Positions 1 to 64,000 of a stretch of DNA of 64,000 nucleotides are shown piece by piece. The position numbers and the translations under genes were made by a program. Every line of letters begins with the position of its first letter. Within the stretch, counting starts at the first letter, position 1. Source of the DNA: Candidatus Tumulicola sp. (GTDB taxonomy: Bacteria; Vulcanimicrobiota; Vulcanimicrobiia; Vulcanimicrobiales; Vulcanimicrobiaceae); the NCBI GenBank assembly GCA_036490475.1, contig DASXDT010000006.1, positions 62,001-126,000 of the forward strand, given 5' to 3'. The notes beneath the pieces were generated by a model. It worked only from the letters and a program-made list of their open reading frames with translations. It ran no database searches and was not told where the DNA came from.

Positions 1-871
1 GCGTGTTCATCTCCATAAAGTACGCTTCGTCGCCCGCGCACAAAAACTCGAGCGTACCGGCATTGGTGTAACGCACGTGTTGGCACGCCCGCACGGCCAT
101 TTCATACAACGACGCTCGCACGCCGTCGGCGAGGTGCGGCGCCGGAGATTCTTCGATCAGCTTTTGATGCGACGGCTTTTGCATCGAACAATCGCGCTCG
201 CCCAAGTGGATGATGTTTCCGAGATCGTCGCCGAGCACTTGGATCTCGATGTGGCGCGGGTTGGCGATCAAGCGCTCGAGGTAGACGCGCCCGTCTTTGA
301 AACTGGCTTCCGCTTCGGCCGTGGCCGAGGTAAACGCGCGTTCCAGATCGGCCTCGCGGTCGACCACGCGCATACCCTTACCACCGCCACCGGCGGTCGC
401 CTTGATCAACACCGGATAGCCGATTGCCGCAGCGGCTTTAGCGGCGTCCGCGAGGGTTGCAACGATTCCGCTGCCGGGAGTCGTCGCAACGCCGGCCTCT
501 TGCATCACGCGTTTGGCCGTTGCTTTGTCGCCCATGGCAGCGATCACTTCGGGCCGCGGACCGATAAACGTCAGTCCGTGATCGGCGCAGATTTCGGCGA
601 ATCGCGCATTTTCTGCGAGAAACCCATAGCCCGGATGCACCGCGTCGCAGCCGGTGATCAACGCCGTCGAAATGATGTTCGGAATGTTGAGATACGAACG
701 CGCGACCGGTCCCGGTCCGACGCAGAACGCCTCATCGGCTTGCGCGACGTGCTCGGACTCGCGGTCCGCTTCAGAAAATACCGCAACGGTAGCGACGTCC
801 AATTCGCGGCACGCGCGTTCGACCCGGACCGCTATCTCGCCGCGGTTGGCGATTAGGACCTTGCGAAAGAT
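1..871 (-). CDS. accC: Acetyl-CoA carboxylase biotin carboxylase subunit, C-terminus cut by window edge
   Basis: This enzyme carboxylates biotin with ATP and bicarbonate in the first step of fatty acid synthesis, in the cytoplasm. Translating the minus strand gives the family N-terminus ([15 protein letters not shown]), the [10 protein letters not shown] segment, the ATP-grasp glycine loop [12 protein letters not shown] and the ERDCSMQ motif; the reading frame runs off the left edge near EMNT, so about one third is missing. The gene follows accB by 4 nt. No ATG, GTG or TTG occurs in frame near the conserved N-terminus. The codon at the expected place is ATC (871-869), 8 nt after GAGG (883-880), so I take ATC as the start. 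A one-base sequence error is the alternative. Function is certain; the start is inferred. Confidence 0.93.
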
Positions 872-875
872 TGCC

Positions 876-1289
876 TTATCCTCGATCGAGCAAGAACAGC
901 GGCTGACCGTATTCGACCGGCAATCCGTCGCCGGCCGCGATAGCAACGATTCGTCCGCCGCCGAGACTGTGAACCGCGTTGCGAATGCCCAGCGCTTCGA
1001 TGTACGCCAACTCGCGATCGGCAGCGAAGGACTCGCCGGCCGCCGGAGCAGGCTTTGCGAGCCGGAAGATGCCGACCACGTCGGCGCGGATCGTATCGAC
1101 GCGTTCGGCTTGGGGCGGTGCGGACATCCCGGCGGCGCTTCGCGCGCTACGGCCGAGTTCGATATGCGCCTCGCCACGTTCGATCCGCAACGAAACGATG
1201 TCGGAAGCTGCCAAGAACTCGGCGAGCCGGCGGATACGATCGGCTCCATACGCGTCCTGAGGCATGGCCGTTAGGCTTCCGCCCGCCAT
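876..1289 (-). CDS. accB: BCCP-like protein lacking the biotinyl lysine (AccB homologue)
   Basis: BCCP normally carries biotin between the two acetyl-CoA carboxylase active sites. The N-terminal helix ([18 protein letters not shown]) and the C-terminal lipoyl-type domain ending [12 protein letters not shown] match AccB, and the gene sits 4 nt before accC. The biotinylation motif EAMKM reads EALGI here: a gapless 20-residue alignment with E. coli AccB places Gly on the acceptor Lys. The DNA codons GAA GCG CTG GGC ATT were checked. The protein therefore should not be biotinylated by BirA. An ATG at 1289 lies 8 nt after GAGGG, so it can be made alone, but there is no stop codon between folK and this gene in the same frame. 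It may be a structural, BADC-like subunit. Confidence 0.85.
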
Positions 1290-1766
1290 TGACGAGACCC
1301 TCGGCGGCACCAGCGGCGCGACGGTTGCCAGCTCTTCCGGCGGCAGAGCGTCTCGATCTGGCGCGTACGCCGGATCGATCTCGGCCAGCGGCACCAACAC
1401 GAACGCGCGCTCGCGCAGTCGTGGGTGGGGCAACACAAGCGCTCCCACGGACCGCACGTCGTCGAACGTGAGGACGTCCAGGTCGATCGCTCGTGCCCCC
1501 CATCGCGCGCCCGGCCGGCGACCCAACCGGCGTTCCAACGACTGCAGCGCGCGGAGAAACGGAACCGGATCGAGATCGGTTCGCAGCGCGACCACCGCGT
1601 TGATAAAGTCGGGCTGGTCGATTCCGCCCCACGGTTTGGTGCGATACAACTGCGACCGCACGTCGACCGCTCCCAACTCACCAAGTGCCGCGATCGCGCG
1701 CTCGATGGTCGCGGCGGCGTCGCCGAGATTCGCTCCCAGACCGACGTACGCGCGGTGAGCGCCTAT
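876..1766 (-). CDS. folK: HPPK (6-hydroxymethyl-7,8-dihydropterin pyrophosphokinase), in frame with the BCCP-like domain
   Basis: HPPK transfers pyrophosphate from ATP to hydroxymethyl-dihydropterin, the step before dihydropteroate synthase. Visible motifs are [11 protein letters not shown], the NAVVALRT strand, [19 protein letters not shown] and [13 protein letters not shown], covering roughly residues 6-135. The frame then continues with no stop through the AccB-like domain, giving a 296-residue fusion if read through. No ATG, GTG or TTG lies in frame between this N-terminus and far inside folB. An ATA codon at 1766 overlaps the folB TAG (ATAG) and lies exactly 8 nt after GGAGG (1779-1775), so I assign it as the start. 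HPPK identity is firm. Whether the fused or separate product is made is open. Confidence 0.85.
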
Positions 1767-2116
1767 GGGTCGCGCCTCCGGGACAGCGTCACGGCCGGCG
1801 TCGCGCCGTCGAGGATATCGGGCTTGGCAACCGTCACCTCCGCCGACAAGACGCGTGGATCTTCCAAGACGGCGTCGATCAGTGCGGCTGCCAGACGTTC
1901 GAGTAGCGCGAACGACGTTTCGGCGACAATCGATACGAGGCGCCGATGCAACGCATCGTAATCGATCGTGTCGGCAAGATCGTCGGACGCCGCCGCCGCG
2001 GTGAGATCGGCATCGATCGAAACGCTGAGGTCGAACGGTGCGGGGGTCTCGCGTTCGTGTGGAAATACACCGTGCCGGCCGTATGCTCGAATGCCGCTCA
2101 GCGTTATCCGACCCAC
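1763..2116 (-). CDS. folB: Dihydroneopterin aldolase
   Basis: FolB cleaves 7,8-dihydroneopterin to 6-hydroxymethyl-dihydropterin in folate synthesis. The protein (about 118 residues) shows the family start ITLSGIRAYGRHGVFPHE with the catalytic-region GxHGV-type motif, TIDYDALHRRL in the middle and LERLAAALIDAVL near the end. The GTG at 2116 sits 8 nt after GGAGG (2129-2125), which decides the start over the TTG at 2131. It overlaps the folP stop by about 13 nt and its own stop overlaps the folK start, so folP-folB-folK are translationally coupled. Confidence 0.92.
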   Translation of the reverse strand: MGRITLSGIRAYGRHGVFPHERETPAPFDLSVSIDADLTAAAASDDLADTIDYDALHRRLVSIVAETSFALLERLAAALIDAVLEDPRVLSAEVTVAKPDILDGATPAVTLSRRRDP

Positions 2117-2985
2117 CCCGCCGGCCTCCAATCGCGCAACGTTGCATCGGCCACTCGCAGCGCCTGCGAGGCCGCCGCGACGTCGTGCACGCGAACGACG
2201 TCCACACCGCCGACGACGGCTAGCACGTTGGCGGCAGTAGTACCGAACAGTCGCAAATGCGCGTCCTCACCGGTTAGCTTGCCGATCGTACTCTTCCGCG
2301 ACCACCCGATCAGCGTTGGATAGCCGAGCGCGACGATGCGCGAGACGTTTTGCAACACGGCGATATTGTGATCCGCGGTCTTACCGAATCCGATCCCCGG
2401 ATCGAGCCAAATACGCTCGCGAGCGATTCCTCGCGCTAACGCTCGTTCCACACAATCGAGTAAAAATGCGATGACGCTGTCGACCACATCGCCGTCGTAC
2501 TGCGTTCCCACTTGATTGTGCATCGCGACGATCGGAACGGCGAACTCAGCGGCAACATCGAGCAGCTCGTCCGGCGCGCCCCACACCGAGTTGATCGCAT
2601 CGGCGCCGGCGGCGCACGCCGCGCGCGCGACGCCCGGCTTGTACGTATCGATGGAAATCGGTGCCAAGGGACAGCGCAGTCGAATCGCGCGAATCGCGGG
2701 TAACACTCGACCGAGTTCGACGGACTCATCGATGGGCAAATAGCCCGGTCGCGTCGATTCACCGCCGATGTCGAGCAGGTCGGCTCCAGCCAACCATAAG
2801 CGTTCGGCATGCGCCGCAAGGTCGTCGGGGTCGGTTAAACCGTCTCCGGAAAACGAATCGGGCGTCGCGTTGACGATGCCCATGACGTAGCTTCGACTTC
2901 CCCAATCGAAGCGCCGCGATCGCAGCTCGAGCGGCGGAGGATCAATGCGCACCGGACGCCGCACACCCATCGCGTAGCCATGCAT
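2104..2985 (-). CDS. folP: Dihydropteroate synthase
   Basis: DHPS condenses hydroxymethyl-dihydropterin pyrophosphate with p-aminobenzoate and is the sulfonamide target. Motifs in order: MGIVNATPDSFSGDG, the pterin loop DIGGESTRPG, ISIDTYKPGVA, DAINSVWG, WLDPGIGFGKTADHN and the C-terminal RVHDV. It overlaps the end of folC by 44 nt if the first ATG (2985) is used. ATG 2970 and GTG 2952 are also in frame and none has a convincing ribosome-binding site, so the first dozen residues are uncertain. Confidence 0.96.
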   Translation of the reverse strand: MHGYAMGVRRPVRIDPPPLELRSRRFDWGSRSYVMGIVNATPDSFSGDGLTDPDDLAAHAERLWLAGADLLDIGGESTRPGYLPIDESVELGRVLPAIRAIRLRCPLAPISIDTYKPGVARAACAAGADAINSVWGAPDELLDVAAEFAVPIVAMHNQVGTQYDGDVVDSVIAFLLDCVERALARGIARERIWLDPGIGFGKTADHNIAVLQNVSRIVALGYPTLIGWSRKSTIGKLTGEDAHLRLFGTTAANVLAVVGGVDVVRVHDVAAASQALRVADATLRDWRPAGWVG

Positions 2986-4285
2986 CGCGCAACTCGGCTA
3001 CGAGGAACGTCGAACCGGTTACGACCACGACGTCGCCGCTCGTGGCGCGCCGCCGCGCCGTTGCAAAGGCGTCTGCGGCGGGCTCGACGGCATCGGCCGT
3101 CATGCCCGCCGAACGAGCCATCGCGGCTAGCGCATGCGCGTCGACGGCGGTGCGTCCCTCGGTTGAAAAACGAGTCGTGACGGCGTCGGTACCGGCCGTT
3201 GCCAACTGTTCTAAGATGTGTGGCGCGTCTTTGCTTTCACCTACCGCCAATACGTAGACGATGCGCCGGTCCGGGAAAAGATCGCGTAACGAAGCGGCCA
3301 GATACGACGCCTTCTCGACGTTGTGCGCGATGTCGTAGACCAACGTAACGCCGCCGTCGGCGAACATCTCCATGCGCCCGGGAATAGCGGCCGCCGACAG
3401 CCCGCGCTCGACTGCATCCGCGGAGGGTTGTAACGACGTTCGCAATCGTTCGACGATCGCGATCGCCGTGGCGGCGTTCTCTCGTTGAAAGAGCCCGTGT
3501 ACGGTCAAGCGCACGCGATAGCGGTTGGACGCCGTGATGGCTTCGAACGCTTGCGCCAACGGAGGCTCGGCGCGCATCGGCTGCATCGAAACGACGTCGC
3601 GCACGCGTACCATCGGCGCGCCGGCCGCAAGCGCGCACTCTGTCAGCACACGCAACGCTGCCGGGTCGCTTGCAGCCACGACGAGCTGCACGCCGCGTTT
3701 TGCGATTCCGCCTTTTTCGCGGGCGATCGCTTCGATCGTGTCGCCCAAAACGTCGGTATGGTCGAATCCTACCGACGTGATCGCCGCCACTTCGGGCTCA
3801 ACGACGTTGGTGCCATCGAGGCGTCCGCCCAAACCGACCTCGATGACCGCAACGGCCACGCGTTCGCGCGCGAAATGCAAGAATGCCAGGGCGAGCAGCG
3901 CTTCGTAGTAGGTCGGGCGGCCATACTCGGGCGTCACGCGGTCGAAAGCCGGCAACATCTCCTCGAAGAGCTCGGCAAAGCGCTCTTGCGATATTTCGGC
4001 ACCGTCGACGCGCGCGCGTTCGGTCATCGAATGCAAATGCGGTTTGGTATGCAGTCCCGTCGTGTGACCGGCGGCCTGTAGAATCGACGCGACCATCGTC
4101 GACGTCGACGTTTTTCCGCTCGTACCCCCGATGTGAACGACCGGATAGGCTCGGTGCGGATCGCCCAGTTCGGCCAGCAACGCGCGCATACGATCGAGTT
4201 TGTACGAGGTGCGCGGCGAGAGCGTCTCGCCGATGGTCGATAACAAGTACGCGTGCGCTCGTTCGAACGGCGAAAACGAGCTCAT
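2942..4285 (-). CDS. folC: Folylpolyglutamate synthase / dihydrofolate synthase
   Basis: This Mur-ligase family enzyme adds glutamate to dihydropteroate and tetrahydrofolates. The 447-residue protein has the P-loop VHIGGTSGKTSTSTM at about residue 50, the VGLGGRLDGTNVV signature near 150, the TSVGFDHTDVLG segment, and the C-terminal ligase domain with DIAHNVEKA at about 320 in place of the usual DGAHNP. Its ATG overlaps the mog stop (ATGA). With folP, folB and folK it completes the late folate pathway; folE was not seen in the window. Confidence 0.95.
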   Translation of the reverse strand: MSSFSPFERAHAYLLSTIGETLSPRTSYKLDRMRALLAELGDPHRAYPVVHIGGTSGKTSTSTMVASILQAAGHTTGLHTKPHLHSMTERARVDGAEISQERFAELFEEMLPAFDRVTPEYGRPTYYEALLALAFLHFARERVAVAVIEVGLGGRLDGTNVVEPEVAAITSVGFDHTDVLGDTIEAIAREKGGIAKRGVQLVVAASDPAALRVLTECALAAGAPMVRVRDVVSMQPMRAEPPLAQAFEAITASNRYRVRLTVHGLFQRENAATAIAIVERLRTSLQPSADAVERGLSAAAIPGRMEMFADGGVTLVYDIAHNVEKASYLAASLRDLFPDRRIVYVLAVGESKDAPHILEQLATAGTDAVTTRFSTEGRTAVDAHALAAMARSAGMTADAVEPAADAFATARRRATSGDVVVVTGSTFLVAELRDAWLRDGCAASGAH

Positions 4286-4761
4286 CCGTCGTTGACGCGA
4301 TCCGACAGCAGTTCGATCGCATGCGGCAGCACGGTAACGATCGCATCCAACGACTCGCCGACCGCCTTCGGACTCCCCGGCAAGTTGACGATCAGCGTGC
4401 GATGGCGGACGCCCGCCAGCAACCGCGAGAGCATTGCGGTGCGGACGATCTTCAGAGACTCCGCACGTATCGCTTCGGCGATACCCGGTACTTCGTAATC
4501 TAAAATCGCGGCGGTCGCCTGCGGCGTGCGGTCGCGCGGAGAAAGTCCGGTGCCGCCGCTCGTGAGAATGAGGTCGGCCGTTCCGGCGTCGGCGATATCG
4601 ATCAATTCGGCTTGCAGCTGTGCCGGATCGTCGGGCAGCACGCGTTCCCGTACGACCTCGAACGCGGCGCCCAACTTGGCTTTCATCACCGGGATCGTTG
4701 CATCCGGACGCGTTCCCGCAGCGGCGCGATCGGAGAGGACCAGCAACGCCACCCTATACAT
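4282..4761 (-). CDS. mog: Molybdopterin adenylyltransferase (MogA/MoaB family)
   Basis: This protein activates molybdopterin by adenylation before molybdenum insertion. The family motifs are VALLVLSDRAAAG at the start, LILTSGGTGLSPRD (the MPT-binding GGTG loop) near residue 75, and NLPGSPKAVGESL near the end; length about 160 residues is normal. I prefer the ATG at 4761, which gives the typical MYRVALLVLSD start; ATG 4776 is also in frame. It overlaps the end of moaC by 8 nt and hands over to folC through an ATGA overlap. Confidence 0.93.
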   Translation of the reverse strand: MYRVALLVLSDRAAAGTRPDATIPVMKAKLGAAFEVVRERVLPDDPAQLQAELIDIADAGTADLILTSGGTGLSPRDRTPQATAAILDYEVPGIAEAIRAESLKIVRTAMLSRLLAGVRHRTLIVNLPGSPKAVGESLDAIVTVLPHAIELLSDRVNDG

Positions 4762-5233
4762 CCGGCGTCTCGCCATCGCGTCGCCACTTGCCGCTTTTGC
4801 CGCCGGTCTTTTCGATCAAATAGGCCGATTCGATCGCGATACTTTTATCGAAGGCTTTGCACATGTCGTAGATCGTCAGCGCGGCGACGGTCGCGGCGAC
4901 CATGGCCTCCATTTCGACGCCGGTCCGCGCGACCGTGCGCGCGTGCGAGTTGACGTGCAGCGTGCCGTCGCCGTCCCAACGAAATTCGACATGCACCGCC
5001 GAAAGCCCGATCGGATGTGCTAACGGAATCAGCGTCGACGTTTGCTTGGCCGCAGCGATGCCGGCCAGCTGCGCCGTAACGAACGGATCGCCCTTCGGGC
5101 CAGCGCCGCGCTGCAACGCGTCACGCGCATCCGCGTTCATGCGCACCGTAGCCCGCGCCCGAGCGGAGCGAACCGTTTCCGGTTTTTCCGTGACGTCCAC
5201 CATGCGCACTCCGGCCGGCGTGAAATGGGTCAC
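4754..5233 (-). CDS. moaC: Cyclic pyranopterin monophosphate synthase
   Basis: MoaC forms cyclic pyranopterin monophosphate from the MoaA product, the first committed intermediate of molybdenum cofactor synthesis. Visible signatures are MVDVTEKPETVRSARA at residues 11-26, AAKQTSTLIPLAHPI near 88, GVEMEAMVAATVAALTIYDMCKA near 120, and the C-terminal EKTGGKSG active-site loop. Full length at 159 residues, GTG start. It heads a moaC-mog pair; moeA is separate at about 31 kb and moaA is not in the window. Confidence 0.96.
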   Translation of the reverse strand: MTHFTPAGVRMVDVTEKPETVRSARARATVRMNADARDALQRGAGPKGDPFVTAQLAGIAAAKQTSTLIPLAHPIGLSAVHVEFRWDGDGTLHVNSHARTVARTGVEMEAMVAATVAALTIYDMCKAFDKSIAIESAYLIEKTGGKSGKWRRDGETPDV

Positions 5234-5242
5234 TAGCGTAGC

Positions 5243-5437
5243 CTAATAGCGCGAAGGCGCCCGTTGAAAGCGTGCCCAGATCAGGCACAAGAGCGCCAGC
5301 ACCCAAAGGATGATCAGGTGTGACCAATGGCCATGGTGTGCCGAACCCGATTGCGTGAAGGCGTTAATTTTTCCCAGTCCATATAAAATGCCGAGCACGA
5401 AAAAGACGACGGCTAAAACGACCGCTACAACTTTCAT
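5243..5437 (-). CDS. Small two-helix membrane protein of unknown function
   Basis: A 64-residue protein with two predicted membrane helices, residues 3-22 (VVAVVLAVVFFVLGILYGLG) and about 42-58 (HLIILWVLALLCLIWA), joined by a short loop rich in His and Ser, and a basic C-terminus. Its ATG follows the uppP stop with no gap, and moaC follows 9 nt later, so it is part of the operon. I do not recognise a family. The hydrophobic pattern and tight packing support a real gene. Confidence 0.7.
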   Translation of the reverse strand: MKVVAVVLAVVFFVLGILYGLGKINAFTQSGSAHHGHWSHLIILWVLALLCLIWARFQRAPSRY

Positions 5438-6289
5438 TTACGTAATAATCCCCCTTAGACCGAGTAGCAACGTGATGAGTCCGAACACGACGCAATACCA
5501 ACCGAACGGACGCAAGTCGTTCGTTCGAAAGTAGCGCGTAAGAAACGCGACCGAACAATAGGCGGCAACGCCTGCGACGACCGCGCCAAGGAGCGCTTCG
5601 AGAAGAGCGAGGTGCGCGTCGGGCGCCAGTAGCCGCGGAATTTCCAGCAGTCCCGCCGCCAGAATCACGGGCGTCGCGAGAAGAAACGAAAACTCTGCGG
5701 CGTCTTCGTGATTCAATCCGCACAGCAAACCGGCGACCATGGAAATTCCCGACCGCGAGATGCCGGGCAACAGCGCCAACGATTGCGCGAATCCGACCAG
5801 CACGCTCTGACCGAAACTCAGCCGTTCGATGGGCCGGGTGACGATCGAGTGCGAGCGGCGGCGTAAGCGCTCGCCAAAAAACATCGTCGCGCCGTTAATT
5901 GCAAGAAACGCCGATGCAGCGACGGGCGAACCGAATAGCGCGCGCACCGGATGCTCGAGCACGACGCCGAGCACGCCCACCGGAATCGTGCCGACGATCA
6001 GCCGCCATCCCAAGCGTTCGTCGCGATCGTCGCTCAGCCGGCCGCGCACGACGCTCGAGACGAGGCTGCGGGCGATCCCCCACCATTGCGCGCGGTAAAA
6101 AATGATGAGTGCCAGCGCCGTGCCGAGATGCAGCACGACGACGAACGCCAAAAACGACGGGGCGGAGCGGTCGATGTTCTTCCACTGCAGCACGGCGGGC
6201 ACCAGAATGGTATGGCCGAGGCTGGACACCGGGAAGAGTTCGCTCACGCCCTGCAAGAGCGCCAGAACGAGCGCCTGCGTCAACGTCAC
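5438..6289 (-). CDS. uppP: Undecaprenyl-diphosphatase
   Basis: UppP (BacA) recycles the lipid carrier undecaprenyl diphosphate for peptidoglycan and O-antigen synthesis at the inner membrane. The conserved N-terminal motif reads QGVSELFPVSSLGHTIL (commonly G(V/I)TEFLPVSSSGH) and the second reads ALLPGISRSGISM near residue 178; both catalytic elements (Glu, Ser/His, Arg) are present. The 283 residues contain about eight hydrophobic helices. GTG start at 6289. It lies downstream of the TonB genes with a 52-nt gap. Confidence 0.95.
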   Translation of the reverse strand: MTLTQALVLALLQGVSELFPVSSLGHTILVPAVLQWKNIDRSAPSFLAFVVVLHLGTALALIIFYRAQWWGIARSLVSSVVRGRLSDDRDERLGWRLIVGTIPVGVLGVVLEHPVRALFGSPVAASAFLAINGATMFFGERLRRRSHSIVTRPIERLSFGQSVLVGFAQSLALLPGISRSGISMVAGLLCGLNHEDAAEFSFLLATPVILAAGLLEIPRLLAPDAHLALLEALLGAVVAGVAAYCSVAFLTRYFRTNDLRPFGWYCVVFGLITLLLGLRGIIT

Positions 6290-6341
6290 GGCGCACCGTT
6301 ACGCGCAGCGACGCGGCGCGGCCTTCCCCGGCTGTCGCCGG

Positions 6342-6974
6342 TCACCACGCGAAAAACTTGATGGTGAACGTGTAATCGCCGGGCACGGCGTGACAGTCGT
6401 GTAACGCCGGAGTGTATCGCGCTTGTCGCGCCGTCGAAACGGCGACCAGATCTAATTGGCTATTGCCGGTACTCCGCGCGACCAAGGCTGTGGTCACCTC
6501 ACCGTGCTCGTCCAGCTTAACGTCGATTGCCGCGACGCCGGCGGTGCCTTGGGTGCGTGCGGCGTTCGGAACGTCCGGTTGAGGCGGCATCTCGGAAACG
6601 GCCGCTTTAATGTCGTTACCGCCGCACGGCTTCGGCGTCGGCGCGGCAGCCAGCGTCGCGACCGGTGTGGGGACCGCGGTCGGCACGGGCTTCTGGGCTA
6701 CGCCACCGTTACCGGGTGCAAAACCCTGGGCTGCCGGTGTGGCCTTCGGCGCGGACGGCTGCGGATGCGGGTGCGGTTTGGGCGTGGCGGGCGGCGGCGG
6801 TTGCGGCGTGCGCACGACGATTGCCATGCTGCGACGCAGGATCGTAACGGTTTCCACGTCGCTCGACCGTCGCGGCCGCTGGATGTGATACAAAATCGCG
6901 AAAAGGAAATGCAGGATCAGCGAGATCGCAAAGGCTGCGATGAGGACTCGCTGCGAACGATTCAGTCGATGCAT
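6342..6974 (-). CDS. TonB-family energy transducer (second copy)
   Basis: TonB proteins carry proton-motive energy from ExbB/ExbD to outer-membrane receptors. This 210-residue protein has one N-terminal helix (about 10-30), a Pro/His-rich periplasmic stretch (PPPPATPKPHPHPQP) at 58-75, and a TonB C-terminal domain from about 125, ending ARQARYTPALHDCHAVPGDYTFTIKF. A paired Cys (PKPCGG and HDCHA) is shared with the neighbouring copy. It follows the first tonB by 57 nt. Confidence 0.88.
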   Translation of the reverse strand: MHRLNRSQRVLIAAFAISLILHFLFAILYHIQRPRRSSDVETVTILRRSMAIVVRTPQPPPPATPKPHPHPQPSAPKATPAAQGFAPGNGGVAQKPVPTAVPTPVATLAAAPTPKPCGGNDIKAAVSEMPPQPDVPNAARTQGTAGVAAIDVKLDEHGEVTTALVARSTGNSQLDLVAVSTARQARYTPALHDCHAVPGDYTFTIKFFAW

Positions 6975-7031
6975 CGCGGCGGCGACCGTCTCGAGCGGCG
7001 CCGCGCGAAGGCGGCGCGCTCGAGCAACGGC

Positions 7032-7811
7032 TTACGACTCAGGCTGGAAGTCGGCGGTGAACAGATAGCTCCCCTGGACCGGCTTGCACTCTTCCAACTT
7101 CGGTGAGTAGGTGGACTGCCGCGCCGCGCGCAGCGCTGCCTGGTCGAGCGACATGTTGTTCGCACTCTTGTAGACTGACGCGGCAATTAAGTTGCCCGAC
7201 GGACCGACGGTGACTTCGATCTGCACGGTCACGGCTCCGAGGCCGAGATCGCGCGCCGATTCCGGATAATCCGGTGACACGGCGTTGGTGACGGTCGCTT
7301 CGACGTTCGGATTCGCGCAGGCCGGTTTCGGAGTTCCGGGCGGAGCCGTCGACACCGGTGCCGGCGCGTTACCATGGCCGCCGGGCGCTCCGTTTTGACT
7401 ACCGTTGGCCGGCTGGCTGACCGTGTTTTCGGTTGAGGAACCCGCCTTTGCAGCAGCCGATTGATGCACCAAATTGACCTTGAGCGGCTTTGGCTGCACC
7501 TGGACCTTTTTGGGTGGCGGCGTAGCTTGCGGCGGCGGAGTGGGCGTCGGCGGCGGCGTCGGAGTCGGAGGCGGCGGCGTGTGGACGCGAACGCGGATCT
7601 TCTTTGCTACCGACACTTTTTCCACTTGTTGGTCGTCGTGCTGATTCTTGAGGTTCGGTAAAAACGCACCGACGATTAAATGGACCAGCAACGAGAGGAC
7701 GATCGCCCAGCCGATAAAGCTGCCGACGCGCTCGCTCGTCGTTAAATAGCGATTCTCACGCTTTTGGGGCGGCTGAGGCGGTTTGGGTGGCGGAGGCGCA
7801 GAGGATGCCAT
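7032..7811 (-). CDS. tonB: TonB-family energy transducer (first copy)
   Basis: A 259-residue protein with a cytoplasmic Pro-rich start (PPPPKPPQPPQK), one membrane helix at about 33-50 (IGWAIVLSLLVHLIVGAFL), a long Pro/Thr repeat (PPPTPTPPPTPTPPP) able to span the periplasm, a Gly/Asn-rich linker and a TonB C-terminal domain from about 160 with YPESARDLGLGAVTVQIEVTV and RQSTYSPKLEECKPVQGSYLF. It starts 3 nt after the second exbD stop. The exbB-exbD-exbD-tonB-tonB order supports one energy-transduction complex. Confidence 0.92.
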   Translation of the reverse strand: MASSAPPPPKPPQPPQKRENRYLTTSERVGSFIGWAIVLSLLVHLIVGAFLPNLKNQHDDQQVEKVSVAKKIRVRVHTPPPPTPTPPPTPTPPPQATPPPKKVQVQPKPLKVNLVHQSAAAKAGSSTENTVSQPANGSQNGAPGGHGNAPAPVSTAPPGTPKPACANPNVEATVTNAVSPDYPESARDLGLGAVTVQIEVTVGPSGNLIAASVYKSANNMSLDQAALRAARQSTYSPKLEECKPVQGSYLFTADFQPES

Positions 7812-7814
7812 CGT

Positions 7815-8240
7815 TTACGGGCTCTGACCCTCGGGCGTGCCCTGGACATGGTTGGCCAAGCCGAAGTCGGTGAGATCGACCGACTTTGCCGCATCCATGA
7901 TCTGCAAAATAATGCCGTAGCTGGCGTGCGGATCGGCCTTGATGATCACGCTCTTGAAGCGATGCTCGGTCTGATCTTGCAGGTCCGAAAAAGCTTGCTT
8001 TGCCTCGCCGATCGATACCACGTTCGAACCGATCGAAATATTGTTCTTATCGTCGATCCGAACCAGAATCTGCGACGCCGTTACTTTGTCTTTGTTATGC
8101 GCGTCGGGAAGTTTCGGTTCTTTGGTTACCGACGCAAGAATGATGAAGATGATGAGGAGAACCAGCAGCACGTCCGTGAAGGGCGTGATGTTGATCGTCG
8201 ACATTACCTCATCTTCACCGCCACCGGTCGAAACGGCCAC
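7815..8240 (-). CDS. exbD: ExbD/TolR-family biopolymer transport protein (second copy)
   Basis: ExbD is the proton-channel partner of ExbB and contacts TonB. The single N-terminal membrane helix carries the family motif NITPFTDVLLVLLIIFIILA, including the essential Asp, and is followed by a periplasmic domain of about 85 residues. An in-frame ATG at 8204 gives a start just before the motif; the GTG at 8240 adds 12 residues. It differs from the upstream copy mainly in lacking the Asn-rich insertion. Confidence 0.92.
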   Translation of the reverse strand: MAVSTGGGEDEVMSTINITPFTDVLLVLLIIFIILASVTKEPKLPDAHNKDKVTASQILVRIDDKNNISIGSNVVSIGEAKQAFSDLQDQTEHRFKSVIIKADPHASYGIILQIMDAAKSVDLTDFGLANHVQGTPEGQSP

Positions 8241-8263
8241 GTTGCTCTATCCTCTCGCTTCGG

Positions 8264-8677
8264 TTATGACGTGACGAAACCGACGTCTTGAAGGCCGGCC
8301 TCTTTGGCCGCGTCCAGGATACGGATGATAATTCCGTACTGTGCCTTCGCGTCGGCTACGATCGCGACGTGGTGATTCGGCTTCTTTTTGGAGGCATCGT
8401 ACATGACACGGTAGATTCCCACTTCGTCGGTCTTCTCACCGTCGACGTAGATCACGCCCTTGTTGTTGACGTCGACCTCGATGTCGTTCTTGTTCTTGTT
8501 CTGTTGATTCTGATTGTTGTTGTTGTTGTTCGGAAGCTCTTTTTCAAAGCCGGGAGGGGCAACGAGCGCCGCCAGAATCATGAAGATGATCAGGAGAACG
8601 AGCAAGACGTCGGTGAACGGCGTGATGTTGATCTCCGCCATTACCTCTTCGTCTTGCCGGGCCGATAACAGGCTCAC
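8264..8677 (-). CDS. exbD: ExbD/TolR-family biopolymer transport protein with Asn-rich linker
   Basis: The helix motif NITPFTDVLLVLLIIFMILA is nearly identical to the other copy, with the channel Asp present. Right after the helix lies a low-complexity run of Asn, Gln and Lys (about residues 52-67), coded by repeated AAC triplets, before the periplasmic domain (VDVNNKGVIYVDGEKT). The two ExbD paralogues are adjacent, which suggests a mixed ExbD dimer. It follows exbB by 24 nt. Confidence 0.92.
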   Translation of the reverse strand: MSLLSARQDEEVMAEINITPFTDVLLVLLIIFMILAALVAPPGFEKELPNNNNNNQNQQNKNKNDIEVDVNNKGVIYVDGEKTDEVGIYRVMYDASKKKPNHHVAIVADAKAQYGIIIRILDAAKEAGLQDVGFVTS

Positions 8678-8701
8678 GAGATGCGATCCCCGTCCGTCAG
8701 C

Positions 8702-9370
8702 TTACTTGACCGGTTTGGTGGGCTGGTAGAGGTCGGTCGGAATCGGCGAACCGGTGTTGTGGAAGTGAAGCATCTCGGCCAGTTGATTGGCTGCGACGAT
8801 CATTTCTTGGTTGTAGTTCTTGATTCGCGACTTGAAGTAATTGAAGAACACGACCGCGATGACGGCGATGATAAGACCGGTAGCGGTGGTGATCAATGCT
8901 TCCGAGACACCGGCGGCAACGACGGCCGGCGTCGAGTTGCCCTTGAGCGCGATATCTTGGAACGCCTTGATGATACCGAGAACGGTACCGAACAGTCCGA
9001 CGAACGGCGCGATAACTGCGATCGTACCGATGATCGGCAGATTGCGCTCGAGCGCGTTCAGATGTTCCATCAGCGCGATCGAAAGCGCGTCGGTGATGTC
9101 GGCACGATTCTTCTCACCGCGCTTGAGACCGAACTCGAGAATGCGTGGCAGCATGCCTTTTTGGCTGGCGCAGATCTTGATCGCGCCTGGCAAATCGTTG
9201 TCGGAGATGCGCTGCCCAATTTGTTTGAGCAGGCCTTTGGTATCGCCGTGCTGCGAGGCAAAGAATACCAAGCGCTCGATGGCGACCGCGACGCCGATGA
9301 TTGAGATGCCCAGGAGCAGCCACATATCCCAGCCGCCCTGCATCATTAGACCCCAAAATCCGGAGAACAC
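8702..9370 (-). CDS. exbB: ExbB/TolQ/MotA-family proton channel protein
   Basis: This inner-membrane protein forms the pentameric proton channel that powers TonB. It has three hydrophobic segments: about 17-34 (WLLLGISIIGVAVAIERL), and the conserved pair RNLPIIGTIAVIAPFVGLFGTVLGIIKAF (about 110-140) and GLIIAVIAVVFFNYF near 180. The GLFGTVLGI motif is the family signature. GTG 9370 or the ATG pair at 9346 could start it. It opens the exbB-exbD-exbD-tonB-tonB cluster, 107 nt after the upstream TPR gene. Confidence 0.94.
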   Translation of the reverse strand: MFSGFWGLMMQGGWDMWLLLGISIIGVAVAIERLVFFASQHGDTKGLLKQIGQRISDNDLPGAIKICASQKGMLPRILEFGLKRGEKNRADITDALSIALMEHLNALERNLPIIGTIAVIAPFVGLFGTVLGIIKAFQDIALKGNSTPAVVAAGVSEALITTATGLIIAVIAVVFFNYFKSRIKNYNQEMIVAANQLAEMLHFHNTGSPIPTDLYQPTKPVK

Positions 9371-9477
9371 TATGTGCGACCCTCCCGTGACGGGCTGCGT
9401 TTTCGGTGATGTTGAGCGCGTCCCATTGGCCTACGCCCGTAGAAAGTCCTGGTGCTGTTTGCCGTCCGCAAATCCGG

Positions 9478-10842
9478 CTAGGACCCGGACGTTTGCGGCA
9501 AGCTGTTCTTGATGAAGGCTTCGATCGCCAACGCCAGTTGCTGATTGCCTGCAGCCTTTGCAAGGGTGTCGGCTTGCGTCAACGTGTCCAGCGCTTTCTT
9601 TTTCATCGAGTCGTCGTGGCTCTGGCTCCACTCTCCGGTCTGTGCGATTCCGAGTGCATACATCGCTTGCGGATCGTTGGGTTTCGCCACGAGTGCTTTC
9701 TCTGCGTAGGCTTGCATTTGCTTGTAGTCTGGCTTTGCGAGTTTTGCTGATAAGAACGCAGCTTCCGTGTCGGCTGTGACTGCGACCTCGGGGTCGCCCT
9801 GCGCGGCGGCGAGGTCGAAGTTCTTAAACGCTTCGTCGTAATTCTTCGCATCGGCCGCAGCGACGCCGGCTTTTAAGTAGCCGTTACCGAGAACGCGTCC
9901 CGGCAGCGTGCTATTCGGATTAAGCTGCTTGATCTCTGCAGCAATCTTAGCTGCTCCCGCTGCATCATTATTAGCCGAATACGCCGCCATTAAACGTGCG
10001 TCGATATTCACTTTTGCGGTAGCCGACATTTTTGGGTCGTTCATCGCAGACGCGTGGACGCTCTGCAGCGTTGCGAGTGCGGCGGCGTTCTGTCCGGCGG
10101 CCAGCTGTGCAGTTCCGAGTGCGAAACGTGAATCCGAATTGGGCTGCAACGATACTGCTTTGGTTGCGTACGCTACGGCTTGGGACGGATTCTGATCGGC
10201 TTGCATCACGGCGGCGGCTGCGAAGCTGGCCGCAGCCGCCGGCTTGAACTGCGTTCCGATCGAGCTGACACCGTCGAACGCTTGCGCCGCGCCGGTCACG
10301 TCGCCCGAATCGTATGACGCGACCCCAAGCATCTGCTTGAGCGACTGGTCGTCGGGTGACGTTGCGAGTTCGGACTGCGCCTTGGCTTTGGCGGCGGCGT
10401 AATTTTTCTGGTGGATCAGAGCGGCAACCGCTGCGGCTGCGGGACTCAACCCACCGGTCGCGCCGCCACCGGTGCCCGAGCTTTCGCCGGACGACGTCGC
10501 CACCGATTTACCGTTGAATTTGAGCGTAAAATCGTAGAATGCCGCCACCGGCGTCGTGCCGCGGTGCGCGGGGCGATAGGTGGAGGCTTGCGCGATCGAA
10601 AGCGCGGCGGCGTTGTCGCCCTGATTGGTGCTGCGAATCACCTTCGTCGCTTTGTGCGAGCCGTCGGGGTTGATCTGCACCTGCACCACGACGATCCCAG
10701 TGCCGGCAATCGGCACCGTCGTCATCCCTTGCTTGATGAGTTTTGCGGGAACGAATTCGGTGGCGTACTGCGCGTACGCCGGCGCGGATGCCAACGCGAC
10801 GGCGGCGGCAAGTGAGGCGGCGAATGGCGAAAGACGTTTCAT
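9478..10842 (-). CDS. Secreted protein with TonB C-terminal domain followed by TPR repeats
   Basis: A 454-residue exported protein. Residues 1-24 form a signal peptide ending APAYAQ. Residues about 30-112 match a TonB C-terminal domain (TGIVVVQVQINPDGSHKATKVI, then AQASTYRPAHRG and FYDFTLKF). After a Ser/Gly linker, residues from about 130 are helical repeats with TPR spacing (YAAAKAKAQSELATSPDDQS, AVSLQPNSDSRFALGTAQL, YAEKALVAKPNDPQAMYALG). It lacks the membrane anchor and Pro-rich spacer of true TonB, so it is probably a soluble periplasmic partner of the exb/ton system encoded just downstream. Function is inferred from context. Confidence 0.82.
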   Translation of the reverse strand: MKRLSPFAASLAAAVALASAPAYAQYATEFVPAKLIKQGMTTVPIAGTGIVVVQVQINPDGSHKATKVIRSTNQGDNAAALSIAQASTYRPAHRGTTPVAAFYDFTLKFNGKSVATSSGESSGTGGGATGGLSPAAAAVAALIHQKNYAAAKAKAQSELATSPDDQSLKQMLGVASYDSGDVTGAAQAFDGVSSIGTQFKPAAAASFAAAAVMQADQNPSQAVAYATKAVSLQPNSDSRFALGTAQLAAGQNAAALATLQSVHASAMNDPKMSATAKVNIDARLMAAYSANNDAAGAAKIAAEIKQLNPNSTLPGRVLGNGYLKAGVAAADAKNYDEAFKNFDLAAAQGDPEVAVTADTEAAFLSAKLAKPDYKQMQAYAEKALVAKPNDPQAMYALGIAQTGEWSQSHDDSMKKKALDTLTQADTLAKAAGNQQLALAIEAFIKNSLPQTSGS

Positions 10843-10876
10843 CGAATCCTCTGCGTTAACGGTATGAGTGCGACAA

Positions 10877-11725
10877 CTAAACGGCGATGCCGAGTTCGGG
10901 AACGCGGCGGCCGATCGCCGAAGCGACCTCCGCCAACTTGCGAGACAACACTGCGAATTGTTCGGGTGTCAACGACTGCGGGCCATCGGACGCCGCGTGC
11001 GCTGGGTCGGGATGAACTTCAACCATCACGGCATCCGCGCCCGCCGCTACCGCGGCGAGGCTCATCGGTTCGACGAGCTGCGCGACGCCGGTACCGTGCG
11101 ACGGATCGACCATGACCGGTAGGTGCGTCATTTCGTGTAGCAACGGAACCACCGAAACGTCGAGCAAGTTACGCGTCGTCGAATCGAACGAGCGCACGCC
11201 GCGCTCGCACAGCACGACGTTCGGGTTGCCGGCGATCAGTACGTATTCGGCCGCCATCAACCACTCGTCGACGGTAGCGGCGAAACCGCGCTTGAGTAAG
11301 ATCGGCTTGCCGGCCATTGCCGCCTCGCGCAAGAGCGCAAAGTTTTGCATGTTGCGCGCGCCGATCTGTAACATGTCGGCGAATCCGGCGACCATCTCCA
11401 CATCGCGCGGATCGAGTACTTCGGTGACGACACCCATGCGATGGCGATCGGCGGCCGACCGTAAGAGCGATAAACCGTTCCGGCCCAGCCCTTGAAACGC
11501 ATACGGAGAGGTTCGCGGCTTGAACGCGCCGCCGCGCAGCACGCTGGCACCCGCGGCCGCCACCGCGGCCGCCGTGGTCTCGATCTGTTCCTCGGACTCC
11601 ACCGAGCATGGACCGGCGCACAATACGACAGCGTCCCCACCGAAGGTGGCACCGTTGGGGAGTTTTACGAGGGTTCGCTGAGCGGTCGTGCCGCGTCGGA
11701 CGAGGTGGCGATCGGGCGGGGGCAT
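10877..11725 (-). CDS. aroF: 3-deoxy-7-phosphoheptulonate synthase (DAHP synthase)
   Basis: The enzyme condenses phosphoenolpyruvate and erythrose 4-phosphate, the first step of the shikimate pathway. Motifs: VVLCAGPCSVESEEQ, GGAFKPRTSPYAFQGLG, DMLQIGARNMQNF, KPILLKRGF, CERGVRSFD and MVDPSHGTG, all in the order of the AroG/KDO8P-synthase barrel. At 282 residues the N-terminal ferredoxin-like regulatory domain of the Thermotoga-type enzyme is essentially absent, so feedback control by that domain is not expected. It lies between rluB (25 nt upstream) and the TPR gene. Confidence 0.94.
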   Translation of the reverse strand: MPPPDRHLVRRGTTAQRTLVKLPNGATFGGDAVVLCAGPCSVESEEQIETTAAAVAAAGASVLRGGAFKPRTSPYAFQGLGRNGLSLLRSAADRHRMGVVTEVLDPRDVEMVAGFADMLQIGARNMQNFALLREAAMAGKPILLKRGFAATVDEWLMAAEYVLIAGNPNVVLCERGVRSFDSTTRNLLDVSVVPLLHEMTHLPVMVDPSHGTGVAQLVEPMSLAAVAAGADAVMVEVHPDPAHAASDGPQSLTPEQFAVLSRKLAEVASAIGRRVPELGIAV

Positions 11726-11750
11726 CGGCCCCGGATTCGCTTTTGGTGCC

Positions 11751-12483
11751 CTAGGCTCCGTCCGAACGATGGCGCTCGAGCGCGCGCACCTCGGCTTCGA
11801 ACAAGGGGCGCGACGCGCCCGGCATCAGATCGCCGAGCGCAATCGGACCGTAGCGTAACCGCGTTAGTGAGAATAGCGGGTGATCGACTGCCTCGAACAT
11901 CCGCCGAACCTGTCGATTTCGGCCTTCGTGCAACGTCAGATCGACGACGGTTTCGGCGCGGCGGCGCGAAACGACGCGCACCTTCGCCGGGGCGGTGAGC
12001 CGGCCGTCGAGCGGGATGCCGCCGATCAAACGCTCGATGTCGCGCGGCAACAGCTCGCCGCGCACGACGGCGCGATAGGTTTTTTCGACGCCGTATCGCG
12101 GATGCGATAAACGATGAGCGAGATCGCCGTCGTTCGTCAGTAAGAGTACGCCGCCCGAATCGAAGTCGAGACGTCCGACGGGGACGACCCGCGCGGACGA
12201 ACCGATGAGGTCGGCGACGGTGCGACGTCCTTGCGGGTCGGACATCGTCGTAACGACTCCGACCGGTTTGTGTAGCACGATGTACGAAAACTCGGAGGCC
12301 GGCATAACCGGCGTCCCATTGACGTCGACCGCGTCGCCTGGGGCGACCATCGTTCCGAGCTCACGTACCGCGCGTCCGTTGATGCGAACGCGACCGGCGG
12401 CAATCAAATCGTCGGCCGCGCGCCGCGACGCGACGCCACAGCGCGCCAGATACTTGTTCAGCCGAACCGGGCCGTCGCCGGCG

Positions 12484-12512
<29 letters not shown>
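11751..12512 (-). CDS. rluB: RluB/RsuA-family rRNA pseudouridine synthase
   Basis: This enzyme isomerises a uridine of rRNA. An S4 RNA-binding domain fills residues 17-65 (VRLNKYLARCGVASRRAADDLIAAGRVRING). The catalytic domain follows, with VGRLDFDSGGVLLLTNDGDLAHRLSHPRY holding the catalytic Asp in GRLDFDSGG, and the C-terminal LHEGRNRQVRRMFEAVDHP. The GTG start at 12512 lies within the last 29 nt of rho, so the two are coupled. RluB versus RsuA specificity cannot be told from sequence alone. Confidence 0.92.
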
Positions 12513-13953
<1,441 letters not shown>

Positions 13954-14066
13954 AACGTCGATTCGCGGGCGAGGCTGCCTCGCGATCGGAACGGCGGCGC
14001 GTCACGGGGAGGGGGATGTCAAATGTCGTCGCGGCCGAAACACGTTCCGTGCTTCGCGACGACCAC

Positions 14067-14095
14067 ACTATATCACAGCCGAATCTCGGGTTCAA
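14067..14095 (-). promoter_or_regulatory. Promoter of rho
   Basis: On the minus strand TTGAAC (14095-14090) and TATAGT (14072-14067) are separated by exactly 17 nt, a near-consensus housekeeping promoter. It overlaps the last codon of the glycosylase gene, giving a leader of about 105 nt before the first possible rho start. Such a leader fits rho autoregulation in other bacteria, but that is inference. Confidence 0.75.
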
Positions 14096-14664
14096 GGTCG
14101 AATCGATTTGCGTGGGCCGCTCACGTACGGATTACCAGCTTCATAATAGCGCAGCGGCCGCGACGCGGCGCGTGTAATGCCGATGCGGGGGCTAACGCGC
14201 ACGCGCGACGGACGAAGCGGTTGACCGGCCGACAGCCATAAGGCCGCATCGGTCAACAGATTGACGCCGTCTAAAGAGCGGTCGATCGCCAACGCAGCGC
14301 ACAAACGGCCCGGCCCCCGGCAAACATCTGCCGCCGACGCCCCGGGCCGGAGTTGCAACATCATGTCGTGCCCGATGACCGGCTCTAATGCTCGCACTAA
14401 AACGCCGGCGCCCTCGCCTTCCGCTTCGCCTGAAACGTTGAAGCAGAACGACGTGCCGTAAATTTGGTACACATACGAACGATGTGGGGGCCCGAATAGG
14501 GTGGCGTTGCGCGGCGTCGGCCCGATGAACCCGTGGCACGCAGGATCACCTAAGAGATAGGCTTCGGTTTCAACGATTCGTCCGGCCACAATCTCGGATC
14601 CAACTTTGCGGACGACGTATCTTCCTAAGAGCGCGCGTGCCAGCGCACGCGTTTCTTCCGGCAG
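14092..14664 (-). CDS. mpg: 3-methyladenine DNA glycosylase (AAG/MPG family)
   Basis: This monofunctional glycosylase removes alkylated and deaminated purines. Motifs: ALARALLGRYVV, GRIVETEAYLLGDPACH with the catalytic Glu, RNATLFGPPHRSYVYQIYG, the VLVRALEP strand and GPGRLCAALAI. From GTG 14589 the product would lack the conserved first strand, so translation must start upstream. In that frame no ATG, GTG or TTG exists before a TAA at about 14721. A CTG at 14664 lies 8 nt after GAGG (14676-14673) and gives a normal 190-residue protein; CTG 14712 is less likely. It follows the RNase H-like gene under the SOS-type promoter. Confidence 0.9.
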   Translation of the reverse strand: MPEETRALARALLGRYVVRKVGSEIVAGRIVETEAYLLGDPACHGFIGPTPRNATLFGPPHRSYVYQIYGTSFCFNVSGEAEGEGAGVLVRALEPVIGHDMMLQLRPGASAADVCRGPGRLCAALAIDRSLDGVNLLTDAALWLSAGQPLRPSRVRVSPRIGITRAASRPLRYYEAGNPYVSGPRKSIRP

Positions 14665-14704
14665 TTCGCCCGCCTCGAGCCGGCGGAAGTCCGCTGAGAA
14701 TGCG

Positions 14705-15130
14705 TCAGGCAGCGGCGTTTAGAGCGACTTCAGCTCGCGCCCGTTGTGTGAGATCGTTCTCGATGGCTTCCACGATATCGAAATCGCCCAGCTGGTTCAG
14801 CGCACATCGCAAGTGGACGTATGGCATCACGAGACTTGCCGGTACGTCACGGTGCCCGCCGAGATCTGCAATCAAGACAGGATCGTCGACCGCAAAACGC
14901 ACGCGTTCGACCTTCCAACCGCGCAATGCGCGCGCGATCGCCGTTAGTGCAGCATAGCCGACGGCGCGCGATTCGGAACCGCGGGACTGCACGCTGAATG
15001 GAACGCGCATCACCCGGCTGCGCCCCGCGAGCGCGACATCGGCGTAAGCCACACCCGTACCGTGCGAGCCGGCCGCAAAGCCGATCTCTGCCGTTACCCA
15101 GTCCGGAGTCTCATTTCGTGCTGTTCGCAT
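14705..15130 (-). CDS. RNase H-like fold protein, catalytic residues not conserved
   Basis: A 141-residue cytoplasmic protein. The order of elements resembles the RNase HI/reverse-transcriptase-like family: a first strand with a GSHGTGVAYADV turn, a helix ESRAVGYAALTAIARALRGW in place of the usual acidic xAExxAL helix, a strand VRFAVDDPVLIADLGG that keeps an Asp, and a final helix with END. The first Asp and the helix Glu are not evident, so it may bind rather than cut nucleic acid. ATG 15130 is chosen because it lies about 10 nt after the predicted transcription start of the LexA-type promoter. The fold assignment is tentative. Confidence 0.65.
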   Translation of the reverse strand: MRTARNETPDWVTAEIGFAAGSHGTGVAYADVALAGRSRVMRVPFSVQSRGSESRAVGYAALTAIARALRGWKVERVRFAVDDPVLIADLGGHRDVPASLVMPYVHLRCALNQLGDFDIVEAIENDLTQRARAEVALNAAA

Positions 15131-15146
15131 GATGATTCTATACCCA

Positions 15147-15175
15147 ATTATATGCGAACATATGTTCGGAGTCAA
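15147..15175 (-). promoter_or_regulatory. SOS-type promoter with LexA box in the spacer
   Basis: Minus strand: TTGACT (15175-15170), 17-nt spacer, TATAAT (15152-15147). The spacer contains the perfect 14-bp palindrome CGAACATATGTTCG (15155-15168), matching the CGAAC-N4-GTTCG LexA/DinR box of Firmicutes, Actinobacteria and related phyla. LexA bound there would block RNA polymerase. It drives the RNase H-like gene and mpg. The predicted 5' leader is only about 10 nt. Confidence 0.85.
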
Positions 15176-16314
15176 GCGATTCGATCGCACACCATGAGGT
15201 CGCGATACAGCTCGAGCATCCGATCCACATGGCGATCGATGCCGAAGCGATCGGCGTTGCCGTTGGCGCGCCGGCGAGCGGAAGCGCCCGGGTCGAGTTC
15301 GACCCCCTCGAACGCGCGGGAGAAGCCGTCGGCGGTGGGCTTCGCATAGGTTCCCTCGCCGGCCAAGACGTCGCGACTCTGCGGGACGTCGGCCGCGATC
15401 GGCAACGCTCCGGCCGCCAGCGCTTCAACCAGGACTAAGCCCTGCGTTTCACTCGTGCTCGGCATACAGAAGGCATCGCACGAAGCGTACAGGTCGGGCA
15501 AACGTTCGCGCGGCTGAGCTCCCAAGAATCGGGTTCGTCCCATCACGTTCAATTCGGAGGCGAGCGCCTCCAGGCGTTCACGATCCGGGCCTTCTCCGGC
15601 GATGGCGAGCCGCAACGACGGGTCCGCTCCTGCGAGCGCCGCCAGGAGCACTTCGATATTCTTTTCTTTGCCCAAGCGCGAGACGCACAGCAAGAGACGC
15701 TCGCGTGGGCCGGCGCCGGCCGACGCCCGGACGGCATCACTGCGCCGGCCGGCCGCGAACCACGCAACGTCGATAGCACTGGGGACGATCTCGATCCGGG
15801 TGCGCACGCCCACCTCCCGCAGCCGGCGAGCCATCGATGCCGTCGGTACGACTACCGCATCGGCTAGGTTACCGAACGTGCGCGTTAGTTGCGAGGCCGC
15901 GTAGCGCGTCGCGTTGCGCTCGAAAGGAACGTAGTGCGCGTACTCTTCCAACTGCGTGTGATACGTAAACACCAGCGGTATGCGGTACCTGCGAGCGTAA
16001 TGCAGCCCGGTCCATCCGGTAACGAATGGTGAGTGCGCGTGCACGATCGACAAGCGCTTGATAACGTTATTCACGTTGCGGCGCGCGACCAGCGGCAGGG
16101 TGAGGCGATACGGTGTCTTCGTCGGCAGCGGCAAAGACGGCATTCGAAAAACCGGGCCGTCCGGCTCGACGAATCCGGGCATGTGCGGCGCGAAGCAAAA
16201 CGTCGAGTGGCCGCGCGCTTCCAACCCCTGTGCCAACGCCTCGATCGACGCCACAACACCATTCACGACGGGGCGGTAGATCTCGGTAAAAAAGCCGATT
16301 CGCAACCGGTCCAC
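15172..16314 (-). CDS. GT4-family glycosyltransferase
   Basis: A retaining glycosyltransferase of 380 residues, GT-B fold, close in style to diacylglycerol or phosphatidylinositol glycosyltransferases. The N-terminus LRIGFFTEIYRPVVNGVVASI carries the acceptor-side motif; VHAHSPFVTGWTGL and FTYHTQLEEYAHYVP follow; the donor domain shows LLCVSRLGKEKNIEVLL, AIAGEGPDRERLEAL and the ExxGLVLVEALAAG sugar-nucleotide motif. GTG 16314 follows GAAGGA by about 7 nt and fits the family start. Its stop overlaps the -35 of the SOS-type promoter. Substrate unknown. Confidence 0.88.
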   Translation of the reverse strand: MDRLRIGFFTEIYRPVVNGVVASIEALAQGLEARGHSTFCFAPHMPGFVEPDGPVFRMPSLPLPTKTPYRLTLPLVARRNVNNVIKRLSIVHAHSPFVTGWTGLHYARRYRIPLVFTYHTQLEEYAHYVPFERNATRYAASQLTRTFGNLADAVVVPTASMARRLREVGVRTRIEIVPSAIDVAWFAAGRRSDAVRASAGAGPRERLLLCVSRLGKEKNIEVLLAALAGADPSLRLAIAGEGPDRERLEALASELNVMGRTRFLGAQPRERLPDLYASCDAFCMPSTSETQGLVLVEALAAGALPIAADVPQSRDVLAGEGTYAKPTADGFSRAFEGVELDPGASARRRANGNADRFGIDRHVDRMLELYRDLMVCDRIA

Positions 16315-16599
16315 GGCACCGTCCTTCGCCCCGCCCGCGGGCTCTCCGCCCCGGCCAGGTGCGACTTTCGCCCTAGGAGAACTTCGCGTTCCTCGTGCTA
16401 TAGTGCCCGGGCCACATGGCCGCCCCGAGGCGGCTCGAGCCAGCGCATCAGCGAGGCTCCTTTCTCGTGGCGTGCCGGCGCACCGCGCCGGCCGGAAAAG
16501 AAAGGCCGCCCGGCGGCCGTCCGACTCGACCTGCATCGTTTGCTTTCTCGAGGTGTTGAGAGCTGATCTTGCGGCGAGCTGGGAGCGAAAGGCGTTCGT
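16315..16599 (+). promoter_or_regulatory. Divergent intergenic region with extended -10 and structured leader of yabE
   Basis: Between the glycosyltransferase and the YabE-like gene lies a near-palindromic GTGCTATAGTGC at 16394-16405, giving an extended -10 (TGCTATAGT) on the plus strand; no clear -35 was seen. The predicted leader of about 190 nt contains two strong hairpins, GCCGGCG/CGCCGGC near 16474-16492 and GGCCGCC/GGCGGCC near 16504-16519. A leader of this length before a cell-wall hydrolase gene hints at RNA-level control, but no known riboswitch consensus was recognised. Confidence 0.45.
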
Positions 16600-17637
16600 T
16601 TGTCCCTCATTCGCATCGGCAGTTTGCGCCGATTCGTTGCAGCAGCCGTTCTGTTTGCGGCCATCGCGCCGGCATCGCGCGCCATGGCTGCGACGCCGAA
16701 CGGCCGCGCGCCGTCCCACACGGTTGCGTTGGCGGCCAACGGCACCATCGTCGACATAACGACCGACGCTCCGACCGTCGCGGATTTTCTGCGCGAAGAG
16801 GGTATCCGGCTTGGCGCCCACGACTCGATCCGGCCCGCACTCGACGTCCCAATTACCGATGGAACGATCGTCGCGTATCGGACGGCCGTCCCGGTGACGC
16901 TCGCCGTCGGCGGACGCCGCACGAAGGTCTGGAGCACCGCCGACTCGGTCGCCGGTATGCTGGCCGACAACCACGTGGCGTTAGGCCGTTACGACATCGT
17001 CGTTCCGGGTCGCGCGGCAGCGGTTGCGCCGAACGGCATCGTGCGCGTCACGCACGTTACGACATGGACGAGCACGATCGTCAAGCACATCGCGCCTGGT
17101 ATCGTTCATCACCTCGATGCGTCGCTCGCCTCCGAGGCTTCGCTCGTTCGATCGAACGGATCGTCCGGCATGCGCGTTTCGGTGGTGCGCTCGTTTCAAA
17201 CGGGCACGACCGTACGCCACGTCACGTTATCGTCGCAGCTCGTACGGCGCGCGAAGCCTCGGGTAATGGCCGACGGATCCGAAGCGTATGCCGCGTATCA
17301 ACGCTTGAGCGCGATCGGCGCGATCGACGCGCGCAACTTTGCGGCGCGCGCGATGCAAATGATTTCGATGGAGATGATCGCCACCGCATACACCGCCGAT
17401 TGCGCGGGATGCAGCGGTATGACGGCGATCGGCCGGCGCGCCGGATACGGCATCGTCGCGGTCGATCCTCGTTATATTCCGATCGGCACGCACTTGTATA
17501 TCGCCGGTTACGGCTGGGCGATCGCCGGCGACACCGGAGGCGCGATTCGAGGAAATCGAATCGATCTGGGTTTTAATTCGACCGGCGCAGCGCTAGCGTT
17601 CGGGCGCCGTCAAGTTACGGTATATCGTTTGAAGTGA
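16600..17637 (+). CDS. YabE-like cell-wall protein: DUF348 repeats, G5-like region, 3D domain
   Basis: An exported 345-residue protein. A signal peptide occupies about 1-30 (ending SRAMAA). Two DUF348-like repeats follow (TIVDITTDAPTVADFLREEG and KVWSTADSVAGMLADNHV). A G5-like stretch lies near residues 190-220. The C-terminal 3D domain (about 260-345) has IATAYTADCAGCSG, IPIGTHLYI and DTGGAIRGNRIDLGF, where the three Asp define the MltA-like active site. TTG start 16600 follows GAAAGG by 7 nt. In Bacillus yabE lies beside ksgA; here it overlaps rsmA by 4 nt, so the synteny is conserved. Probable peptidoglycan-cleaving enzyme. Confidence 0.87.
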   Translation: MSLIRIGSLRRFVAAAVLFAAIAPASRAMAATPNGRAPSHTVALAANGTIVDITTDAPTVADFLREEGIRLGAHDSIRPALDVPITDGTIVAYRTAVPVTLAVGGRRTKVWSTADSVAGMLADNHVALGRYDIVVPGRAAAVAPNGIVRVTHVTTWTSTIVKHIAPGIVHHLDASLASEASLVRSNGSSGMRVSVVRSFQTGTTVRHVTLSSQLVRRAKPRVMADGSEAYAAYQRLSAIGAIDARNFAARAMQMISMEMIATAYTADCAGCSGMTAIGRRAGYGIVAVDPRYIPIGTHLYIAGYGWAIAGDTGGAIRGNRIDLGFNSTGAALAFGRRQVTVYRLK

Positions 17638-18470
17638 GCGACACACCCCATCCGCGGGCGGTGCTGGCCCGTTGGGGTTTGCGCCCGCAAAAGCGGTACG
17701 GTCAACATTTTCTGGTCGATAGCGCCGTGGCAATAGCTGCGGCGCGTTTATGCGTCGACGGCGATCCGGGGATTCCGGTGTTGGAGATCGGCGCCGGAAC
17801 TGGCATGCTAACGAGCGCGCTGCTGCAGCAAGGCGCGAACGTCACCGCGATCGATATCGACGCCGCGCTCTTGACGACGCTACGCGAACGCGACGACGTG
17901 CGCGGCGCGCGCTTCGAACACGGCGACGCGCTGGAGTTCGATTACGAGGCGTGGGCGGCGCAACGGACGTGGCGCGCCGCCGGCAATCTTCCATATAACA
18001 TCGCAACGCCGTTGATTCTACGCCTGCTCGAGCTACCAGAAGGTCCGCGCACGATGACCTTTATGATTCAAAAAGACGTCGCCTTACGATTGAGCGCGAA
18101 GGCCGGTTCGGCGTCGTACGGCAGTCTGTCGGTTGCAGTGCAGTACGCGGCGCACGTCGAGTACGGATTCTCGGTCGGACCGAGCGCGTTCTACCCGCCT
18201 CCGAAGGTGCAATCTGCGGTCGTACGACTGATACGCCGCGACGTACCGGCGGTGCGGCCGCGCGATCTCGAGTTGTTCCGGAAGGTCGTCCGCGGAGCGT
18301 TCGCGTACCGCCGCAAAACTCTAGTCAACAGTCTCTCGCTGGCGTTAGGTTTGCCGCACGAACGTATCGAACGAGCGGCCGCGGCCGCCGGCATTCCAAC
18401 GGAACGACGCGGTGAACGACTCGAACTCGACGATTTCTCCCGGTTGGCCGACGCACTGGCCGAAGGATAG
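17634..18470 (+). CDS. rsmA: 16S rRNA dimethyladenosine transferase (KsgA/RsmA)
   Basis: The enzyme dimethylates A1518 and A1519 of 16S rRNA late in 30S assembly. Signatures: RPQKRYGQHFLVDSAVA, the SAM loop VLEIGAGTGMLTSALL, AIDIDAALL, HGDALEFD and the catalytic AGNLPYNIATPLILRLLE; the C-terminal helical domain ends with KTLVNSLSLALGLP. Starts at GTG 17634, overlapping the yabE stop (GTGA). 278 residues is typical. Confidence 0.96.
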   Translation: MSDTPHPRAVLARWGLRPQKRYGQHFLVDSAVAIAAARLCVDGDPGIPVLEIGAGTGMLTSALLQQGANVTAIDIDAALLTTLRERDDVRGARFEHGDALEFDYEAWAAQRTWRAAGNLPYNIATPLILRLLELPEGPRTMTFMIQKDVALRLSAKAGSASYGSLSVAVQYAAHVEYGFSVGPSAFYPPPKVQSAVVRLIRRDVPAVRPRDLELFRKVVRGAFAYRRKTLVNSLSLALGLPHERIERAAAAAGIPTERRGERLELDDFSRLADALAEG

Positions 18471-19179
18471 TTTTAGCGGGTTTACCGCGTGGGCGACGGG
18501 GATCGTCATCGTTGCGATCGTCGTACTCTCCGCAATTGGCTCGGCGCAGCAAGTTTCCGGTCCTGTCGACCCGCAACGACTCGTCTTCGGCCTTACGCTA
18601 CAAGCGCTGCTCGAAACGGGTCTGATCTCGTGCGCGTTGTTGGCGCTCCCCAGCATCGCCAAAATACCGCGTAGAGCGCTCGGCTTCACGGCTCCGACGT
18701 TGACCGTGTTCGTCGGCGCCGTGCTCGGGGCGATCGCGATGATCGTAGTCGTCGACGGCTCTTCGGCAATCGTGTCGATCTTGACGCATACCGATCACCA
18801 GCAGCAACCGGTCGAAGTGTTCGCAGGCTTGCATCAGCCGGCGGCCATCGCCGCATTCGTCCTCTTCGCTACCGTTTTCGCCCCCGCGGTAGAAGAAACG
18901 ATCTTCCGCGTCTTCGTCTTTAACTTTGGAATGCGCTACGGCGGTTTTTGGCTTGGTGCGGCAGCGAGCGGCGTGTTGTTTGCCTGCGCGCACGGCGACA
19001 AGTACGCGGCAATTCCATTAGGTCTCGGCGGTGTGGTTCTGTGCGCTGTCTACTACAACACGCGCAACGCGTACGCGTCGATGATTTCGCACGCGCTGTT
19101 CAATGCGTTCACGTTGGTTGCGCTGTTGATGGGAGCGCATGCTGCGGCGGGGCATCCGCGCGGTCCGATCGCACCGTAA
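18412..19179 (+). CDS. CPBP-family intramembrane metalloprotease
   Basis: A polytopic membrane protein of about 255 residues. The CPBP (Abi/CAAX protease-like) motifs are all present: EETIFRVFVFNFGMR (EExxxR), LFACAHGD (FxxxH type) and SHALFNAF (HxxxN/B). Hydrophobic helices lie near 28-48, 63-80, 90-110, 138-160 and 185-240. The GTG at 18412 overlaps rsmA by 59 nt; the first 25 residues are therefore uncertain. Role unknown; family members process membrane proteins or serve in immunity and secretion of bacteriocins. Confidence 0.87.
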   Translation: MNDSNSTISPGWPTHWPKDSFSGFTAWATGIVIVAIVVLSAIGSAQQVSGPVDPQRLVFGLTLQALLETGLISCALLALPSIAKIPRRALGFTAPTLTVFVGAVLGAIAMIVVVDGSSAIVSILTHTDHQQQPVEVFAGLHQPAAIAAFVLFATVFAPAVEETIFRVFVFNFGMRYGGFWLGAAASGVLFACAHGDKYAAIPLGLGGVVLCAVYYNTRNAYASMISHALFNAFTLVALLMGAHAAAGHPRGPIAP

Positions 19180-19185
19180 CGTTCC

Positions 19186-20283
19186 TTACAGCCCAAGCTG
19201 CGAAATGCCGGCGAGCACTGCTTCGGCCGGAATTTCTTCCGTATCGCAATACTCGATGCGATGATGCAGCGACGCCGGTTTCGTGAGCGTCGCAGCGCGC
19301 CGGTGAAATCCGCGATCGGTCACGATTCGTCCGGCCAGGTGAATCGCACGCCGGTTGGGTTCGTCGTACCAGTCGGGATGGTGCGCTCGCCAAATTCCGA
19401 CGATCGCTACCAAATTCGACGCCATCGCAAGGTGGAGCGGCCCGGCCGGAACGCCGACCAAGAGTTCGCTGCGTTGTAGTAGCGCTTTGAAGGTCGTCGA
19501 GAATGGCTCACCGCCGCCGGCGAACAGCCGCCGGAAACCGGCAGTTCCCTCGAACTCGTCGTCGTCCATCGAAACGATGCGCCACCGCGAATCGCGGGCT
19601 CGCAGTTCGCGGACGAATCGTTCGGCCTGCACCGCGTCCCAATTTTTCCGAGGCGCGGTGACGCCGGCACGAGAGAGGATGGCAATGCGCGTGCCGGGCG
19701 GCGCGAATTCGTGCAATCGTCCTTCGACGTTCGCAAGCACGCCGGCGGGCGCCGAAAAATCCAGAACGTTGGGCAGCGGCTGGGAAAGATCGAATCGCTG
19801 TAAGCGTTGCGGCGTTACCAGCGCGCGCGCGAGATTGCGCATCTTGGTGTGATACGGATAGGCGGCGCGGCCTTCGGTTTCCGGATAGTCCGTCCACAAT
19901 AGCGTGTCCGGAGCGAAGCCTCGCACCGTTTCGGCAGGCGCTCGTGCGAGCTGCGCGATGGCCGCACCGCCGCGCAACGACGACGATCGCAAACCCCAAT
20001 GGGGCGGTTCGCCGTCTACCCGATCCGACGGCGCGAGTATTCCTGAGTACAACGGTCGCAAGAGCCTTTGGCCTTCGAGCATCGCCACGTAGTCGTCGCC
20101 CGATCGCGTCACTGCGTATTCGTTACTGGGCTCGAGCAACGGCGCCAGTACGCCCAAATGCACCCAATCGCCGAGGCCGTGCGGCCAATAGAGCAACACG
20201 CGCGCATCGCGCACGCTTGCGAACCGGCCGCGATCCTCGCGCATGGCACGTTCGAAACGAATCGTTTGTAGCGCCAGGTTCAT
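19186..20283 (-). CDS. GT9-like (heptosyltransferase-type) glycosyltransferase
   Basis: A 365-residue GT-B protein. The N-terminal LLYWPHGLGDWVHLGVLAPLL resembles the GxGDxxxxxP motif of GT9 enzymes, and the C-terminal SELLVGVPAGPLHLAMASNLVAIVGIW matches their donor-site GxDSGPxHxAxA region, with Asp-Ser replaced by Val-Pro-Ala. The ATG at 20283 overlaps the upstream stop (ATGA); extending further up into the previous gene is not supported. It ends the long minus-strand run, 7 nt from the convergent CPBP gene. Probably transfers a sugar to an envelope glycan. Confidence 0.75.
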   Translation of the reverse strand: MNLALQTIRFERAMREDRGRFASVRDARVLLYWPHGLGDWVHLGVLAPLLEPSNEYAVTRSGDDYVAMLEGQRLLRPLYSGILAPSDRVDGEPPHWGLRSSSLRGGAAIAQLARAPAETVRGFAPDTLLWTDYPETEGRAAYPYHTKMRNLARALVTPQRLQRFDLSQPLPNVLDFSAPAGVLANVEGRLHEFAPPGTRIAILSRAGVTAPRKNWDAVQAERFVRELRARDSRWRIVSMDDDEFEGTAGFRRLFAGGGEPFSTTFKALLQRSELLVGVPAGPLHLAMASNLVAIVGIWRAHHPDWYDEPNRRAIHLAGRIVTDRGFHRRAATLTKPASLHHRIEYCDTEEIPAEAVLAGISQLGL

Positions 20284-21512
20284 CGTACCGGAACGCCGCC
20301 ACACAGATGGGCCGGCATCTCGCCGCGCAGGCTTCGGAAGAATGCGCCGGCATCGGTGTCGTAGGCCGGACATGCAACGAACGCCGGATCGTGTCGCAAA
20401 TCGAGCCGCACCTGCGGGTTGGCCGCAGCGACGGCCCACACGCCCTCTTCTCGCCGCGGCAATAGTGCCGGGGCGGATCCGTCGCGCACCGCTTCGGCCT
20501 GGCGGTATGCGTTCCAATCGACGACGTACGGCCATCGTCCCGGTCGCAGCGCGGTGTCGCTAAAGATAACCAACGTGACGATCAGCGCGCAAGGAATAAC
20601 CGCCGGCACGAGCTTCGGAAAGCGCCGCAAACCTACGACGGCAGCAACCGAGGCGGCCGCCAAGAGCGGAGCGACGTAATGCGAACCGATTCGACTAGGT
20701 TCGTAGTTCCACGGCTGCATGAAGACGATCTCGGCTAACAGCGGTGCGCTCAACAACAACCAGCGTCCGGCGCCGACCGGCGCGAACGCAAACGGCGCGA
20801 GCAGCAACGCGATCAAGGTGAACTTACCGCTCACATCGTGCACGCCCCAGCCGTACGGCGGATCGTTCGGCCGAACCCCGGCCAGCGTTTCGATCGACCA
20901 ATACGTTAGAATCGTCACCAGACCCACCGCGCAAATGGCGATTCCCATTCGCCGGTCGCGCCATACCGCACACGCGACCCCGAACCAAATGACGAACAGC
21001 GCGGAATCTTCTTTGATACCGCATAGCAACACGACGAGAACGATCGATGGCCACCACGCGCGGCGAACGACCGCTAACGCCGCTCCGAGCGCCAACACCG
21101 GCACGAATACGTTCTCCGAGAAATTATCGTACGCAAGACCTTGCGCCGATGGCGTCAACAAATATGCAACGGCCACGACGGTAGCCGCTCGCGACGACAA
21201 CCCGAGTTGGCGAGCGAGGAGGGCTAACGGAATCGCCGCAGATGCTACCGCGACCACCTGCACCGCAAGCAGCGTTTCGGCCCGCGGAATGAGGGCGAGG
21301 AGTGGAACCAACGCGATCAGTGCCCAAGATTCGTGCACTTGCAGGTGCGGGCGCCACTCGCCGTAGTTAAACGTCGAGCCGTGGCGCCAGTTCACGAGGG
21401 TCTGCAGATAGATCCCGAGATCGGCGCCGTATCGGAGCGCGTAGAGTTTGTTGAGGTCGTATGCAACGAACACCACGATGAATGCGACGACGGCCCAAAA
21501 CACCGCTCGCAT
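20280..21512 (-). CDS. DUF2079 polytopic membrane protein
   Basis: 410 residues with about eleven hydrophobic helices. The segment RYGADLGIYLQTLVNWRHGSTF followed by HESWALIALVPLLALIP near residue 60 and AYLLTPSAQGLAYDNFSENVF are characteristic of the DUF2079 family, whose members look like GT-C glycosyltransferases. It lies between a GT4 and a GT9-like gene, 8 nt after the first and overlapping the second, which supports a role in glycan assembly. Confidence 0.85.
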   Translation of the reverse strand: MRAVFWAVVAFIVVFVAYDLNKLYALRYGADLGIYLQTLVNWRHGSTFNYGEWRPHLQVHESWALIALVPLLALIPRAETLLAVQVVAVASAAIPLALLARQLGLSSRAATVVAVAYLLTPSAQGLAYDNFSENVFVPVLALGAALAVVRRAWWPSIVLVVLLCGIKEDSALFVIWFGVACAVWRDRRMGIAICAVGLVTILTYWSIETLAGVRPNDPPYGWGVHDVSGKFTLIALLLAPFAFAPVGAGRWLLLSAPLLAEIVFMQPWNYEPSRIGSHYVAPLLAAASVAAVVGLRRFPKLVPAVIPCALIVTLVIFSDTALRPGRWPYVVDWNAYRQAEAVRDGSAPALLPRREEGVWAVAAANPQVRLDLRHDPAFVACPAYDTDAGAFFRSLRGEMPAHLCGGVPVR

Positions 21513-21520
21513 ATGAGTTA

Positions 21521-22624
21521 TTAGCGACCGCTCGCGCGAACGCGCTCGACGATCGCCCGCAGTTCCCGCGAAAACGTTTGTGGAGCGAATCGCTCGGCGT
21601 GCGCACGCAACATTTGCGGATCGTAGCGCGTGGCGTCGAAGGAACGCAACACCCCAGCCAGTGACTCGGGCGTAGGATCGTCAAAAAACGTTCCGGTCAC
21701 GCCGTCGACGACCGTTTCGAGCGCCCCGCCGCGACGCAATGCGACTACCGGCCGTCCGGCGGCGGCAGCCTCGAGCGGCAATAGCCCAAAATCTTCCTCG
21801 CCCGGCAAGATCGCCGCGCGAGCGTCGCCCATCAGTGCGTTCAACTCGCCATCTTCGACGTATCCTAGCAACGTCGTCGTCGAATCGCGAGCTAACGCGC
21901 GCAGCTCCGCTTGCGCGGGTCCGGTTCCGGCCACCAACAGCCGTACGCCGGCCGACTGCGCCGCCCGAATTGCGAGATCGATGCGTTTGTACGGAAGCAG
22001 CCGCGAAGCGATCAAAAAATAGTCGCCGGACCCGCGTCCGACGGTAAACCTGTCGAGCTCGACCGGACAGTGCAGCACGTCGGCATCGCGTTCGTAGTAG
22101 CGGCGGATGCGCTCTGCCACATTGCGAGAATTAGCAACGTACGCAGTCGGGCGTTGCGCCGCAAGCTTATCCCAGGCGACGAGGCGTCGCACGACCGGCC
22201 GAGCCAGCATGGGCAAGAGCTGGTTGCCGCTGGAACGGCCGAAACCGCCGACGTAATCGTCGTACGCAAACGCAAAGCGGCTCACGGTATTCGTATAACA
22301 GATGTGTACGCTCCCCGGCGGAACGATCACACCTTTCGCCCACGATGTGGTCGAACTGATAATCGTGTCATAACCCGAAAGGTCGAACGCTTCGAAAGCC
22401 CGGGGATAGAACGGTGCCAGCGCCCGAAAATACTTCCCGGCGAACGGAACGCGCGCCAGATACGACGTTCGAACCCGTTCGCGCGGAATCAAATCGCCGA
22501 CCGCGGACTCGTCGTAGAGCGATGTGTAAATCGGGGCGTCCGGCCACTCTTTGGCGATGGTGGCAAAAACGCGTTCGGCTCCGCCGCGCTGGTTCAGGTA
22601 GTCGTGAACGAGTGCGACGTTCAG
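21521..22624 (-). CDS. GT4-family glycosyltransferase starting at CTG
   Basis: A 367-residue GT-B enzyme. The N-terminus NVALVHDYLNQRGGAERVFATI is the classic start of mannosyl/rhamnosyl-type GT4 proteins. Further motifs: HICYTNTVSRFAFAYDDYVGG, YVANSRNVAERI, YFLIASRLLPYKRIDLAI and ILPGEEDFGLLPLEAAAAGRPVVA. The only codon available just before that N-terminus is CTG at 22624, overlapping the upstream TGA as CTGA; upstream in-frame starts lie 170 nt inside the previous gene. A weak GAAAG precedes it. Substrate unknown. Confidence 0.88.
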   Translation of the reverse strand: MNVALVHDYLNQRGGAERVFATIAKEWPDAPIYTSLYDESAVGDLIPRERVRTSYLARVPFAGKYFRALAPFYPRAFEAFDLSGYDTIISSTTSWAKGVIVPPGSVHICYTNTVSRFAFAYDDYVGGFGRSSGNQLLPMLARPVVRRLVAWDKLAAQRPTAYVANSRNVAERIRRYYERDADVLHCPVELDRFTVGRGSGDYFLIASRLLPYKRIDLAIRAAQSAGVRLLVAGTGPAQAELRALARDSTTTLLGYVEDGELNALMGDARAAILPGEEDFGLLPLEAAAAGRPVVALRRGGALETVVDGVTGTFFDDPTPESLAGVLRSFDATRYDPQMLRAHAERFAPQTFSRELRAIVERVRASGR

Positions 22625-23958
22625 TTGTGCGTGCTTTCGTCCCGCGGCAAGACCAACGCGATGGTCGGATTGCCCAGATACAACCGCGCAACGCGTTGCA
22701 CGTCGCCAGGGGTGGTATTGGAGATTGCCTGTAGCGCGCGATTCAAGAAGTCGGGCGATGCATCGCCGCGTGCGAAGACGGCGGCTAGCCACGCGCGGGT
22801 TTCCAACGTCGTCGCGCCGGTTGCGAAATCGCCGGCGGCTTGCGCCTTAAACTGGTCGATCGATCCTTGCAGGCGCGTCGCCGCCAACACGCTCACGACC
22901 GACAACGCGGTCGCGAACGTACGCGTCGGATTTCCGATGCCACCGTTGACGTACAACACGAGATGGGCGGGTGCCCGATCGTAGGCATAATCGGCTCCAA
23001 CCGCCCTCGACATGAAGGTAGGAGAAACGACGCCCGGCACTTGCGCGATATCCGATAGCGTGCGCCGCAGAAATGCAGACAACACCAGCATCGGCCCGAA
23101 ATCGCGGCTAGCCACGTCGGGGGCGGGATACTGAGCGATCAACCAAGGCGCGGCGATGTCGCGGTGCGCGATCACTTCGCGCGATGCTCCCTGCAGGGGA
23201 GCAACGTGCGTCGTAACGACCGACGTAGTGCCGTCGGGTAAGGCCGATGCGAGCGAACTCAGATCGGCTGCGCCCAGCGCGTCGAGGCGACCGACCGCGC
23301 TCACCAGCGCTCCGCCGCGCCGATAGTATGTACGGTAAAATGCCGCAGCGTCGGACGGAACCAGTTGGGCCAACGAAGTGCGCGTTCCGAGCGCGGGAAA
23401 GCCGGCATTCGCCTGCGTCGAAGAGGCCTGATTGAGCATATCGACGCCGACCTGCAGTGCGTATTGCGAATACTGTGCCGACTGTGCGAGCTTCGTCGAC
23501 AACGCCGTGCGCGCATCGACGACGGTCGCCGGCGCAAAATCCGGTGCGGTCAACGCCTGACGGAACATCGCAAGCACCGCCGGCGCGTCTTGCGCGAGCG
23601 CTTCGACGTAGAAATGAACGTTATCCGGATCGATCGCAAATCGAATCGATCCACCGCTCGCCGCAATCGCTCGTTCGAGCGGAACGGGCGACGCGCCGGC
23701 GACGGTCACCGGCGTCTGCAAAATCGTTTGCGCGACCAATGCCGCCAGTCCGTTCTGGCGAAGGGTTTGTCGGTCGAGCCCGGCCGGGATGACCACCTCG
23801 ACGCCGACCAGTGCGGCTTGCGGGTCGCTTTGACTCACGATCGCGACGCCGCCTTGGCGGACCACCGCAGGCTGCGTCGCATCCGCCGCGGCAGCGGCGC
23901 TCGAGGGAAACGTCGTCGCAAGTGTGGCGAATAACGTCACCGCGATCAGGCTCTTCAC
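22621..23958 (-). CDS. Secreted M16-peptidase-like protein without the zinc motif (B)
   Basis: 445 residues, signal peptide 1-24. The fold pattern of pitrilysin-type M16 domains is visible: QAALVGVEVVIPAGLDRQT, then LERAIAASGGSIRFAID, FRQALTAPDF, and the DAAAFYRTYYRRGGALVSAVGRLD segment before the second half. The catalytic HxxEH is replaced by GLAALVAQTIL, so zinc binding and proteolysis are not expected. It overlaps the upstream paralogue by 4 nt (GTGA), suggesting a heterodimer. Confidence 0.8.
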   Translation of the reverse strand: MKSLIAVTLFATLATTFPSSAAAAADATQPAVVRQGGVAIVSQSDPQAALVGVEVVIPAGLDRQTLRQNGLAALVAQTILQTPVTVAGASPVPLERAIAASGGSIRFAIDPDNVHFYVEALAQDAPAVLAMFRQALTAPDFAPATVVDARTALSTKLAQSAQYSQYALQVGVDMLNQASSTQANAGFPALGTRTSLAQLVPSDAAAFYRTYYRRGGALVSAVGRLDALGAADLSSLASALPDGTTSVVTTHVAPLQGASREVIAHRDIAAPWLIAQYPAPDVASRDFGPMLVLSAFLRRTLSDIAQVPGVVSPTFMSRAVGADYAYDRAPAHLVLYVNGGIGNPTRTFATALSVVSVLAATRLQGSIDQFKAQAAGDFATGATTLETRAWLAAVFARGDASPDFLNRALQAISNTTPGDVQRVARLYLGNPTIALVLPRDESTHN

Positions 23959-25262
23959 GACGCATTCCCTTTCGGCTGATTCGACGGAACTAATAATTTG
24001 ATCGAGAGCGGATTTGCCAGATAGCGACGCACGACGTCCGCTACGAATTGCGGATCGAGCGAGCGCGCCATCCGTTGGTACTCCTCGCTCGCATCGCCGG
24101 GTGCATACGACAAGTTACCTTCAACCGCATACCAGCCTAAGTTATCGGCGCGCTCGAGCGGCGCTTGCGTATCCGACGCCACGTGGTATATGAACGCTTC
24201 TAATGCCGCGGCAAACGTGTGCGCGTCGAGCGGCCGCTCCATTGCGGCCAGGCGATCGAGCATCGCGCGCTCGGCTTTGGCTTCGTCGTTTCCGCCCATC
24301 GTAACGACCATGACACCCGGATTGTGCAGCGTTACGAACTGCCCGGCAACGTACGCATCCGCGGGCGCGACGTCGCGCGATACCAAGCCGGTACCGTCGC
24401 GAAACAGATAGTCGGCGATGAAATCCATCGCGGTCGCAGCGCGCGCGTCGGCGATCGGCGGCCCAACCCATGCAAAGCCCGTACCGGAAACCGCTCCGTT
24501 CGCGTCGGCGGGACCGGTTGCACCCGACAGCGTCGAATCGAACGGCGCATCCATATTCGTCGATCCGCTGCCGTCGGTTACGGCCGAGAGCGAGGCGGCA
24601 TCGACGTCGCCGGTGAGTGTGAGCATCGCGTTTCCAGAACGAAACGCCCGCTTCGCGAACGTGCCGATACTCGAGGCGGACAACGACGCAATCGCCGCGA
24701 TCGAATCCGGAAGCGGCGAGTAATGCGCCGGGCCGGCCGAAAACACGTGCGCGAACAACAGGTCGTGCAGTGCGAGATCGGCGGAATACCGCTGCGCGAC
24801 CGCGGCAACGGCCGCATCGCGTTGCGCCGTCTTGACCGCCGAATCGTCGATTGCGGGCGAAAAATATGCCGCGGTCATCGCGGCAACGACTCGCCGGATG
24901 GCCGAAGCCGGCACCGTGACGCCGATCCCAACGATATCTGGATAGACACTGATATTGAGTTGTCCGCCGACGCTATTGACGAGCGCGAACAGCGATTTTC
25001 CTCCGGAGAGCGGTGCCACGGCCGCCGCCGTCGCGGCCAACCGAGAGATACCGGGGGTCGCGTTATCGTAGCCGGCCCCGGGCGCACGAAACCACAGTCC
25101 CGCTGCGGCCACACCGATCGTCGGATTGGGCTCTACGACGTACGAGCCGCCTTTCGCTAGATCGCCGCGTTGCTGCGCGATGCCGGCTGCGGCGCACGGC
25201 AGCGCCGCCGCGGGCACCGCTAGCGTTAGCAGTGCGGCGGCGATCGCCGTCGTTACCTTCAT
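23955..25262 (-). CDS. Secreted M16-peptidase-like protein without the zinc motif (A)
   Basis: 435 residues, signal peptide 1-26 ending PCAAAG. The M16 pattern is recognisable: LWFRAPGAGYDNATPGISRLA at the position of the HxxEH helix but with no His or Glu, then VNSVGGQLNISVYPDIVGI, PLPDSIAAIASLSASSIGTFAKRAF and LTLTGDVDAASL. The second half begins near FAWVGPPIADARAATAMDFIADYLF. It starts at an ATGA overlap with ftsH and is paired with a second zinc-less paralogue. Perhaps a periplasmic binding scaffold rather than a protease. Confidence 0.8.
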   Translation of the reverse strand: MKVTTAIAAALLTLAVPAAALPCAAAGIAQQRGDLAKGGSYVVEPNPTIGVAAAGLWFRAPGAGYDNATPGISRLAATAAAVAPLSGGKSLFALVNSVGGQLNISVYPDIVGIGVTVPASAIRRVVAAMTAAYFSPAIDDSAVKTAQRDAAVAAVAQRYSADLALHDLLFAHVFSAGPAHYSPLPDSIAAIASLSASSIGTFAKRAFRSGNAMLTLTGDVDAASLSAVTDGSGSTNMDAPFDSTLSGATGPADANGAVSGTGFAWVGPPIADARAATAMDFIADYLFRDGTGLVSRDVAPADAYVAGQFVTLHNPGVMVVTMGGNDEAKAERAMLDRLAAMERPLDAHTFAAALEAFIYHVASDTQAPLERADNLGWYAVEGNLSYAPGDASEEYQRMARSLDPQFVADVVRRYLANPLSIKLLVPSNQPKGNAS

Positions 25263-27178
25263 GCCGGTTCCGGCGATATGTTCGGCGGGAGCCGCTTCGG
25301 TTTTTCGGCGCGCTTGAGCTCGTCGGACGGCAACCGTTCGACGTCGGCGCCGGCGGGCGGCGTCAGTTCGGCGGCCGGACGATCGAAGGGCCGGTTTTCT
25401 AGAATCGCTCGAACCTCCTCGGCATCGACCGTTTCGTACTCGAGCAGCGACTCGACCATCCGCTCGACTTTGCTCCAGTTGGTCTCGAGCAGCTGCTTGC
25501 CGTTCGAATATGCCGACTCGATGATCGCCCGCACTTGTGCGTCGATCTTGCTGGCGATTTCTTCCGAGTAGCTGCGTTCGTCGCCGAAGTCGCGGCCTAA
25601 GAAGACTTGATGCGCGCCGCGGCCATACTGAATCGGCCCGAGTTCGCTCATGCCGTATTGCGTCACCATACGGCGCGCCAGCTCGGTGGCTTTTTCGAAG
25701 TCGTTGCTGGCGCCCGTCGTGACGTCGCCAAACTTGATCTCTTCGGCCAAACGTCCGCCCAGCGCCATCGTGATCTGCGCGATCAACTCTTCGCGGGTGC
25801 GGCTATGACGGTCGTCCTCGGGCAGCGACCAGGTGAGACCCAACGCCATTCCTCGCGGGATAATGGTGACTTTGTGAATCGGATCCGATTTATCGAGCAA
25901 CCCGCCGAGCAACGCGTGGCCCGACTCGTGAAACGCGGTCGTTTCCTTTTCGCGCGGCGACATGATTAGCGACTTGCGCTCGGGCCCGACCATTACGCGA
26001 TCGATCGCTTCGTCGCACTCGTGCATCTCGATCGTACTTTTGTTCCGCCGAGCCGCCAGCAAGGCGGCTTCGTTGAGCAAGTTCTCAAGATCCGCTCCCG
26101 AGAAACCCGGCGTGCGCTTAGCCAGCGTCGTCAACGACACTTCTTTGCCCAACGGTTTATTGCGGGCGTGCACTTCCAGAATCTTCTCGCGGCCTCTGAA
26201 GTCGGCGCGGTCGACGACGACTTGACGGTCGAAGCGCCCGGGCCGAAGCAGCGCGGGATCCAGCACGTCGGCGCGGTTGGTCGCCGCGATCAGAATCACG
26301 CCGGTGTTTTGATCGAATCCATCCATCTCAACCAGCAACTGATTGAGCGTCTGTTCGCGCTCGTCGTGGCCGCCGCCCAAGCCGGCGCCACGCTGGCGTC
26401 CGACGGCGTCGATTTCGTCGATGAAGACGATGCACGGAGCCGATTTCTTTGCTTGGTCGAAGAGATCGCGAACGCGCGAGGCGCCGACGCCCACGAACAT
26501 CTCGACGAAATCCGAACCCGAGATCGACAGAAACGGTACGCCGGCTTCGCCTGCGATCGCGCGCGCCAGAAGCGTCTTACCGGTGCCCGGCGGACCGAGC
26601 AGCAACACGCCCTTGGGTATTCGCGCGCCGACCGCTTGATATTTTTTCGGGTACTTCAAGAAGTCGACGATTTCGGCAAGCTCTTCTTTGGCTTCGTCCA
26701 CGCCGGCAACATCCGCGAACGTTACCTTGGGGCGATTCTCCGACTGCATCTTGGCGCGCGATCGGCCGAACGACAACGCTTGACTCCCGCCGCTTTGCGC
26801 CTGGCGCAAGATGAAGAACAGCAGCGCTACCATCACGACCAATGGCGCGAGCGACATCAGGCTCGTAAACAGTCCGCCATTACTTTGCTGCTCGAAACTG
26901 ATCGCGCCGCTCTTGACCTTACGATACACGTTGTCCACGAACGTTTGATCGACGTTCGGTACCGATACCGTATATTTGGCGCCACTGGACAGATCGCCGG
27001 TCGCGGCCAAACCGACCGCGTGAAACGACTGCACTTGGCCAGCCTCGAGCTTCTGGTAGAACGTGCCGTAATCTAATCGCGTGGCGCCTTCACTAGGCTG
27101 CACGAATTTTTCTACGATGACGAACACGGCTACGATTGCCAGGATGATCAGAATGATCGAGCGGAGATTCTTGCTCAC
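25259..27178 (-). CDS. ftsH: ATP-dependent zinc metalloprotease FtsH
   Basis: Membrane-anchored AAA+ protease that degrades damaged or short-lived membrane proteins. Two membrane helices (about 8-25 and 107-124) flank a periplasmic domain; then the AAA module with Walker A GPPGTGKT near 195-202, pore loop [17 protein letters not shown], Walker [11 protein letters not shown], the second region of homology [20 protein letters not shown], and the protease site HESGH near 415. 639 residues is normal. GTG start. It follows tilS by 112 nt; tilS-ftsH adjacency is common in bacteria. Confidence 0.97.
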
Positions 27179-27290
27179 GTGGTTGAAACCGTATACTTTC
27201 TATGAATCGTCTCGGCCCTGCCGAACGTACCGGGTGCTATAAACCGGGCCCGATGGCCGAGTTCGAGGTACACGTTTTCTGGAACCCCTC

Positions 27291-28211
27291 CTACGTTACC
27301 CGCGGTTTCCGTTCGCCCACGCCTCGCGGCGCGGGTTTTACCGCGGAAATCTCGCCATCGCTCACTTCGAGCTCGATGCCGGCCTTTAGAAGAAAGCGCC
27401 CGCTCGCTCTGCGCTCGAGCGCTCGAACCGCAGCCTCGACGTGCTCGAAATCGACATCGTCCAGGCCGCATTCAGCCTCCACGAGGGCGCGAACGTGGCG
27501 GCGCAATGCCGCTCGCTGCGAGCCTACCGCCTCGTCGGCGGCGATGGCTGCGGCTCTCGAAACCGCACGATCGAGCTGTGGGAACAGCGGACGCAGGGCG
27601 GTCAACGCCTCGCGCACGCCGTTACGGGCGATACTGCCGTCGGAGTTCGTCGGATCGACCGCGTACGGCGCACCCGCATCGTGACAGAACGCACGCAGTT
27701 CGGCGGCACTGTGGGCGAGGAGCGGGCGCACGAGGTCGATCGAGCCCGCAAGTAAGCGGCGGGCAGGCATACCCGCTAAACCAGCCGCACCGCTTCCTCT
27801 AAAGAGCGCCAGTAGAACGGTCTCGCTCTGATCCTCGGCATGGTGGGCGGTAACGACAGCACGAGCGCCGGTGCGTCGCGCCACGTTGAGCAATGCCTCG
27901 TAGCGGGCGTGGCGCAACTGGGCTTCGCTGGCCGCGGTTCCGTCGAGAGACGCCGTTTCGAACGGGATCCCGAGTACGGCCGACGCATTCGCGACCACGC
28001 ATTCGTCTTGCAGCGACGAGCGTCTGCGGGCGTGGTCGACGTAGACCAACCGAATATCGAGTTCGAGCGGCCGCGCCGCCGCTAACGTCCACGCCAACGC
28101 GATCGAATCGGGACCACCGCTGCAGGCGACGATCAGCCGTTCGTTCGGGCGGAGGACGCCATCGCGAACGATCGCGTCGACCAGCGCTTGCTCCGGACGC
28201 GCTCCCCTCAC
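27291..28211 (-). CDS. tilS: tRNA(Ile)-lysidine synthetase
   Basis: TilS converts C34 of the CAU tRNA-Ile to lysidine so that it reads AUA. The N-terminal PP-loop is IVACSGGPDSIALAW, followed by VDHARRRSS, the VVTAHHAEDQSETVLL motif and PTNSDGSIARNGVRE. 306 residues corresponds to the short form without the full C-terminal domain. Start at GTG 28211, overlapping the smpB stop (GTGA). Its presence bears on the possible AUA start codon of folK, because AUA decoding is intact. Confidence 0.94.
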   Translation of the reverse strand: MRGARPEQALVDAIVRDGVLRPNERLIVACSGGPDSIALAWTLAAARPLELDIRLVYVDHARRRSSLQDECVVANASAVLGIPFETASLDGTAASEAQLRHARYEALLNVARRTGARAVVTAHHAEDQSETVLLALFRGSGAAGLAGMPARRLLAGSIDLVRPLLAHSAAELRAFCHDAGAPYAVDPTNSDGSIARNGVREALTALRPLFPQLDRAVSRAAAIAADEAVGSQRAALRRHVRALVEAECGLDDVDFEHVEAAVRALERRASGRFLLKAGIELEVSDGEISAVKPAPRGVGERKPRVT

Positions 28212-28693
28212 CGCATCTGGCGCGCGATGTCGCGTTCGACGTCGCGCTTTGCGATGTCCGCGCGCTTATCCCACAACTTTTTACCTCGGGCCAATCCAAG
28301 TTGCACCTTGACTTTCCCGCGCGTAAAGTAGAGTCGCAACGGAACGATCGTCAGGCCCTTTTCGCCGACGCGGCTGTGAAAGTGCTCGATCTGTTCCTTG
28401 TGGAGTAACAGTTTGCGCGGCCGGTTGGCCTCGACGTTCGAGAAGCTTCCCTCTTTGTAGCCGGCGATGTGCATGCCCATCAGCCAGGCTTCACCGTCGC
28501 GAACTCGAGCGTACGCTTCGTTTAAACTCGCACCGCCCGCGCGAATCGATTTAATCTCGGTTCCGGTTAGCACCAGTCCGGCTTCGAGCGACTCGAGAAT
28601 TTCGTATTCATGGCGAGCGCGACGATTGTCGAGCGTTGGCGTCGCGGTGTTCCGCTTCTCGGCGGTAGCTTGTCGTTGCTGTTTGGATTTCAC
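28208..28693 (-). CDS. smpB: SsrA-binding protein SmpB
   Basis: SmpB brings tmRNA to stalled ribosomes. Signatures: NRRARHEYEILESLEAGLVLTGTEIKSIRAG, GMHIAGYKEGSFSN, RKLLLHKEQIE, GLTIVPLRLYF and the C-terminal GLARGKKLWDKR. About 161 residues. GTG start overlaps the thioesterase stop. No tmRNA gene was seen in the window. Confidence 0.96.
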   Translation of the reverse strand: MKSKQQRQATAEKRNTATPTLDNRRARHEYEILESLEAGLVLTGTEIKSIRAGGASLNEAYARVRDGEAWLMGMHIAGYKEGSFSNVEANRPRKLLLHKEQIEHFHSRVGEKGLTIVPLRLYFTRGKVKVQLGLARGKKLWDKRADIAKRDVERDIARQMR

Positions 28694-29124
28694 GACAGTG
28701 GATTACGCCTGTCGTCGACGGCATCCAGCGAACCTCGCGATACGAAACTGCCCTCGGCTTGCGCGAGGACCACGCCCGCTTCGAGAATGGTCGCCTCGAC
28801 GCCCAGCACGTTGCGCCGATGCCACGTCACCCGGCCGCGAACGTCGACCGTGCGATCGATCGGAACGGGCCGGCGAAAGCGAACCTTGACACTGGCCGTC
28901 ACGCCGCGATGTCCGGCAAATCCGGCGGCATGCGCCATCGCTTCGTCGAGCAGCGCCATGACGATTCCGCCGTGCGCGATATCGCGCCAGCCTTGATAGT
29001 TCGACGCAAGACGGACCTTCGCGGCAACGTGGTCTCCGTCGACGTCGAAATGCAAATGCAAGCCGACCGGGTTGTCCGGCCCGCACGCAAAACAATTGCC
29101 GTCGTCGAACGGAACGTCGCTCAA
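28690..29124 (-). CDS. Hotdog-fold thioesterase (PaaI-like)
   Basis: A 144-residue single hotdog domain. NCFACGPDNPVGLHLHF at the start and GWRDIAHGGIVMALLDEAMAHAA contain the family HGG active-site signature; VTASVKVRFRRPVPIDRTVDVRGRV is the long hotdog strand. It likely hydrolyses an acyl-CoA thioester. TTG 29124 overlaps the upstream TGA (TTGA) and follows GGAGG by 7 nt, which fixes the start. Confidence 0.88.
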   Translation of the reverse strand: MSDVPFDDGNCFACGPDNPVGLHLHFDVDGDHVAAKVRLASNYQGWRDIAHGGIVMALLDEAMAHAAGFAGHRGVTASVKVRFRRPVPIDRTVDVRGRVTWHRRNVLGVEATILEAGVVLAQAEGSFVSRGSLDAVDDRRNPLS

Positions 29125-29846
29125 CGCCCCGCCTCCAACCGGTCGGCGAGATACTCGGGAAGGTTCGCTTCGCGAATTTTCGTTTGCACGTCGGCCACCG
29201 GATACGCGTAGCGAATCCATTCGACCCGCCGGGCCTCGGCGTCGAACCGCACCATCGACGGATTTGGATTCAGATCGCGCGGCTGGCCGACGCTTCCGAC
29301 GTCTACGATATACCGGCAGCCTTCTTCCAGAATGAGTTCGCCGCCGTGCTGCATGTGCCGATGACCGATGGTTCCGTCCTTTTCGCGCACCCAATACTCG
29401 GCGATGTGCGTGTGTCCGACGAACACCAGCGGAGCGTCGGTCCAGTCGAAGGCGCGCGACGCCGTTCGTTTGTCGAGAATGTACTCGAAGTAATGGACCG
29501 GCGCGCCATGCACCAAAAGAAAATCCGGAAACCGCAGCTCGTACGGTAACGCGTCGAGCCACGACCGGCTTTCGGGCGTCAACATTTTTTGCGTCCACTC
29601 GATCGCCGCACGCGCTGCGTCGTTGAAATATTCGGTGCCGTAGTTTTCGAGCGCCGCGAGATCGTGATTGCCGATAACGCCGTGCCGCACTCGCTCGCGC
29701 AATAACGTCACGCACTCATTCGGATTCGGGCCGTATCCGACGCAATCGCCCAAACACAGCAATTCGTCGTCTTCGCGAACGAAGCTCAATGCGCGCTCGA
29801 GCGACTCCAGGTTCCCATGAACGTCCGAGACGATGGCGTGCGTCAC
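29121..29846 (-). CDS. Calcineurin-like metallophosphoesterase (YfcE/MJ0936-like)
   Basis: A 241-residue cytoplasmic enzyme with the metal-binding motifs in order: AIVSDVHGNLESLE, LCLGDCVGYGPNPNE, HGVIGNHDLAA, LLVHGAP and FVGHTHIAEY, and DVGSVGQPRD near the end. GTG 29846 overlaps the hisC stop (GTGA), placing the first motif six residues from the start. Substrate unknown; family members hydrolyse phosphodiesters or nucleotides. Confidence 0.92.
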   Translation of the reverse strand: MTHAIVSDVHGNLESLERALSFVREDDELLCLGDCVGYGPNPNECVTLLRERVRHGVIGNHDLAALENYGTEYFNDAARAAIEWTQKMLTPESRSWLDALPYELRFPDFLLVHGAPVHYFEYILDKRTASRAFDWTDAPLVFVGHTHIAEYWVREKDGTIGHRHMQHGGELILEEGCRYIVDVGSVGQPRDLNPNPSMVRFDAEARRVEWIRYAYPVADVQTKIREANLPEYLADRLEAGR

Positions 29847-30961
29847 AACTTCTCCAGCACGCCGGCAAAGGCGTCCGCAAAGGCTTCTCGCATCGGCGGC
29901 GTTCCCGCACTGACGCGCACGAAACGGTCTAGCGGCGGCAAACCCGGCTTTCGAATCCAAACGCCGCGTTCGAGCAACCGCGCGACAACCGCATTCGCGC
30001 GTTCGACGGTTTCGAGGTCGAAGCAAACGAAGTTGGTGCGCGACTCTATATACCCCAAACCGAGGCGTCGCGCCAGCGCGTAGTAATCGGCGCGCGCGGC
30101 GGCGGTTTGCTCCAACACCCAGCGATGGAACGTTGCGTCGTGCAGCGACGCGAGCGCGCCGATCTGCGCGTTGCGATTGACGCCGTAGTGTAAGCGGATC
30201 TTCTGAAAAATGCTCGCGTTGCGCTCGGATGCGAGCGCGTATCCGATTCGAGCGCCGGCCATCCCGTAGGCTTTCGAAAATGTGCGCAAACGCACGATTC
30301 GATCGTCGATCTCCGGACCCAGCAGTTCGTCCGCGTCCACGAAATCCGCGTACGCTTCGTCGAGCAGCAACAACGTTTCCGCAGGTAACGCTTGAGCGAA
30401 CCGCGCCATCGTTTCGCGGCCGTGAAAACGGCCTCCGGGATTATCCGGGTTCGCGCAATACACCAGCGACGGCACGCGCGTTGCCGCCAGATCTAATAGC
30501 GCGTCGAGGTCGACCGTGCCGTCGGCGCGATAGTCGACGGACGCGATCGTTCCGCCGTAACCCGTCACGTGATATGCGAACGTCGGATACGTCCCGCGCG
30601 TCGCGACGGCGACGCCGCCCGCACCGACGAAGGCGCGTACGGCCAGGCCCATTACGTCATCGATGCCCGCGCCGACCAGCACTTGCGAAGGACGGCAACG
30701 GTGTTTAGCGGCCAGCGCATCGCGCAGATCCAGCGACTCGGGGTCGCCGTACCAGCTGAGGCGCGGTAACTCGGCGGTCATCGCTGCAAGCGCACCCGAT
30801 GAAATTCCAAACGAACTCTCGTTCGCGCCGAGACGCACGACCTCGGTGCGGCCCAGCGACCGCATCAGTTCTTCGGGGCCGACGAACGGCGTCGTCGGTG
30901 GAATCGCCTCGACGGCGGCGGTGGGGCGCGGCATGGGCCGCTGGGTTTGGCGCACGTTCAT
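29843..30961 (-). CDS. hisC: Histidinol-phosphate aminotransferase family protein
   Basis: PLP-dependent class II aminotransferase, fold type I. Visible: RLGANESSFG, NPDNPGGRFHGRE, LLLDEAYADF and the PLP lysine motif RTFSKAYGMAGARIGYA near residue 235, with RVSAGTPPMREAF at the end. About 372 residues. ATG 30961 is preferred over TTG 30982 because the latter overlaps moeA. No other his genes are nearby, so an aromatic or other amino-acid transaminase is possible. Confidence 0.88.
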   Translation of the reverse strand: MNVRQTQRPMPRPTAAVEAIPPTTPFVGPEELMRSLGRTEVVRLGANESSFGISSGALAAMTAELPRLSWYGDPESLDLRDALAAKHRCRPSQVLVGAGIDDVMGLAVRAFVGAGGVAVATRGTYPTFAYHVTGYGGTIASVDYRADGTVDLDALLDLAATRVPSLVYCANPDNPGGRFHGRETMARFAQALPAETLLLLDEAYADFVDADELLGPEIDDRIVRLRTFSKAYGMAGARIGYALASERNASIFQKIRLHYGVNRNAQIGALASLHDATFHRWVLEQTAAARADYYALARRLGLGYIESRTNFVCFDLETVERANAVVARLLERGVWIRKPGLPPLDRFVRVSAGTPPMREAFADAFAGVLEKL

Positions 30962-30969
30962 GCCTCGAC

Positions 30970-32202
30970 CTACGTTCCCCAAAACCGATGGACGACGACC
31001 TCATCGCCGGCGTCGATCGCCGGCGCATCGGGATGCACCACGACGTATCCGTCGGCTTGCGCGGCCAGACGAACGGAAAACGAGCGTAACTCGAGCGGCC
31101 GGGCCCGAGCATCCTCGATAGCGACCGGAACGTACCACGTCCAGCCCGGCCGGCCGCGCAACGCCGCCGTTAGCGGCAAGCGCTCGACGGACTGGCGGTG
31201 GTTCGCTCCGGTCAGCTTCAAAAAAATCGACGCTGCCACGGCTTCGAGCACGATCGATGCCGACGCGGGATTTCCGGGCAGGCCGACGATCGGCGTCGAG
31301 CCGGCGGCTCCAAACAGCGCGGGCTTTCCGGGCTTGATGCGTAGGCCGTGAACGACGACGCCCGGTTCGAACTGCGCGACGGCTTCAGGCAACCGGTCGT
31401 GCGCTCCGACCGAGGAGCCGCCACTGGCGACGATCGCATCGCATTCGGCCGCCATCAACCGCAGCGCATCGGCCAACTCGCCCGGCGCATCGCCGACCGT
31501 CGGATAGTGTTTCGTCCGCAACCCCATGGCTTGCAGCGACGCGGCAATCGCGTAGCGGTTCGAATCGCGTACTTCGCCGGCACGCGGGCGCTGGGATACC
31601 GGCACGATTTCATCGCCGCTCGAAACGATGCCGACGAGCGGAGTTCGATACACCGGAACGCGCTCGATGCCCAGCGATGCGAGCAAACCGATATGCGCCG
31701 CGTGCAGCGTACGACCGGCCGACAATACCACGTCGCCGGCACGCATATCGGCGCCGCGCGGAATGACGTTTTGGCCTCGCTCCGCCCGTCCCTCGATCGA
31801 AACGGTCCCGTCGCCTGCGCGCGCCTCCTCGATCGGCACGACCGCATCCGCGCCGGGCGGCAGCACACCGCCGGTCGGAATTCGCGCGGCCTGCGTTCTG
31901 TCGATCCCGCATGCAGTTGCTTGACCCATGCGAACGTCGCCGGCGATCTGCAGCGTCCCTGGAACGCTCGCTGCGAGGATTGCATAACCGTCCATATTCG
32001 AGCGGGGAGCGAGCGGATAATCGGCATCCGTTCGAATTTCGGATGCAAGCACTCGTCCGCGTGCCGCATCCCGTGTCACCTCTTCGACCGCCGGTGCTTC
32101 GAATAGAACGCGTGCGAAATACACCGCCAGCGCTTGCGCGGGGGCGAGCAGCGACTCGGCTGCAAAACCGGTCTCCGATAGGAGAGCCTTTTGCGGCTGC
32201 AT
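30970..32202 (-). CDS. moeA: Molybdopterin molybdenumtransferase MoeA
   Basis: MoeA inserts molybdate into adenylated molybdopterin. Motifs: [12 protein letters not shown], the [17 protein letters not shown] segment, [57 protein letters not shown] and GLPGNPASA. About 410 residues from ATG 32202, which has GGAGAAG upstream. Its ribosome-binding site lies antisense to the serS start codon, so the two genes are head to head with almost no space. Confidence 0.95.
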
Positions 32203-32218
32203 AAATGCGCGCTTCTCC

Positions 32219-33514
32219 ATGTTAGACATCGGCGTCGTTCGGCGCGATCCGGATCGCGTGAGGCGCTCCGCCGTTCGTCGCGGGCTCGATCCGTCGTTCG
32301 TCGACGGCATTCTGCGCTACGACGAAGAGTACCGCTCCGCGTTGTCGGTCGCGGAAACCGCAAAAGCCGAAAAGAATCGCATTTCGGCCGAGATCGGACG
32401 CGCCGCCGACAAAGCGTCTGCGGCAGCCGCGCGTCGCGACGAGTTGGCCGCCCTCACGCAAACGATCGCGTCGTCGGAAGAGAGCGCGCGCGCGCTCGCA
32501 CCGGATCGCGACGATTCGCCCTTGCGTGCGCTGCTCTCCAGCTCGCCAAATCTTCTCGACGACTCGGTGCCCGACGGGAACAACGAGCGCGATAACGTGA
32601 TCGTGCGCGTCGTCGGAACCCCGCGCGAATTTCCGTTCGAATCGCGCCCGCATTGGGAGATTGGCGAGACCCTGGGCGTGTTCGATTTCGAACGTGCCGC
32701 CAAACTGTCGGGAAGCCGCTTTACGCTGCTGCGTGGACCGGGCGCGCGTTTGTCCCGAGCGCTGGCATCGTTGTTCCTCGATTCGGCCGCCGAACGAGGC
32801 TACACCGAAGTTTCGCCGCCGTATCTCGTCAGCCGGGCGACGATGTGGTCGACCGGACAGCTGAGCAAGTTTGCCGATGCGATGTTCCGCGATCCCGATG
32901 CAGACTTATTCATGATACCGACCGCCGAAGTGCCTCTTACGGCGATGCACGGCGGTGAAATCCTCAATGCAACGACATTGCCGCGCCAGTACACGGCGTA
33001 CACGCCGTGCTTTCGAAAGGAAGCCGGTGCCGCCGGCAAAGACACGCGCGGCCTTATTCGCCAGCATCAATTCGAAAAAGTAGAACTCGTTTGGCTGGCC
33101 GATCCCGAATCGTCGTTCGACGCGCTCGAACGCCTCGTGTCCGACGCCGAACGCGTGCTGCAAGCGCTCGGCCTTCCGTATCGCGTCGTATCGTTGTGCG
33201 CCGGCGACACCGGATTCAACGCGGCCAAGACCTACGATTTGGAAGTATGGCTGCCATCGGCTGCGACCTATCGCGAGATCAGTTCGTGTTCGAACTGCAC
33301 CGACTTTCAAGCGCGCAGGTCGGCGATTCGTATGCGGCGAGCGGACGGTAAGCCCGAATTAGTGCATACGCTCAACGGTTCGGCGCTCGCGATCGGGAGA
33401 ACCGTCGCCGCAATTTTAGAAAACTATCAATGCGAAGACGGCTCGGTCGACATGCCGCCGGCGCTCGTACCCTATACCGGCTTCGACCGCATCCTTCCAG
33501 AAGAACTCAGATAA
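32219..33514 (+). CDS. serS: Seryl-tRNA synthetase
   Basis: Class II synthetase charging tRNA-Ser. The N-terminal coiled-coil arm covers about residues 25-105 (starting [17 protein letters not shown]). The catalytic domain has motif 2 [29 protein letters not shown] and motif 3 [22 protein letters not shown]. 431 residues. ATG 32219 matches the family start. No purine-rich ribosome-binding site precedes it, so it may be translated from a very short or leaderless mRNA. A tRNA-Ser(UGA) gene lies at 51.7 kb. Confidence 0.97.
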
Positions 33515-33860
33515 TTCGCTCGTCGCGGCCGAGCGCCGTCAGCAGCGCATCGACCGACAGCGAACGTTCCGGGGCGGGGCTCCCGGGCGGATATACCGCC
33601 TCGACTCGTACCCGCGTTTGTCGCTCCTCGGTCGAGCTGAGACTGCAGCGTAGGCGTTCGCTGCGCACTAATCCGAACGCGACTTCGATCGTCTGCCCAT
33701 CATCGGACGTAACGTGCGCGCCGAGCACGTCGGCGACCGCGCGGCGCACGCGCGTTGCAGTATCTTCGCACGTCGCGGAAACCGTGACCTCGCCGTGCGG
33801 ACGCAAACCGACCGGCCGGCGTTGCCGCCGCAAGTCGAGCCAACGCAGGATAAAACTCAC
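33507..33860 (-). CDS. Hypothetical protein
   Basis: 117 residues, mostly soluble, with a basic N-terminus ([12 protein letters not shown]) and a body of alternating strands and one helix ([28 protein letters not shown], then [21 protein letters not shown]). The pattern resembles a small SRPBCC or ACT-type alpha/beta domain but I do not recognise a family. GTG start; its end overlaps the serS stop by 8 nt in convergent orientation, and it lies 18 nt after the Crp-like gene. Confidence 0.6.
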
Positions 33861-33878
33861 GGCGCGACCGCGCGCCGG

Positions 33879-34841
33879 TTATGAAAGCTCGCGGATCAAC
33901 TCCATGAGCTGTTGACGATCGAGATAGCGAATGTGCCCGCGCTCGCGCTGCAATGCGCTGCGCGCCTCCAGCTCGGCGATCGCCCGCGCGGCGACTTCTT
34001 TCACCGTCCCGGCTGCAGCCGCGATTTGCGATTGCGTAATCGTGGACAAGCTCGGCGACGCCGGAACCAGCCCGCGCTCGGGCATGGCGTATGGCAACAA
34101 GACACGAGCGATGCGGGCCAAGATTGGCAACGCACCTTGCGCGGTAATCGTATCGTTGACTTCACGCAACCGCTGCGCGATCACGACGCCGAGCGCCGTC
34201 GTTAACTGCGGATGGCGGAAAGCGGCTTCTTCGACCAAATCCCACGGCAGTTTGATGATGCGGGCCGTTTTCGAAAATGCCACGATGCGCGCGTTGGAAA
34301 GGCCGCGATCGAAGTACTCGGCGACGCCAAATACTTCGTGCGGAAAAATTTCGTACAAGATGCGCTCGCGGTCGACATCGTGCCCCTTGGCGCGAACGAC
34401 GATGCCTTCGGTCACCACGCCGATAAACGGCCAGCTGGAGTTTTCAGCGACGAGCGCTTGCCCGCGGCGACCGGTCTGGGGGATTGCCGACGCGGTGAGC
34501 TCCTCGAGTACTTCGACGCCAAGTCCGTGGAAAGCAGGGCAACCGGCCAAGAACTGCGCCAGCGGATTTCGCTCGCTCGAGCGGCCCGGACGGGGCGTAA
34601 TGCTAACGCGCCACAAACCACGCCCCACTCGACGGGTTTCTACGATATAATGTTCGGGATGCTCTTGCGTAATGCGGGCGGAGAGGCCGCGCGGTTCGTG
34701 TTCGGTGATGAAGGTGAGCGCCGTTCCGGCCGGTAGGCGGTCGAGGGCTTCGCGGATGAGGTTAGGACGGTCCCAAAAAGGAAGACCCCTAAGGTCGATT
34801 TCAGAAGGGCTCGTCACGCCGGTCACGTTCTCGGCAAGCAA
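33879..34841 (-). CDS. Crp/Fnr-type regulator with N-terminal DUF2249 domain
   Basis: 320 residues. Residues about 15-85 match DUF2249, a TusA-like fold (IDLRGLPFWDRPNLIREALDRLPAGTALTFI and GLWRVSITPRP). A cyclic-nucleotide-binding-type barrel follows (about 95-215, LAGCPAFHGLGVEVLEELTASAIPQ, IFPHEVFGVAEYF), then a Crp helix-turn-helix (STITQSQIAAAAGTVKEVAARAIAELE). No Fnr Cys cluster is seen. Start is TTG 34841 or GTG 34826. It is divergent from an exported protein 42 bp away, a likely target. Confidence 0.85.
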   Translation of the reverse strand: MLAENVTGVTSPSEIDLRGLPFWDRPNLIREALDRLPAGTALTFITEHEPRGLSARITQEHPEHYIVETRRVGRGLWRVSITPRPGRSSERNPLAQFLAGCPAFHGLGVEVLEELTASAIPQTGRRGQALVAENSSWPFIGVVTEGIVVRAKGHDVDRERILYEIFPHEVFGVAEYFDRGLSNARIVAFSKTARIIKLPWDLVEEAAFRHPQLTTALGVVIAQRLREVNDTITAQGALPILARIARVLLPYAMPERGLVPASPSLSTITQSQIAAAAGTVKEVAARAIAELEARSALQRERGHIRYLDRQQLMELIRELS

Positions 34842-34883
34842 AGCGCTCTACTCCTTAGAACGAGCATTTGAGAGGACGATAGG

Positions 34884-35483
34884 ATGATACGATTTTCGGG
34901 TTTGCGCCAATTGGCGTGCGCCGCAGTGATGGGGGCGACGGTCGCATGGCCGGTCGCCGCTGCCGCCGATGATACCGCGAGCGCGCCGTATACGCATTAC
35001 TCGACTGCGATTACGACCGTGTACGGATCGCAGTATCCGATCGCCGGGCACCTCGACCTGCAGCTATACGCCAGCGGCATCGTGCGCGGTTACTATCACA
35101 ACGCGTATCAGAAGGCGTTTATTCAAGTCGTGGGTGGTCGAGACGGATCGTACATGTGGTTCGACATCGGACCGAGTCCGGTCGATCTTGGGCTCGGCGT
35201 CGCGAATAACGCACGGCTGCACATCGTCGCCACGATGAACTCCGACGGCTCGTTCCGTGGCCAAGCGTTCCCTCTCAACCCTGGCCTCGCCGCCGCCTTC
35301 TCCTCGCCGGCCCAGGCCGGCGGTGCTGACGCGCGCTATCCGACGAGCCAGGTCGGGCAATCACAGTTCAGCGTCTCGCCGAACAACGACGATGGTCCCG
35401 GCCAGCAATACATCTTTGCCGGTAAACCGGCTGATCCGAGCGGCGAGGACTACCCGGCCTCCACGCCCGCACCTACTCCCTAG
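34884..35483 (+). CDS. Exported protein of unknown function
   Basis: 199 residues with a signal peptide (about 1-28, ending AAAADD). The mature part has strands rich in Tyr (TTVYGSQYPIAGHLDLQLY, IVRGYYHNAYQKAFIQVVGGRDGSYMWFDIG) and a Pro/Ala-rich tail. The DLQLYASGIVRGYY pattern is typical of small secreted proteins with a beta-sandwich; no family was recognised. It follows AGAGG and is divergent from the DUF2249-Crp regulator. Its stop overlaps the convergent monooxygenase by 11 nt. Confidence 0.72.
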   Translation: MIRFSGLRQLACAAVMGATVAWPVAAAADDTASAPYTHYSTAITTVYGSQYPIAGHLDLQLYASGIVRGYYHNAYQKAFIQVVGGRDGSYMWFDIGPSPVDLGLGVANNARLHIVATMNSDGSFRGQAFPLNPGLAAAFSSPAQAGGADARYPTSQVGQSQFSVSPNNDDGPGQQYIFAGKPADPSGEDYPASTPAPTP

Positions 35484-36720
35484 AAAGCGGCGAGCGGCGC
35501 ACCTCCGGGCGCGCCACGTGTTCCGGCCGGATACCCAGCCCGACAAGACGGGCGGGTATCCGCGTTAGGAAGGGCAGCCGCCCGACGAGTTTTGGAACCG
35601 CCCGCAGCACCGGCGAACTTCCGGTACGTAAGACGCGGCCGATCACATGGCGGCCCACCATCACCTGCAACGCTTGCGTCACGCGCGCTGCAAACTCGCG
35701 ACGCCGTTGAATTCGGCGCAACGTTCGAAGGCTGACTGGCCCCTCGAGCAACTCGCTCGCCAGCATGTTGGCGGCCGCGACGGCATCTTGAATCGCCAGG
35801 TTAATGCCGACGCCGCCGATCGGGGACATCGCGTGTGCCGCGTCACCCAAACAGAGCAATCCGGAGCGGTACCACCGACGCAAACGGTCGACGCGCACCG
35901 TCAACAACCGGACGTCATCCCAGCTCGCAATTTCGTTAAGACGATCTCGCAGAAATGGCACGGTCTCGGCGATTTCTTCTCGGAACGCCTCTAAACCGCG
36001 CTCGTGAAGTCCGTCGATCGCCCCCTTCGGTATCACGTACGCCGATTGCCAATACTCACCGCGATCGATGAGGGCTAGGATCCGCCCGTTCCGAACGTAG
36101 CCGAACGTATCGTGCGGATCGTCGTCGCGTTTGGAAACGCGCAACCACAGCACGTCCATCGGTGCACCGACGTCGATCACGTCGAGTCCGGCTCGATCGC
36201 GCACGACCGATCCGCGTCCGTCGGCCGCTACCGTCAGCGCGGCCCGCACCTCGATCGGTCCTTCTGGAGTCGCCGCGCGCACGCCCACGATCCGATCGCC
36301 GTCGAGCAGTACGTCTTCGACCGCAGCGTGCATACGCAAGCGGAAATTCGGATACCGCGCCGCTTGGCCGGCTAAAAAGTTGAGAAACTCCCACTGCGGC
36401 ATGAACGCCAAAAAACGACAGCGCGCACGAAGTCGCGTGAAATCCGCGACGGTCACGGTGGTATCGCCCACCTTCCCCGCCAAGCGCGTCACCCGCTGGT
36501 GCGGCTGCTGCAAGAACGCTTCTAGAACTCCCAGTTCCGACATGACGTCGAGCGTGGACGGGTGAATCGTATCGCCGCGAAAATCCCGTAGAAAATCGGC
36601 ATGTTTCTCCAACACGACGACGTCGACGCCGGCGCGAGCCAACAACAGGCCGAGCATCATGCCGGCCGGTCCTGCGCCGGCAACGCAACACTGCGCCTGA
36701 ATCGTAGTCGTGGACGTCAT
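35473..36720 (-). CDS. FAD-dependent monooxygenase (UbiH/PobA family)
   Basis: Class A flavoprotein hydroxylase, 415 residues. N-terminal dinucleotide fold CCVAGAGPAGMMLGLLLARAGVDVVVLEK, the DG motif VAADGRGSVVRDRAG near residue 165, and the GD motif LLCLGDAAHAMSPIGGVGINLAIQDA near 285. The C-terminal basic/hydrophobic segment may bind the membrane. It probably hydroxylates an aromatic or quinone-type substrate. No ubi or men genes are nearby, so the substrate is open. Confidence 0.9.
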   Translation of the reverse strand: MTSTTTIQAQCCVAGAGPAGMMLGLLLARAGVDVVVLEKHADFLRDFRGDTIHPSTLDVMSELGVLEAFLQQPHQRVTRLAGKVGDTTVTVADFTRLRARCRFLAFMPQWEFLNFLAGQAARYPNFRLRMHAAVEDVLLDGDRIVGVRAATPEGPIEVRAALTVAADGRGSVVRDRAGLDVIDVGAPMDVLWLRVSKRDDDPHDTFGYVRNGRILALIDRGEYWQSAYVIPKGAIDGLHERGLEAFREEIAETVPFLRDRLNEIASWDDVRLLTVRVDRLRRWYRSGLLCLGDAAHAMSPIGGVGINLAIQDAVAAANMLASELLEGPVSLRTLRRIQRRREFAARVTQALQVMVGRHVIGRVLRTGSSPVLRAVPKLVGRLPFLTRIPARLVGLGIRPEHVARPEVRRSPLSRE

Positions 36721-36809
36721 GCTCGAATCAGCGCTTCACTCCGCACGTTCGGCGGGCCTGGCGACACACGCATCGCGGACTTGCGGCACTGCCTGCCGAA
36801 CTGCCGCGC

Positions 36810-37520
36810 ATGGCCTTGTCGCACGTCATACTGCACGTCGGGTTGTGCAGCGCCATCGCCCGAGCTAGCGAGTCGACCCGCTTCGATCTTCAGCTTCGCC
36901 TCGTCGACTTGCGCGGCAACGCCCGGCTCACGCGCGGTTTTCGTATAGAACGCGGCGACGACGACGCACCCAAGATCGTCGAGTTCGATATCGCTCCCGG
37001 CACCTATGGCCTGAGCGCGGTGGTCCCGAAATACGGTTGCTCGGCCTCCGACTTCATCACGATCCTCGACGGCCACGATCGAAGCGTCAACGAAACCTTG
37101 GCAAGCGGTTCGCCGCGGCCGCCCAAAACGTTGCTGATCTCCGGTTCGTCCCCGCAATCGTTCCTCTACGTCAACCCGACGTTCGTGCTGCTGAATAAGA
37201 ACACCAGCGCCTGCAATAAGCCGACGGTCGACTTCGTCCCGCTACAGGTCAGCGTCGAAAACGATCAGGACGCCTACTATGCGACCCTCGACACCAATCC
37301 CAGCGGAATTTCAGGTCCGGTTCAGCTCGCATTGCGCTTGAAAACGCCGACGCATCAGTATCACTACATCCGGGTACCGTTACCATTTCCCCCTTCCTGG
37401 GGAGGCTGGCCGGAGATGGTGCATTTCGACGTTACGCAGGGTGAGGTAGACGATTTGGCCACAGAACCGGTCAACACGTTGCTCTGTCTCAAGCTGTGGG
37501 AAACGAAAGTCCACTTTTGA
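36810..37520 (+). CDS. Exported hypothetical protein
   Basis: 236 residues; the first 20 (HVILHVGLCSAIARA) look like a signal peptide. The rest is beta-rich with several Cys (VVPKYGCSASDF, NTSACNKPTV, NTLLCLKL). No family recognised. The start lacks a clear ribosome-binding site. The coding frame is supported by its overlap with kup, whose TTG lies in the stop codon (TTGA). Confidence 0.6.
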   Translation: MALSHVILHVGLCSAIARASESTRFDLQLRLVDLRGNARLTRGFRIERGDDDAPKIVEFDIAPGTYGLSAVVPKYGCSASDFITILDGHDRSVNETLASGSPRPPKTLLISGSSPQSFLYVNPTFVLLNKNTSACNKPTVDFVPLQVSVENDQDAYYATLDTNPSGISGPVQLALRLKTPTHQYHYIRVPLPFPPSWGGWPEMVHFDVTQGEVDDLATEPVNTLLCLKLWETKVHF

Positions 37521-39406
37521 CGGAGCGAATTGCCGCGGGCCGGCAGCTGCCCCCGTCCGCGTTGGCACTTGCGGCGCTTGGAATTGTGTTCGGCGACATT
37601 GGAACCAGCCCGCTGTACGCGTTCCGCCAGTGTTTTACCAGCGTTTTGCACATCGAGCCAACTCACGAGAACGTGCTCGGCATCGTCAGCTTGATTCTGT
37701 GGTCGTTGATTTTGATCGTCTTCGTGCGCTACATCGGCATGGTGATGAAGGTATCGCACGACGGCGAAGGCGGCATTCTCGCGTTGCTAGCATTCGTGCT
37801 TCCCCGGGTGCAGCGCGGCGTTCCGCCCAGAGGCACCTGGCTCACGTTCTTGATCATCCTCGGGGCAGGTATGTTGTTCGGCGACGGTATCATAACGCCG
37901 GCGGTCTCGGTGTTGTCGTCGGTCGAAGGCCTCGAAGTCGCCACCTCGGCCGCGAAGCCATTCATTCTTCCCGCGGCAGTCGGCGTGTTGGCAGCGTTGT
38001 TTTTGGTGCAGCGACGCGGCACGCAAAAAATCGGTAACGTTTTCGGACCGATCATGCTGATCTGGTTCGTCACGATCGGTGCGTTGGGCGTGGGCGGCAT
38101 CGTTCAACATCCGAGCGTGCTGCATGCGATCGAACCGTGGTACATCGTGTCGTTCTTCGCACGCCACGGCATCGCGGCGATCGCCGTTTTCGGCGCGATC
38201 GTCTTGTGCGTTTCGGGCGTCGAAGCGCTGTATGCCGACATGTCGCATTTCGGGCGCGGCCCGATCGCCAAAGCCTGGACGTTTGTCGTGTTTCCGGCGC
38301 TGGCATTGAACTACATCGGACAAGGCGCGCTGGTGCTGACCGATCCGAGCGCCATCCGCAACCCGTTTTACAACTTGGTTCCATCCGCGATGCTGTTCGT
38401 CGTCGTCGGGATCGCGACGCTGGCGACCATCATCGCGTCGCAAGCCTTGATATCGGGCGTCTTCACACTCACCAAACAAGCCATCGCACTCGGCTTTATC
38501 CCGCGGATGCGCGTCGTCTACACCTCGATGATGCACCGCGGACAGGTCTACGTGCCCGCGATCAATTGGTTACTAGCGGTCGCGTGCATCTCGTTGGTGA
38601 TCGCTTTCCGCAGTTCGGAACGGTTGGCCAACGCATACGGACTGGCCGTCGCCGTGACGATGGTCGTTACGTCGATCGCGTACTACGTGGTCGTCAAAGA
38701 TACGATGCAGTGGTCGCCGTGGGTAGCGGCACTCAGCACCGCGCCGTTTCTTGCCATCGAAATTCTCTTCGTCATCGGCGGGCTTCCGAAAATCCCCGAA
38801 GGCGGCTGGTTTCCGATCGCCGTCAGTTTGGTCGTGTTCGCGATCGCCTACACGTGGAGATTCGGCCGGCGACGCATCGCACTGAGCCACGTGGAGCAGT
38901 CGCAACCGGTCGAGGAATTTTTGGCCGAGGTTGGCGACCGCCTCGGACGTCCGTACGAAGGTACCGCCGTCTTTTTAACCGCCGACCATCAAGGCGTTCC
39001 GTTCGTCCTACGCCACCACTGGGCACGAATGCACAGCGTCGACGAACGAATCATTCTGCTAACTGTCGTGCCGACCAACGACCCGTATCTCAACGACGAG
39101 CGCCGGGTAGTCGTGGAGCGGCTATCGCCCGGCTTGATTCGCGTCACCGCTCGCTTCGGCTTCATGGAAAAACCCGATATCCGGTACATCGTCAAGGCGT
39201 GCGAGGTTTCCGGACTACGACTCGACGATCCCGACACGACGTATTACATGGCCGATCCGCAAATCGTCGCGCAGCGGCCCGGCATTCTTCACGCGACGCG
39301 TCGCGCGTTCTACGTCTTCTTGAAGCAGAACTCGAGACCGATCGGTGCGAGCTTGGGCATTCCCGCCGATTCGCAAGCCAAGCTCGGCCTCGAAGTGCCG
39401 ATGTAA
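37517..39406 (+). CDS. kup: KUP-family potassium uptake protein
   Basis: Low-affinity K+/H+ symporter of the inner membrane. The family signature LGIVFGDIGTSPLYAFRQCF is at the N-terminus, then LILWSLILIVFVRYIGMVMK, HDGEGGILALLA, GDGIITPAVSVLSSVEGLEV and about twelve helices; the hydrophilic C-terminal domain starts near residue 455 (EEFLAEVGDRLGRPYEG). About 629 residues. TTG 37517 overlaps the upstream stop; GTG 37496 is an alternative start. Confidence 0.95.
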   Translation: MTERIAAGRQLPPSALALAALGIVFGDIGTSPLYAFRQCFTSVLHIEPTHENVLGIVSLILWSLILIVFVRYIGMVMKVSHDGEGGILALLAFVLPRVQRGVPPRGTWLTFLIILGAGMLFGDGIITPAVSVLSSVEGLEVATSAAKPFILPAAVGVLAALFLVQRRGTQKIGNVFGPIMLIWFVTIGALGVGGIVQHPSVLHAIEPWYIVSFFARHGIAAIAVFGAIVLCVSGVEALYADMSHFGRGPIAKAWTFVVFPALALNYIGQGALVLTDPSAIRNPFYNLVPSAMLFVVVGIATLATIIASQALISGVFTLTKQAIALGFIPRMRVVYTSMMHRGQVYVPAINWLLAVACISLVIAFRSSERLANAYGLAVAVTMVVTSIAYYVVVKDTMQWSPWVAALSTAPFLAIEILFVIGGLPKIPEGGWFPIAVSLVVFAIAYTWRFGRRRIALSHVEQSQPVEEFLAEVGDRLGRPYEGTAVFLTADHQGVPFVLRHHWARMHSVDERIILLTVVPTNDPYLNDERRVVVERLSPGLIRVTARFGFMEKPDIRYIVKACEVSGLRLDDPDTTYYMADPQIVAQRPGILHATRRAFYVFLKQNSRPIGASLGIPADSQAKLGLEVPM

Positions 39407-39412
39407 TCCGTC

Positions 39413-41224
39413 GTGCTTGCGGCTGCATTGCTCGCCGGTTCGCTCGTGTTGCACCCGTGCGGCGCGCATCAAGCATACTACTGTGGATCGCTGGCACGTC
39501 CACTCGACGCCACCGGACGAATCGCAGGTCGCATCGACATCGGCTTCACCTGGCTGCCGCACGCGCTTCGCAACGCACCTTCCGCGGGAACGATCGTCGC
39601 CGCCGAAGGTGGGCCGGGCTATCCATCGGGCGCTTCGCGCGATGCTTACCGCGCGCTGTTCGGACCGCTCCTGTCTACCCACGACATGCTGTTAATGGAC
39701 GATCGCGGAACCGGCCGCTCGGGCGCGATCGATTGTCGCGCGCTGCAGGGCGGCTCGATGACGTTGCCCGCCATCGCTCGTTGCGGCGCACAGCTCGGCT
39801 CCGCAGCGGGACTGTACGGATCGGCCGAAGCGGCAGACGATCTCGATGCGTTGATGGGACGGCTGGGCGTAACGCGAGCGGACCTATATGGCGATTCCTA
39901 CGGCACATTTTTCGTTCAAACGTTCGCGGCCCGGCATCCCGCCCGAGTGCGCCGCATCGTGTTGGACGGTGCATATCCGGCGGGCGGCCTCGATCCATGG
40001 TATTCGAGTACGACACCCGCGATCGCCGCTGCATTCGATGCGGTCTGCAGGCGCTCGACACAATGCGCGGCGCGCGGTGCAGCCATGACTCGCATCGATC
40101 GCGTTCTTGCGCGACTGCGGTCCGGACGCGGACCGATCGACCCATCACAACTGGCATTCGTGATGGATACCGCCGGCCTCGATTCGCTGGTGTATCGCGA
40201 ATTGGACGCGGCAGTTCGCGCGTGGCTAGAACGCGGCGACGGCATACCGCTACGGCGGCTAGCTCGCGAAGCATGGGATTTCGAAGAATTCGCTTCGAGC
40301 GACCCGCGAGAAGATAGCAACGGGTTGTTCGTCGCTGCGAGCTGCGCGGATAACCCGCAAGCGTACGATATGCGTTTCGCGCCGGCGCTTCGGCAAGCGC
40401 AATGGCGATCGATCGAACGTCGTACGGCCGAATCGAATGCGCAACTTTATGCGCCGTTTACGGTCAGAGAATTTTTGAGCATTCCTCTGGATTACGCGTA
40501 CGTGCCGCTCTGCCAGAACTGGCCAGTCGCGCCTGCCGGGCACCCGGCGGGACAACCGTTTCCACCCGGAACGCATATGCCGGACGTGCCGGCTTTGGTG
40601 TTGACCGGCGATCTCGATACAATCACGACGCCGTCGGAAGGCGACGCGGCTGCGAAGCTGTTTGGACGCTCGCAACGCGTCATCGTTCGCAACACCGGTC
40701 ACGTAACGGCAATCGACGATCCGTGGAACTGCGCGTCCGCGCTCGTGCGAACGTTTCTGGCGGGGCACTCACTCAACACGAGCTGCGCCGCTCACATTCC
40801 AGCCACGCGACTGATCGACACGTTTCCCGGGACGCGCTCCGAAATGCCGCCGGCTGCGCTCGCACGCGGTTCCGCGTCGCTCGCTACGCTTCGGGACGCT
40901 GCAAACGCAGTGGCAGCCGCCGGCGATGCGTTGGCCCGAGCGCAACAGTTCGGCACTGCCGCCGGGGACGGTCTGCGCGGCGGCCGCTTTAAGGTCGCGC
41001 CGACGGCAACCGGGAGCCGCATCGAACTGCACGCGGTGCGCTGGACCGCTGACTTTCCCGTGTCCGGAAACGTGGACTGGAACCGAGCGACGGGTGCCGT
41101 CGCCGCTCGGTTGCGAGCGCCGGGCCTCCGCGAGACCGCGAGTTGGAACGTCACGGCCGGTTCGCGTGCACGCCTCCGCATGGTCGAACCCGGCTCCGTC
41201 GAGGCGACCGCGCCGGCGCCATAG
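39413..41224 (+). CDS. Secreted alpha/beta hydrolase (tripeptidyl-aminopeptidase-like)
   Basis: 603 residues, signal peptide about 1-19. Oxyanion segment AAEGGPGYPSG, LMDDRGTGRSG, nucleophile elbow YGDSYGTFF with catalytic Ser near 170, acid LTGDLDTITTPSEG and His NTGHVTAI match the SlpD/Tap-type peptidases (alpha/beta hydrolase plus C-terminal TAP-like domain). The segment after about residue 450 is an extra beta-rich domain. It follows kup by 6 nt and probably acts outside the inner membrane. Confidence 0.88.
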   Translation: MLAAALLAGSLVLHPCGAHQAYYCGSLARPLDATGRIAGRIDIGFTWLPHALRNAPSAGTIVAAEGGPGYPSGASRDAYRALFGPLLSTHDMLLMDDRGTGRSGAIDCRALQGGSMTLPAIARCGAQLGSAAGLYGSAEAADDLDALMGRLGVTRADLYGDSYGTFFVQTFAARHPARVRRIVLDGAYPAGGLDPWYSSTTPAIAAAFDAVCRRSTQCAARGAAMTRIDRVLARLRSGRGPIDPSQLAFVMDTAGLDSLVYRELDAAVRAWLERGDGIPLRRLAREAWDFEEFASSDPREDSNGLFVAASCADNPQAYDMRFAPALRQAQWRSIERRTAESNAQLYAPFTVREFLSIPLDYAYVPLCQNWPVAPAGHPAGQPFPPGTHMPDVPALVLTGDLDTITTPSEGDAAAKLFGRSQRVIVRNTGHVTAIDDPWNCASALVRTFLAGHSLNTSCAAHIPATRLIDTFPGTRSEMPPAALARGSASLATLRDAANAVAAAGDALARAQQFGTAAGDGLRGGRFKVAPTATGSRIELHAVRWTADFPVSGNVDWNRATGAVAARLRAPGLRETASWNVTAGSRARLRMVEPGSVEATAPAP

Positions 41225-41345
41225 CCGCTCGTACCGCACGAAAGGCAGAGGACGGACCGCCTGCACGGGCCGAAGGAAGCGAGCGAAGCGGTACCAGAGT
41301 CCGCGTCAGATTGGTTCACCTAGTTCTCGAAAGGAATTCCTCATA

Positions 41346-41750
41346 ATGAATATCTTCGCTCGGCTTGCCATTTCGATCGGCGTCGCGGGCGTCCTGACGG
41401 GCATGTCGCTAGCTCCGGCTCAGGCGGCCGCTCCGGTTGTCGTGAAATCGTGCAACATCATCGCCCCCAAACTGGCGAGCAAAAAGGCCGGCGGCACGCA
41501 AATCGACTACATCATCTACGGCAAGAAGCCGGCGGCACAGATCACGTTTGCGGTCGGCTACCGCAACGCGGCGCAGCATTTTTTGCGTACGGTGACCGAC
41601 TATGGCACGTTCTCGCCGGGCGTCCAAATCAACCATCACTTCTCGCTGTACAACGACGTGACGTACGCCGGAAGTCAAGTGAGCTCGTGCGTTCCGATCA
41701 AAGTGAAATGGCAAGACTCCACGCTGTGGGTCGCGCCCTCGTCGCACTAA
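41346..41750 (+). CDS. Small exported protein of unknown function
   Basis: 134 residues. The signal peptide is clear (about 1-28, ISIGVAGVLTGMSLAPAQAA). The mature protein has two Cys (SCNIIAP and SSCVPIKV) that could form a disulfide, and repeated strands (YIIYGKKPAAQITFAVGYRN, FSLYNDVTYAG). ATG 41346 follows AAAGGAA; the longer upstream frame is not supported. A strong terminator follows. Confidence 0.75.
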   Translation: MNIFARLAISIGVAGVLTGMSLAPAQAAAPVVVKSCNIIAPKLASKKAGGTQIDYIIYGKKPAAQITFAVGYRNAAQHFLRTVTDYGTFSPGVQINHHFSLYNDVTYAGSQVSSCVPIKVKWQDSTLWVAPSSH

Positions 41751-41773
41751 CTCGCACCTAACTCGGTAAAACG

Positions 41774-41810
41774 AATCGGCGCGCCGTCAAACGACGGTGC
41801 GCCGATTTTT
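41774..41810 (+). terminator. Bidirectional Rho-independent terminator
   Basis: A 15-bp stem (AATCGGCGCGCCGTC / GACGGTGCGCCGATT, one G-T pair) with an AAAC loop is followed by a T run; the opposite strand ends in CGTTTT. It separates the convergent small exported protein and the phosphoesterase lipoprotein. Confidence 0.93.
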
Positions 41811-41822
41811 GTTAACCAGCCG

Positions 41823-43220
41823 CTATTCGCTATCGGGAACGCGGTGATCGGGTGGCTGCGCTAAGATCCCTTTCATGTCGAGCGAGGCCTTGAACGGCTT
41901 GAACTTGCGCGGCTTCTGTGTGAAGTCGAAGCAATCGTCTTCCGGCGAGTTCGCCCGCGTATCGGATGCTGCCAATCGCGGTAGTCCGAATTGATCTTCG
42001 GTGAACCGTAAGATGCTGCCGTGCTCGTATTGGACGTGCGAAACGAAGCCCTTCTTGGCGTACGGCGAGATGATGACGAGCGGCACACGCATGCCGAGAC
42101 CGTCGTAGTCGACCATCTGCGGCGGCACGTGGTCGTACCAGCCGCCGTACTCGTCCCACATGATGAAGATCGCAGTCGATTTCCAGTATTTGCTTTCACC
42201 AACGGCATTTACGAGCGACGTCACCCAAGCGGGGCCGCTGTTCGAACCGCAGCCCGCGTGGTCGGAGTTTTCACACGTGGGCGTCACCCAACTGACTACC
42301 GGTAATTTTCCGGAACTGACAACGTCAAAAAACTTCGACTGCGGCGTGATGACGTTGCGACTCCAGTCTTTACCGTAGCGAATGTGCTTGATGGCCTGAT
42401 AGGCATTCCATATATTGCCGTCGCCGTAGATCGAGGCGGTGTAATATCCCCAACTCAGCTTGGCGGTGTCGAGCTCGTCGCCGAGCGTCTGCGTGTCGTA
42501 ACACGGCGTGATCGGCGACCCGATCTGACGCTGTTGATTGATGGTGTTCACCTGATCGCTGGGACCACCATCGCAGCCCCACGTGCTCGACGGGTAATCG
42601 ACCGACGAGCTGGCATTACCGCGAATGATGTACTGGTGTGAAATAAAGCTGCTGGCGTCCAGATGCGACGTGAACATCCGGTCGCCGATCACGTATTGAG
42701 ACGCCATGTCAAAGTACGGCTGCGATTCACTGCGCGGCACGTACCCGTACATCGGATGCGCGTTCGGACACGGCGGACCGCCGCCGCCGCAACCGACGTA
42801 TTCGCGATCGAACCCGTTGTTTTGGCAATTCGTTCCGGGCAGTGACCCGGTGCCGTTGCAGGCTTGAAAAAATGACGTCGAGCTATGATCGATGTCCCAT
42901 GGCGCTTCGAGTCCAACGGGTTGCAGCGTGACTTTAGCGCCCGTGCTCGTGTACCCGTACGACTGCGTGTCGGCGCCTGGAAACCCTTGAAAGAGATCGT
43001 CGAAACTCCGATTTTCTTGAATGATGATAACGACGTGTTTGATCTTACCGCTGATCTTACCGCGTGGAGCGGCCACGCGAACCGCGTCGAGAATCCGTGA
43101 AGATTGCGACGTGACCGGAAGCGGTGCCGAGCCGCTGCTCGGACTTCCGCTGCAACCGGCAATGACGGCAGCGAGCGCGACCGAAACGATGCGAATCGGG
43201 CGCCCTGAGTTTCGATACAT
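41823..43220 (-). CDS. Phosphoesterase-family lipoprotein (acid phosphatase / phospholipase C type)
   Basis: 465 residues. A lipoprotein signal with lipobox VIAGC (Cys near 23). The PF04185-type motifs are HVVIIIQENRSFDDLF near residue 63, YVIGDRMFTSHLDASSFISHQY, SWVTPTCENSDHAG and FIMWDEYGGWYDHVPP, supplying metal and phosphate ligands. It would cleave phosphate esters or phospholipids in the periplasm or at the surface. ATG follows a strong GGGGGAA. Neighbours give no substrate clue. Confidence 0.92.
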   Translation of the reverse strand: MYRNSGRPIRIVSVALAAVIAGCSGSPSSGSAPLPVTSQSSRILDAVRVAAPRGKISGKIKHVVIIIQENRSFDDLFQGFPGADTQSYGYTSTGAKVTLQPVGLEAPWDIDHSSTSFFQACNGTGSLPGTNCQNNGFDREYVGCGGGGPPCPNAHPMYGYVPRSESQPYFDMASQYVIGDRMFTSHLDASSFISHQYIIRGNASSSVDYPSSTWGCDGGPSDQVNTINQQRQIGSPITPCYDTQTLGDELDTAKLSWGYYTASIYGDGNIWNAYQAIKHIRYGKDWSRNVITPQSKFFDVVSSGKLPVVSWVTPTCENSDHAGCGSNSGPAWVTSLVNAVGESKYWKSTAIFIMWDEYGGWYDHVPPQMVDYDGLGMRVPLVIISPYAKKGFVSHVQYEHGSILRFTEDQFGLPRLAASDTRANSPEDDCFDFTQKPRKFKPFKASLDMKGILAQPPDHRVPDSE

Positions 43221-43488
43221 AGATTCCCCCTTAAAGTAGCGGCTGCAAACGTACGACGGACGCTCGGCCGCCCCCCCGGGACCGGAAATTGCGCCGAACG
43301 ATCGCCGCCGGCACGAAACATGTAATCGTGCGAAAATTGGGAAGAAAACCGAAGTTACTAAATATTAGGTCAGCTTATGGACGGCGCACGATTTTTGAGT
43401 TCCGACAGTGAATTGACTCAAGTTATCTTTTGCAAGCTCCATTGACGGCCTCGTCGAACTGGCAAGCGAGCGCCGCCGGACGAGGGAG

Positions 43489-44397
43489 TTGCCGTTGAAC
43501 CACATCGCGTACCAAGGCCCAGAACGCATCCGCGCATACCGTTTGCCGGCTTCGATCGTAGCGGTACTCGCGCTGATGACCATCATCTCAGCGGCGCGTG
43601 CGGTCGCGCAGACCGCTCCCAACTCGACACCCGCTCCGGCAACGAGTTCCGCGCCGGCGGCCCCGAGCGACCCCTGCTCGAGCCTCATGGCGATCGTCAA
43701 TCGACCGAGCTTCGGAACCGGCGTTTGCACCGTTCGTCCGGACCACGTCGAGTTAGAAAACGGCTACACCAACCTGGTTACCGCCGGCGGAGCAAATACC
43801 ATAAGCTATCCACAATCGCTGTTGCGCATCGGTACCTTCGATCCGCACCTCGATTTCGAAGTTGGCCCGGTCACCGAAAATCATTCATCGTCGATGGGCC
43901 TTCCGGTCGACGGGATGAGCGATCTCGGCTTTGGTGCCAAGTACGAACTCGGGTATTCGTCACGAGCGTTGTGGGGCGTCAACGCCTCATTCACCGTTCC
44001 GACCGGCTCGTCGGCATTTGGGGGCGGAAACGCGACGTTTACGGGAAACTTCAATTGGGGCGACACGCTGAACTCCGAATTTTCGCTCAGCGGAACCCTC
44101 GGATTCAATGCCTCGAGTGCGTATAATGCCGGCGGCGTGCCGCAGTCGTACTTCGCCTTTACGCCGACGATCGCCCTAACCGCCGCGCTTCCCGGCGGAC
44201 CCTCGCAAATCAGCGCCGAGTATGCGTATTTTTCGTCGGCCGGGCCCAGTTTGGGCTCGAAAAGCTTCGTCGATGTTTTCTATCAACGCGATTTTGGCCA
44301 ACACGTGCAGATCGATATAGAGTATGGATTCCAACCGTCGTTCATCCCGGGCCAACGGCAACACTACGCCGGCGCCGGGATTTCGTTCATGAACTAG
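43489..44397 (+). CDS. Outer-membrane beta-barrel (transporter-like) protein
   Basis: 302 residues with a signal sequence (about 18-42) and a Pro/Ala-rich linker. The rest alternates short amphipathic strands with turns (LGFGAKYELGYSSRALWGVNASFTV, SFVDVFYQRDFGQHVQIDIEYGFQP) and ends in an aromatic-rich strand GAGISF, as in phenol-degradation meta-pathway type outer-membrane proteins. TTG start. It lies 24 nt before amt, probably in one operon. Confidence 0.78.
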   Translation: MPLNHIAYQGPERIRAYRLPASIVAVLALMTIISAARAVAQTAPNSTPAPATSSAPAAPSDPCSSLMAIVNRPSFGTGVCTVRPDHVELENGYTNLVTAGGANTISYPQSLLRIGTFDPHLDFEVGPVTENHSSSMGLPVDGMSDLGFGAKYELGYSSRALWGVNASFTVPTGSSAFGGGNATFTGNFNWGDTLNSEFSLSGTLGFNASSAYNAGGVPQSYFAFTPTIALTAALPGGPSQISAEYAYFSSAGPSLGSKSFVDVFYQRDFGQHVQIDIEYGFQPSFIPGQRQHYAGAGISFMN

Positions 44398-44421
44398 AAC
44401 GTCTCGTCAGGAGGACTGCCG

Positions 44422-45666
44422 ATGAATTCCGCAACGGCCTCGATCAATATCGGAAATACCGCTTTCATGTTGTTATGTGCGAGCCTGGTCATGCTTATGA
44501 CCCCGGGGCTCGCATTTTTTTACGGCGGCCTCGTTCAGCGCAAAAACGTGCTGACGATCATGATGCAAAGCTTCATGTCGTTGGGGTGGACCACCGTCTT
44601 ATGGTTCATTTTTGGATACTCCGAGTGTTTCGGCCAAGACTGGCATGGGATCATCGGCAATCCTGCGACGTATTTCTTTCTCAACGGCGTAACGCTGCAC
44701 ACGATGTTTACCGGGAACGACGCGGGTATTCCGCTGATCGTGCACATCGCATATCAGATGATGTTCGCGATCATCACCCCAGCATTGATAACCGGCGCCT
44801 TCGCAAATCGGGTCACCTTCAAGGCGTACTTTTGGTTCTTGACCGCATGGCTGATTTTCGTGTACTTCCCGTTCGTCCACATGGTCTGGAGTCCGGACGG
44901 CATGTTAGCGAAGTGGGGAGTACTCGACTTTGCCGGCGGCATCGTGGTGCACGCGTCGGCCGGTTTTGCGGCGCTCGCCTCGGTGCTGTATCTCGGAAAA
45001 CGCGCCGTCGTGGAGAACCGGCCGCACAACGTTCCGCTGATCGCGTTGGGCACTGGTTTGCTGTGGTTCGGTTGGTATGGGTTTAACGCCGGCTCCGAAC
45101 TTCGGGTCGACGCCGTCACCGCATCGGCATTTCTCAACACCGACATCGCCGCGTCGTTCGCAGCAGTCGCGTGGCTCGTAATCGAGTGGGCGAACGGCCG
45201 CCAACCGAAGTTCGTGGGTTTATTGACCGGCGCGGTCGCCGGCTTGGCAACGATTACGCCCGCCGCAGGGTACGTGTCACCGGTGACCGCCGTGATTATC
45301 GGACTGGCCGCTGGGTTGGTGTGCTACTACGCGGTCGCACTCAAGAACAAGATGGGCTGGGACGATGCACTCGACGTTTGGGGCGTCCACGGCGTCGGTG
45401 GATTCCTAGGAATCGTGCTCCTTGGCGTATTTGCGTCGACGCTGTGGAACCCGGGCGGCGCGGATGGCCTACTGCGCGGAAATCCGTCGTTCTTCGGTAA
45501 GCAGCTCACCGCAGCGATACTCTGCAGTGCCTATGCGTTCGTCTTTACATGGGTATCGTTGTGGTTGATCAACTTCGTTACGCGCGTGAAGGTCGATGAG
45601 GCCGCCGAACAGCAAGGCCTCGACATCGCCCTCCACGGCGAGGAGGCGTATCCGGTCGGCATCTAA
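44422..45666 (+). CDS. amt: Ammonium transporter Amt
   Basis: 414 residues with eleven hydrophobic helices. Family elements: MLMTPGLAFFYGGLVQRKNVL, the ammonium-binding IAYQMMFAIITPALITGAFA, LDFAGGIVVHASAGFAALAS with the first pore His, GWYGFNAGSEL and DVWGVHGVGGFLG with the second pore His. ATG follows GGAGG. No signal peptide and no glnK/glnB neighbour, which is unusual; the partner gene is instead an outer-membrane barrel. Confidence 0.96.
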   Translation: MNSATASINIGNTAFMLLCASLVMLMTPGLAFFYGGLVQRKNVLTIMMQSFMSLGWTTVLWFIFGYSECFGQDWHGIIGNPATYFFLNGVTLHTMFTGNDAGIPLIVHIAYQMMFAIITPALITGAFANRVTFKAYFWFLTAWLIFVYFPFVHMVWSPDGMLAKWGVLDFAGGIVVHASAGFAALASVLYLGKRAVVENRPHNVPLIALGTGLLWFGWYGFNAGSELRVDAVTASAFLNTDIAASFAAVAWLVIEWANGRQPKFVGLLTGAVAGLATITPAAGYVSPVTAVIIGLAAGLVCYYAVALKNKMGWDDALDVWGVHGVGGFLGIVLLGVFASTLWNPGGADGLLRGNPSFFGKQLTAAILCSAYAFVFTWVSLWLINFVTRVKVDEAAEQQGLDIALHGEEAYPVGI

Positions 45667-45713
45667 CGTGCGCGTTCTCGTTGGCTCGGCCGGACATCGC
45701 GCTCGCCGTTCAC

Positions 45714-45752
45714 ATCGGCACGCTAGCAGTGCTCTCAGGGCAGCGTGCCGAT
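45714..45752. terminator. Convergent hairpin between amt and the propeller lipoprotein
   Basis: A perfect 11-bp inverted repeat, ATCGGCACGCT (45714-45724) and AGCGTGCCGAT (45742-45752), with a 17-nt loop lies between convergent stops. It lacks a T run, so it may stabilise 3' ends or act with Rho. Confidence 0.6.
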
Positions 45753-45767
45753 GACGCTCGGCAAGTT

Positions 45768-46763
45768 CTACTCGTTGGAACGCGGGTTGTAAGCGGCGCC
45801 TTTCACCGATGCGCTGGGCGTAAGACCGTTGTTGTAGCTGTATAAGAATGTGAGAGCGGTCGTGCTGTACTTATACACGTCGATCTCGCCGGCTACGTAA
45901 TTCGCCGTCGCAAATTCCGTTGACTTTTGGTTAAGATGGCCCCAGAACGTTTCGCCGTGCAACGAGAACGGGCCGCCGACGACCGTGCAAGCCGGGTTGC
46001 ATCCTGAGTAGATCATCAACGCTCCGATGTTGTTGGCGGAATTATCGATCGCAACGAGATGACCGGCGCCGTCGATGTCGAGGCCGCCCGGGCTGGTGTT
46101 TATATACCCGGTCGCAACGACCCCGGCACCCTTGCATTTCGCGAAGTAGACCAACTTCGGCGTGAACTGCGGGCTATATGCAGATGCCCAGCAGTCGCCT
46201 TTCGGGTCCATAGCAACGCCAACCATCTCGAAGATGGCGGGATTCGTCAGGTTGACTTTACAGCCGCCCTTCATCGTACATAACGAGACGCTGCCGTCCT
46301 TGCTGTCGTTGTCCATCATGTTCGCAACGGCAATTTTGCCGGTAAGCGAGTCGTTGCTGGCAGCATCCACCGGTTGTCCGTACGGATCGCTAGTCGACGC
46401 GGCTCTGGCTCCGCACATGCCTGGGCCTTTGAAAATAATGATCGAGCGGCTGCCGCCGTCGGGATCGATCACGTTGCCTTTACCGTCGACGGCCACCCCG
46501 TTGAGGTACAGCACGCCCGGAATGCTGCATGCCGGCGGCTCATTCTTCTTGTTGTTACTCTTGTACGCTAAGATGCTCGTGCTGTTGAATTGGCTGACAT
46601 ACAGGCCGCTCTTCATCGCGTCGGGCGCTTCCAGGGCTGCGATGATGCCGGCGCTGGAATACTGCGGCGCGGTGGCGGGGGCACTTGGCGAAACGCCATT
46701 GCCCGCACAGCCGGCAAGAAATCCAATGGCGACTGCACTGAGGAACGTCGCTAACAAACGCAT
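45768..46763 (-). CDS. Beta-propeller-type lipoprotein
   Basis: 331 residues. Lipobox FLAGC (Cys 19). Repeated blades of about 45 residues, each with a D-x-x-G-x-x-x-V/A turn (GVAVDGKGNVIDPDGGSRSIIIF, GVAMDPKGDCWASAYS, GGLDIDGAGHLVAIDNS), as in NHL/SMP-30 propellers. Same style as the proteins at 48961 and 50065. Exported and membrane-anchored; ligand unknown. Confidence 0.82.
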   Translation of the reverse strand: MRLLATFLSAVAIGFLAGCAGNGVSPSAPATAPQYSSAGIIAALEAPDAMKSGLYVSQFNSTSILAYKSNNKKNEPPACSIPGVLYLNGVAVDGKGNVIDPDGGSRSIIIFKGPGMCGARAASTSDPYGQPVDAASNDSLTGKIAVANMMDNDSKDGSVSLCTMKGGCKVNLTNPAIFEMVGVAMDPKGDCWASAYSPQFTPKLVYFAKCKGAGVVATGYINTSPGGLDIDGAGHLVAIDNSANNIGALMIYSGCNPACTVVGGPFSLHGETFWGHLNQKSTEFATANYVAGEIDVYKYSTTALTFLYSYNNGLTPSASVKGAAYNPRSNE

Positions 46764-46941
46764 GCCAAATAAGCTCCTTGAGGGGAATCGCGGTCGCTAG
46801 GTAACCGGATTCAGCCACGTTCCGTCCATTAGCCGGCGCTCCTCGCAGCAAAGTCTCACGTTAGTTCCATCGGGCGGCCCTCTGTCTTGGGGTCGGCAAT
46901 AGGGAGCGAATCCGGTCGGCATGTAGCCACACATCGAGCGA

Positions 46942-46965
46942 AGCGGGCGCAAATCTGCGCCCGCT
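46942..46965. repeat. Perfect 9-bp hairpin in the divergent intergenic region
   Basis: AGCGGGCGC (46942-46950) and GCGCCCGCT (46957-46965) with loop AAATCT. The flanking GAGCGAAGCGGG resembles the hairpin at 51127, so both may belong to a small dispersed repeat. The rest of 46764-47030 holds no recognised gene. Confidence 0.6.
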
Positions 46966-47030
46966 CTGCTCTGCAACGATTCATTCGTCTATCCGGGATT
47001 TTGCGGACTACATTCGGTCGCGCTGTTTTG

Positions 47031-47062
47031 TTTGACAGAGGCGGCGCCGTGTCTCTGTCAAA
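47031..47062 (+). promoter_or_regulatory. Inverted repeat enclosing the ribosome-binding site of the TPR-LuxR regulator
   Basis: TTTGACAGAG (47031-47040) and CTCTGTCAAA (47053-47062) are perfect 10-bp complements around a 12-nt loop. The Shine-Dalgarno AGAGG (47037-47041) lies in the left arm and the GTG start (47049) in the loop. It could be an RNA switch that hides the ribosome-binding site or a protein operator. Confidence 0.7.
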
Positions 47063-48800
47063 ACGTGCGAATGTGTCAAAGTCGGCCGCTGAGTACAAAG
47101 TGCAGCAGCGCCATCACGCCGCGGCACTTGGCATGTGCCAAACGTGCTGCGCCGTCAAAATAGCGCCGGGCCGATCGACCTGCTCGAAGTGTTCGGCGGA
47201 TGCTTCGGCGCGAACGATGCGCCGGCGACGGGTTCTTCAAGCCAAGACCGAAACGCAACGCGGCGTCTCGACGTTGGAAACGCTCGGTGACACGTATGCC
47301 GGCGACGGAGCCTACCATGCAGCGCTAACGAACTACCAACGCGCCTTGGATCTCTCCGCGGACGACCCGGCAGCGCATGCGCGGTTGTCGGTCAAGGCCG
47401 GTAACACTGCCTTTCATCGCGGAGTCGCAACCGATGTCGAGAGCTGGTGCGATGCTCCGCTCGAAAAAGCCGAGCCGGACGCGCGTGGCGCTGCCCATCT
47501 CAACATGCAGATTCGTACCCTCTGGTCGAGCTCTCGAACGGCAGACATCGTACCGCTTTCCAAACATCTGCTCGATTTCGCAATGGCTGTCGACGACGAC
47601 GACCTGGCTCTCAATACACGCTTGTCATTAGCGATGGTTCTTCACTTGTTGTCTCGATACGACGAGTCGAAGTGTTATCTGCACGCGATCGACGAATCCG
47701 CCTTACCCGACGATCCCAAAGTGCTCTCCAAATACCATCGGGTGTGCGCGTTAGCGTTCACGTCTTCGGGCAACGGCGAGAAGGCGCTCGCGAGCTTCAC
47801 GAAAGCGCTGCACTATGCCGAGCAAGATCGAGATCCATACGCGTACATTAGCGTCCTGCAGTCGCAGGCATTGTGCGCCAGTATACTCGGGCAGACCGAA
47901 CGCGCTGCCGGCTTGTACCTTCAAGCGTTGACGGCGGCACGCGATAAGAACCTCGGCTGGATCGTCGCGTGCATTTCGCTCGAATACGCACGAGAGCTTA
48001 GTCGCCAGGGAAACCGGCATTTGGCCCACGCATACGTGAGCCAGGCGGCAATGGAAAAGAATCGCCCGCCCGTTTTACTCGAAGCGTTGGCAGAGATCGG
48101 AATACCGATCGCTCTCGAATGCAACGATGCACACCTTCTCCGCCAGTGCGCCAACGAGGATGCACTGACGTTCGCGTTTCGGTCGGGTGAGCCGCCTCGC
48201 CTCGGCCCGGTCGCGTCTTCGTTCGCCCGTTATTTCCACCGCAACGGACAGCCGCAAAAGGCTCGAGAGGTGCTCGCCAAAGCATTAAAGCACGTGAGGC
48301 ACGCGGACGAAGCGTGCGATCTGCCCCTTGCGATCGCCCAGTTCGGCGACAAGCGCCACTTTGGGCAGGCTCGCGAGACGCTGCGACGCCGAATGCTGCT
48401 GCCCCATTCCGAAGTGGCGATCGCGCATTTACATTACTTTGAAGCGATCGTCTTCGATCGCGAGGGCGACGCAGAAGGATGTGCGCGCGAAGCGACGGCC
48501 GCAGCCGGCGTCTTTCGAGAGCTCCAATGGAGCAGCCACGAGCTGGCGGCAACACTTCTTGCCGCCTCCGCGCATGGTGCCCGCAACTCGGTCGATGCAT
48601 CCACGAGTTCGTCGATTCCGCCCGAGCTGACGTTACGAGAACAAAGCGTCGTTCAGTTAGCGACCGTCGGGCTGTCAAATCGCGAGATCGGCCAACGACT
48701 CTCCATCTCGGCACGCACGGTCGAGTGTCATATGACCTCGATCTTACACCGATTGGGCCTGCGTTCTCGCCATCAACTACTCGAAGCGATACGGCGCTAA
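47049..48800 (+). CDS. LuxR-type regulator with N-terminal zinc-ribbon-like motif and TPR repeats
   Basis: 583 residues. A Cys motif CQTCCAV...CSKC (about residues 31-52) could bind zinc. Helical TPR-like repeats fill about 75-500 (GAYHAALTNYQRALDLSADDP, NGEKALASFTKALHYAEQDRD, GQTERAAGLYLQALTAARD). The C-terminal LuxR helix-turn-helix is LTLREQSVVQLATVGLSNREIGQRLSISARTVECHM. GTG 47049 follows AGAGG by 7 nt. No ATPase domain, so it differs from MalT. It sits among propeller lipoproteins and probably regulates some of them. Confidence 0.87.
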   Translation: MSLSKRANVSKSAAEYKVQQRHHAAALGMCQTCCAVKIAPGRSTCSKCSADASARTMRRRRVLQAKTETQRGVSTLETLGDTYAGDGAYHAALTNYQRALDLSADDPAAHARLSVKAGNTAFHRGVATDVESWCDAPLEKAEPDARGAAHLNMQIRTLWSSSRTADIVPLSKHLLDFAMAVDDDDLALNTRLSLAMVLHLLSRYDESKCYLHAIDESALPDDPKVLSKYHRVCALAFTSSGNGEKALASFTKALHYAEQDRDPYAYISVLQSQALCASILGQTERAAGLYLQALTAARDKNLGWIVACISLEYARELSRQGNRHLAHAYVSQAAMEKNRPPVLLEALAEIGIPIALECNDAHLLRQCANEDALTFAFRSGEPPRLGPVASSFARYFHRNGQPQKAREVLAKALKHVRHADEACDLPLAIAQFGDKRHFGQARETLRRRMLLPHSEVAIAHLHYFEAIVFDREGDAEGCAREATAAAGVFRELQWSSHELAATLLAASAHGARNSVDASTSSSIPPELTLREQSVVQLATVGLSNREIGQRLSISARTVECHMTSILHRLGLRSRHQLLEAIRR

Positions 48801-48888
48801 ACTCGCTACGGGTTTCCACGATTGTACCGAACCGCCGGGATTGCTACATTTAAACCCTAGAACCCACTGGAGGCGACCCTCAAGACCG

Positions 48889-48917
48889 TTGTTCACGAGT
48901 TGGACGATCGATACTTT
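48889..48917 (+). promoter_or_regulatory. Possible promoter of the propeller lipoprotein
   Basis: TTGTTC (48889-48894), 17-nt spacer, TACTTT (48912-48917), 43 nt before the ATG. Only partial match to consensus. A short inverted repeat CCACTGG/CCAGTGG (48864 and 48931) flanks it and could be an operator. Confidence 0.35.
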
Positions 48918-48960
48918 TCTGGGAGCAAACCAGTGGAGCAGAAAATGGTAGTCCGACTTT

Positions 48961-50064
48961 ATGGCTATATCTCGCAAACTCTATGCCGCGCTCGGCGCGT
49001 CGGCTACGCTAGCAATGCTAGCGGGTTGCTCCGGCGGTAATTCGCCCGCAGCGCCTCCCGGCGCACCAGGCTCCACCGGGCAGTCCGTCCACCGACAATT
49101 TGCGACCACGGCGCGCACCGACAACAGCCTGCTCCCTCCAGGCATCGCGCGAATCACGCACGAGCCTATCGCAACGAAAAGTTTTATGGATCCGCGTGCA
49201 GCGGGTAAGCCCCTCATCTTCGTGTCCGACGCGGCCAACGGTGTTGTCGATATCTATCCTCAGGCCGGAAAGAACCAGAAGATGGTCGGTCAAATCACCG
49301 GGCTCACGCAGCCGCAGGGAATTACCACCGACAAAGCCGGCGATCTGTACGTCGCGAACACCAACAGTTCGAACGTGCTCGAGTACGCGCCACCCTACAC
49401 CGGCGCACCCAAAATGACGATTAACGACCCGCACGGGTTTCCGGCAGACGTAGCGGTCTCCAGCACCGGAATCGTCGCCGTCACGAATATTTGTAACGCC
49501 CCGAAATGCCAGATCGCCAGTGGCAACGTTGTGTTATATGCCAAGGGTAGCGCGAAGAGCTGCGCCACCGTTTCCGATACGGCGTTCAACTTCACGCGCG
49601 TCATGTTCGCCGAATTCGATAGCAAGGGCGTGCTGTACGTCGATGGCATGAATGGCGGGTACCAGACATCGTTCGGGCTCGTCACGGGCGGCTGCAGCGC
49701 TACGGCCCTTACGTATTTGAACTACGTCTATACGGTGAGTTTTCCGGGCGGCATTCAGATCGATAAGGCGGGCAACATCGCCTTTTGCGACGAGGCCAAC
49801 TTCGTCGTCGATACATTCGCCCCGCCGGTGAACGACGCGTTCGGATCGCCGACATCGGTCATGCCGATAACGGGATCGACCTTCCCGATCGGCATCGCTC
49901 TACTCGCATCGGGTAAGAGCCTCTACGTTGCCGACTCGGGCGGCTCCGGCGTTGCCAACGAGTATAAGTACACCGCCGGCGGCGCGGCCGAAAACTCCAT
50001 CGCCGTCGGCGGCCAGCCGATCGGCATCGCGGTCACCCCATCGCTCTCGAAGGACAAGAATTAA
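48961..50064 (+). CDS. NHL/propeller-type lipoprotein
   Basis: 367 residues. Lipobox MLAGC (Cys near 22) followed by a Ser/Pro linker. Propeller blades show the D-K-A-G-x-L/I-Y/A-V turn: PQGITTDKAGDLYVANTNSSNVLEY, GGIQIDKAGNIAFCDEANFVVDTF, PIGIALLASGKSLYVADSGGS. Probably a six-bladed extracytoplasmic propeller. It ends directly at the next lipoprotein's GTG. Confidence 0.85.
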   Translation: MAISRKLYAALGASATLAMLAGCSGGNSPAAPPGAPGSTGQSVHRQFATTARTDNSLLPPGIARITHEPIATKSFMDPRAAGKPLIFVSDAANGVVDIYPQAGKNQKMVGQITGLTQPQGITTDKAGDLYVANTNSSNVLEYAPPYTGAPKMTINDPHGFPADVAVSSTGIVAVTNICNAPKCQIASGNVVLYAKGSAKSCATVSDTAFNFTRVMFAEFDSKGVLYVDGMNGGYQTSFGLVTGGCSATALTYLNYVYTVSFPGGIQIDKAGNIAFCDEANFVVDTFAPPVNDAFGSPTSVMPITGSTFPIGIALLASGKSLYVADSGGSGVANEYKYTAGGAAENSIAVGGQPIGIAVTPSLSKDKN

Positions 50065-51095
50065 GTGCGGCATTTACTAGTACTTCCAAAGGCCGTAGGC
50101 ACGGCTGCGCTTCTTACATTTCTTGCGGCTTGCTCGGGCGGCACTTCTCAAACCCCCGCGCTATCCAGCTCTGCACATACGCTTGGACAGGCATCCGTTC
50201 GGCAAGGAACGATTTCGCCGCGTTCACCGAATGCGAGCCCCGGTTACATGCGGGCGATGAACGCCGGAACGCACCTCGTGTACATGGCGAGTTGGGGAAC
50301 TGGTTCCGTCGTCGATGTCCTAACGATGAGTGGGCAACAGGTTGGACAGATCGCAAACGGATTGTCTGAGCCCGAGGGCCTGTTCGTCGACGCCAAGGGA
50401 AACCTCTGGGTTGCAGATATCAGCAACGTCCTAGTGTACCCACACGGCGCTTTATCTCCAAGCAAAACGCTCTCGGATCCGGTTGGTTATCCGGTCGACG
50501 TAACGGTCTGTCCAAATGGAACGGCGTATGTCGCAGATCTGTACGTCACCAGCAACGGCAACCAGTCGAGTATTCAAGGTTTGCGCACGGAAGCACCAAG
50601 CCGACGGGTAGCCTCACGTATCCGACCGACTTCCGAAACCCGTACCTAACGTGCGACGCTGCCGGCAACGTTTTCGTGGCGGTGTTGACAGCCGATTCTG
50701 TCGGCGCCGGCCGCGTCGTCGAATTCCCGCACGGTAAACAGTCCGGTGCGAAAGACCTCGGTATTACCCTGCAATCTCCCGGCGGCATCAAGCCGGACAA
50801 TGCAGGCAACTTACTCGTGAACGATTTGGTCGCTCAGACGATCACGGAATACGCTGAAGATGGCTCGCCGACCGGTCAGTCAATCGCGACCGGCACACAA
50901 GTCGAAGGCATCGCGGTAAGCGAGAACGGTCGCATCGTTCTTGGGGCGGCCGAGAACCTCACCGGGCCATATGGGGTTTCCTGGTCGTTCCCTGGCGGCA
51001 AGCAACTGCGTACGTACACATGCTGCTCGCGCATCGGTCCTCCGCTCCAAGAAAATTATGACGACGCATTCTACCCGGGCCAAAAGGGCATCTAA
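50065..51095 (+). pseudogene. Propeller lipoprotein gene interrupted by a frameshift
   Basis: The first part (50065 to about 50580) has lipobox FLAAC and propeller blades (PEGLFVDAKGNLWVADIS, PVDVTVCPNGTAYVADLYV), then runs out of frame into Arg-rich sequence and stops at 50649. The missing continuation is in the next frame: FAHGSTKPTGSLTYP, then YLTCDAAGNVFVAVLTAD and GGIKPDNAGNLLVNDL up to 51095. One extra T in GGTTTG (50578-50583) would restore a single protein of about 343 residues. It is a paralogue of the preceding gene. Real inactivation, slippage or a base-calling error are all possible. Confidence 0.8.
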
Positions 51096-51126
51096 ATACC
51101 CCGGGCCGGCAACGTATCGTGAGATG

Positions 51127-51155
51127 AGCAAAGCGGGTGTAAAGCCCGCTTTGCT
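51127..51155 (+). terminator. Convergent terminator hairpin
   Basis: AGCAAAGCGGG (51127-51137) and CCCGCTTTGCT (51145-51155) form a perfect 11-bp stem with a 7-nt loop, between the frameshifted lipoprotein gene and the convergent lipoprotein ending at 51162. The T run is short. Confidence 0.75.
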
Positions 51156-51161
51156 TGTCCG

Positions 51162-51671
51162 CTACAGTAGCCGTTCGAGCATACTGCCGCCGTTCTTTAG
51201 ACGATTCGTCGTCGCCGATCCGGATGCAGTACCGAGATGATATTCCAATACACCCGATTTTGTCACCGGACCAAAGTTTGTGCACGTAGCGATCTTACCG
51301 TTACCGTTTCCCGTTATCGTGCCGTCAGCCGGATGCCTTCCGGTGATCTTGAACGTTTCGGCGAAGGTCCAAGTCGTCTGTCCACTGATGGTGAAAAAAT
51401 TCCATTCGCCTTTGACAGTAACGGTGCCAGGAAGCGGACCTTTGGCCGTGCCCTTTGCATGGAACGTGACCGTTCCAGTTCCCGATATGCAAGACTGTTT
51501 CTGGACGGTCGTGCGCTTCGATGAAAGTACCTCGCCGAAGGACGCGGCAACCACGCCGTCACCTACGAGGTTCGCGACCGGAACCGCCGGCTCGGAAGGC
51601 GCTCCGTTCGAACAACCGGCGACTATCAGTACGACGATCGCCGCGGACGATGAAAGGCGTATGGCTTTCAT
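51162..51671 (-). CDS. Small lipoprotein of unknown function
   Basis: 169 residues. Lipobox VLIVAGC near residue 18. The mature part is beta-rich with GTGTVTFHAKGTAKGPLPGTVTVKGEWNFFT and TITGNGNGKIATCTNFG; two Cys could pair. ATG 51671 follows GGGAG by 6 nt. It lies 35 nt after tRNA-Ser on the same strand. No family recognised. Confidence 0.78.
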   Translation of the reverse strand: MKAIRLSSSAAIVVLIVAGCSNGAPSEPAVPVANLVGDGVVAASFGEVLSSKRTTVQKQSCISGTGTVTFHAKGTAKGPLPGTVTVKGEWNFFTISGQTTWTFAETFKITGRHPADGTITGNGNGKIATCTNFGPVTKSGVLEYHLGTASGSATTNRLKNGGSMLERLL

Positions 51672-51706
51672 GATCATCTCCCGTGATGTGTAGCTGGTCA
51701 CTCCGT

Positions 51707-51797
51707 TGGAGGAGAGAGTGGGATTCGAACCCACGGAACGCTCGTCACGTTCTGCGGTTTTCAAGACCGCCGCATTCAACCGCTCTGCCATCTCTCC
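51707..51797 (-). tRNA. tRNA-Ser(UGA)
   Basis: The minus strand folds into a class II tRNA: acceptor GGAGAGA/TCTCTCC, anticodon arm GCGGT-CTTGAAA-ACCGC with anticodon TGA, a long variable arm, T arm GTGGG-TTCGAAT-CCCAC and an encoded CCA (51709-51707). The discriminator position (51710) reads T on the tRNA strand where bacterial tRNA-Ser normally has G. Confidence 0.96.
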
Positions 51798-51905
51798 ACG
51801 GCTCCGCAAGTAGTTACTGCTTGCGGGTTTCCGAGCTTCTTAGCTTCTCACCGCATTACGCCTCGACCTAGCCATGCGAACAAACTTGCAGCCTAGTACG
51901 GAGAA
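51798..51905. other. Spacer between cytochrome c gene and tRNA-Ser
   Basis: It holds a 7-bp hairpin CCGCAAG/CTTGCGG at about 51804-51828 with no clear T run on the minus strand. It may be a weak terminator or a processing signal for the tRNA. No gene is seen. Confidence 0.4.
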
Positions 51906-52685
51906 CTATTCTAGAAACTTCAGCTCTACCGGCGAGAGGTTCTTTAATTTAGACGGATCGAAATGCGGTCGCGGCTTAGAAAGAATGTAGGCGGAAACGT
52001 CGGCCGCTTGCTGATCCGTTAGCGTTCCCGCGCGCCCAAGCGGCATGTTCGCGTGCACGAAACCGGGCATCAGGCGAGCCATCCCAGCACGGTCGTTGAA
52101 TGAAGTCGGTCCCCAGAGCGGCGGAAAGTTGGCGGTTTGGTTTCCACCACCGTTCGAGCTGTGGCAGACGGCACACTGTGCGGTGTAGATCGCCGCACCC
52201 GATTTCAGATCGGCGGTCTTCGGCGCAGCGTAAGACCGAACCGGCGCGGGAGCTGGGCCGACTCGCGCGCCACGCGAAAGAAATGCAATGTAGGCTTCGA
52301 TCGCAATGAGATCCGGGCCGTAATACGACGGCGGTTTGCCGTTCATGCTGAAGAAAAAGCACTCCGCGATGCGATCGCGCAGCCCGACGAAGTGTTTGGT
52401 GCGTCGACTAAACTGCGGATACTCACCATAGATCCCGGCGAGCGAGAGCGGTCTCCCTGGCCGGTCGCCGAGTAGATGACATGACGCGCAATTCAACTGT
52501 GCCGTCACGTTGCCGGGCAATAGCTGCTTGGTGTTTCTTACCAGGTCCTGGCCACGCTGGATAATCAAACCGTCACGGCCCGGCGGCATCGTCGACGCTT
52601 GCACGGTAGGCGCCGATGTCGAAGGCTTGCCGCATGCAACAAGCGCAGTCGCTATGACGATCAGAGCCAACTTGAGCGTAGTCAT
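51906..52685 (-). CDS. Di-haem cytochrome c lipoprotein, thiosulfate dehydrogenase (TsdA)-like
   Basis: 259 residues, lipobox TALVAC near residue 16. Two haem-binding motifs, CASCH near 66 and CAVCH near 170. Between and after them: RIAECFFFSMNGKPPSYYG, PPLWGPTSFNDRAGMARL, NMPLGRAGTLTDQQAADVSAYILSKPRP. These match the TsdA family, where a Cys in the CFxxSMNG region can be a haem ligand. ATG 52685 follows AAAAGGA. A role in oxidation of thiosulfate or another small reductant is likely. No electron acceptor gene is next to it. Confidence 0.85.
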   Translation of the reverse strand: MTTLKLALIVIATALVACGKPSTSAPTVQASTMPPGRDGLIIQRGQDLVRNTKQLLPGNVTAQLNCASCHLLGDRPGRPLSLAGIYGEYPQFSRRTKHFVGLRDRIAECFFFSMNGKPPSYYGPDLIAIEAYIAFLSRGARVGPAPAPVRSYAAPKTADLKSGAAIYTAQCAVCHSSNGGGNQTANFPPLWGPTSFNDRAGMARLMPGFVHANMPLGRAGTLTDQQAADVSAYILSKPRPHFDPSKLKNLSPVELKFLE

Positions 52686-52775
52686 CCGCGTCCTTTTGCA
52701 CCGGTCCGCCGGCCGCGCAGACCGATTACCCATCGCCGGACTTTCCCCTATTGATCGCACGTTGGTTGCATAGCC

Positions 52776-53948
52776 TTAGCTGCGTGGACGCAGGGCGCCG
52801 ACCGTTACCGCGCCGAGGGTGACGATCGCCATTGCAAAGGCCAGTGTCCAAATCAACGGCTGTGGAATGCCGGCGCGTAGCCCCGGCGAACGTTCACTTG
52901 TAATTCCAGCGAGCCGCGCCGTGGCAAAGGCGCGAGGGTTGTCATGCTCTAGTAAGGTGCCGAGGTCGTACGTGGGGGCTTGCGCGTGGGTAGATCGCGT
53001 GAGCGCATACGAGCTTCCTGAGCGAGCGACGAAGACGATTACGCGCCGCGGACCGAAGATTGAGACGCTAAGGTTGGGCAGCGGCGCATCATTTCCGTTT
53101 GCGACCTCAGCCCGCACGTAACGCGCCCCGGCCTCCGGTATGGAAACGTCAAGAACGGGAGCGCCATCGGCAAAGCGCTTAATAGGGCCACCGCCGGCAA
53201 AGTCCCAGTGTTCCCCGTCGTTGCTGGTCTGGATCGATACGTCGCGCGAGAATTCGGCCTGCGTCGTACGAAAGCGTATCCGCGCGATGCGTGTGTTCGG
53301 CGTGCCGAGATCGAGGGTTACGACCGAAGTCCGGTCTTCGTCGCGCCAAGCGGACGTAGCAGAGGCATCGAGTCTTTTCATCGCTTCGGGCACCGTCGAC
53401 TCAGTGGAGACGAGCGTTGCAGTATCGATCGGAAACAGCGCGTTACCATCGATAATTCGGATGCGAATCCAGCGTGCCCGAGACGGTAAAAACAACACCG
53501 TTTGGGATCCCGGATCGCTGGAATCAGCGACGCGGTAGATCAGCGCCTCGTTACGAACCTCACGCCACGTTGACCGGTCGTCTGAGATCGCGACGTCGAC
53601 GCGATCGAAATACGTGTTACGCGGAGTGTCGATCGAGACGCCGGAGTAGAGCGTCCCGCTGTTGCCGGCATCGACGAGTGCTTCGGTGTAGCGGCCCGGC
53701 ACGAATCCCGCGTCGCTGAGGATTGCCTGCCGCGCCGGAATCGCTGCGCATTGAGGATCCACGACATAGGGCGTTTCATTCCCTCGATCGTCGATGACAC
53801 GCAGATCGTCGTAGTTGCCGTCGGGGCCAGACTCGATTTGCTGCGGTAACTCGAGCAACGCCCAGCTGGGCCGCTCGCGAGGTGCGATTGCGATCGCACG
53901 AGCGGTATTCGCCGAAAGGACGCCGGCGAAGAGCACGGCGCCGATCAC
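52776..53948 (-). CDS. DUF3999-family protein
   Basis: 390 residues. A signal sequence at 1-18, an extracytoplasmic beta-rich body with discoidin-like strands (TYFDRVDVAISDDRSTWREV, ARWIRIRIIDGNALF, DVSIQTSNDGEHWDFAGG) and one C-terminal helix near 365-385 (LIWTLAFAMAIVTLGAVTVGAL). The family is nearly always linked to DUF2339 membrane proteins, as here with a 4-nt overlap. Function unknown; probably envelope-associated. Confidence 0.85.
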   Translation of the reverse strand: MIGAVLFAGVLSANTARAIAIAPRERPSWALLELPQQIESGPDGNYDDLRVIDDRGNETPYVVDPQCAAIPARQAILSDAGFVPGRYTEALVDAGNSGTLYSGVSIDTPRNTYFDRVDVAISDDRSTWREVRNEALIYRVADSSDPGSQTVLFLPSRARWIRIRIIDGNALFPIDTATLVSTESTVPEAMKRLDASATSAWRDEDRTSVVTLDLGTPNTRIARIRFRTTQAEFSRDVSIQTSNDGEHWDFAGGGPIKRFADGAPVLDVSIPEAGARYVRAEVANGNDAPLPNLSVSIFGPRRVIVFVARSGSSYALTRSTHAQAPTYDLGTLLEHDNPRAFATARLAGITSERSPGLRAGIPQPLIWTLAFAMAIVTLGAVTVGALRPRS

Positions 53949-55702
53949 GGCTGCGGCTCCTCTGCGGGTAGGCGGCGCTGATAGGCATACGAGACGCCGA
54001 TCAACGCGACACCCACGAGCACGGCCGAGATAACGCGGTAACCAAGATCCAAGAACGAGAGATCGAGCAGTACTACTTTGCCCGCCGTCAGGATGATAAG
54101 ACCGAGTCCCTCCCAGCGCATGAACGAGTCACGTTTGTAGAGGCCGCAGCCGATAAGAATCGCGGCAAAGATCGCCCACAAAATTGAGAGTGTGGCGCTC
54201 GAAGCTTGCAATGTTCCGCCGTAATAGGCTACGGAGTTCCACGCCTCAGCCGACAGCGCGAGCAGAGCAATCGCGTGGCTGGCCGTGCGGAGCGTCCGCA
54301 CGATCGTTGCGTCGTACTCCGACGTGCCGACGACATCGATGGCTCGTGCGATTGCGTACGTCGCGACAAAGGCTGCGGCGCACGCAGCGAAGCGCTCGTT
54401 GAGGATTGGACGGATCGAGAGGATTGGATGGATCGAACCGTAGCTGTTGTACAAGGACGCGTCGCACATTACATCGAGTGCTAATAAACCGAGGCCCGCG
54501 ATTTTCAGAACGTTATCGCCGAACCGCAAGCCTGCGATCGTTAGAACCGCTGCCTCCGCCGCCCAGGCGACGCTTACGAACACGGCCTGATCGAAGGCGG
54601 CGGGAATGGCGAACGTGAGAGCGGCGACTGCCAGCCACGAGTGATAGCGCGACTTCAGAACGATCGCCGCGCCGAGGTGCGCGATCGTTAGCCCGATCAG
54701 TATGGCAGCGAGCAATGTCCGGTGCTCCGGGAACAACGAGGCTTCCAAACCTACCAGAAGACCGCCGAGCGCGACCGCGCTAACGATCGAGCGGAATGGA
54801 TCGAGCGAGCCGCGCACTTTCGTTACGATCCATCCTGCGAAAGCGAATGTCGCGTAAAGCCCGGTGTAGATGATCGCCCGTTGCATGTCGTCGAGACTCT
54901 GCGCGTGCGAGAAACTGCCAAGCATGTAGAGCATCGTGCCGCCAAGCGCGATGGGAGCAATGATGCGAGTATCGATCAGTTCGGCGAGCAGAAGCAAGCC
55001 GACATCGAGCACGCCAACGTATGCCGCCAGCATCCATTGATCGGCACTTTGCGTCCCGGCCAGCATCGGCGCAAGAAAACCACCAATCGCTGCGAGGATT
55101 CCCAGACGCTCACTGCGTCGACGCCAGGCTAACGAGGCGATCACCGCATTGACGGCGACCATTCCAGTCAGGGCTAACGCGGGCGATGCGAGGTGGAACA
55201 GCGCATTCGAGGCGTAGAGCGAGAGAAACTCGATCCCGATGCCAAGCGCGGTGATGCCCTCGGAGAAATACAGTTGGCCTTTATTGGCAAGGCGCTGAGC
55301 GTAGACGATTGCGACAGCCCCGGCGACCAAGCCGATTGTGACGCGAAGGACCGGCGTGATCCAGTCGTGATCGAAGGCTACTTTCAGGAAGAATGCCGTG
55401 CCGATAAAGACGAGCAGTAACCCCACAATGTGGAGCCATCGGCCGGCCAATAACGCCTCGAGGTCACCTCCCGTCAATGCGGCTCTTCCAACCGGTGCCG
55501 CCTCGAGGGCCGGGGGTTCGACCATTTGCGACGTCGCGGCGACCGGCGGGGCTGGCTCCCCCATCTCTGTGGGGGCCTCTTCTAGGGTTGCGCGAGCGCT
55601 AGCCGCCGCAACGGCGGCGCGGAGATCCCGTCTGATCATGCCGAGGTCCGTCTCGACGATCGAAAGCCGCGGAATCAGACTCTCAAATTGGGTGGTTTCC
55701 AT
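53945..55702 (-). CDS. DUF2339 polytopic membrane protein
   Basis: 585 residues. After a cytoplasmic start with an Ala-rich helix, about fourteen to sixteen hydrophobic helices follow, beginning WLHIVGLLLVFIGTAFFLKVAFDHDWI, where GxxLLxIGxxFFLKxAxD is the DUF2339 signature, then VAIVYAQRLANKGQLYFSEGITALGIGIEFLSLYA. ATG follows GAGGAG. Paired with DUF3999. Function unknown. Confidence 0.87.
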   Translation of the reverse strand: METTQFESLIPRLSIVETDLGMIRRDLRAAVAAASARATLEEAPTEMGEPAPPVAATSQMVEPPALEAAPVGRAALTGGDLEALLAGRWLHIVGLLLVFIGTAFFLKVAFDHDWITPVLRVTIGLVAGAVAIVYAQRLANKGQLYFSEGITALGIGIEFLSLYASNALFHLASPALALTGMVAVNAVIASLAWRRRSERLGILAAIGGFLAPMLAGTQSADQWMLAAYVGVLDVGLLLLAELIDTRIIAPIALGGTMLYMLGSFSHAQSLDDMQRAIIYTGLYATFAFAGWIVTKVRGSLDPFRSIVSAVALGGLLVGLEASLFPEHRTLLAAILIGLTIAHLGAAIVLKSRYHSWLAVAALTFAIPAAFDQAVFVSVAWAAEAAVLTIAGLRFGDNVLKIAGLGLLALDVMCDASLYNSYGSIHPILSIRPILNERFAACAAAFVATYAIARAIDVVGTSEYDATIVRTLRTASHAIALLALSAEAWNSVAYYGGTLQASSATLSILWAIFAAILIGCGLYKRDSFMRWEGLGLIILTAGKVVLLDLSFLDLGYRVISAVLVGVALIGVSYAYQRRLPAEEPQP

Positions 55703-55826
55703 GAAACGTACTCCTCTGTAACGAGTGCACGTTCAGGCTAGCCCTTTCAAAGCTCGGAGGCGTCCGTAGTCCTACGGATGTTGCTCCGGAGGCCCGGCTG
55801 GGGGTTGCATTCGAACTCCCCCACCC
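55703..55826. promoter_or_regulatory. Divergent regulatory region with three palindromes
   Basis: Between DUF2339 and the MalT-like regulator lie TCCGTA-GTCC-TACGGA (55763-55778), CTCCGGAG (55784-55791) and TGGGGG/CCCCCA (55799-55804, 55818-55823); the last ends 3 nt before the TTG start of the regulator. These are plausible operators or a leader hairpin. Confidence 0.5.
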
Positions 55827-58433
55827 TTGAATCCCGAATTGATCTCGCGCCCAGACGTCGAGCGGCGGCTCCGAAATGCCGTCGAGCACACGCCGCTTAC
55901 GCTGTTGCACGCGCCGCTTGGCGCGGGGAAGACGGCGGCGGCGAAAATGGCTTTTGCCGGGACGCCCGGAGTCGTTTGGATGGAGGCGCGCCCTTGGCAC
56001 CGAGATGCGTTCATCCGTGGCGTCGTCGAAACGGTCCGCGGCGCACGCGCGAATTTCGGGCGCATGACGCTCGGCGCTCTAGATGCCGGCGCGAGCGCGG
56101 CTCACATCGGCGGAACGTTCGCGACGGAACTCGCCCACATCGATGAGCCCTTAACGCTGATCGTCGACAACGCTCACGTCTTTACTGGCGAACCTGGCTT
56201 CTCGCACTTCGTCGATGCGGCCGTCAACGCGCTTCCCGCCGGCGCTCACATTCTCGCGATGGGCAGATCGCTTCCGGACATTACGCTCGGAAGAGTCTTC
56301 CCGCGTGGCAAGGCGCAGATCGTAGACGGTGACCTACTGGTTTTCAACAGCGAGGATATTCGCGCGCTCGGGCGCCATTTTGGGCGCGAGATCGACGGCG
56401 AAACGATCGCTGAGATTGAAAAGAGCACCGAAGGGTGGGCGGCCGGCGTTACGCTCGCGGTTAGCGGGCAACGCATTCTCGTACCGACAGCAAAGGGGCC
56501 ACGCAACGCGGCGGAAGTCTACCTTACGAAGGAGCTCTTGTCACGTCTCGATCGGCACGTCATCTTTTTTCTCGAGCGGGCGGCGGTATTCGAGACGCTC
56601 GATCTGCGAGTCCTAGATACGATCAATGCATTCGCTGGGGCTCGCGATCTGATCGCGAGCTTGCGCCGAGAGGGCGCGCTGTTGAGCGAGATCGGCCCCA
56701 ATTGCTATCGCTTACATCCGGTGTTACGCGAGCTGGCCGAACGGCGGCTACATAAACGCGGCGCGGCGGGTGCGGCCCATCGCGACGCCGCAGAAGCGTA
56801 CATTCAGGCGGGTGAACCCGCGGCAGCCCTTTTTCACGCCGACGAGAGTAGCGACCCCACAACGGCTGTCGCGTTTCTACGGAATCATGCAGCAGCCTTA
56901 ATCGCCACGGGCGATCGCGTCCGAGTGCGCGGCCTAGCGACCCGCATCGATCCCAAGGGGCCCGATGCCGGCGTACGCTGGTTCGTCGACGCGCTCTTGG
57001 AAAAAGCCAGCGGGTCCGCCGATGTGCGCGCTACGCTTTCACGCGTCGTCGATGCTGCCGATGCATCGAACGATGCTACGATCGCATTTCAGGCTCGTGC
57101 CCAAGCCATCGAGCATGACATTGGGCATCTGGTCTCCGTCGACGACGCGATGCTGGACGATCTCGCACGACGCGCAGAGCCGCTGGGTCTACCTGCGGTA
57201 GCAACGACGTTGGTGATGCGCGGGTGGTCTCGAGCTATCGGTCACGACTTCGTTGGCGCCCTTGCCGCTGTTGCTACGCTGGACGTCGGCGATGCGGCGG
57301 TGCGGTTCAACGTGGATGTTTTACGCGCCTACGCACAGACGTCGCTTGGCCAAGTCGATTCGGCCGAGGAAACGCTCGACGCGTTAATTGGCTTGCTTGA
57401 GAATGACGATCAAGTGGTTCTCCAAACGTTGACGCTTGTATGGTTCGCGCGTCTCGGGCTGGTCTGGGGTCAGACTACAGCGGCAAGTGATGCAGCCGCA
57501 CAAGCCGAACGGCTTGCTGCCGCTCTGGATCTACGAGCCGAAGAGGCCGCATTATACGTAGCGCTCACGGAAATCGCAACGCACAATGGAGACGTCGATG
57601 CCGCAATGCGCTATGCAGAGCGCGCGAAAAGCCGCTCCGGCCAAGCATGGTATGCCGGCGACGTTAGCCGCGTTCGGGCGTTTGCCGAGATCGCGCTGGC
57701 GCGCGCGGCGTTTCTCGGCGATGACTATGCAGTCGCGCGAGAGCTCGCAGATCGCGCAGCGGCGCGGATCGATTTTCCACCGGTACAGCGGGCCGCTGCG
57801 CTGGGCGAATCTGCAATCTATACTCTGCTATGCGAGCCTAGTGCTGCGGCAACGGCGATCGCTCGCGCTCGCGAGGCACTATCGATAGCTTCACCCTCCG
57901 ATGCTGCCGACGCGGCGACGCTCGCCACTGCCGATGACCTACTGGCATTCCTCGATGCAGCCAATGGTGTCGTGCATGCTTCGCTATTGACCGGCTGCGA
58001 ACGTTTTGCATCGCTCATCGCGCATCGTCGAGGTTTGGTAACCTTGGAACACGCCGGTATCGCCGTCGGAAGCGCTCGGCGCGGTAGGAATAACAGCTCG
58101 GTTGCCTTTGACGCTACGCTCGAACTCCTCACGCGAGACGGTCCGCGTTTCGAAGCTCGGCTCGCACGTGCCTACGCATCGTCGTTCATGAAACCAAACT
58201 CTACGCAGCCCGTCGCGCCGGATTTGCATCTGACGCCACGCGAGCGAGAGATTCTCTCGCTGCTCATCGATGGCTTAACGAACAAAGAAATTGCAGAGCG
58301 GCTGATCGTAAGCCCCCGCACCGTGGAGACGCACGTCGAGCGTGTCCTCGGAAAGCTCGAAGTTGGCTCGCGCTCTCGCGCAATTGCAAAGGCGATACGA
58401 CTTGGTGTACCTTCGCTCGATAGCCCGGGATGA
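55827..58433 (+). CDS. MalT-like ATP-dependent LuxR-family regulator
   Basis: 868 residues. N-terminal STAND-type NTPase with Walker A APLGAGKTAAA near 30-40 and Walker B LTLIVDNAHVF near 112; winged-helix segment around 230-310 (EVYLTKELLSRLDRHVIFFLERAAVFETLDL); TPR-rich middle; C-terminal LuxR helix-turn-helix LTPREREILSLLIDGLTNKEIAERLIVSPRTVETHVERVL. TTG start at 55827, no good ribosome-binding site. Divergent from the DUF2339-DUF3999 operon, which it may control. Inducer unknown. Confidence 0.9.
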   Translation: MNPELISRPDVERRLRNAVEHTPLTLLHAPLGAGKTAAAKMAFAGTPGVVWMEARPWHRDAFIRGVVETVRGARANFGRMTLGALDAGASAAHIGGTFATELAHIDEPLTLIVDNAHVFTGEPGFSHFVDAAVNALPAGAHILAMGRSLPDITLGRVFPRGKAQIVDGDLLVFNSEDIRALGRHFGREIDGETIAEIEKSTEGWAAGVTLAVSGQRILVPTAKGPRNAAEVYLTKELLSRLDRHVIFFLERAAVFETLDLRVLDTINAFAGARDLIASLRREGALLSEIGPNCYRLHPVLRELAERRLHKRGAAGAAHRDAAEAYIQAGEPAAALFHADESSDPTTAVAFLRNHAAALIATGDRVRVRGLATRIDPKGPDAGVRWFVDALLEKASGSADVRATLSRVVDAADASNDATIAFQARAQAIEHDIGHLVSVDDAMLDDLARRAEPLGLPAVATTLVMRGWSRAIGHDFVGALAAVATLDVGDAAVRFNVDVLRAYAQTSLGQVDSAEETLDALIGLLENDDQVVLQTLTLVWFARLGLVWGQTTAASDAAAQAERLAAALDLRAEEAALYVALTEIATHNGDVDAAMRYAERAKSRSGQAWYAGDVSRVRAFAEIALARAAFLGDDYAVARELADRAAARIDFPPVQRAAALGESAIYTLLCEPSAAATAIARAREALSIASPSDAADAATLATADDLLAFLDAANGVVHASLLTGCERFASLIAHRRGLVTLEHAGIAVGSARRGRNNSSVAFDATLELLTRDGPRFEARLARAYASSFMKPNSTQPVAPDLHLTPREREILSLLIDGLTNKEIAERLIVSPRTVETHVERVLGKLEVGSRSRAIAKAIRLGVPSLDSPG

Positions 58434-58668
58434 GCGGCGTTACCAAGGTTTCCGATTTGGTACGGTTTGGCGGCGGTTTCCCTGCAATTCCTGCCACGAT
58501 CGATATCGGCCGAATCCGACGTACTGCCCCATGGAGTAGAAGTCGTAAACTCTAAGGACTAGAACCTGAGGTTTTTCGTGTCACAGGTGGAGCTTCTGCA
58601 CCTTTGCCGAAGAGTGCCACGAAACCGGTAGATCCCAACTCGACGCGAAATCACGAGGCTCCCATGGC
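58434..58668 (+). promoter_or_regulatory. Leader of the GT2-GT4 gene with nested stem-loops
   Basis: No gene is seen. The outer stem pairs GGTTT-TT-CGTG (58570-58580) with CACGAAACC (58618-58626); inside lies AGGTG (58585-58589) with CACCT (58599-58603). It ends about 42 nt before the ATG. It may be a regulatory leader or the 3' structure of the upstream transcript. Confidence 0.45.
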
Positions 58669-60648
58669 ATGACGCCGACAGTTGTTGCTCCACGATCGCC
58701 GCGATTCTCCATCGTCATTCCAGCGCAAAACGTCGACGAAACCGTCGTTGCTTGCGTCGAACGTTATGCCGACGCGTTTGCCGATTCCGAAATCATCCTT
58801 GTTCTATACCGCCAGGCCGACCCGGCGTCCGATATCATCGAACGTATAACCGCCACTAAAGGCAACGTCGTCGGCCTACGCGTCCCCGATGGAGTCGGCA
58901 GAGGCGGCGCCGTTCGCGCGGGCATCCTCGTGGGGCATGCAGACATCGTCGGATATGTTGATTCGGCCGGATCGACGCCGCCCAGCGAGATGCGCCGTCT
59001 ATGCGAGTCGATGGGTGACAACGACGGCGTTATCGGGTCGCGCTGGCTGCCCGCGTCGAAGGTTTCCGGCAGCCGGCCCCTACGCTTGAAGATCGCGAGC
59101 CGCAGCTACAACCTGCTTGTTTGTCTGCTCTTCGGGCTTCGCTACTCGGACACGAAATGCGATGCCAAGGTTTTTCGCCGCGCGGCACTGGATCGCGTTA
59201 TGCGTGTGGTCGAGACGTCAAATATCGCGTTCGATGCCGACATACTATACGCAATGAAACGCCTCGATATGCGCGTGCACGAAGAACCGATCTCGTGGAC
59301 GGAAGCACCGGATTCGCGCTTAAAGCTTTTGCCCGCGTCGCTGCGCTCGTTTGCCGCCGTCGTACGCCTCCGTCTCCATCACTCGTTTTTGTCGGGCATC
59401 GTGCCGTTGTACGACCGCGTGTTTCCAACCAATCCGGTTCGGTTACGCGATAACTTACGGATTTTGATAATCAACTGGCGCGACCCTAAACACCCGCAGG
59501 CCGGTGGCGCTGAAAACTATCTCCTCGAGCAAGCCAGGCTCTGGACGCAGTGGGGTCATCACGTCGAGTGGATCAGCGGAGGATTTCCGGGCGGCTCTTC
59601 GCGTGACTCAATCGATTCTATTCCGATACGACGCGTCGGAAATTTCATGACGGTGTACGCGGGCGTACCGTTCGTGTACCTCAAAGAGTTTCGCCATCGG
59701 TTCGACGTCATCGTCGACTCGTTCAATGGACTGCCATTTTTCTCGCCGTTGTTTTCGATGAAGCCCAAGGTCTGCATCCTCTACCACGTTCACCGGGAGC
59801 TTTTCAAAAAGCACCTGGGAGGATGGTTGGGTAACGCGCTCGCGTGGTGTGAAGAAACGTTCGTTCCGATGATCTACCGCAAAGTGCATTTCGTGACGAT
59901 TTCACAAGACACGCGCCATGAAATGCTCGCGGTGGGAATCGGCGATTCGAGCGCCGGACTCGTGCGCTGCGGCGTGGGCTCCGAACTCGGGCCGGGCAGC
60001 AAATCCGACGTTCCGACCGTTCTGTATCTCGGAAGACTCAAGGCGTATAAACGCGTCGACGAGCTCATCGAGATCTTTGCCAACGTGCGAAAAGAGATGC
60101 CGGCGGCGGTTCTTCGCATCGCCGGAACGGGCGACGCGCTGCCGACGTTGCGCGCGCTGGTCCAGCGCCTAGGGCTCGGTGACTCTGTGGTCTTCGAAGG
60201 GTTCGTCGATGATGCACGCAAGCTCGAGTTGCTGCAAGGCGCGTGGGTGATGGCCAGCCTTTCCGAAATCGAGGGATGGGGCATCAGCGTGATCGAGGCT
60301 AACGCCTGCGGTACGCCGGCCGTCGTTCACGACGTTCCAGGACTGCGCGAAGCGATCGTCCACGGCACGAGCGGTCTGATCGTTCCGGACGGGCAAGACG
60401 TTGGAGCGGCGATTCTGCGGATTCTGCAAGATGCGCCGTTGCGCGCCGCCCTCGAGCGCGGATCGTTGGCTCGCGCACAGACGTTCTCGTGGGAGATCGC
60501 CGCGCGAGAGATGTTGTACGAGATGATGCGCGCGATATCGGGCCTCGAAGTTCGCGGCGTGGACTTGGACCGGAGGTGGACGTTCTTCGGCGCCGTCGGA
60601 GGCCGCAACTCATCGAGCCTCCTCGATACGTACTCGCTGCGACAGTAA
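58669..60648 (+). CDS. Two-domain glycosyltransferase: GT2 fused to GT4
   Basis: 659 residues. Residues about 10-235 form a GT2 domain like dolichol-phosphate mannosyltransferases (FSIVIPAQNVDETVVACVERYADAF, GRGGAVRAGILVG, DSAGSTPPSEM). Residues about 265-640 form a GT4 domain (RILIINWRDPKHPQAGGAENYLLE, TVLYLGRLKAYKRVDELIEIFA, SLSEIEGWGISVIEANACGTPAVV). The usual GT2 DxD appears as YVDSAG. Such a fusion could make and extend a polyprenyl-linked glycan. ATG 58669 follows GAGG by about 10 nt. Confidence 0.9.
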   Translation: MTPTVVAPRSPRFSIVIPAQNVDETVVACVERYADAFADSEIILVLYRQADPASDIIERITATKGNVVGLRVPDGVGRGGAVRAGILVGHADIVGYVDSAGSTPPSEMRRLCESMGDNDGVIGSRWLPASKVSGSRPLRLKIASRSYNLLVCLLFGLRYSDTKCDAKVFRRAALDRVMRVVETSNIAFDADILYAMKRLDMRVHEEPISWTEAPDSRLKLLPASLRSFAAVVRLRLHHSFLSGIVPLYDRVFPTNPVRLRDNLRILIINWRDPKHPQAGGAENYLLEQARLWTQWGHHVEWISGGFPGGSSRDSIDSIPIRRVGNFMTVYAGVPFVYLKEFRHRFDVIVDSFNGLPFFSPLFSMKPKVCILYHVHRELFKKHLGGWLGNALAWCEETFVPMIYRKVHFVTISQDTRHEMLAVGIGDSSAGLVRCGVGSELGPGSKSDVPTVLYLGRLKAYKRVDELIEIFANVRKEMPAAVLRIAGTGDALPTLRALVQRLGLGDSVVFEGFVDDARKLELLQGAWVMASLSEIEGWGISVIEANACGTPAVVHDVPGLREAIVHGTSGLIVPDGQDVGAAILRILQDAPLRAALERGSLARAQTFSWEIAAREMLYEMMRAISGLEVRGVDLDRRWTFFGAVGGRNSSSLLDTYSLRQ

Positions 60649-60751
60649 CGGGAGCGCCCACACCCTCCAGCATTTGGCTCGTACGACGATGCAATCGCGT
60701 TGCGCGGCCGGGAAGGAAGCCCAGCACTCGGCGCAAAGGACCAATGACCCT

Positions 60752-63700
60752 ATGTCCCAAGCCCTTACGCGCCGATTATCCGGCTGGAACGTCGCATTGC
60801 CCGTCTATGCAATTGCGGCATTCATCGGTCTTGCAGGTTTGCTGTTGCAGCCCGGGACCGTGGGCCATCACTGGGATTGGCTCATTCCATCGGACCCCAT
60901 GGAATTGCGTCACTTCGCCCAAACATCGGCTTCCGCGTGGCAAGACTTTGCCTTCGGATCGTACGTAACATATCGCTACGGAACGACCTTAACGAGTTTT
61001 CTATTAGGAGCGCCGGGCTTTATCGGACTAGGCGGATCCTTCGTCACCAAAGCGTTGCTCGTCTTCAGCGTCTTCACTTGTGGAGCCGGCATGCGGTTCT
61101 TGCTGCTGACGCTCGTACGGACCGAGCCGGACGAACGCGACGGCCTCTATGCGACGTTATGCGGATTACTGTATGCGCTCGCACCGTTTGCCTACAATCA
61201 GATGATCGCCGGTGACCAAAGTGCGCTGATCTCTAACGCGCTCAGCCCGATCGCGATCGCACTTGCCATCCGTGCCATGTCCGCTCAGGGCAGGATGTGG
61301 TGGGCATTCGCGATCGGCTCGGCACTGCTGCTCATGCTCGTCGTTGCATCGGCGCAAGTTTTCTTGTTCACCGCCGCGATCATGTGGATCGTTTGCCTCG
61401 TGCTGTGTAGGTCGTGGCGTTCGGTTTTACGATTAGCGGCCGTGACGGCCGGCACGATTGCGCTCTGTTCCTTTTGGATTCTCCCGGCATTTCTGGGCGG
61501 TGGGGCCGTGCACACCGTCCTGCAAACCGCTTCGCCGGACCGTGCGTTTGCAACGTACGAACAGTTTACCAATCCGATTTTGACGCTAACGACAATTGGT
61601 TTCCCGGGCGATTTTTATCTGCGCGCATTGGGGTCTTCCGGCCGCGCGAGCGTTGGTGCCGTTGCGTTTTTTGCAGCCTATGCCGTTCTAGGAGTGCTTT
61701 GGATCGCGGCGTTGATTGCGCGCCGCTCCACGTTGTTGATCGTACTGAGCGCGATATTTGTATTGGCGGCATGCCTGCCGCTAGGCGGCAATCCGATCAT
61801 CGGACCGCTCATTCTGACAGTCTTCAAAGCGCTGCTGCCGTACAGTCTCATCCTTCGAACGCCGCAACACATCATGTTCGTCGTTACGCTGATCTTCCCA
61901 ATTTTAGCGTTTCTTTCGGTACGCGTTATTCCCGCGAAATATTTTGTCGGATCGCTCGCGGGCGGTGCCTTGGTCGTGCTGGCCTACAGTCAAGGATTTC
62001 TGTTTCACAGCGATTTTTTCGGCCTGCTCGGGCCTTTTCCTGAGACCTTGGGTGAGGCCGAGGTCGCACAAATTGATTCCAGAACGTGGGATCCGCAGTA
62101 CCGGACGCTGTTCGTTCCAAACGATGGCAGCTTTTATTTTCACCGGGCGATTTTTGATTACTACTTCGAAAGCGGCGACGAGAGCCAGGTCCGATTTCTC
62201 CCTAGCATGACGATGGCCGCGGGGTCGAAGTGGACTCCGTACGACGGCGCTCAGGCCGAGCTCAAAGCCCTCGACGAACTCATTCCCGACGGGGCCGATC
62301 CATCGATGCAACATCTGTTACTGCAGATGGCGGGGATCAAGCACATCGTCGTCCATCAGATCGGCGTACCCGGCGCCGGCGTACGACTCGCCGGCAACAA
62401 TTCCAGACAGTACCTCGAAGCTGCGCTGCAGCGAAGCGGCGTGGCATCGCTCGAGCAATCCTTGGGCGATCGCACGCTCTGGAGTTTCGCCGACCCCGTG
62501 ACGCGGGCGTACGCGCCCGACTGCGTTTTCGGCGTACCGCCGCAAGCGGGTCCGTACGACATACTAGCGCTGGGGCACGCCGCCGCGCCATGCGCACGGC
62601 CAGCTGCGATTCCCGCCGACAGTACCCAGCGTTCGCTGGAGGTCTACCCGTCGTCGATGTTCCGTACGAACCCGGCGCCCGGTATCCCGTTAGGCGATCT
62701 GAAATCGAACGTCCAGTTTGTCTCGGCTTCACGTCAAGGCTTCGTCACAACGGTGCCGAGTGGCGTTAACGACGTAGAAACCGTAAAGCTTTCGCAGATG
62801 CCGGCCAAGGCGACCGGCATATCGATGCGCATGTATTCGAGCGGCCCGCGCCGCGTGTGGGTGCAGCTCTTTGCCCCCGACGACAGCAACTACTACCAAG
62901 CTATGGTCGATTTCAGCGGCAAAGTGCAGGACGTCGTGCTCAATTTCTCCATATTCGGGCGGGTCGGTTACCCGGAACGCAACGCGATCCGTGTCGCTCG
63001 TTTTGTGTCCCGCAACGATCAGCCGCGTGACGAGCAGATGTATCTGGGATCGGTCCGCTGGGTAACCCACCCATCGCATTCTAGGAACGCTAGCTATCTG
63101 GCGCTCGCAACGAATCGCTGGGACCAATACTATTTCGGCAGCGATCGGCCGCACGTATTGTTTGAAGCATTGCCCGGGATGGCCCCGGTATACACCGCCA
63201 TCAGCGTAGCGCGTACGGGCAATTACGCCATTTTCGCTCACGTCCAAGAGTATCAACGCCCACTGTCGCTGCAAGTTTCTGTCGAAGGAAAGTGGAGCCC
63301 GTGCTCTCCTAGCCGTTCGGTTGCCGACGTGTCGGAGCGCTTGATTAGTCTAACGCAGACCCGGCTGACTGCCGGTACGCACACGATCGGTATGCGTTAC
63401 TGCAGCATCCCCCCGCGCCCTCGCACGCAAGACGTCGGGGTGCAATCGTTGATTGTTGCCGCAGCCGGCTTGGCTCCGCCCGCGCAATGGTCGACGGGCA
63501 GCGTCGACACCGACGTTATCGATCAACGGGGCGGAGCCATCGTGCTGCAGACCAGTTCTCACCTGGTGGTATTGACGGATGCGTTCGACGATCGTTGGAC
63601 GGCTGAGCAGAACGGCACACCTCTGGCGCACATTATGGTCAACGGCTACGCGAACGGCTGGCTCGTGCCCGATCCAGGGGCTGGTGGCGTCGTCGTGACC

Positions 63701-63823
63701 TTCGCGCCGCAGCGCTTTTTTACGCTCGGAATGAACATTACGTTCATCCTGATATTTCTTGGACTCGGCGCAATCGTGCTCATTCTCATCACACGCAGGC
63801 AGACGGCCGTCGCGACACCCTAA
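60752..63823 (+). CDS. Large GT-C-like membrane glycosyltransferase with C-terminal extracytoplasmic domain
   Basis: About 1023 residues. The first 430 have ten or more hydrophobic helices, with acidic residues in the first external loop (DWLIPSDPMELRHF), as in GT-C enzymes. Residues about 430-985 are an extracytoplasmic beta-rich region. The end, DAFDDRWTAEQNGTPL followed by NGYANGWLVPDPGAGGVVVTFAPQ and a last helix, resembles AftD arabinofuranosyltransferases and YfhO-type proteins. ATG 60752 is chosen; earlier starts up to 60674 are possible. Likely uses a lipid-linked sugar made by the neighbouring gene. Confidence 0.8.
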   Translation: MSQALTRRLSGWNVALPVYAIAAFIGLAGLLLQPGTVGHHWDWLIPSDPMELRHFAQTSASAWQDFAFGSYVTYRYGTTLTSFLLGAPGFIGLGGSFVTKALLVFSVFTCGAGMRFLLLTLVRTEPDERDGLYATLCGLLYALAPFAYNQMIAGDQSALISNALSPIAIALAIRAMSAQGRMWWAFAIGSALLLMLVVASAQVFLFTAAIMWIVCLVLCRSWRSVLRLAAVTAGTIALCSFWILPAFLGGGAVHTVLQTASPDRAFATYEQFTNPILTLTTIGFPGDFYLRALGSSGRASVGAVAFFAAYAVLGVLWIAALIARRSTLLIVLSAIFVLAACLPLGGNPIIGPLILTVFKALLPYSLILRTPQHIMFVVTLIFPILAFLSVRVIPAKYFVGSLAGGALVVLAYSQGFLFHSDFFGLLGPFPETLGEAEVAQIDSRTWDPQYRTLFVPNDGSFYFHRAIFDYYFESGDESQVRFLPSMTMAAGSKWTPYDGAQAELKALDELIPDGADPSMQHLLLQMAGIKHIVVHQIGVPGAGVRLAGNNSRQYLEAALQRSGVASLEQSLGDRTLWSFADPVTRAYAPDCVFGVPPQAGPYDILALGHAAAPCARPAAIPADSTQRSLEVYPSSMFRTNPAPGIPLGDLKSNVQFVSASRQGFVTTVPSGVNDVETVKLSQMPAKATGISMRMYSSGPRRVWVQLFAPDDSNYYQAMVDFSGKVQDVVLNFSIFGRVGYPERNAIRVARFVSRNDQPRDEQMYLGSVRWVTHPSHSRNASYLALATNRWDQYYFGSDRPHVLFEALPGMAPVYTAISVARTGNYAIFAHVQEYQRPLSLQVSVEGKWSPCSPSRSVADVSERLISLTQTRLTAGTHTIGMRYCSIPPRPRTQDVGVQSLIVAAAGLAPPAQWSTGSVDTDVIDQRGGAIVLQTSSHLVVLTDAFDDRWTAEQNGTPLAHIMVNGYANGWLVPDPGAGGVVVTFAPQRFFTLGMNITFILIFLGLGAIVLILITRRQTAVATP

Positions 63824-63843
63824 CGATCTTTTGGAGGTATTGC

Positions 63844-64000
63844 ATGCGATCCACACACAGGTTGGCTCTCCTCGTTAGCGCGTGGTGTGCAGTTGGGGTG
63901 CTCGCAGGCTGCGCTCCACAAACACAAAGCTCGCTGCCCGTAACGAGCTCGACGGAGCAACCCGCGACGCCTGAGGCAAAGACATCGCCCCCATCATGCA
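63844..64000 (+). CDS. Lipoprotein, N-terminal fragment (cut by window edge)
   Basis: The ATG follows GGAGG by 7 nt. The visible 52 codons give a lipoprotein signal peptide with lipobox GVLAGC and a Ser/Thr/Pro-rich linker (SSLPVTSSTEQPATPEAKT). The rest lies outside the window. It is probably co-transcribed with the membrane glycosyltransferase 20 nt upstream. Confidence 0.8.
   Translation, partial: MRSTHRLALLVSAWCAVGVLAGCAPQTQSSLPVTSSTEQPATPEAKTSPPSC

Follow-up and report, generated by a model that had tools for sequence, protein, structure and literature searches.

The window—the whole 64,000-nucleotide stretch of DNA that was analysed—contains a two-gene operon whose promoter carries a LexA-type palindrome between its −35 and −10 hexamers. 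We read this operon as LexA-repressed and damage-inducible, with its conserved product, P1, predicted to be a pseudo-enzyme of RNase HI fold that would serve as an accessory factor at damaged DNA (probability about 0.6). LexA binding, induction by damage, nucleic-acid binding by P1, and a role for it at damaged DNA are what we infer from sequence comparison and structural modelling. A wider proposal falls somewhat below even odds: P1 may found a family, as yet unnamed, of RNase HI-fold proteins that have lost catalysis, and may have become a core SOS gene within a single class of the Vulcanimicrobiota. On this proposal it would sense or clamp RNA/DNA hybrids, abasic sites, or stalled forks, and the glycosylase gene would have joined the operon or been separated from it in the course of evolution.

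The initial annotation had described a LexA-type palindrome within TTGACT-N17-TATAAT, and all of these elements were found on the minus strand, in the order promoter with box, P1, methylpurine-DNA glycosylase (MPG) (Table 1).

Table 1. Promoter elements and genes of the operon, in window coordinates
Feature	Position	Strand	Basis
−35 hexamer TTGACT	15170..15175	−	sequence
LexA box CGAACATATGTTCG in promoter spacer	15155..15168	−	sequence; orthologous loci
−10 hexamer TATAAT	15147..15152	−	sequence; spacer to TTGACT of 17 bp
P1, 141 aa, predicted RNase HI fold without catalytic acids	14705..15130	−	ATG start at 15130
Methylpurine-DNA glycosylase (MPG/AAG)	~14092..14712	−	PF02245; start uncertain, CTG 14712–14710 assumed

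Distribution, predicted fold, and active site of P1

Homologues of P1 occur in 105 of the 149 genomes of the phylum, and the matches listed all fall in f1, f2, or f3 (the window's family, its order, and its class, respectively), with none in other classes. A profile scan of genome contigs with a tighter P1 alignment returned 28 named loci; the window's P1 sequence (P0001) alone found no match in such a scan. Plasmids, phages, and viral contigs yielded no homologue, and PHROGs and PADLOC gave one marginal match each (E about 0.006–0.01); a phage, plasmid, or defence assignment for P1 was rejected on these results. A strict partnership between P1 and ImuA is likewise ruled out by two genomes, both ~98% complete, in which P1 is present without an ImuA-level match (G027 and G036). 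One f1 genome of 1.9 Mb and 96% completeness (G022) keeps LexA and is without P1, MPG, and a clear ImuA match; its damage-response genes may have disappeared as a group.

Structure prediction, as had been suggested earlier for the 141-residue protein, gave an RNase HI fold: the AlphaFold2 model, built with 29 family members, has a pLDDT of 90.3 and a pTM of 0.85. Foldseek against the PDB placed 4e19 (E 4.5e-7), 3hst, and Escherichia coli RNase HI at probability 1.00, and the top 50 matches listed were RNase HI structures throughout, plus an HIV RNase H domain. At the level of sequence, the resemblance is faint. RVT_3 was weakly matched by 5/24 family members (best E 6.2e-5), and a PDB profile search with P1 listed 3hst first at E 0.39; the window's P1 had no Pfam match, and nothing better than E 0.03 was obtained against NCBIfam.

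The column of the catalytic Glu (E48 in E. coli numbering) is mostly G, A, S, T, or I across 86 aligned orthologues and acidic in none, and the Asp-70 column is acidic in 30 of the 86. The first catalytic Asp (D10) is absent from the window's P1 and from all f2 and f3 members, and the D134 region has no reliable alignment to RNase HI. A profile–profile comparison of P1 and the local RNase HI gave a weak overall match and served for local residue register only; of its twelve template rows, one (L233) is a wrong frame. A separate, intact RNase HI with DGG, AEW, and DSEL motifs is encoded in the same genome, and this, together with the active-site columns, rules out P1 as an ordinary RNase HI. 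Because the catalytic acids are missing and the genome has this separate enzyme, P1 is best read as a pseudo-enzyme with an RNase HI fold, in agreement with the initial annotation, which had recognised an RNase H-fold protein without catalytic acids. Net charge, at 0 for the window's P1 and about +4 as the family mean, gives no direct sign of nucleic-acid binding.

A pseudo-enzyme under LexA control need not be a repair accessory: P1 might instead be a checkpoint effector, for example an inhibitor of division or replication in SOS. Known SOS division inhibitors are small, lineage-specific proteins, and P1 is kept without MPG, and in G027 and G036 without ImuA, as would be expected of a stand-alone effector. 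However, P1 is predicted to have an RNase HI fold and its model is a single soluble α/β domain; to our knowledge, there is no division inhibitor with an RNase H fold, and a checkpoint role is regarded as unlikely.

Less probable again is nuclease activity of P1 through a rearranged active site, in which D/E83 would work together with further conserved residues (Y104, C109, and N112). Position 83 is acidic in 86/86 P1 sequences and lies at or beside the RNase HI Asp-70 position, the alignment register there being uncertain by one residue, and Y104 and C109 are invariant across the 86 orthologues. Two-metal catalysis, however, requires several acids, and beyond the catalytic Glu column, which is never acidic, a second universal acid is absent.

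The glycosylase gene and its association with P1

The second gene had been annotated as an alkyl-purine glycosylase, and its product does match PF02245 over positions 5–181 of the 181-position profile (E 1.3e-58; 197.8 bits against a cut-off of 27). The product would be expected to act as a glycosylase on 3-methyladenine and related bases. No ATG, GTG, or TTG precedes the conserved N-terminus in the MPG frame, and the only candidate start seen is the assumed CTG, which overlaps the P1 stop; this CTG is the likely start, unless the sequence contains an error. A usual start codon is found in that region in 70 of 79 relatives.

At 76 of 97 orthologous loci (75 by script, plus G120 by hand, its two frames overlapping), P1 is followed directly by MPG on the same strand, and the two genes often overlap or stand a few bases apart. 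Most of f1, as well as f2, has MPG under the P1 promoter. In f3, the glycosyltransferase is followed by the box, P1, a block of 1–4 genes on the opposite strand, MPG, and rho (rho having been tested in one f3 locus), and the window has the same order minus the block. By eye, the f3 block (L224, L225, L227, L228, and L229) encodes permease-like, lipoprotein, and prepilin-like proteins, as well as a ~1000-aa protein of carboxypeptidase-regulatory appearance.

These arrangements could be taken to mean that P1 serves MPG alone, as a subunit that loads the glycosylase or handles abasic sites, given the shared operon in most loci and the position of both genes, in f3 too, between the same glycosyltransferase and rho. 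Yet f3 has MPG outside the P1 operon, and boxed P1 is retained in genus g24 and G011, where the genomes tested gave no match to MPG; G011, G024, G093, and G095 all keep the boxed gene without any such match, which makes a dedicated partnership about as improbable as an active nuclease. In G030 and G007, MPG is located elsewhere in the genome. An obligate P1–MPG module is ruled out by the occurrence of boxed P1 without adjacent MPG in f3, g24, and G011. The earlier proposal that the pair may be a repair module is therefore weakened, and is not upheld for a fixed pair, with MPG absent or several kb away in some families and genera. Since P1 keeps its box without MPG, the conserved unit is the box plus P1, and P1 is the core SOS gene; the lack of MPG beside P1 in f3 and some f1 genera also implies that the role of P1 is not glycosylase-specific.

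The LexA box and the genes that share it

Motif counts contribute little to the case for the box. The exact CGAACN4GTTCG motif is seen twice in the window (0.38 expected from a first-order Markov model), the other match, at 30812, being treated as chance, and 26 times in the 3.3-Mb genome (~20 expected from the same model), where a reversed-pattern control gave 5 matches; the loose count is weak evidence and uninformative alone. The 14-mer CGAACATATGTTCG is seen twice in the genome against an expectation of 0.02, and its second copy (C6:758921, L022) lies upstream of the gene for a protein of 127 aa that matches nothing in Pfam.

The box is considered real not because of these counts but because it is conserved in orthologous promoters. 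A perfect CGAACN4GTTCG box is found at 96 of 97 orthologous P1 loci (94 by script, plus G099 and G120 by hand, among the genomes with the locus read), in three families of one class, and the remaining locus, in a relative with a single 3.5-Mb contig (G009), has CGCACATACGTTCG, with one mismatch. The 97 loci together amount to 327 kb and contain 96 perfect motifs, every one of which is a P1 box. In 92 of 94 orthologous promoters, TTGA[CTA] stands directly 5′ of the box, and nearly all have a TA-starting hexamer 15–19 bp from this element; at its centre, the box shows a strong R-T-A-Y pattern across orthologues. The initial annotation had named lack of conservation upstream of the orthologues as grounds for abandoning the palindrome, and the reverse was found. 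A chance match or another regulator's site, which the ~20 loose motifs expected per genome might allow, is very improbable given the 96/97 conservation at the promoter—which rules out a chance palindrome—and the same motif type before lexA, imuA, dnaE2, and ftsY-recA.

In the window, 16 bases separate the end of TATAAT from the P1 start codon (15130–15152), and in relatives box-to-start distances of 26–46 bases recur. Both distances suggest that the leader of the P1 transcript is very short or nearly absent.

A lexA gene, which the earlier annotation had proposed looking for, is encoded in the genome. Its product has both the LexA DNA-binding domain (PF01726, E 3.1e-23) and the S24 peptidase domain (PF00717, E 2.7e-37) and matches solved LexA repressors across almost its whole length. 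The promoter of this lexA carries two near-consensus boxes, CGAACAGACGTTTG and CGAACGTATGTTTG, and at least two such sites are present in the lexA promoters of 29 of 30 relatives, the exception being a genome outside the class. Perfect boxes also stand 5′ of imuA, dnaE2, and ftsY-recA-recX in the window's own genome, where imuA was assigned by eye as a RecA-like protein beside dnaE2 with no Pfam match. The stricter 16-mer TCGAACRTAYGTTCGA occurs 0–5 times per relative genome and not at all in the control reading; among 30 such sites examined, 21 are upstream of imuA, six of P1, and one of dnaE2. The strongest boxes of the relatives thus stand before imuA, P1, or dnaE2, and the sharing of these strong boxes by imuA and P1 places P1 in the regulatory group of the mutasome. 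Taken as a reading of the sequence, SOS control of the operon by LexA is strongly supported.

Three further loci of the genome bear on the extent of the putative regulon. recA lies behind ftsY, with a recX-like frame after it (C5:417456-419336, L177), the sole perfect box being 5′ of ftsY, which would bring ftsY under SOS control. A perfect LexA-type box ~90 bp 5′ of a TnsA-like endonuclease gene (C6:766425, L023; PF08722, E 3.2e-15) hints that a Tn7-like element may be under SOS control at that locus. A strong box, TCGAACATACGTTCGA, is located 5′ of a tyrosine recombinase gene (C5:414326, L007; PF00589, E 4.4e-15).

The type of box had at first seemed at odds with a diderm envelope. GAAC-N4-GTTC is the LexA site of Gram-positives (Firmicutes and Actinobacteria), and the sites of cyanobacteria, which are diderm, are cited as closely related to it (PMC3323433); box and envelope are therefore not in conflict. 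The named relatives belong to Candidatus Eremiobacterota/Vulcanimicrobiota, placed by NCBI in the Bacillati, and a box of this type is expected in a diderm of that phylum because of this placement. In the cultivated Vulcanimicrobium alpinum, the cell wall is Gram-negative and includes an outer membrane (PMC9758169). Bacillati placement and the cyanobacterial precedent together remove the supposed tension.

Proposed mechanism and relation to known systems

Under the general logic of the SOS response, LexA at a promoter blocks transcription until its RecA-triggered self-cleavage (PMC3765255). In the operon described here, LexA bound to the box in the promoter spacer would block RNA polymerase, and RecA on single-stranded DNA would trigger self-cleavage of LexA, thereby allowing the operon to be transcribed. 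P1 would then most likely assist at damaged or stalled DNA as an accessory that binds nucleic acid without catalysis, alongside the ImuA/ImuB/DnaE2 mutasome, which has the same boxes. For most members of the window's family, this transcript would also supply MPG for the removal of alkylated purines.

No description of a P1-like SOS gene or of a LexA regulon in this phylum was found in the open-access literature, nor any paper that brings LexA and Eremiobacterota together. As far as that literature shows, this is the first outline found of a LexA regulon in the Vulcanimicrobiota/Eremiobacterota, and it picks out one conserved uncharacterised gene, P1, as a class-wide core SOS gene beside the mutasome. 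A cultivated member of the phylum exists (PMC9758169), making the reading of P1 and LexA directly testable.

Among the closest known systems is the LexA/RecA SOS regulon of Bacillus subtilis and Mycobacterium tuberculosis, with the related cyanobacterial sites: the box is of the same type and lies in the promoter spacer, lexA itself is preceded by boxes, and recA and the mutasome genes are boxed. The regulon outlined here differs in its class-wide SOS gene P1, in the joining of MPG through P1, and in the position of recA behind ftsY. The window's MPG shares the full-length PF02245 domain with MPG/AAG enzymes but differs in having a LexA box by way of the P1 promoter; no LexA-controlled MPG of the PF02245 family was found in the open-access literature. 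With RNase HI (E. coli RnhA, Halobacterium 4e19, and the N-terminal domain of Rv2228c, 3hst), P1 shares the fold, the order of structural elements, and a weak sequence similarity in the second half. It lacks the conserved D-E-D-D set, however, has ~13–20% identity in the structural matches, and coexists with a complete, separate RNase HI.

ImuA and ImuB, inactive paralogues of RecA and of a Y-family polymerase, respectively, within the SOS mutasome (PMC3765255), offer a functional parallel: like them, P1 appears to be an inactive paralogue of a nucleic-acid enzyme with a LexA box, and imuA and P1 have the same strong boxes. P1 differs from both in its unrelated fold, its different operon, and its persistence in genomes with no ImuA-level match. 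Should P1 prove to bind nucleic acid but not cleave it, the damage response would have recruited a further inactive paralogue, after ImuA and ImuB.
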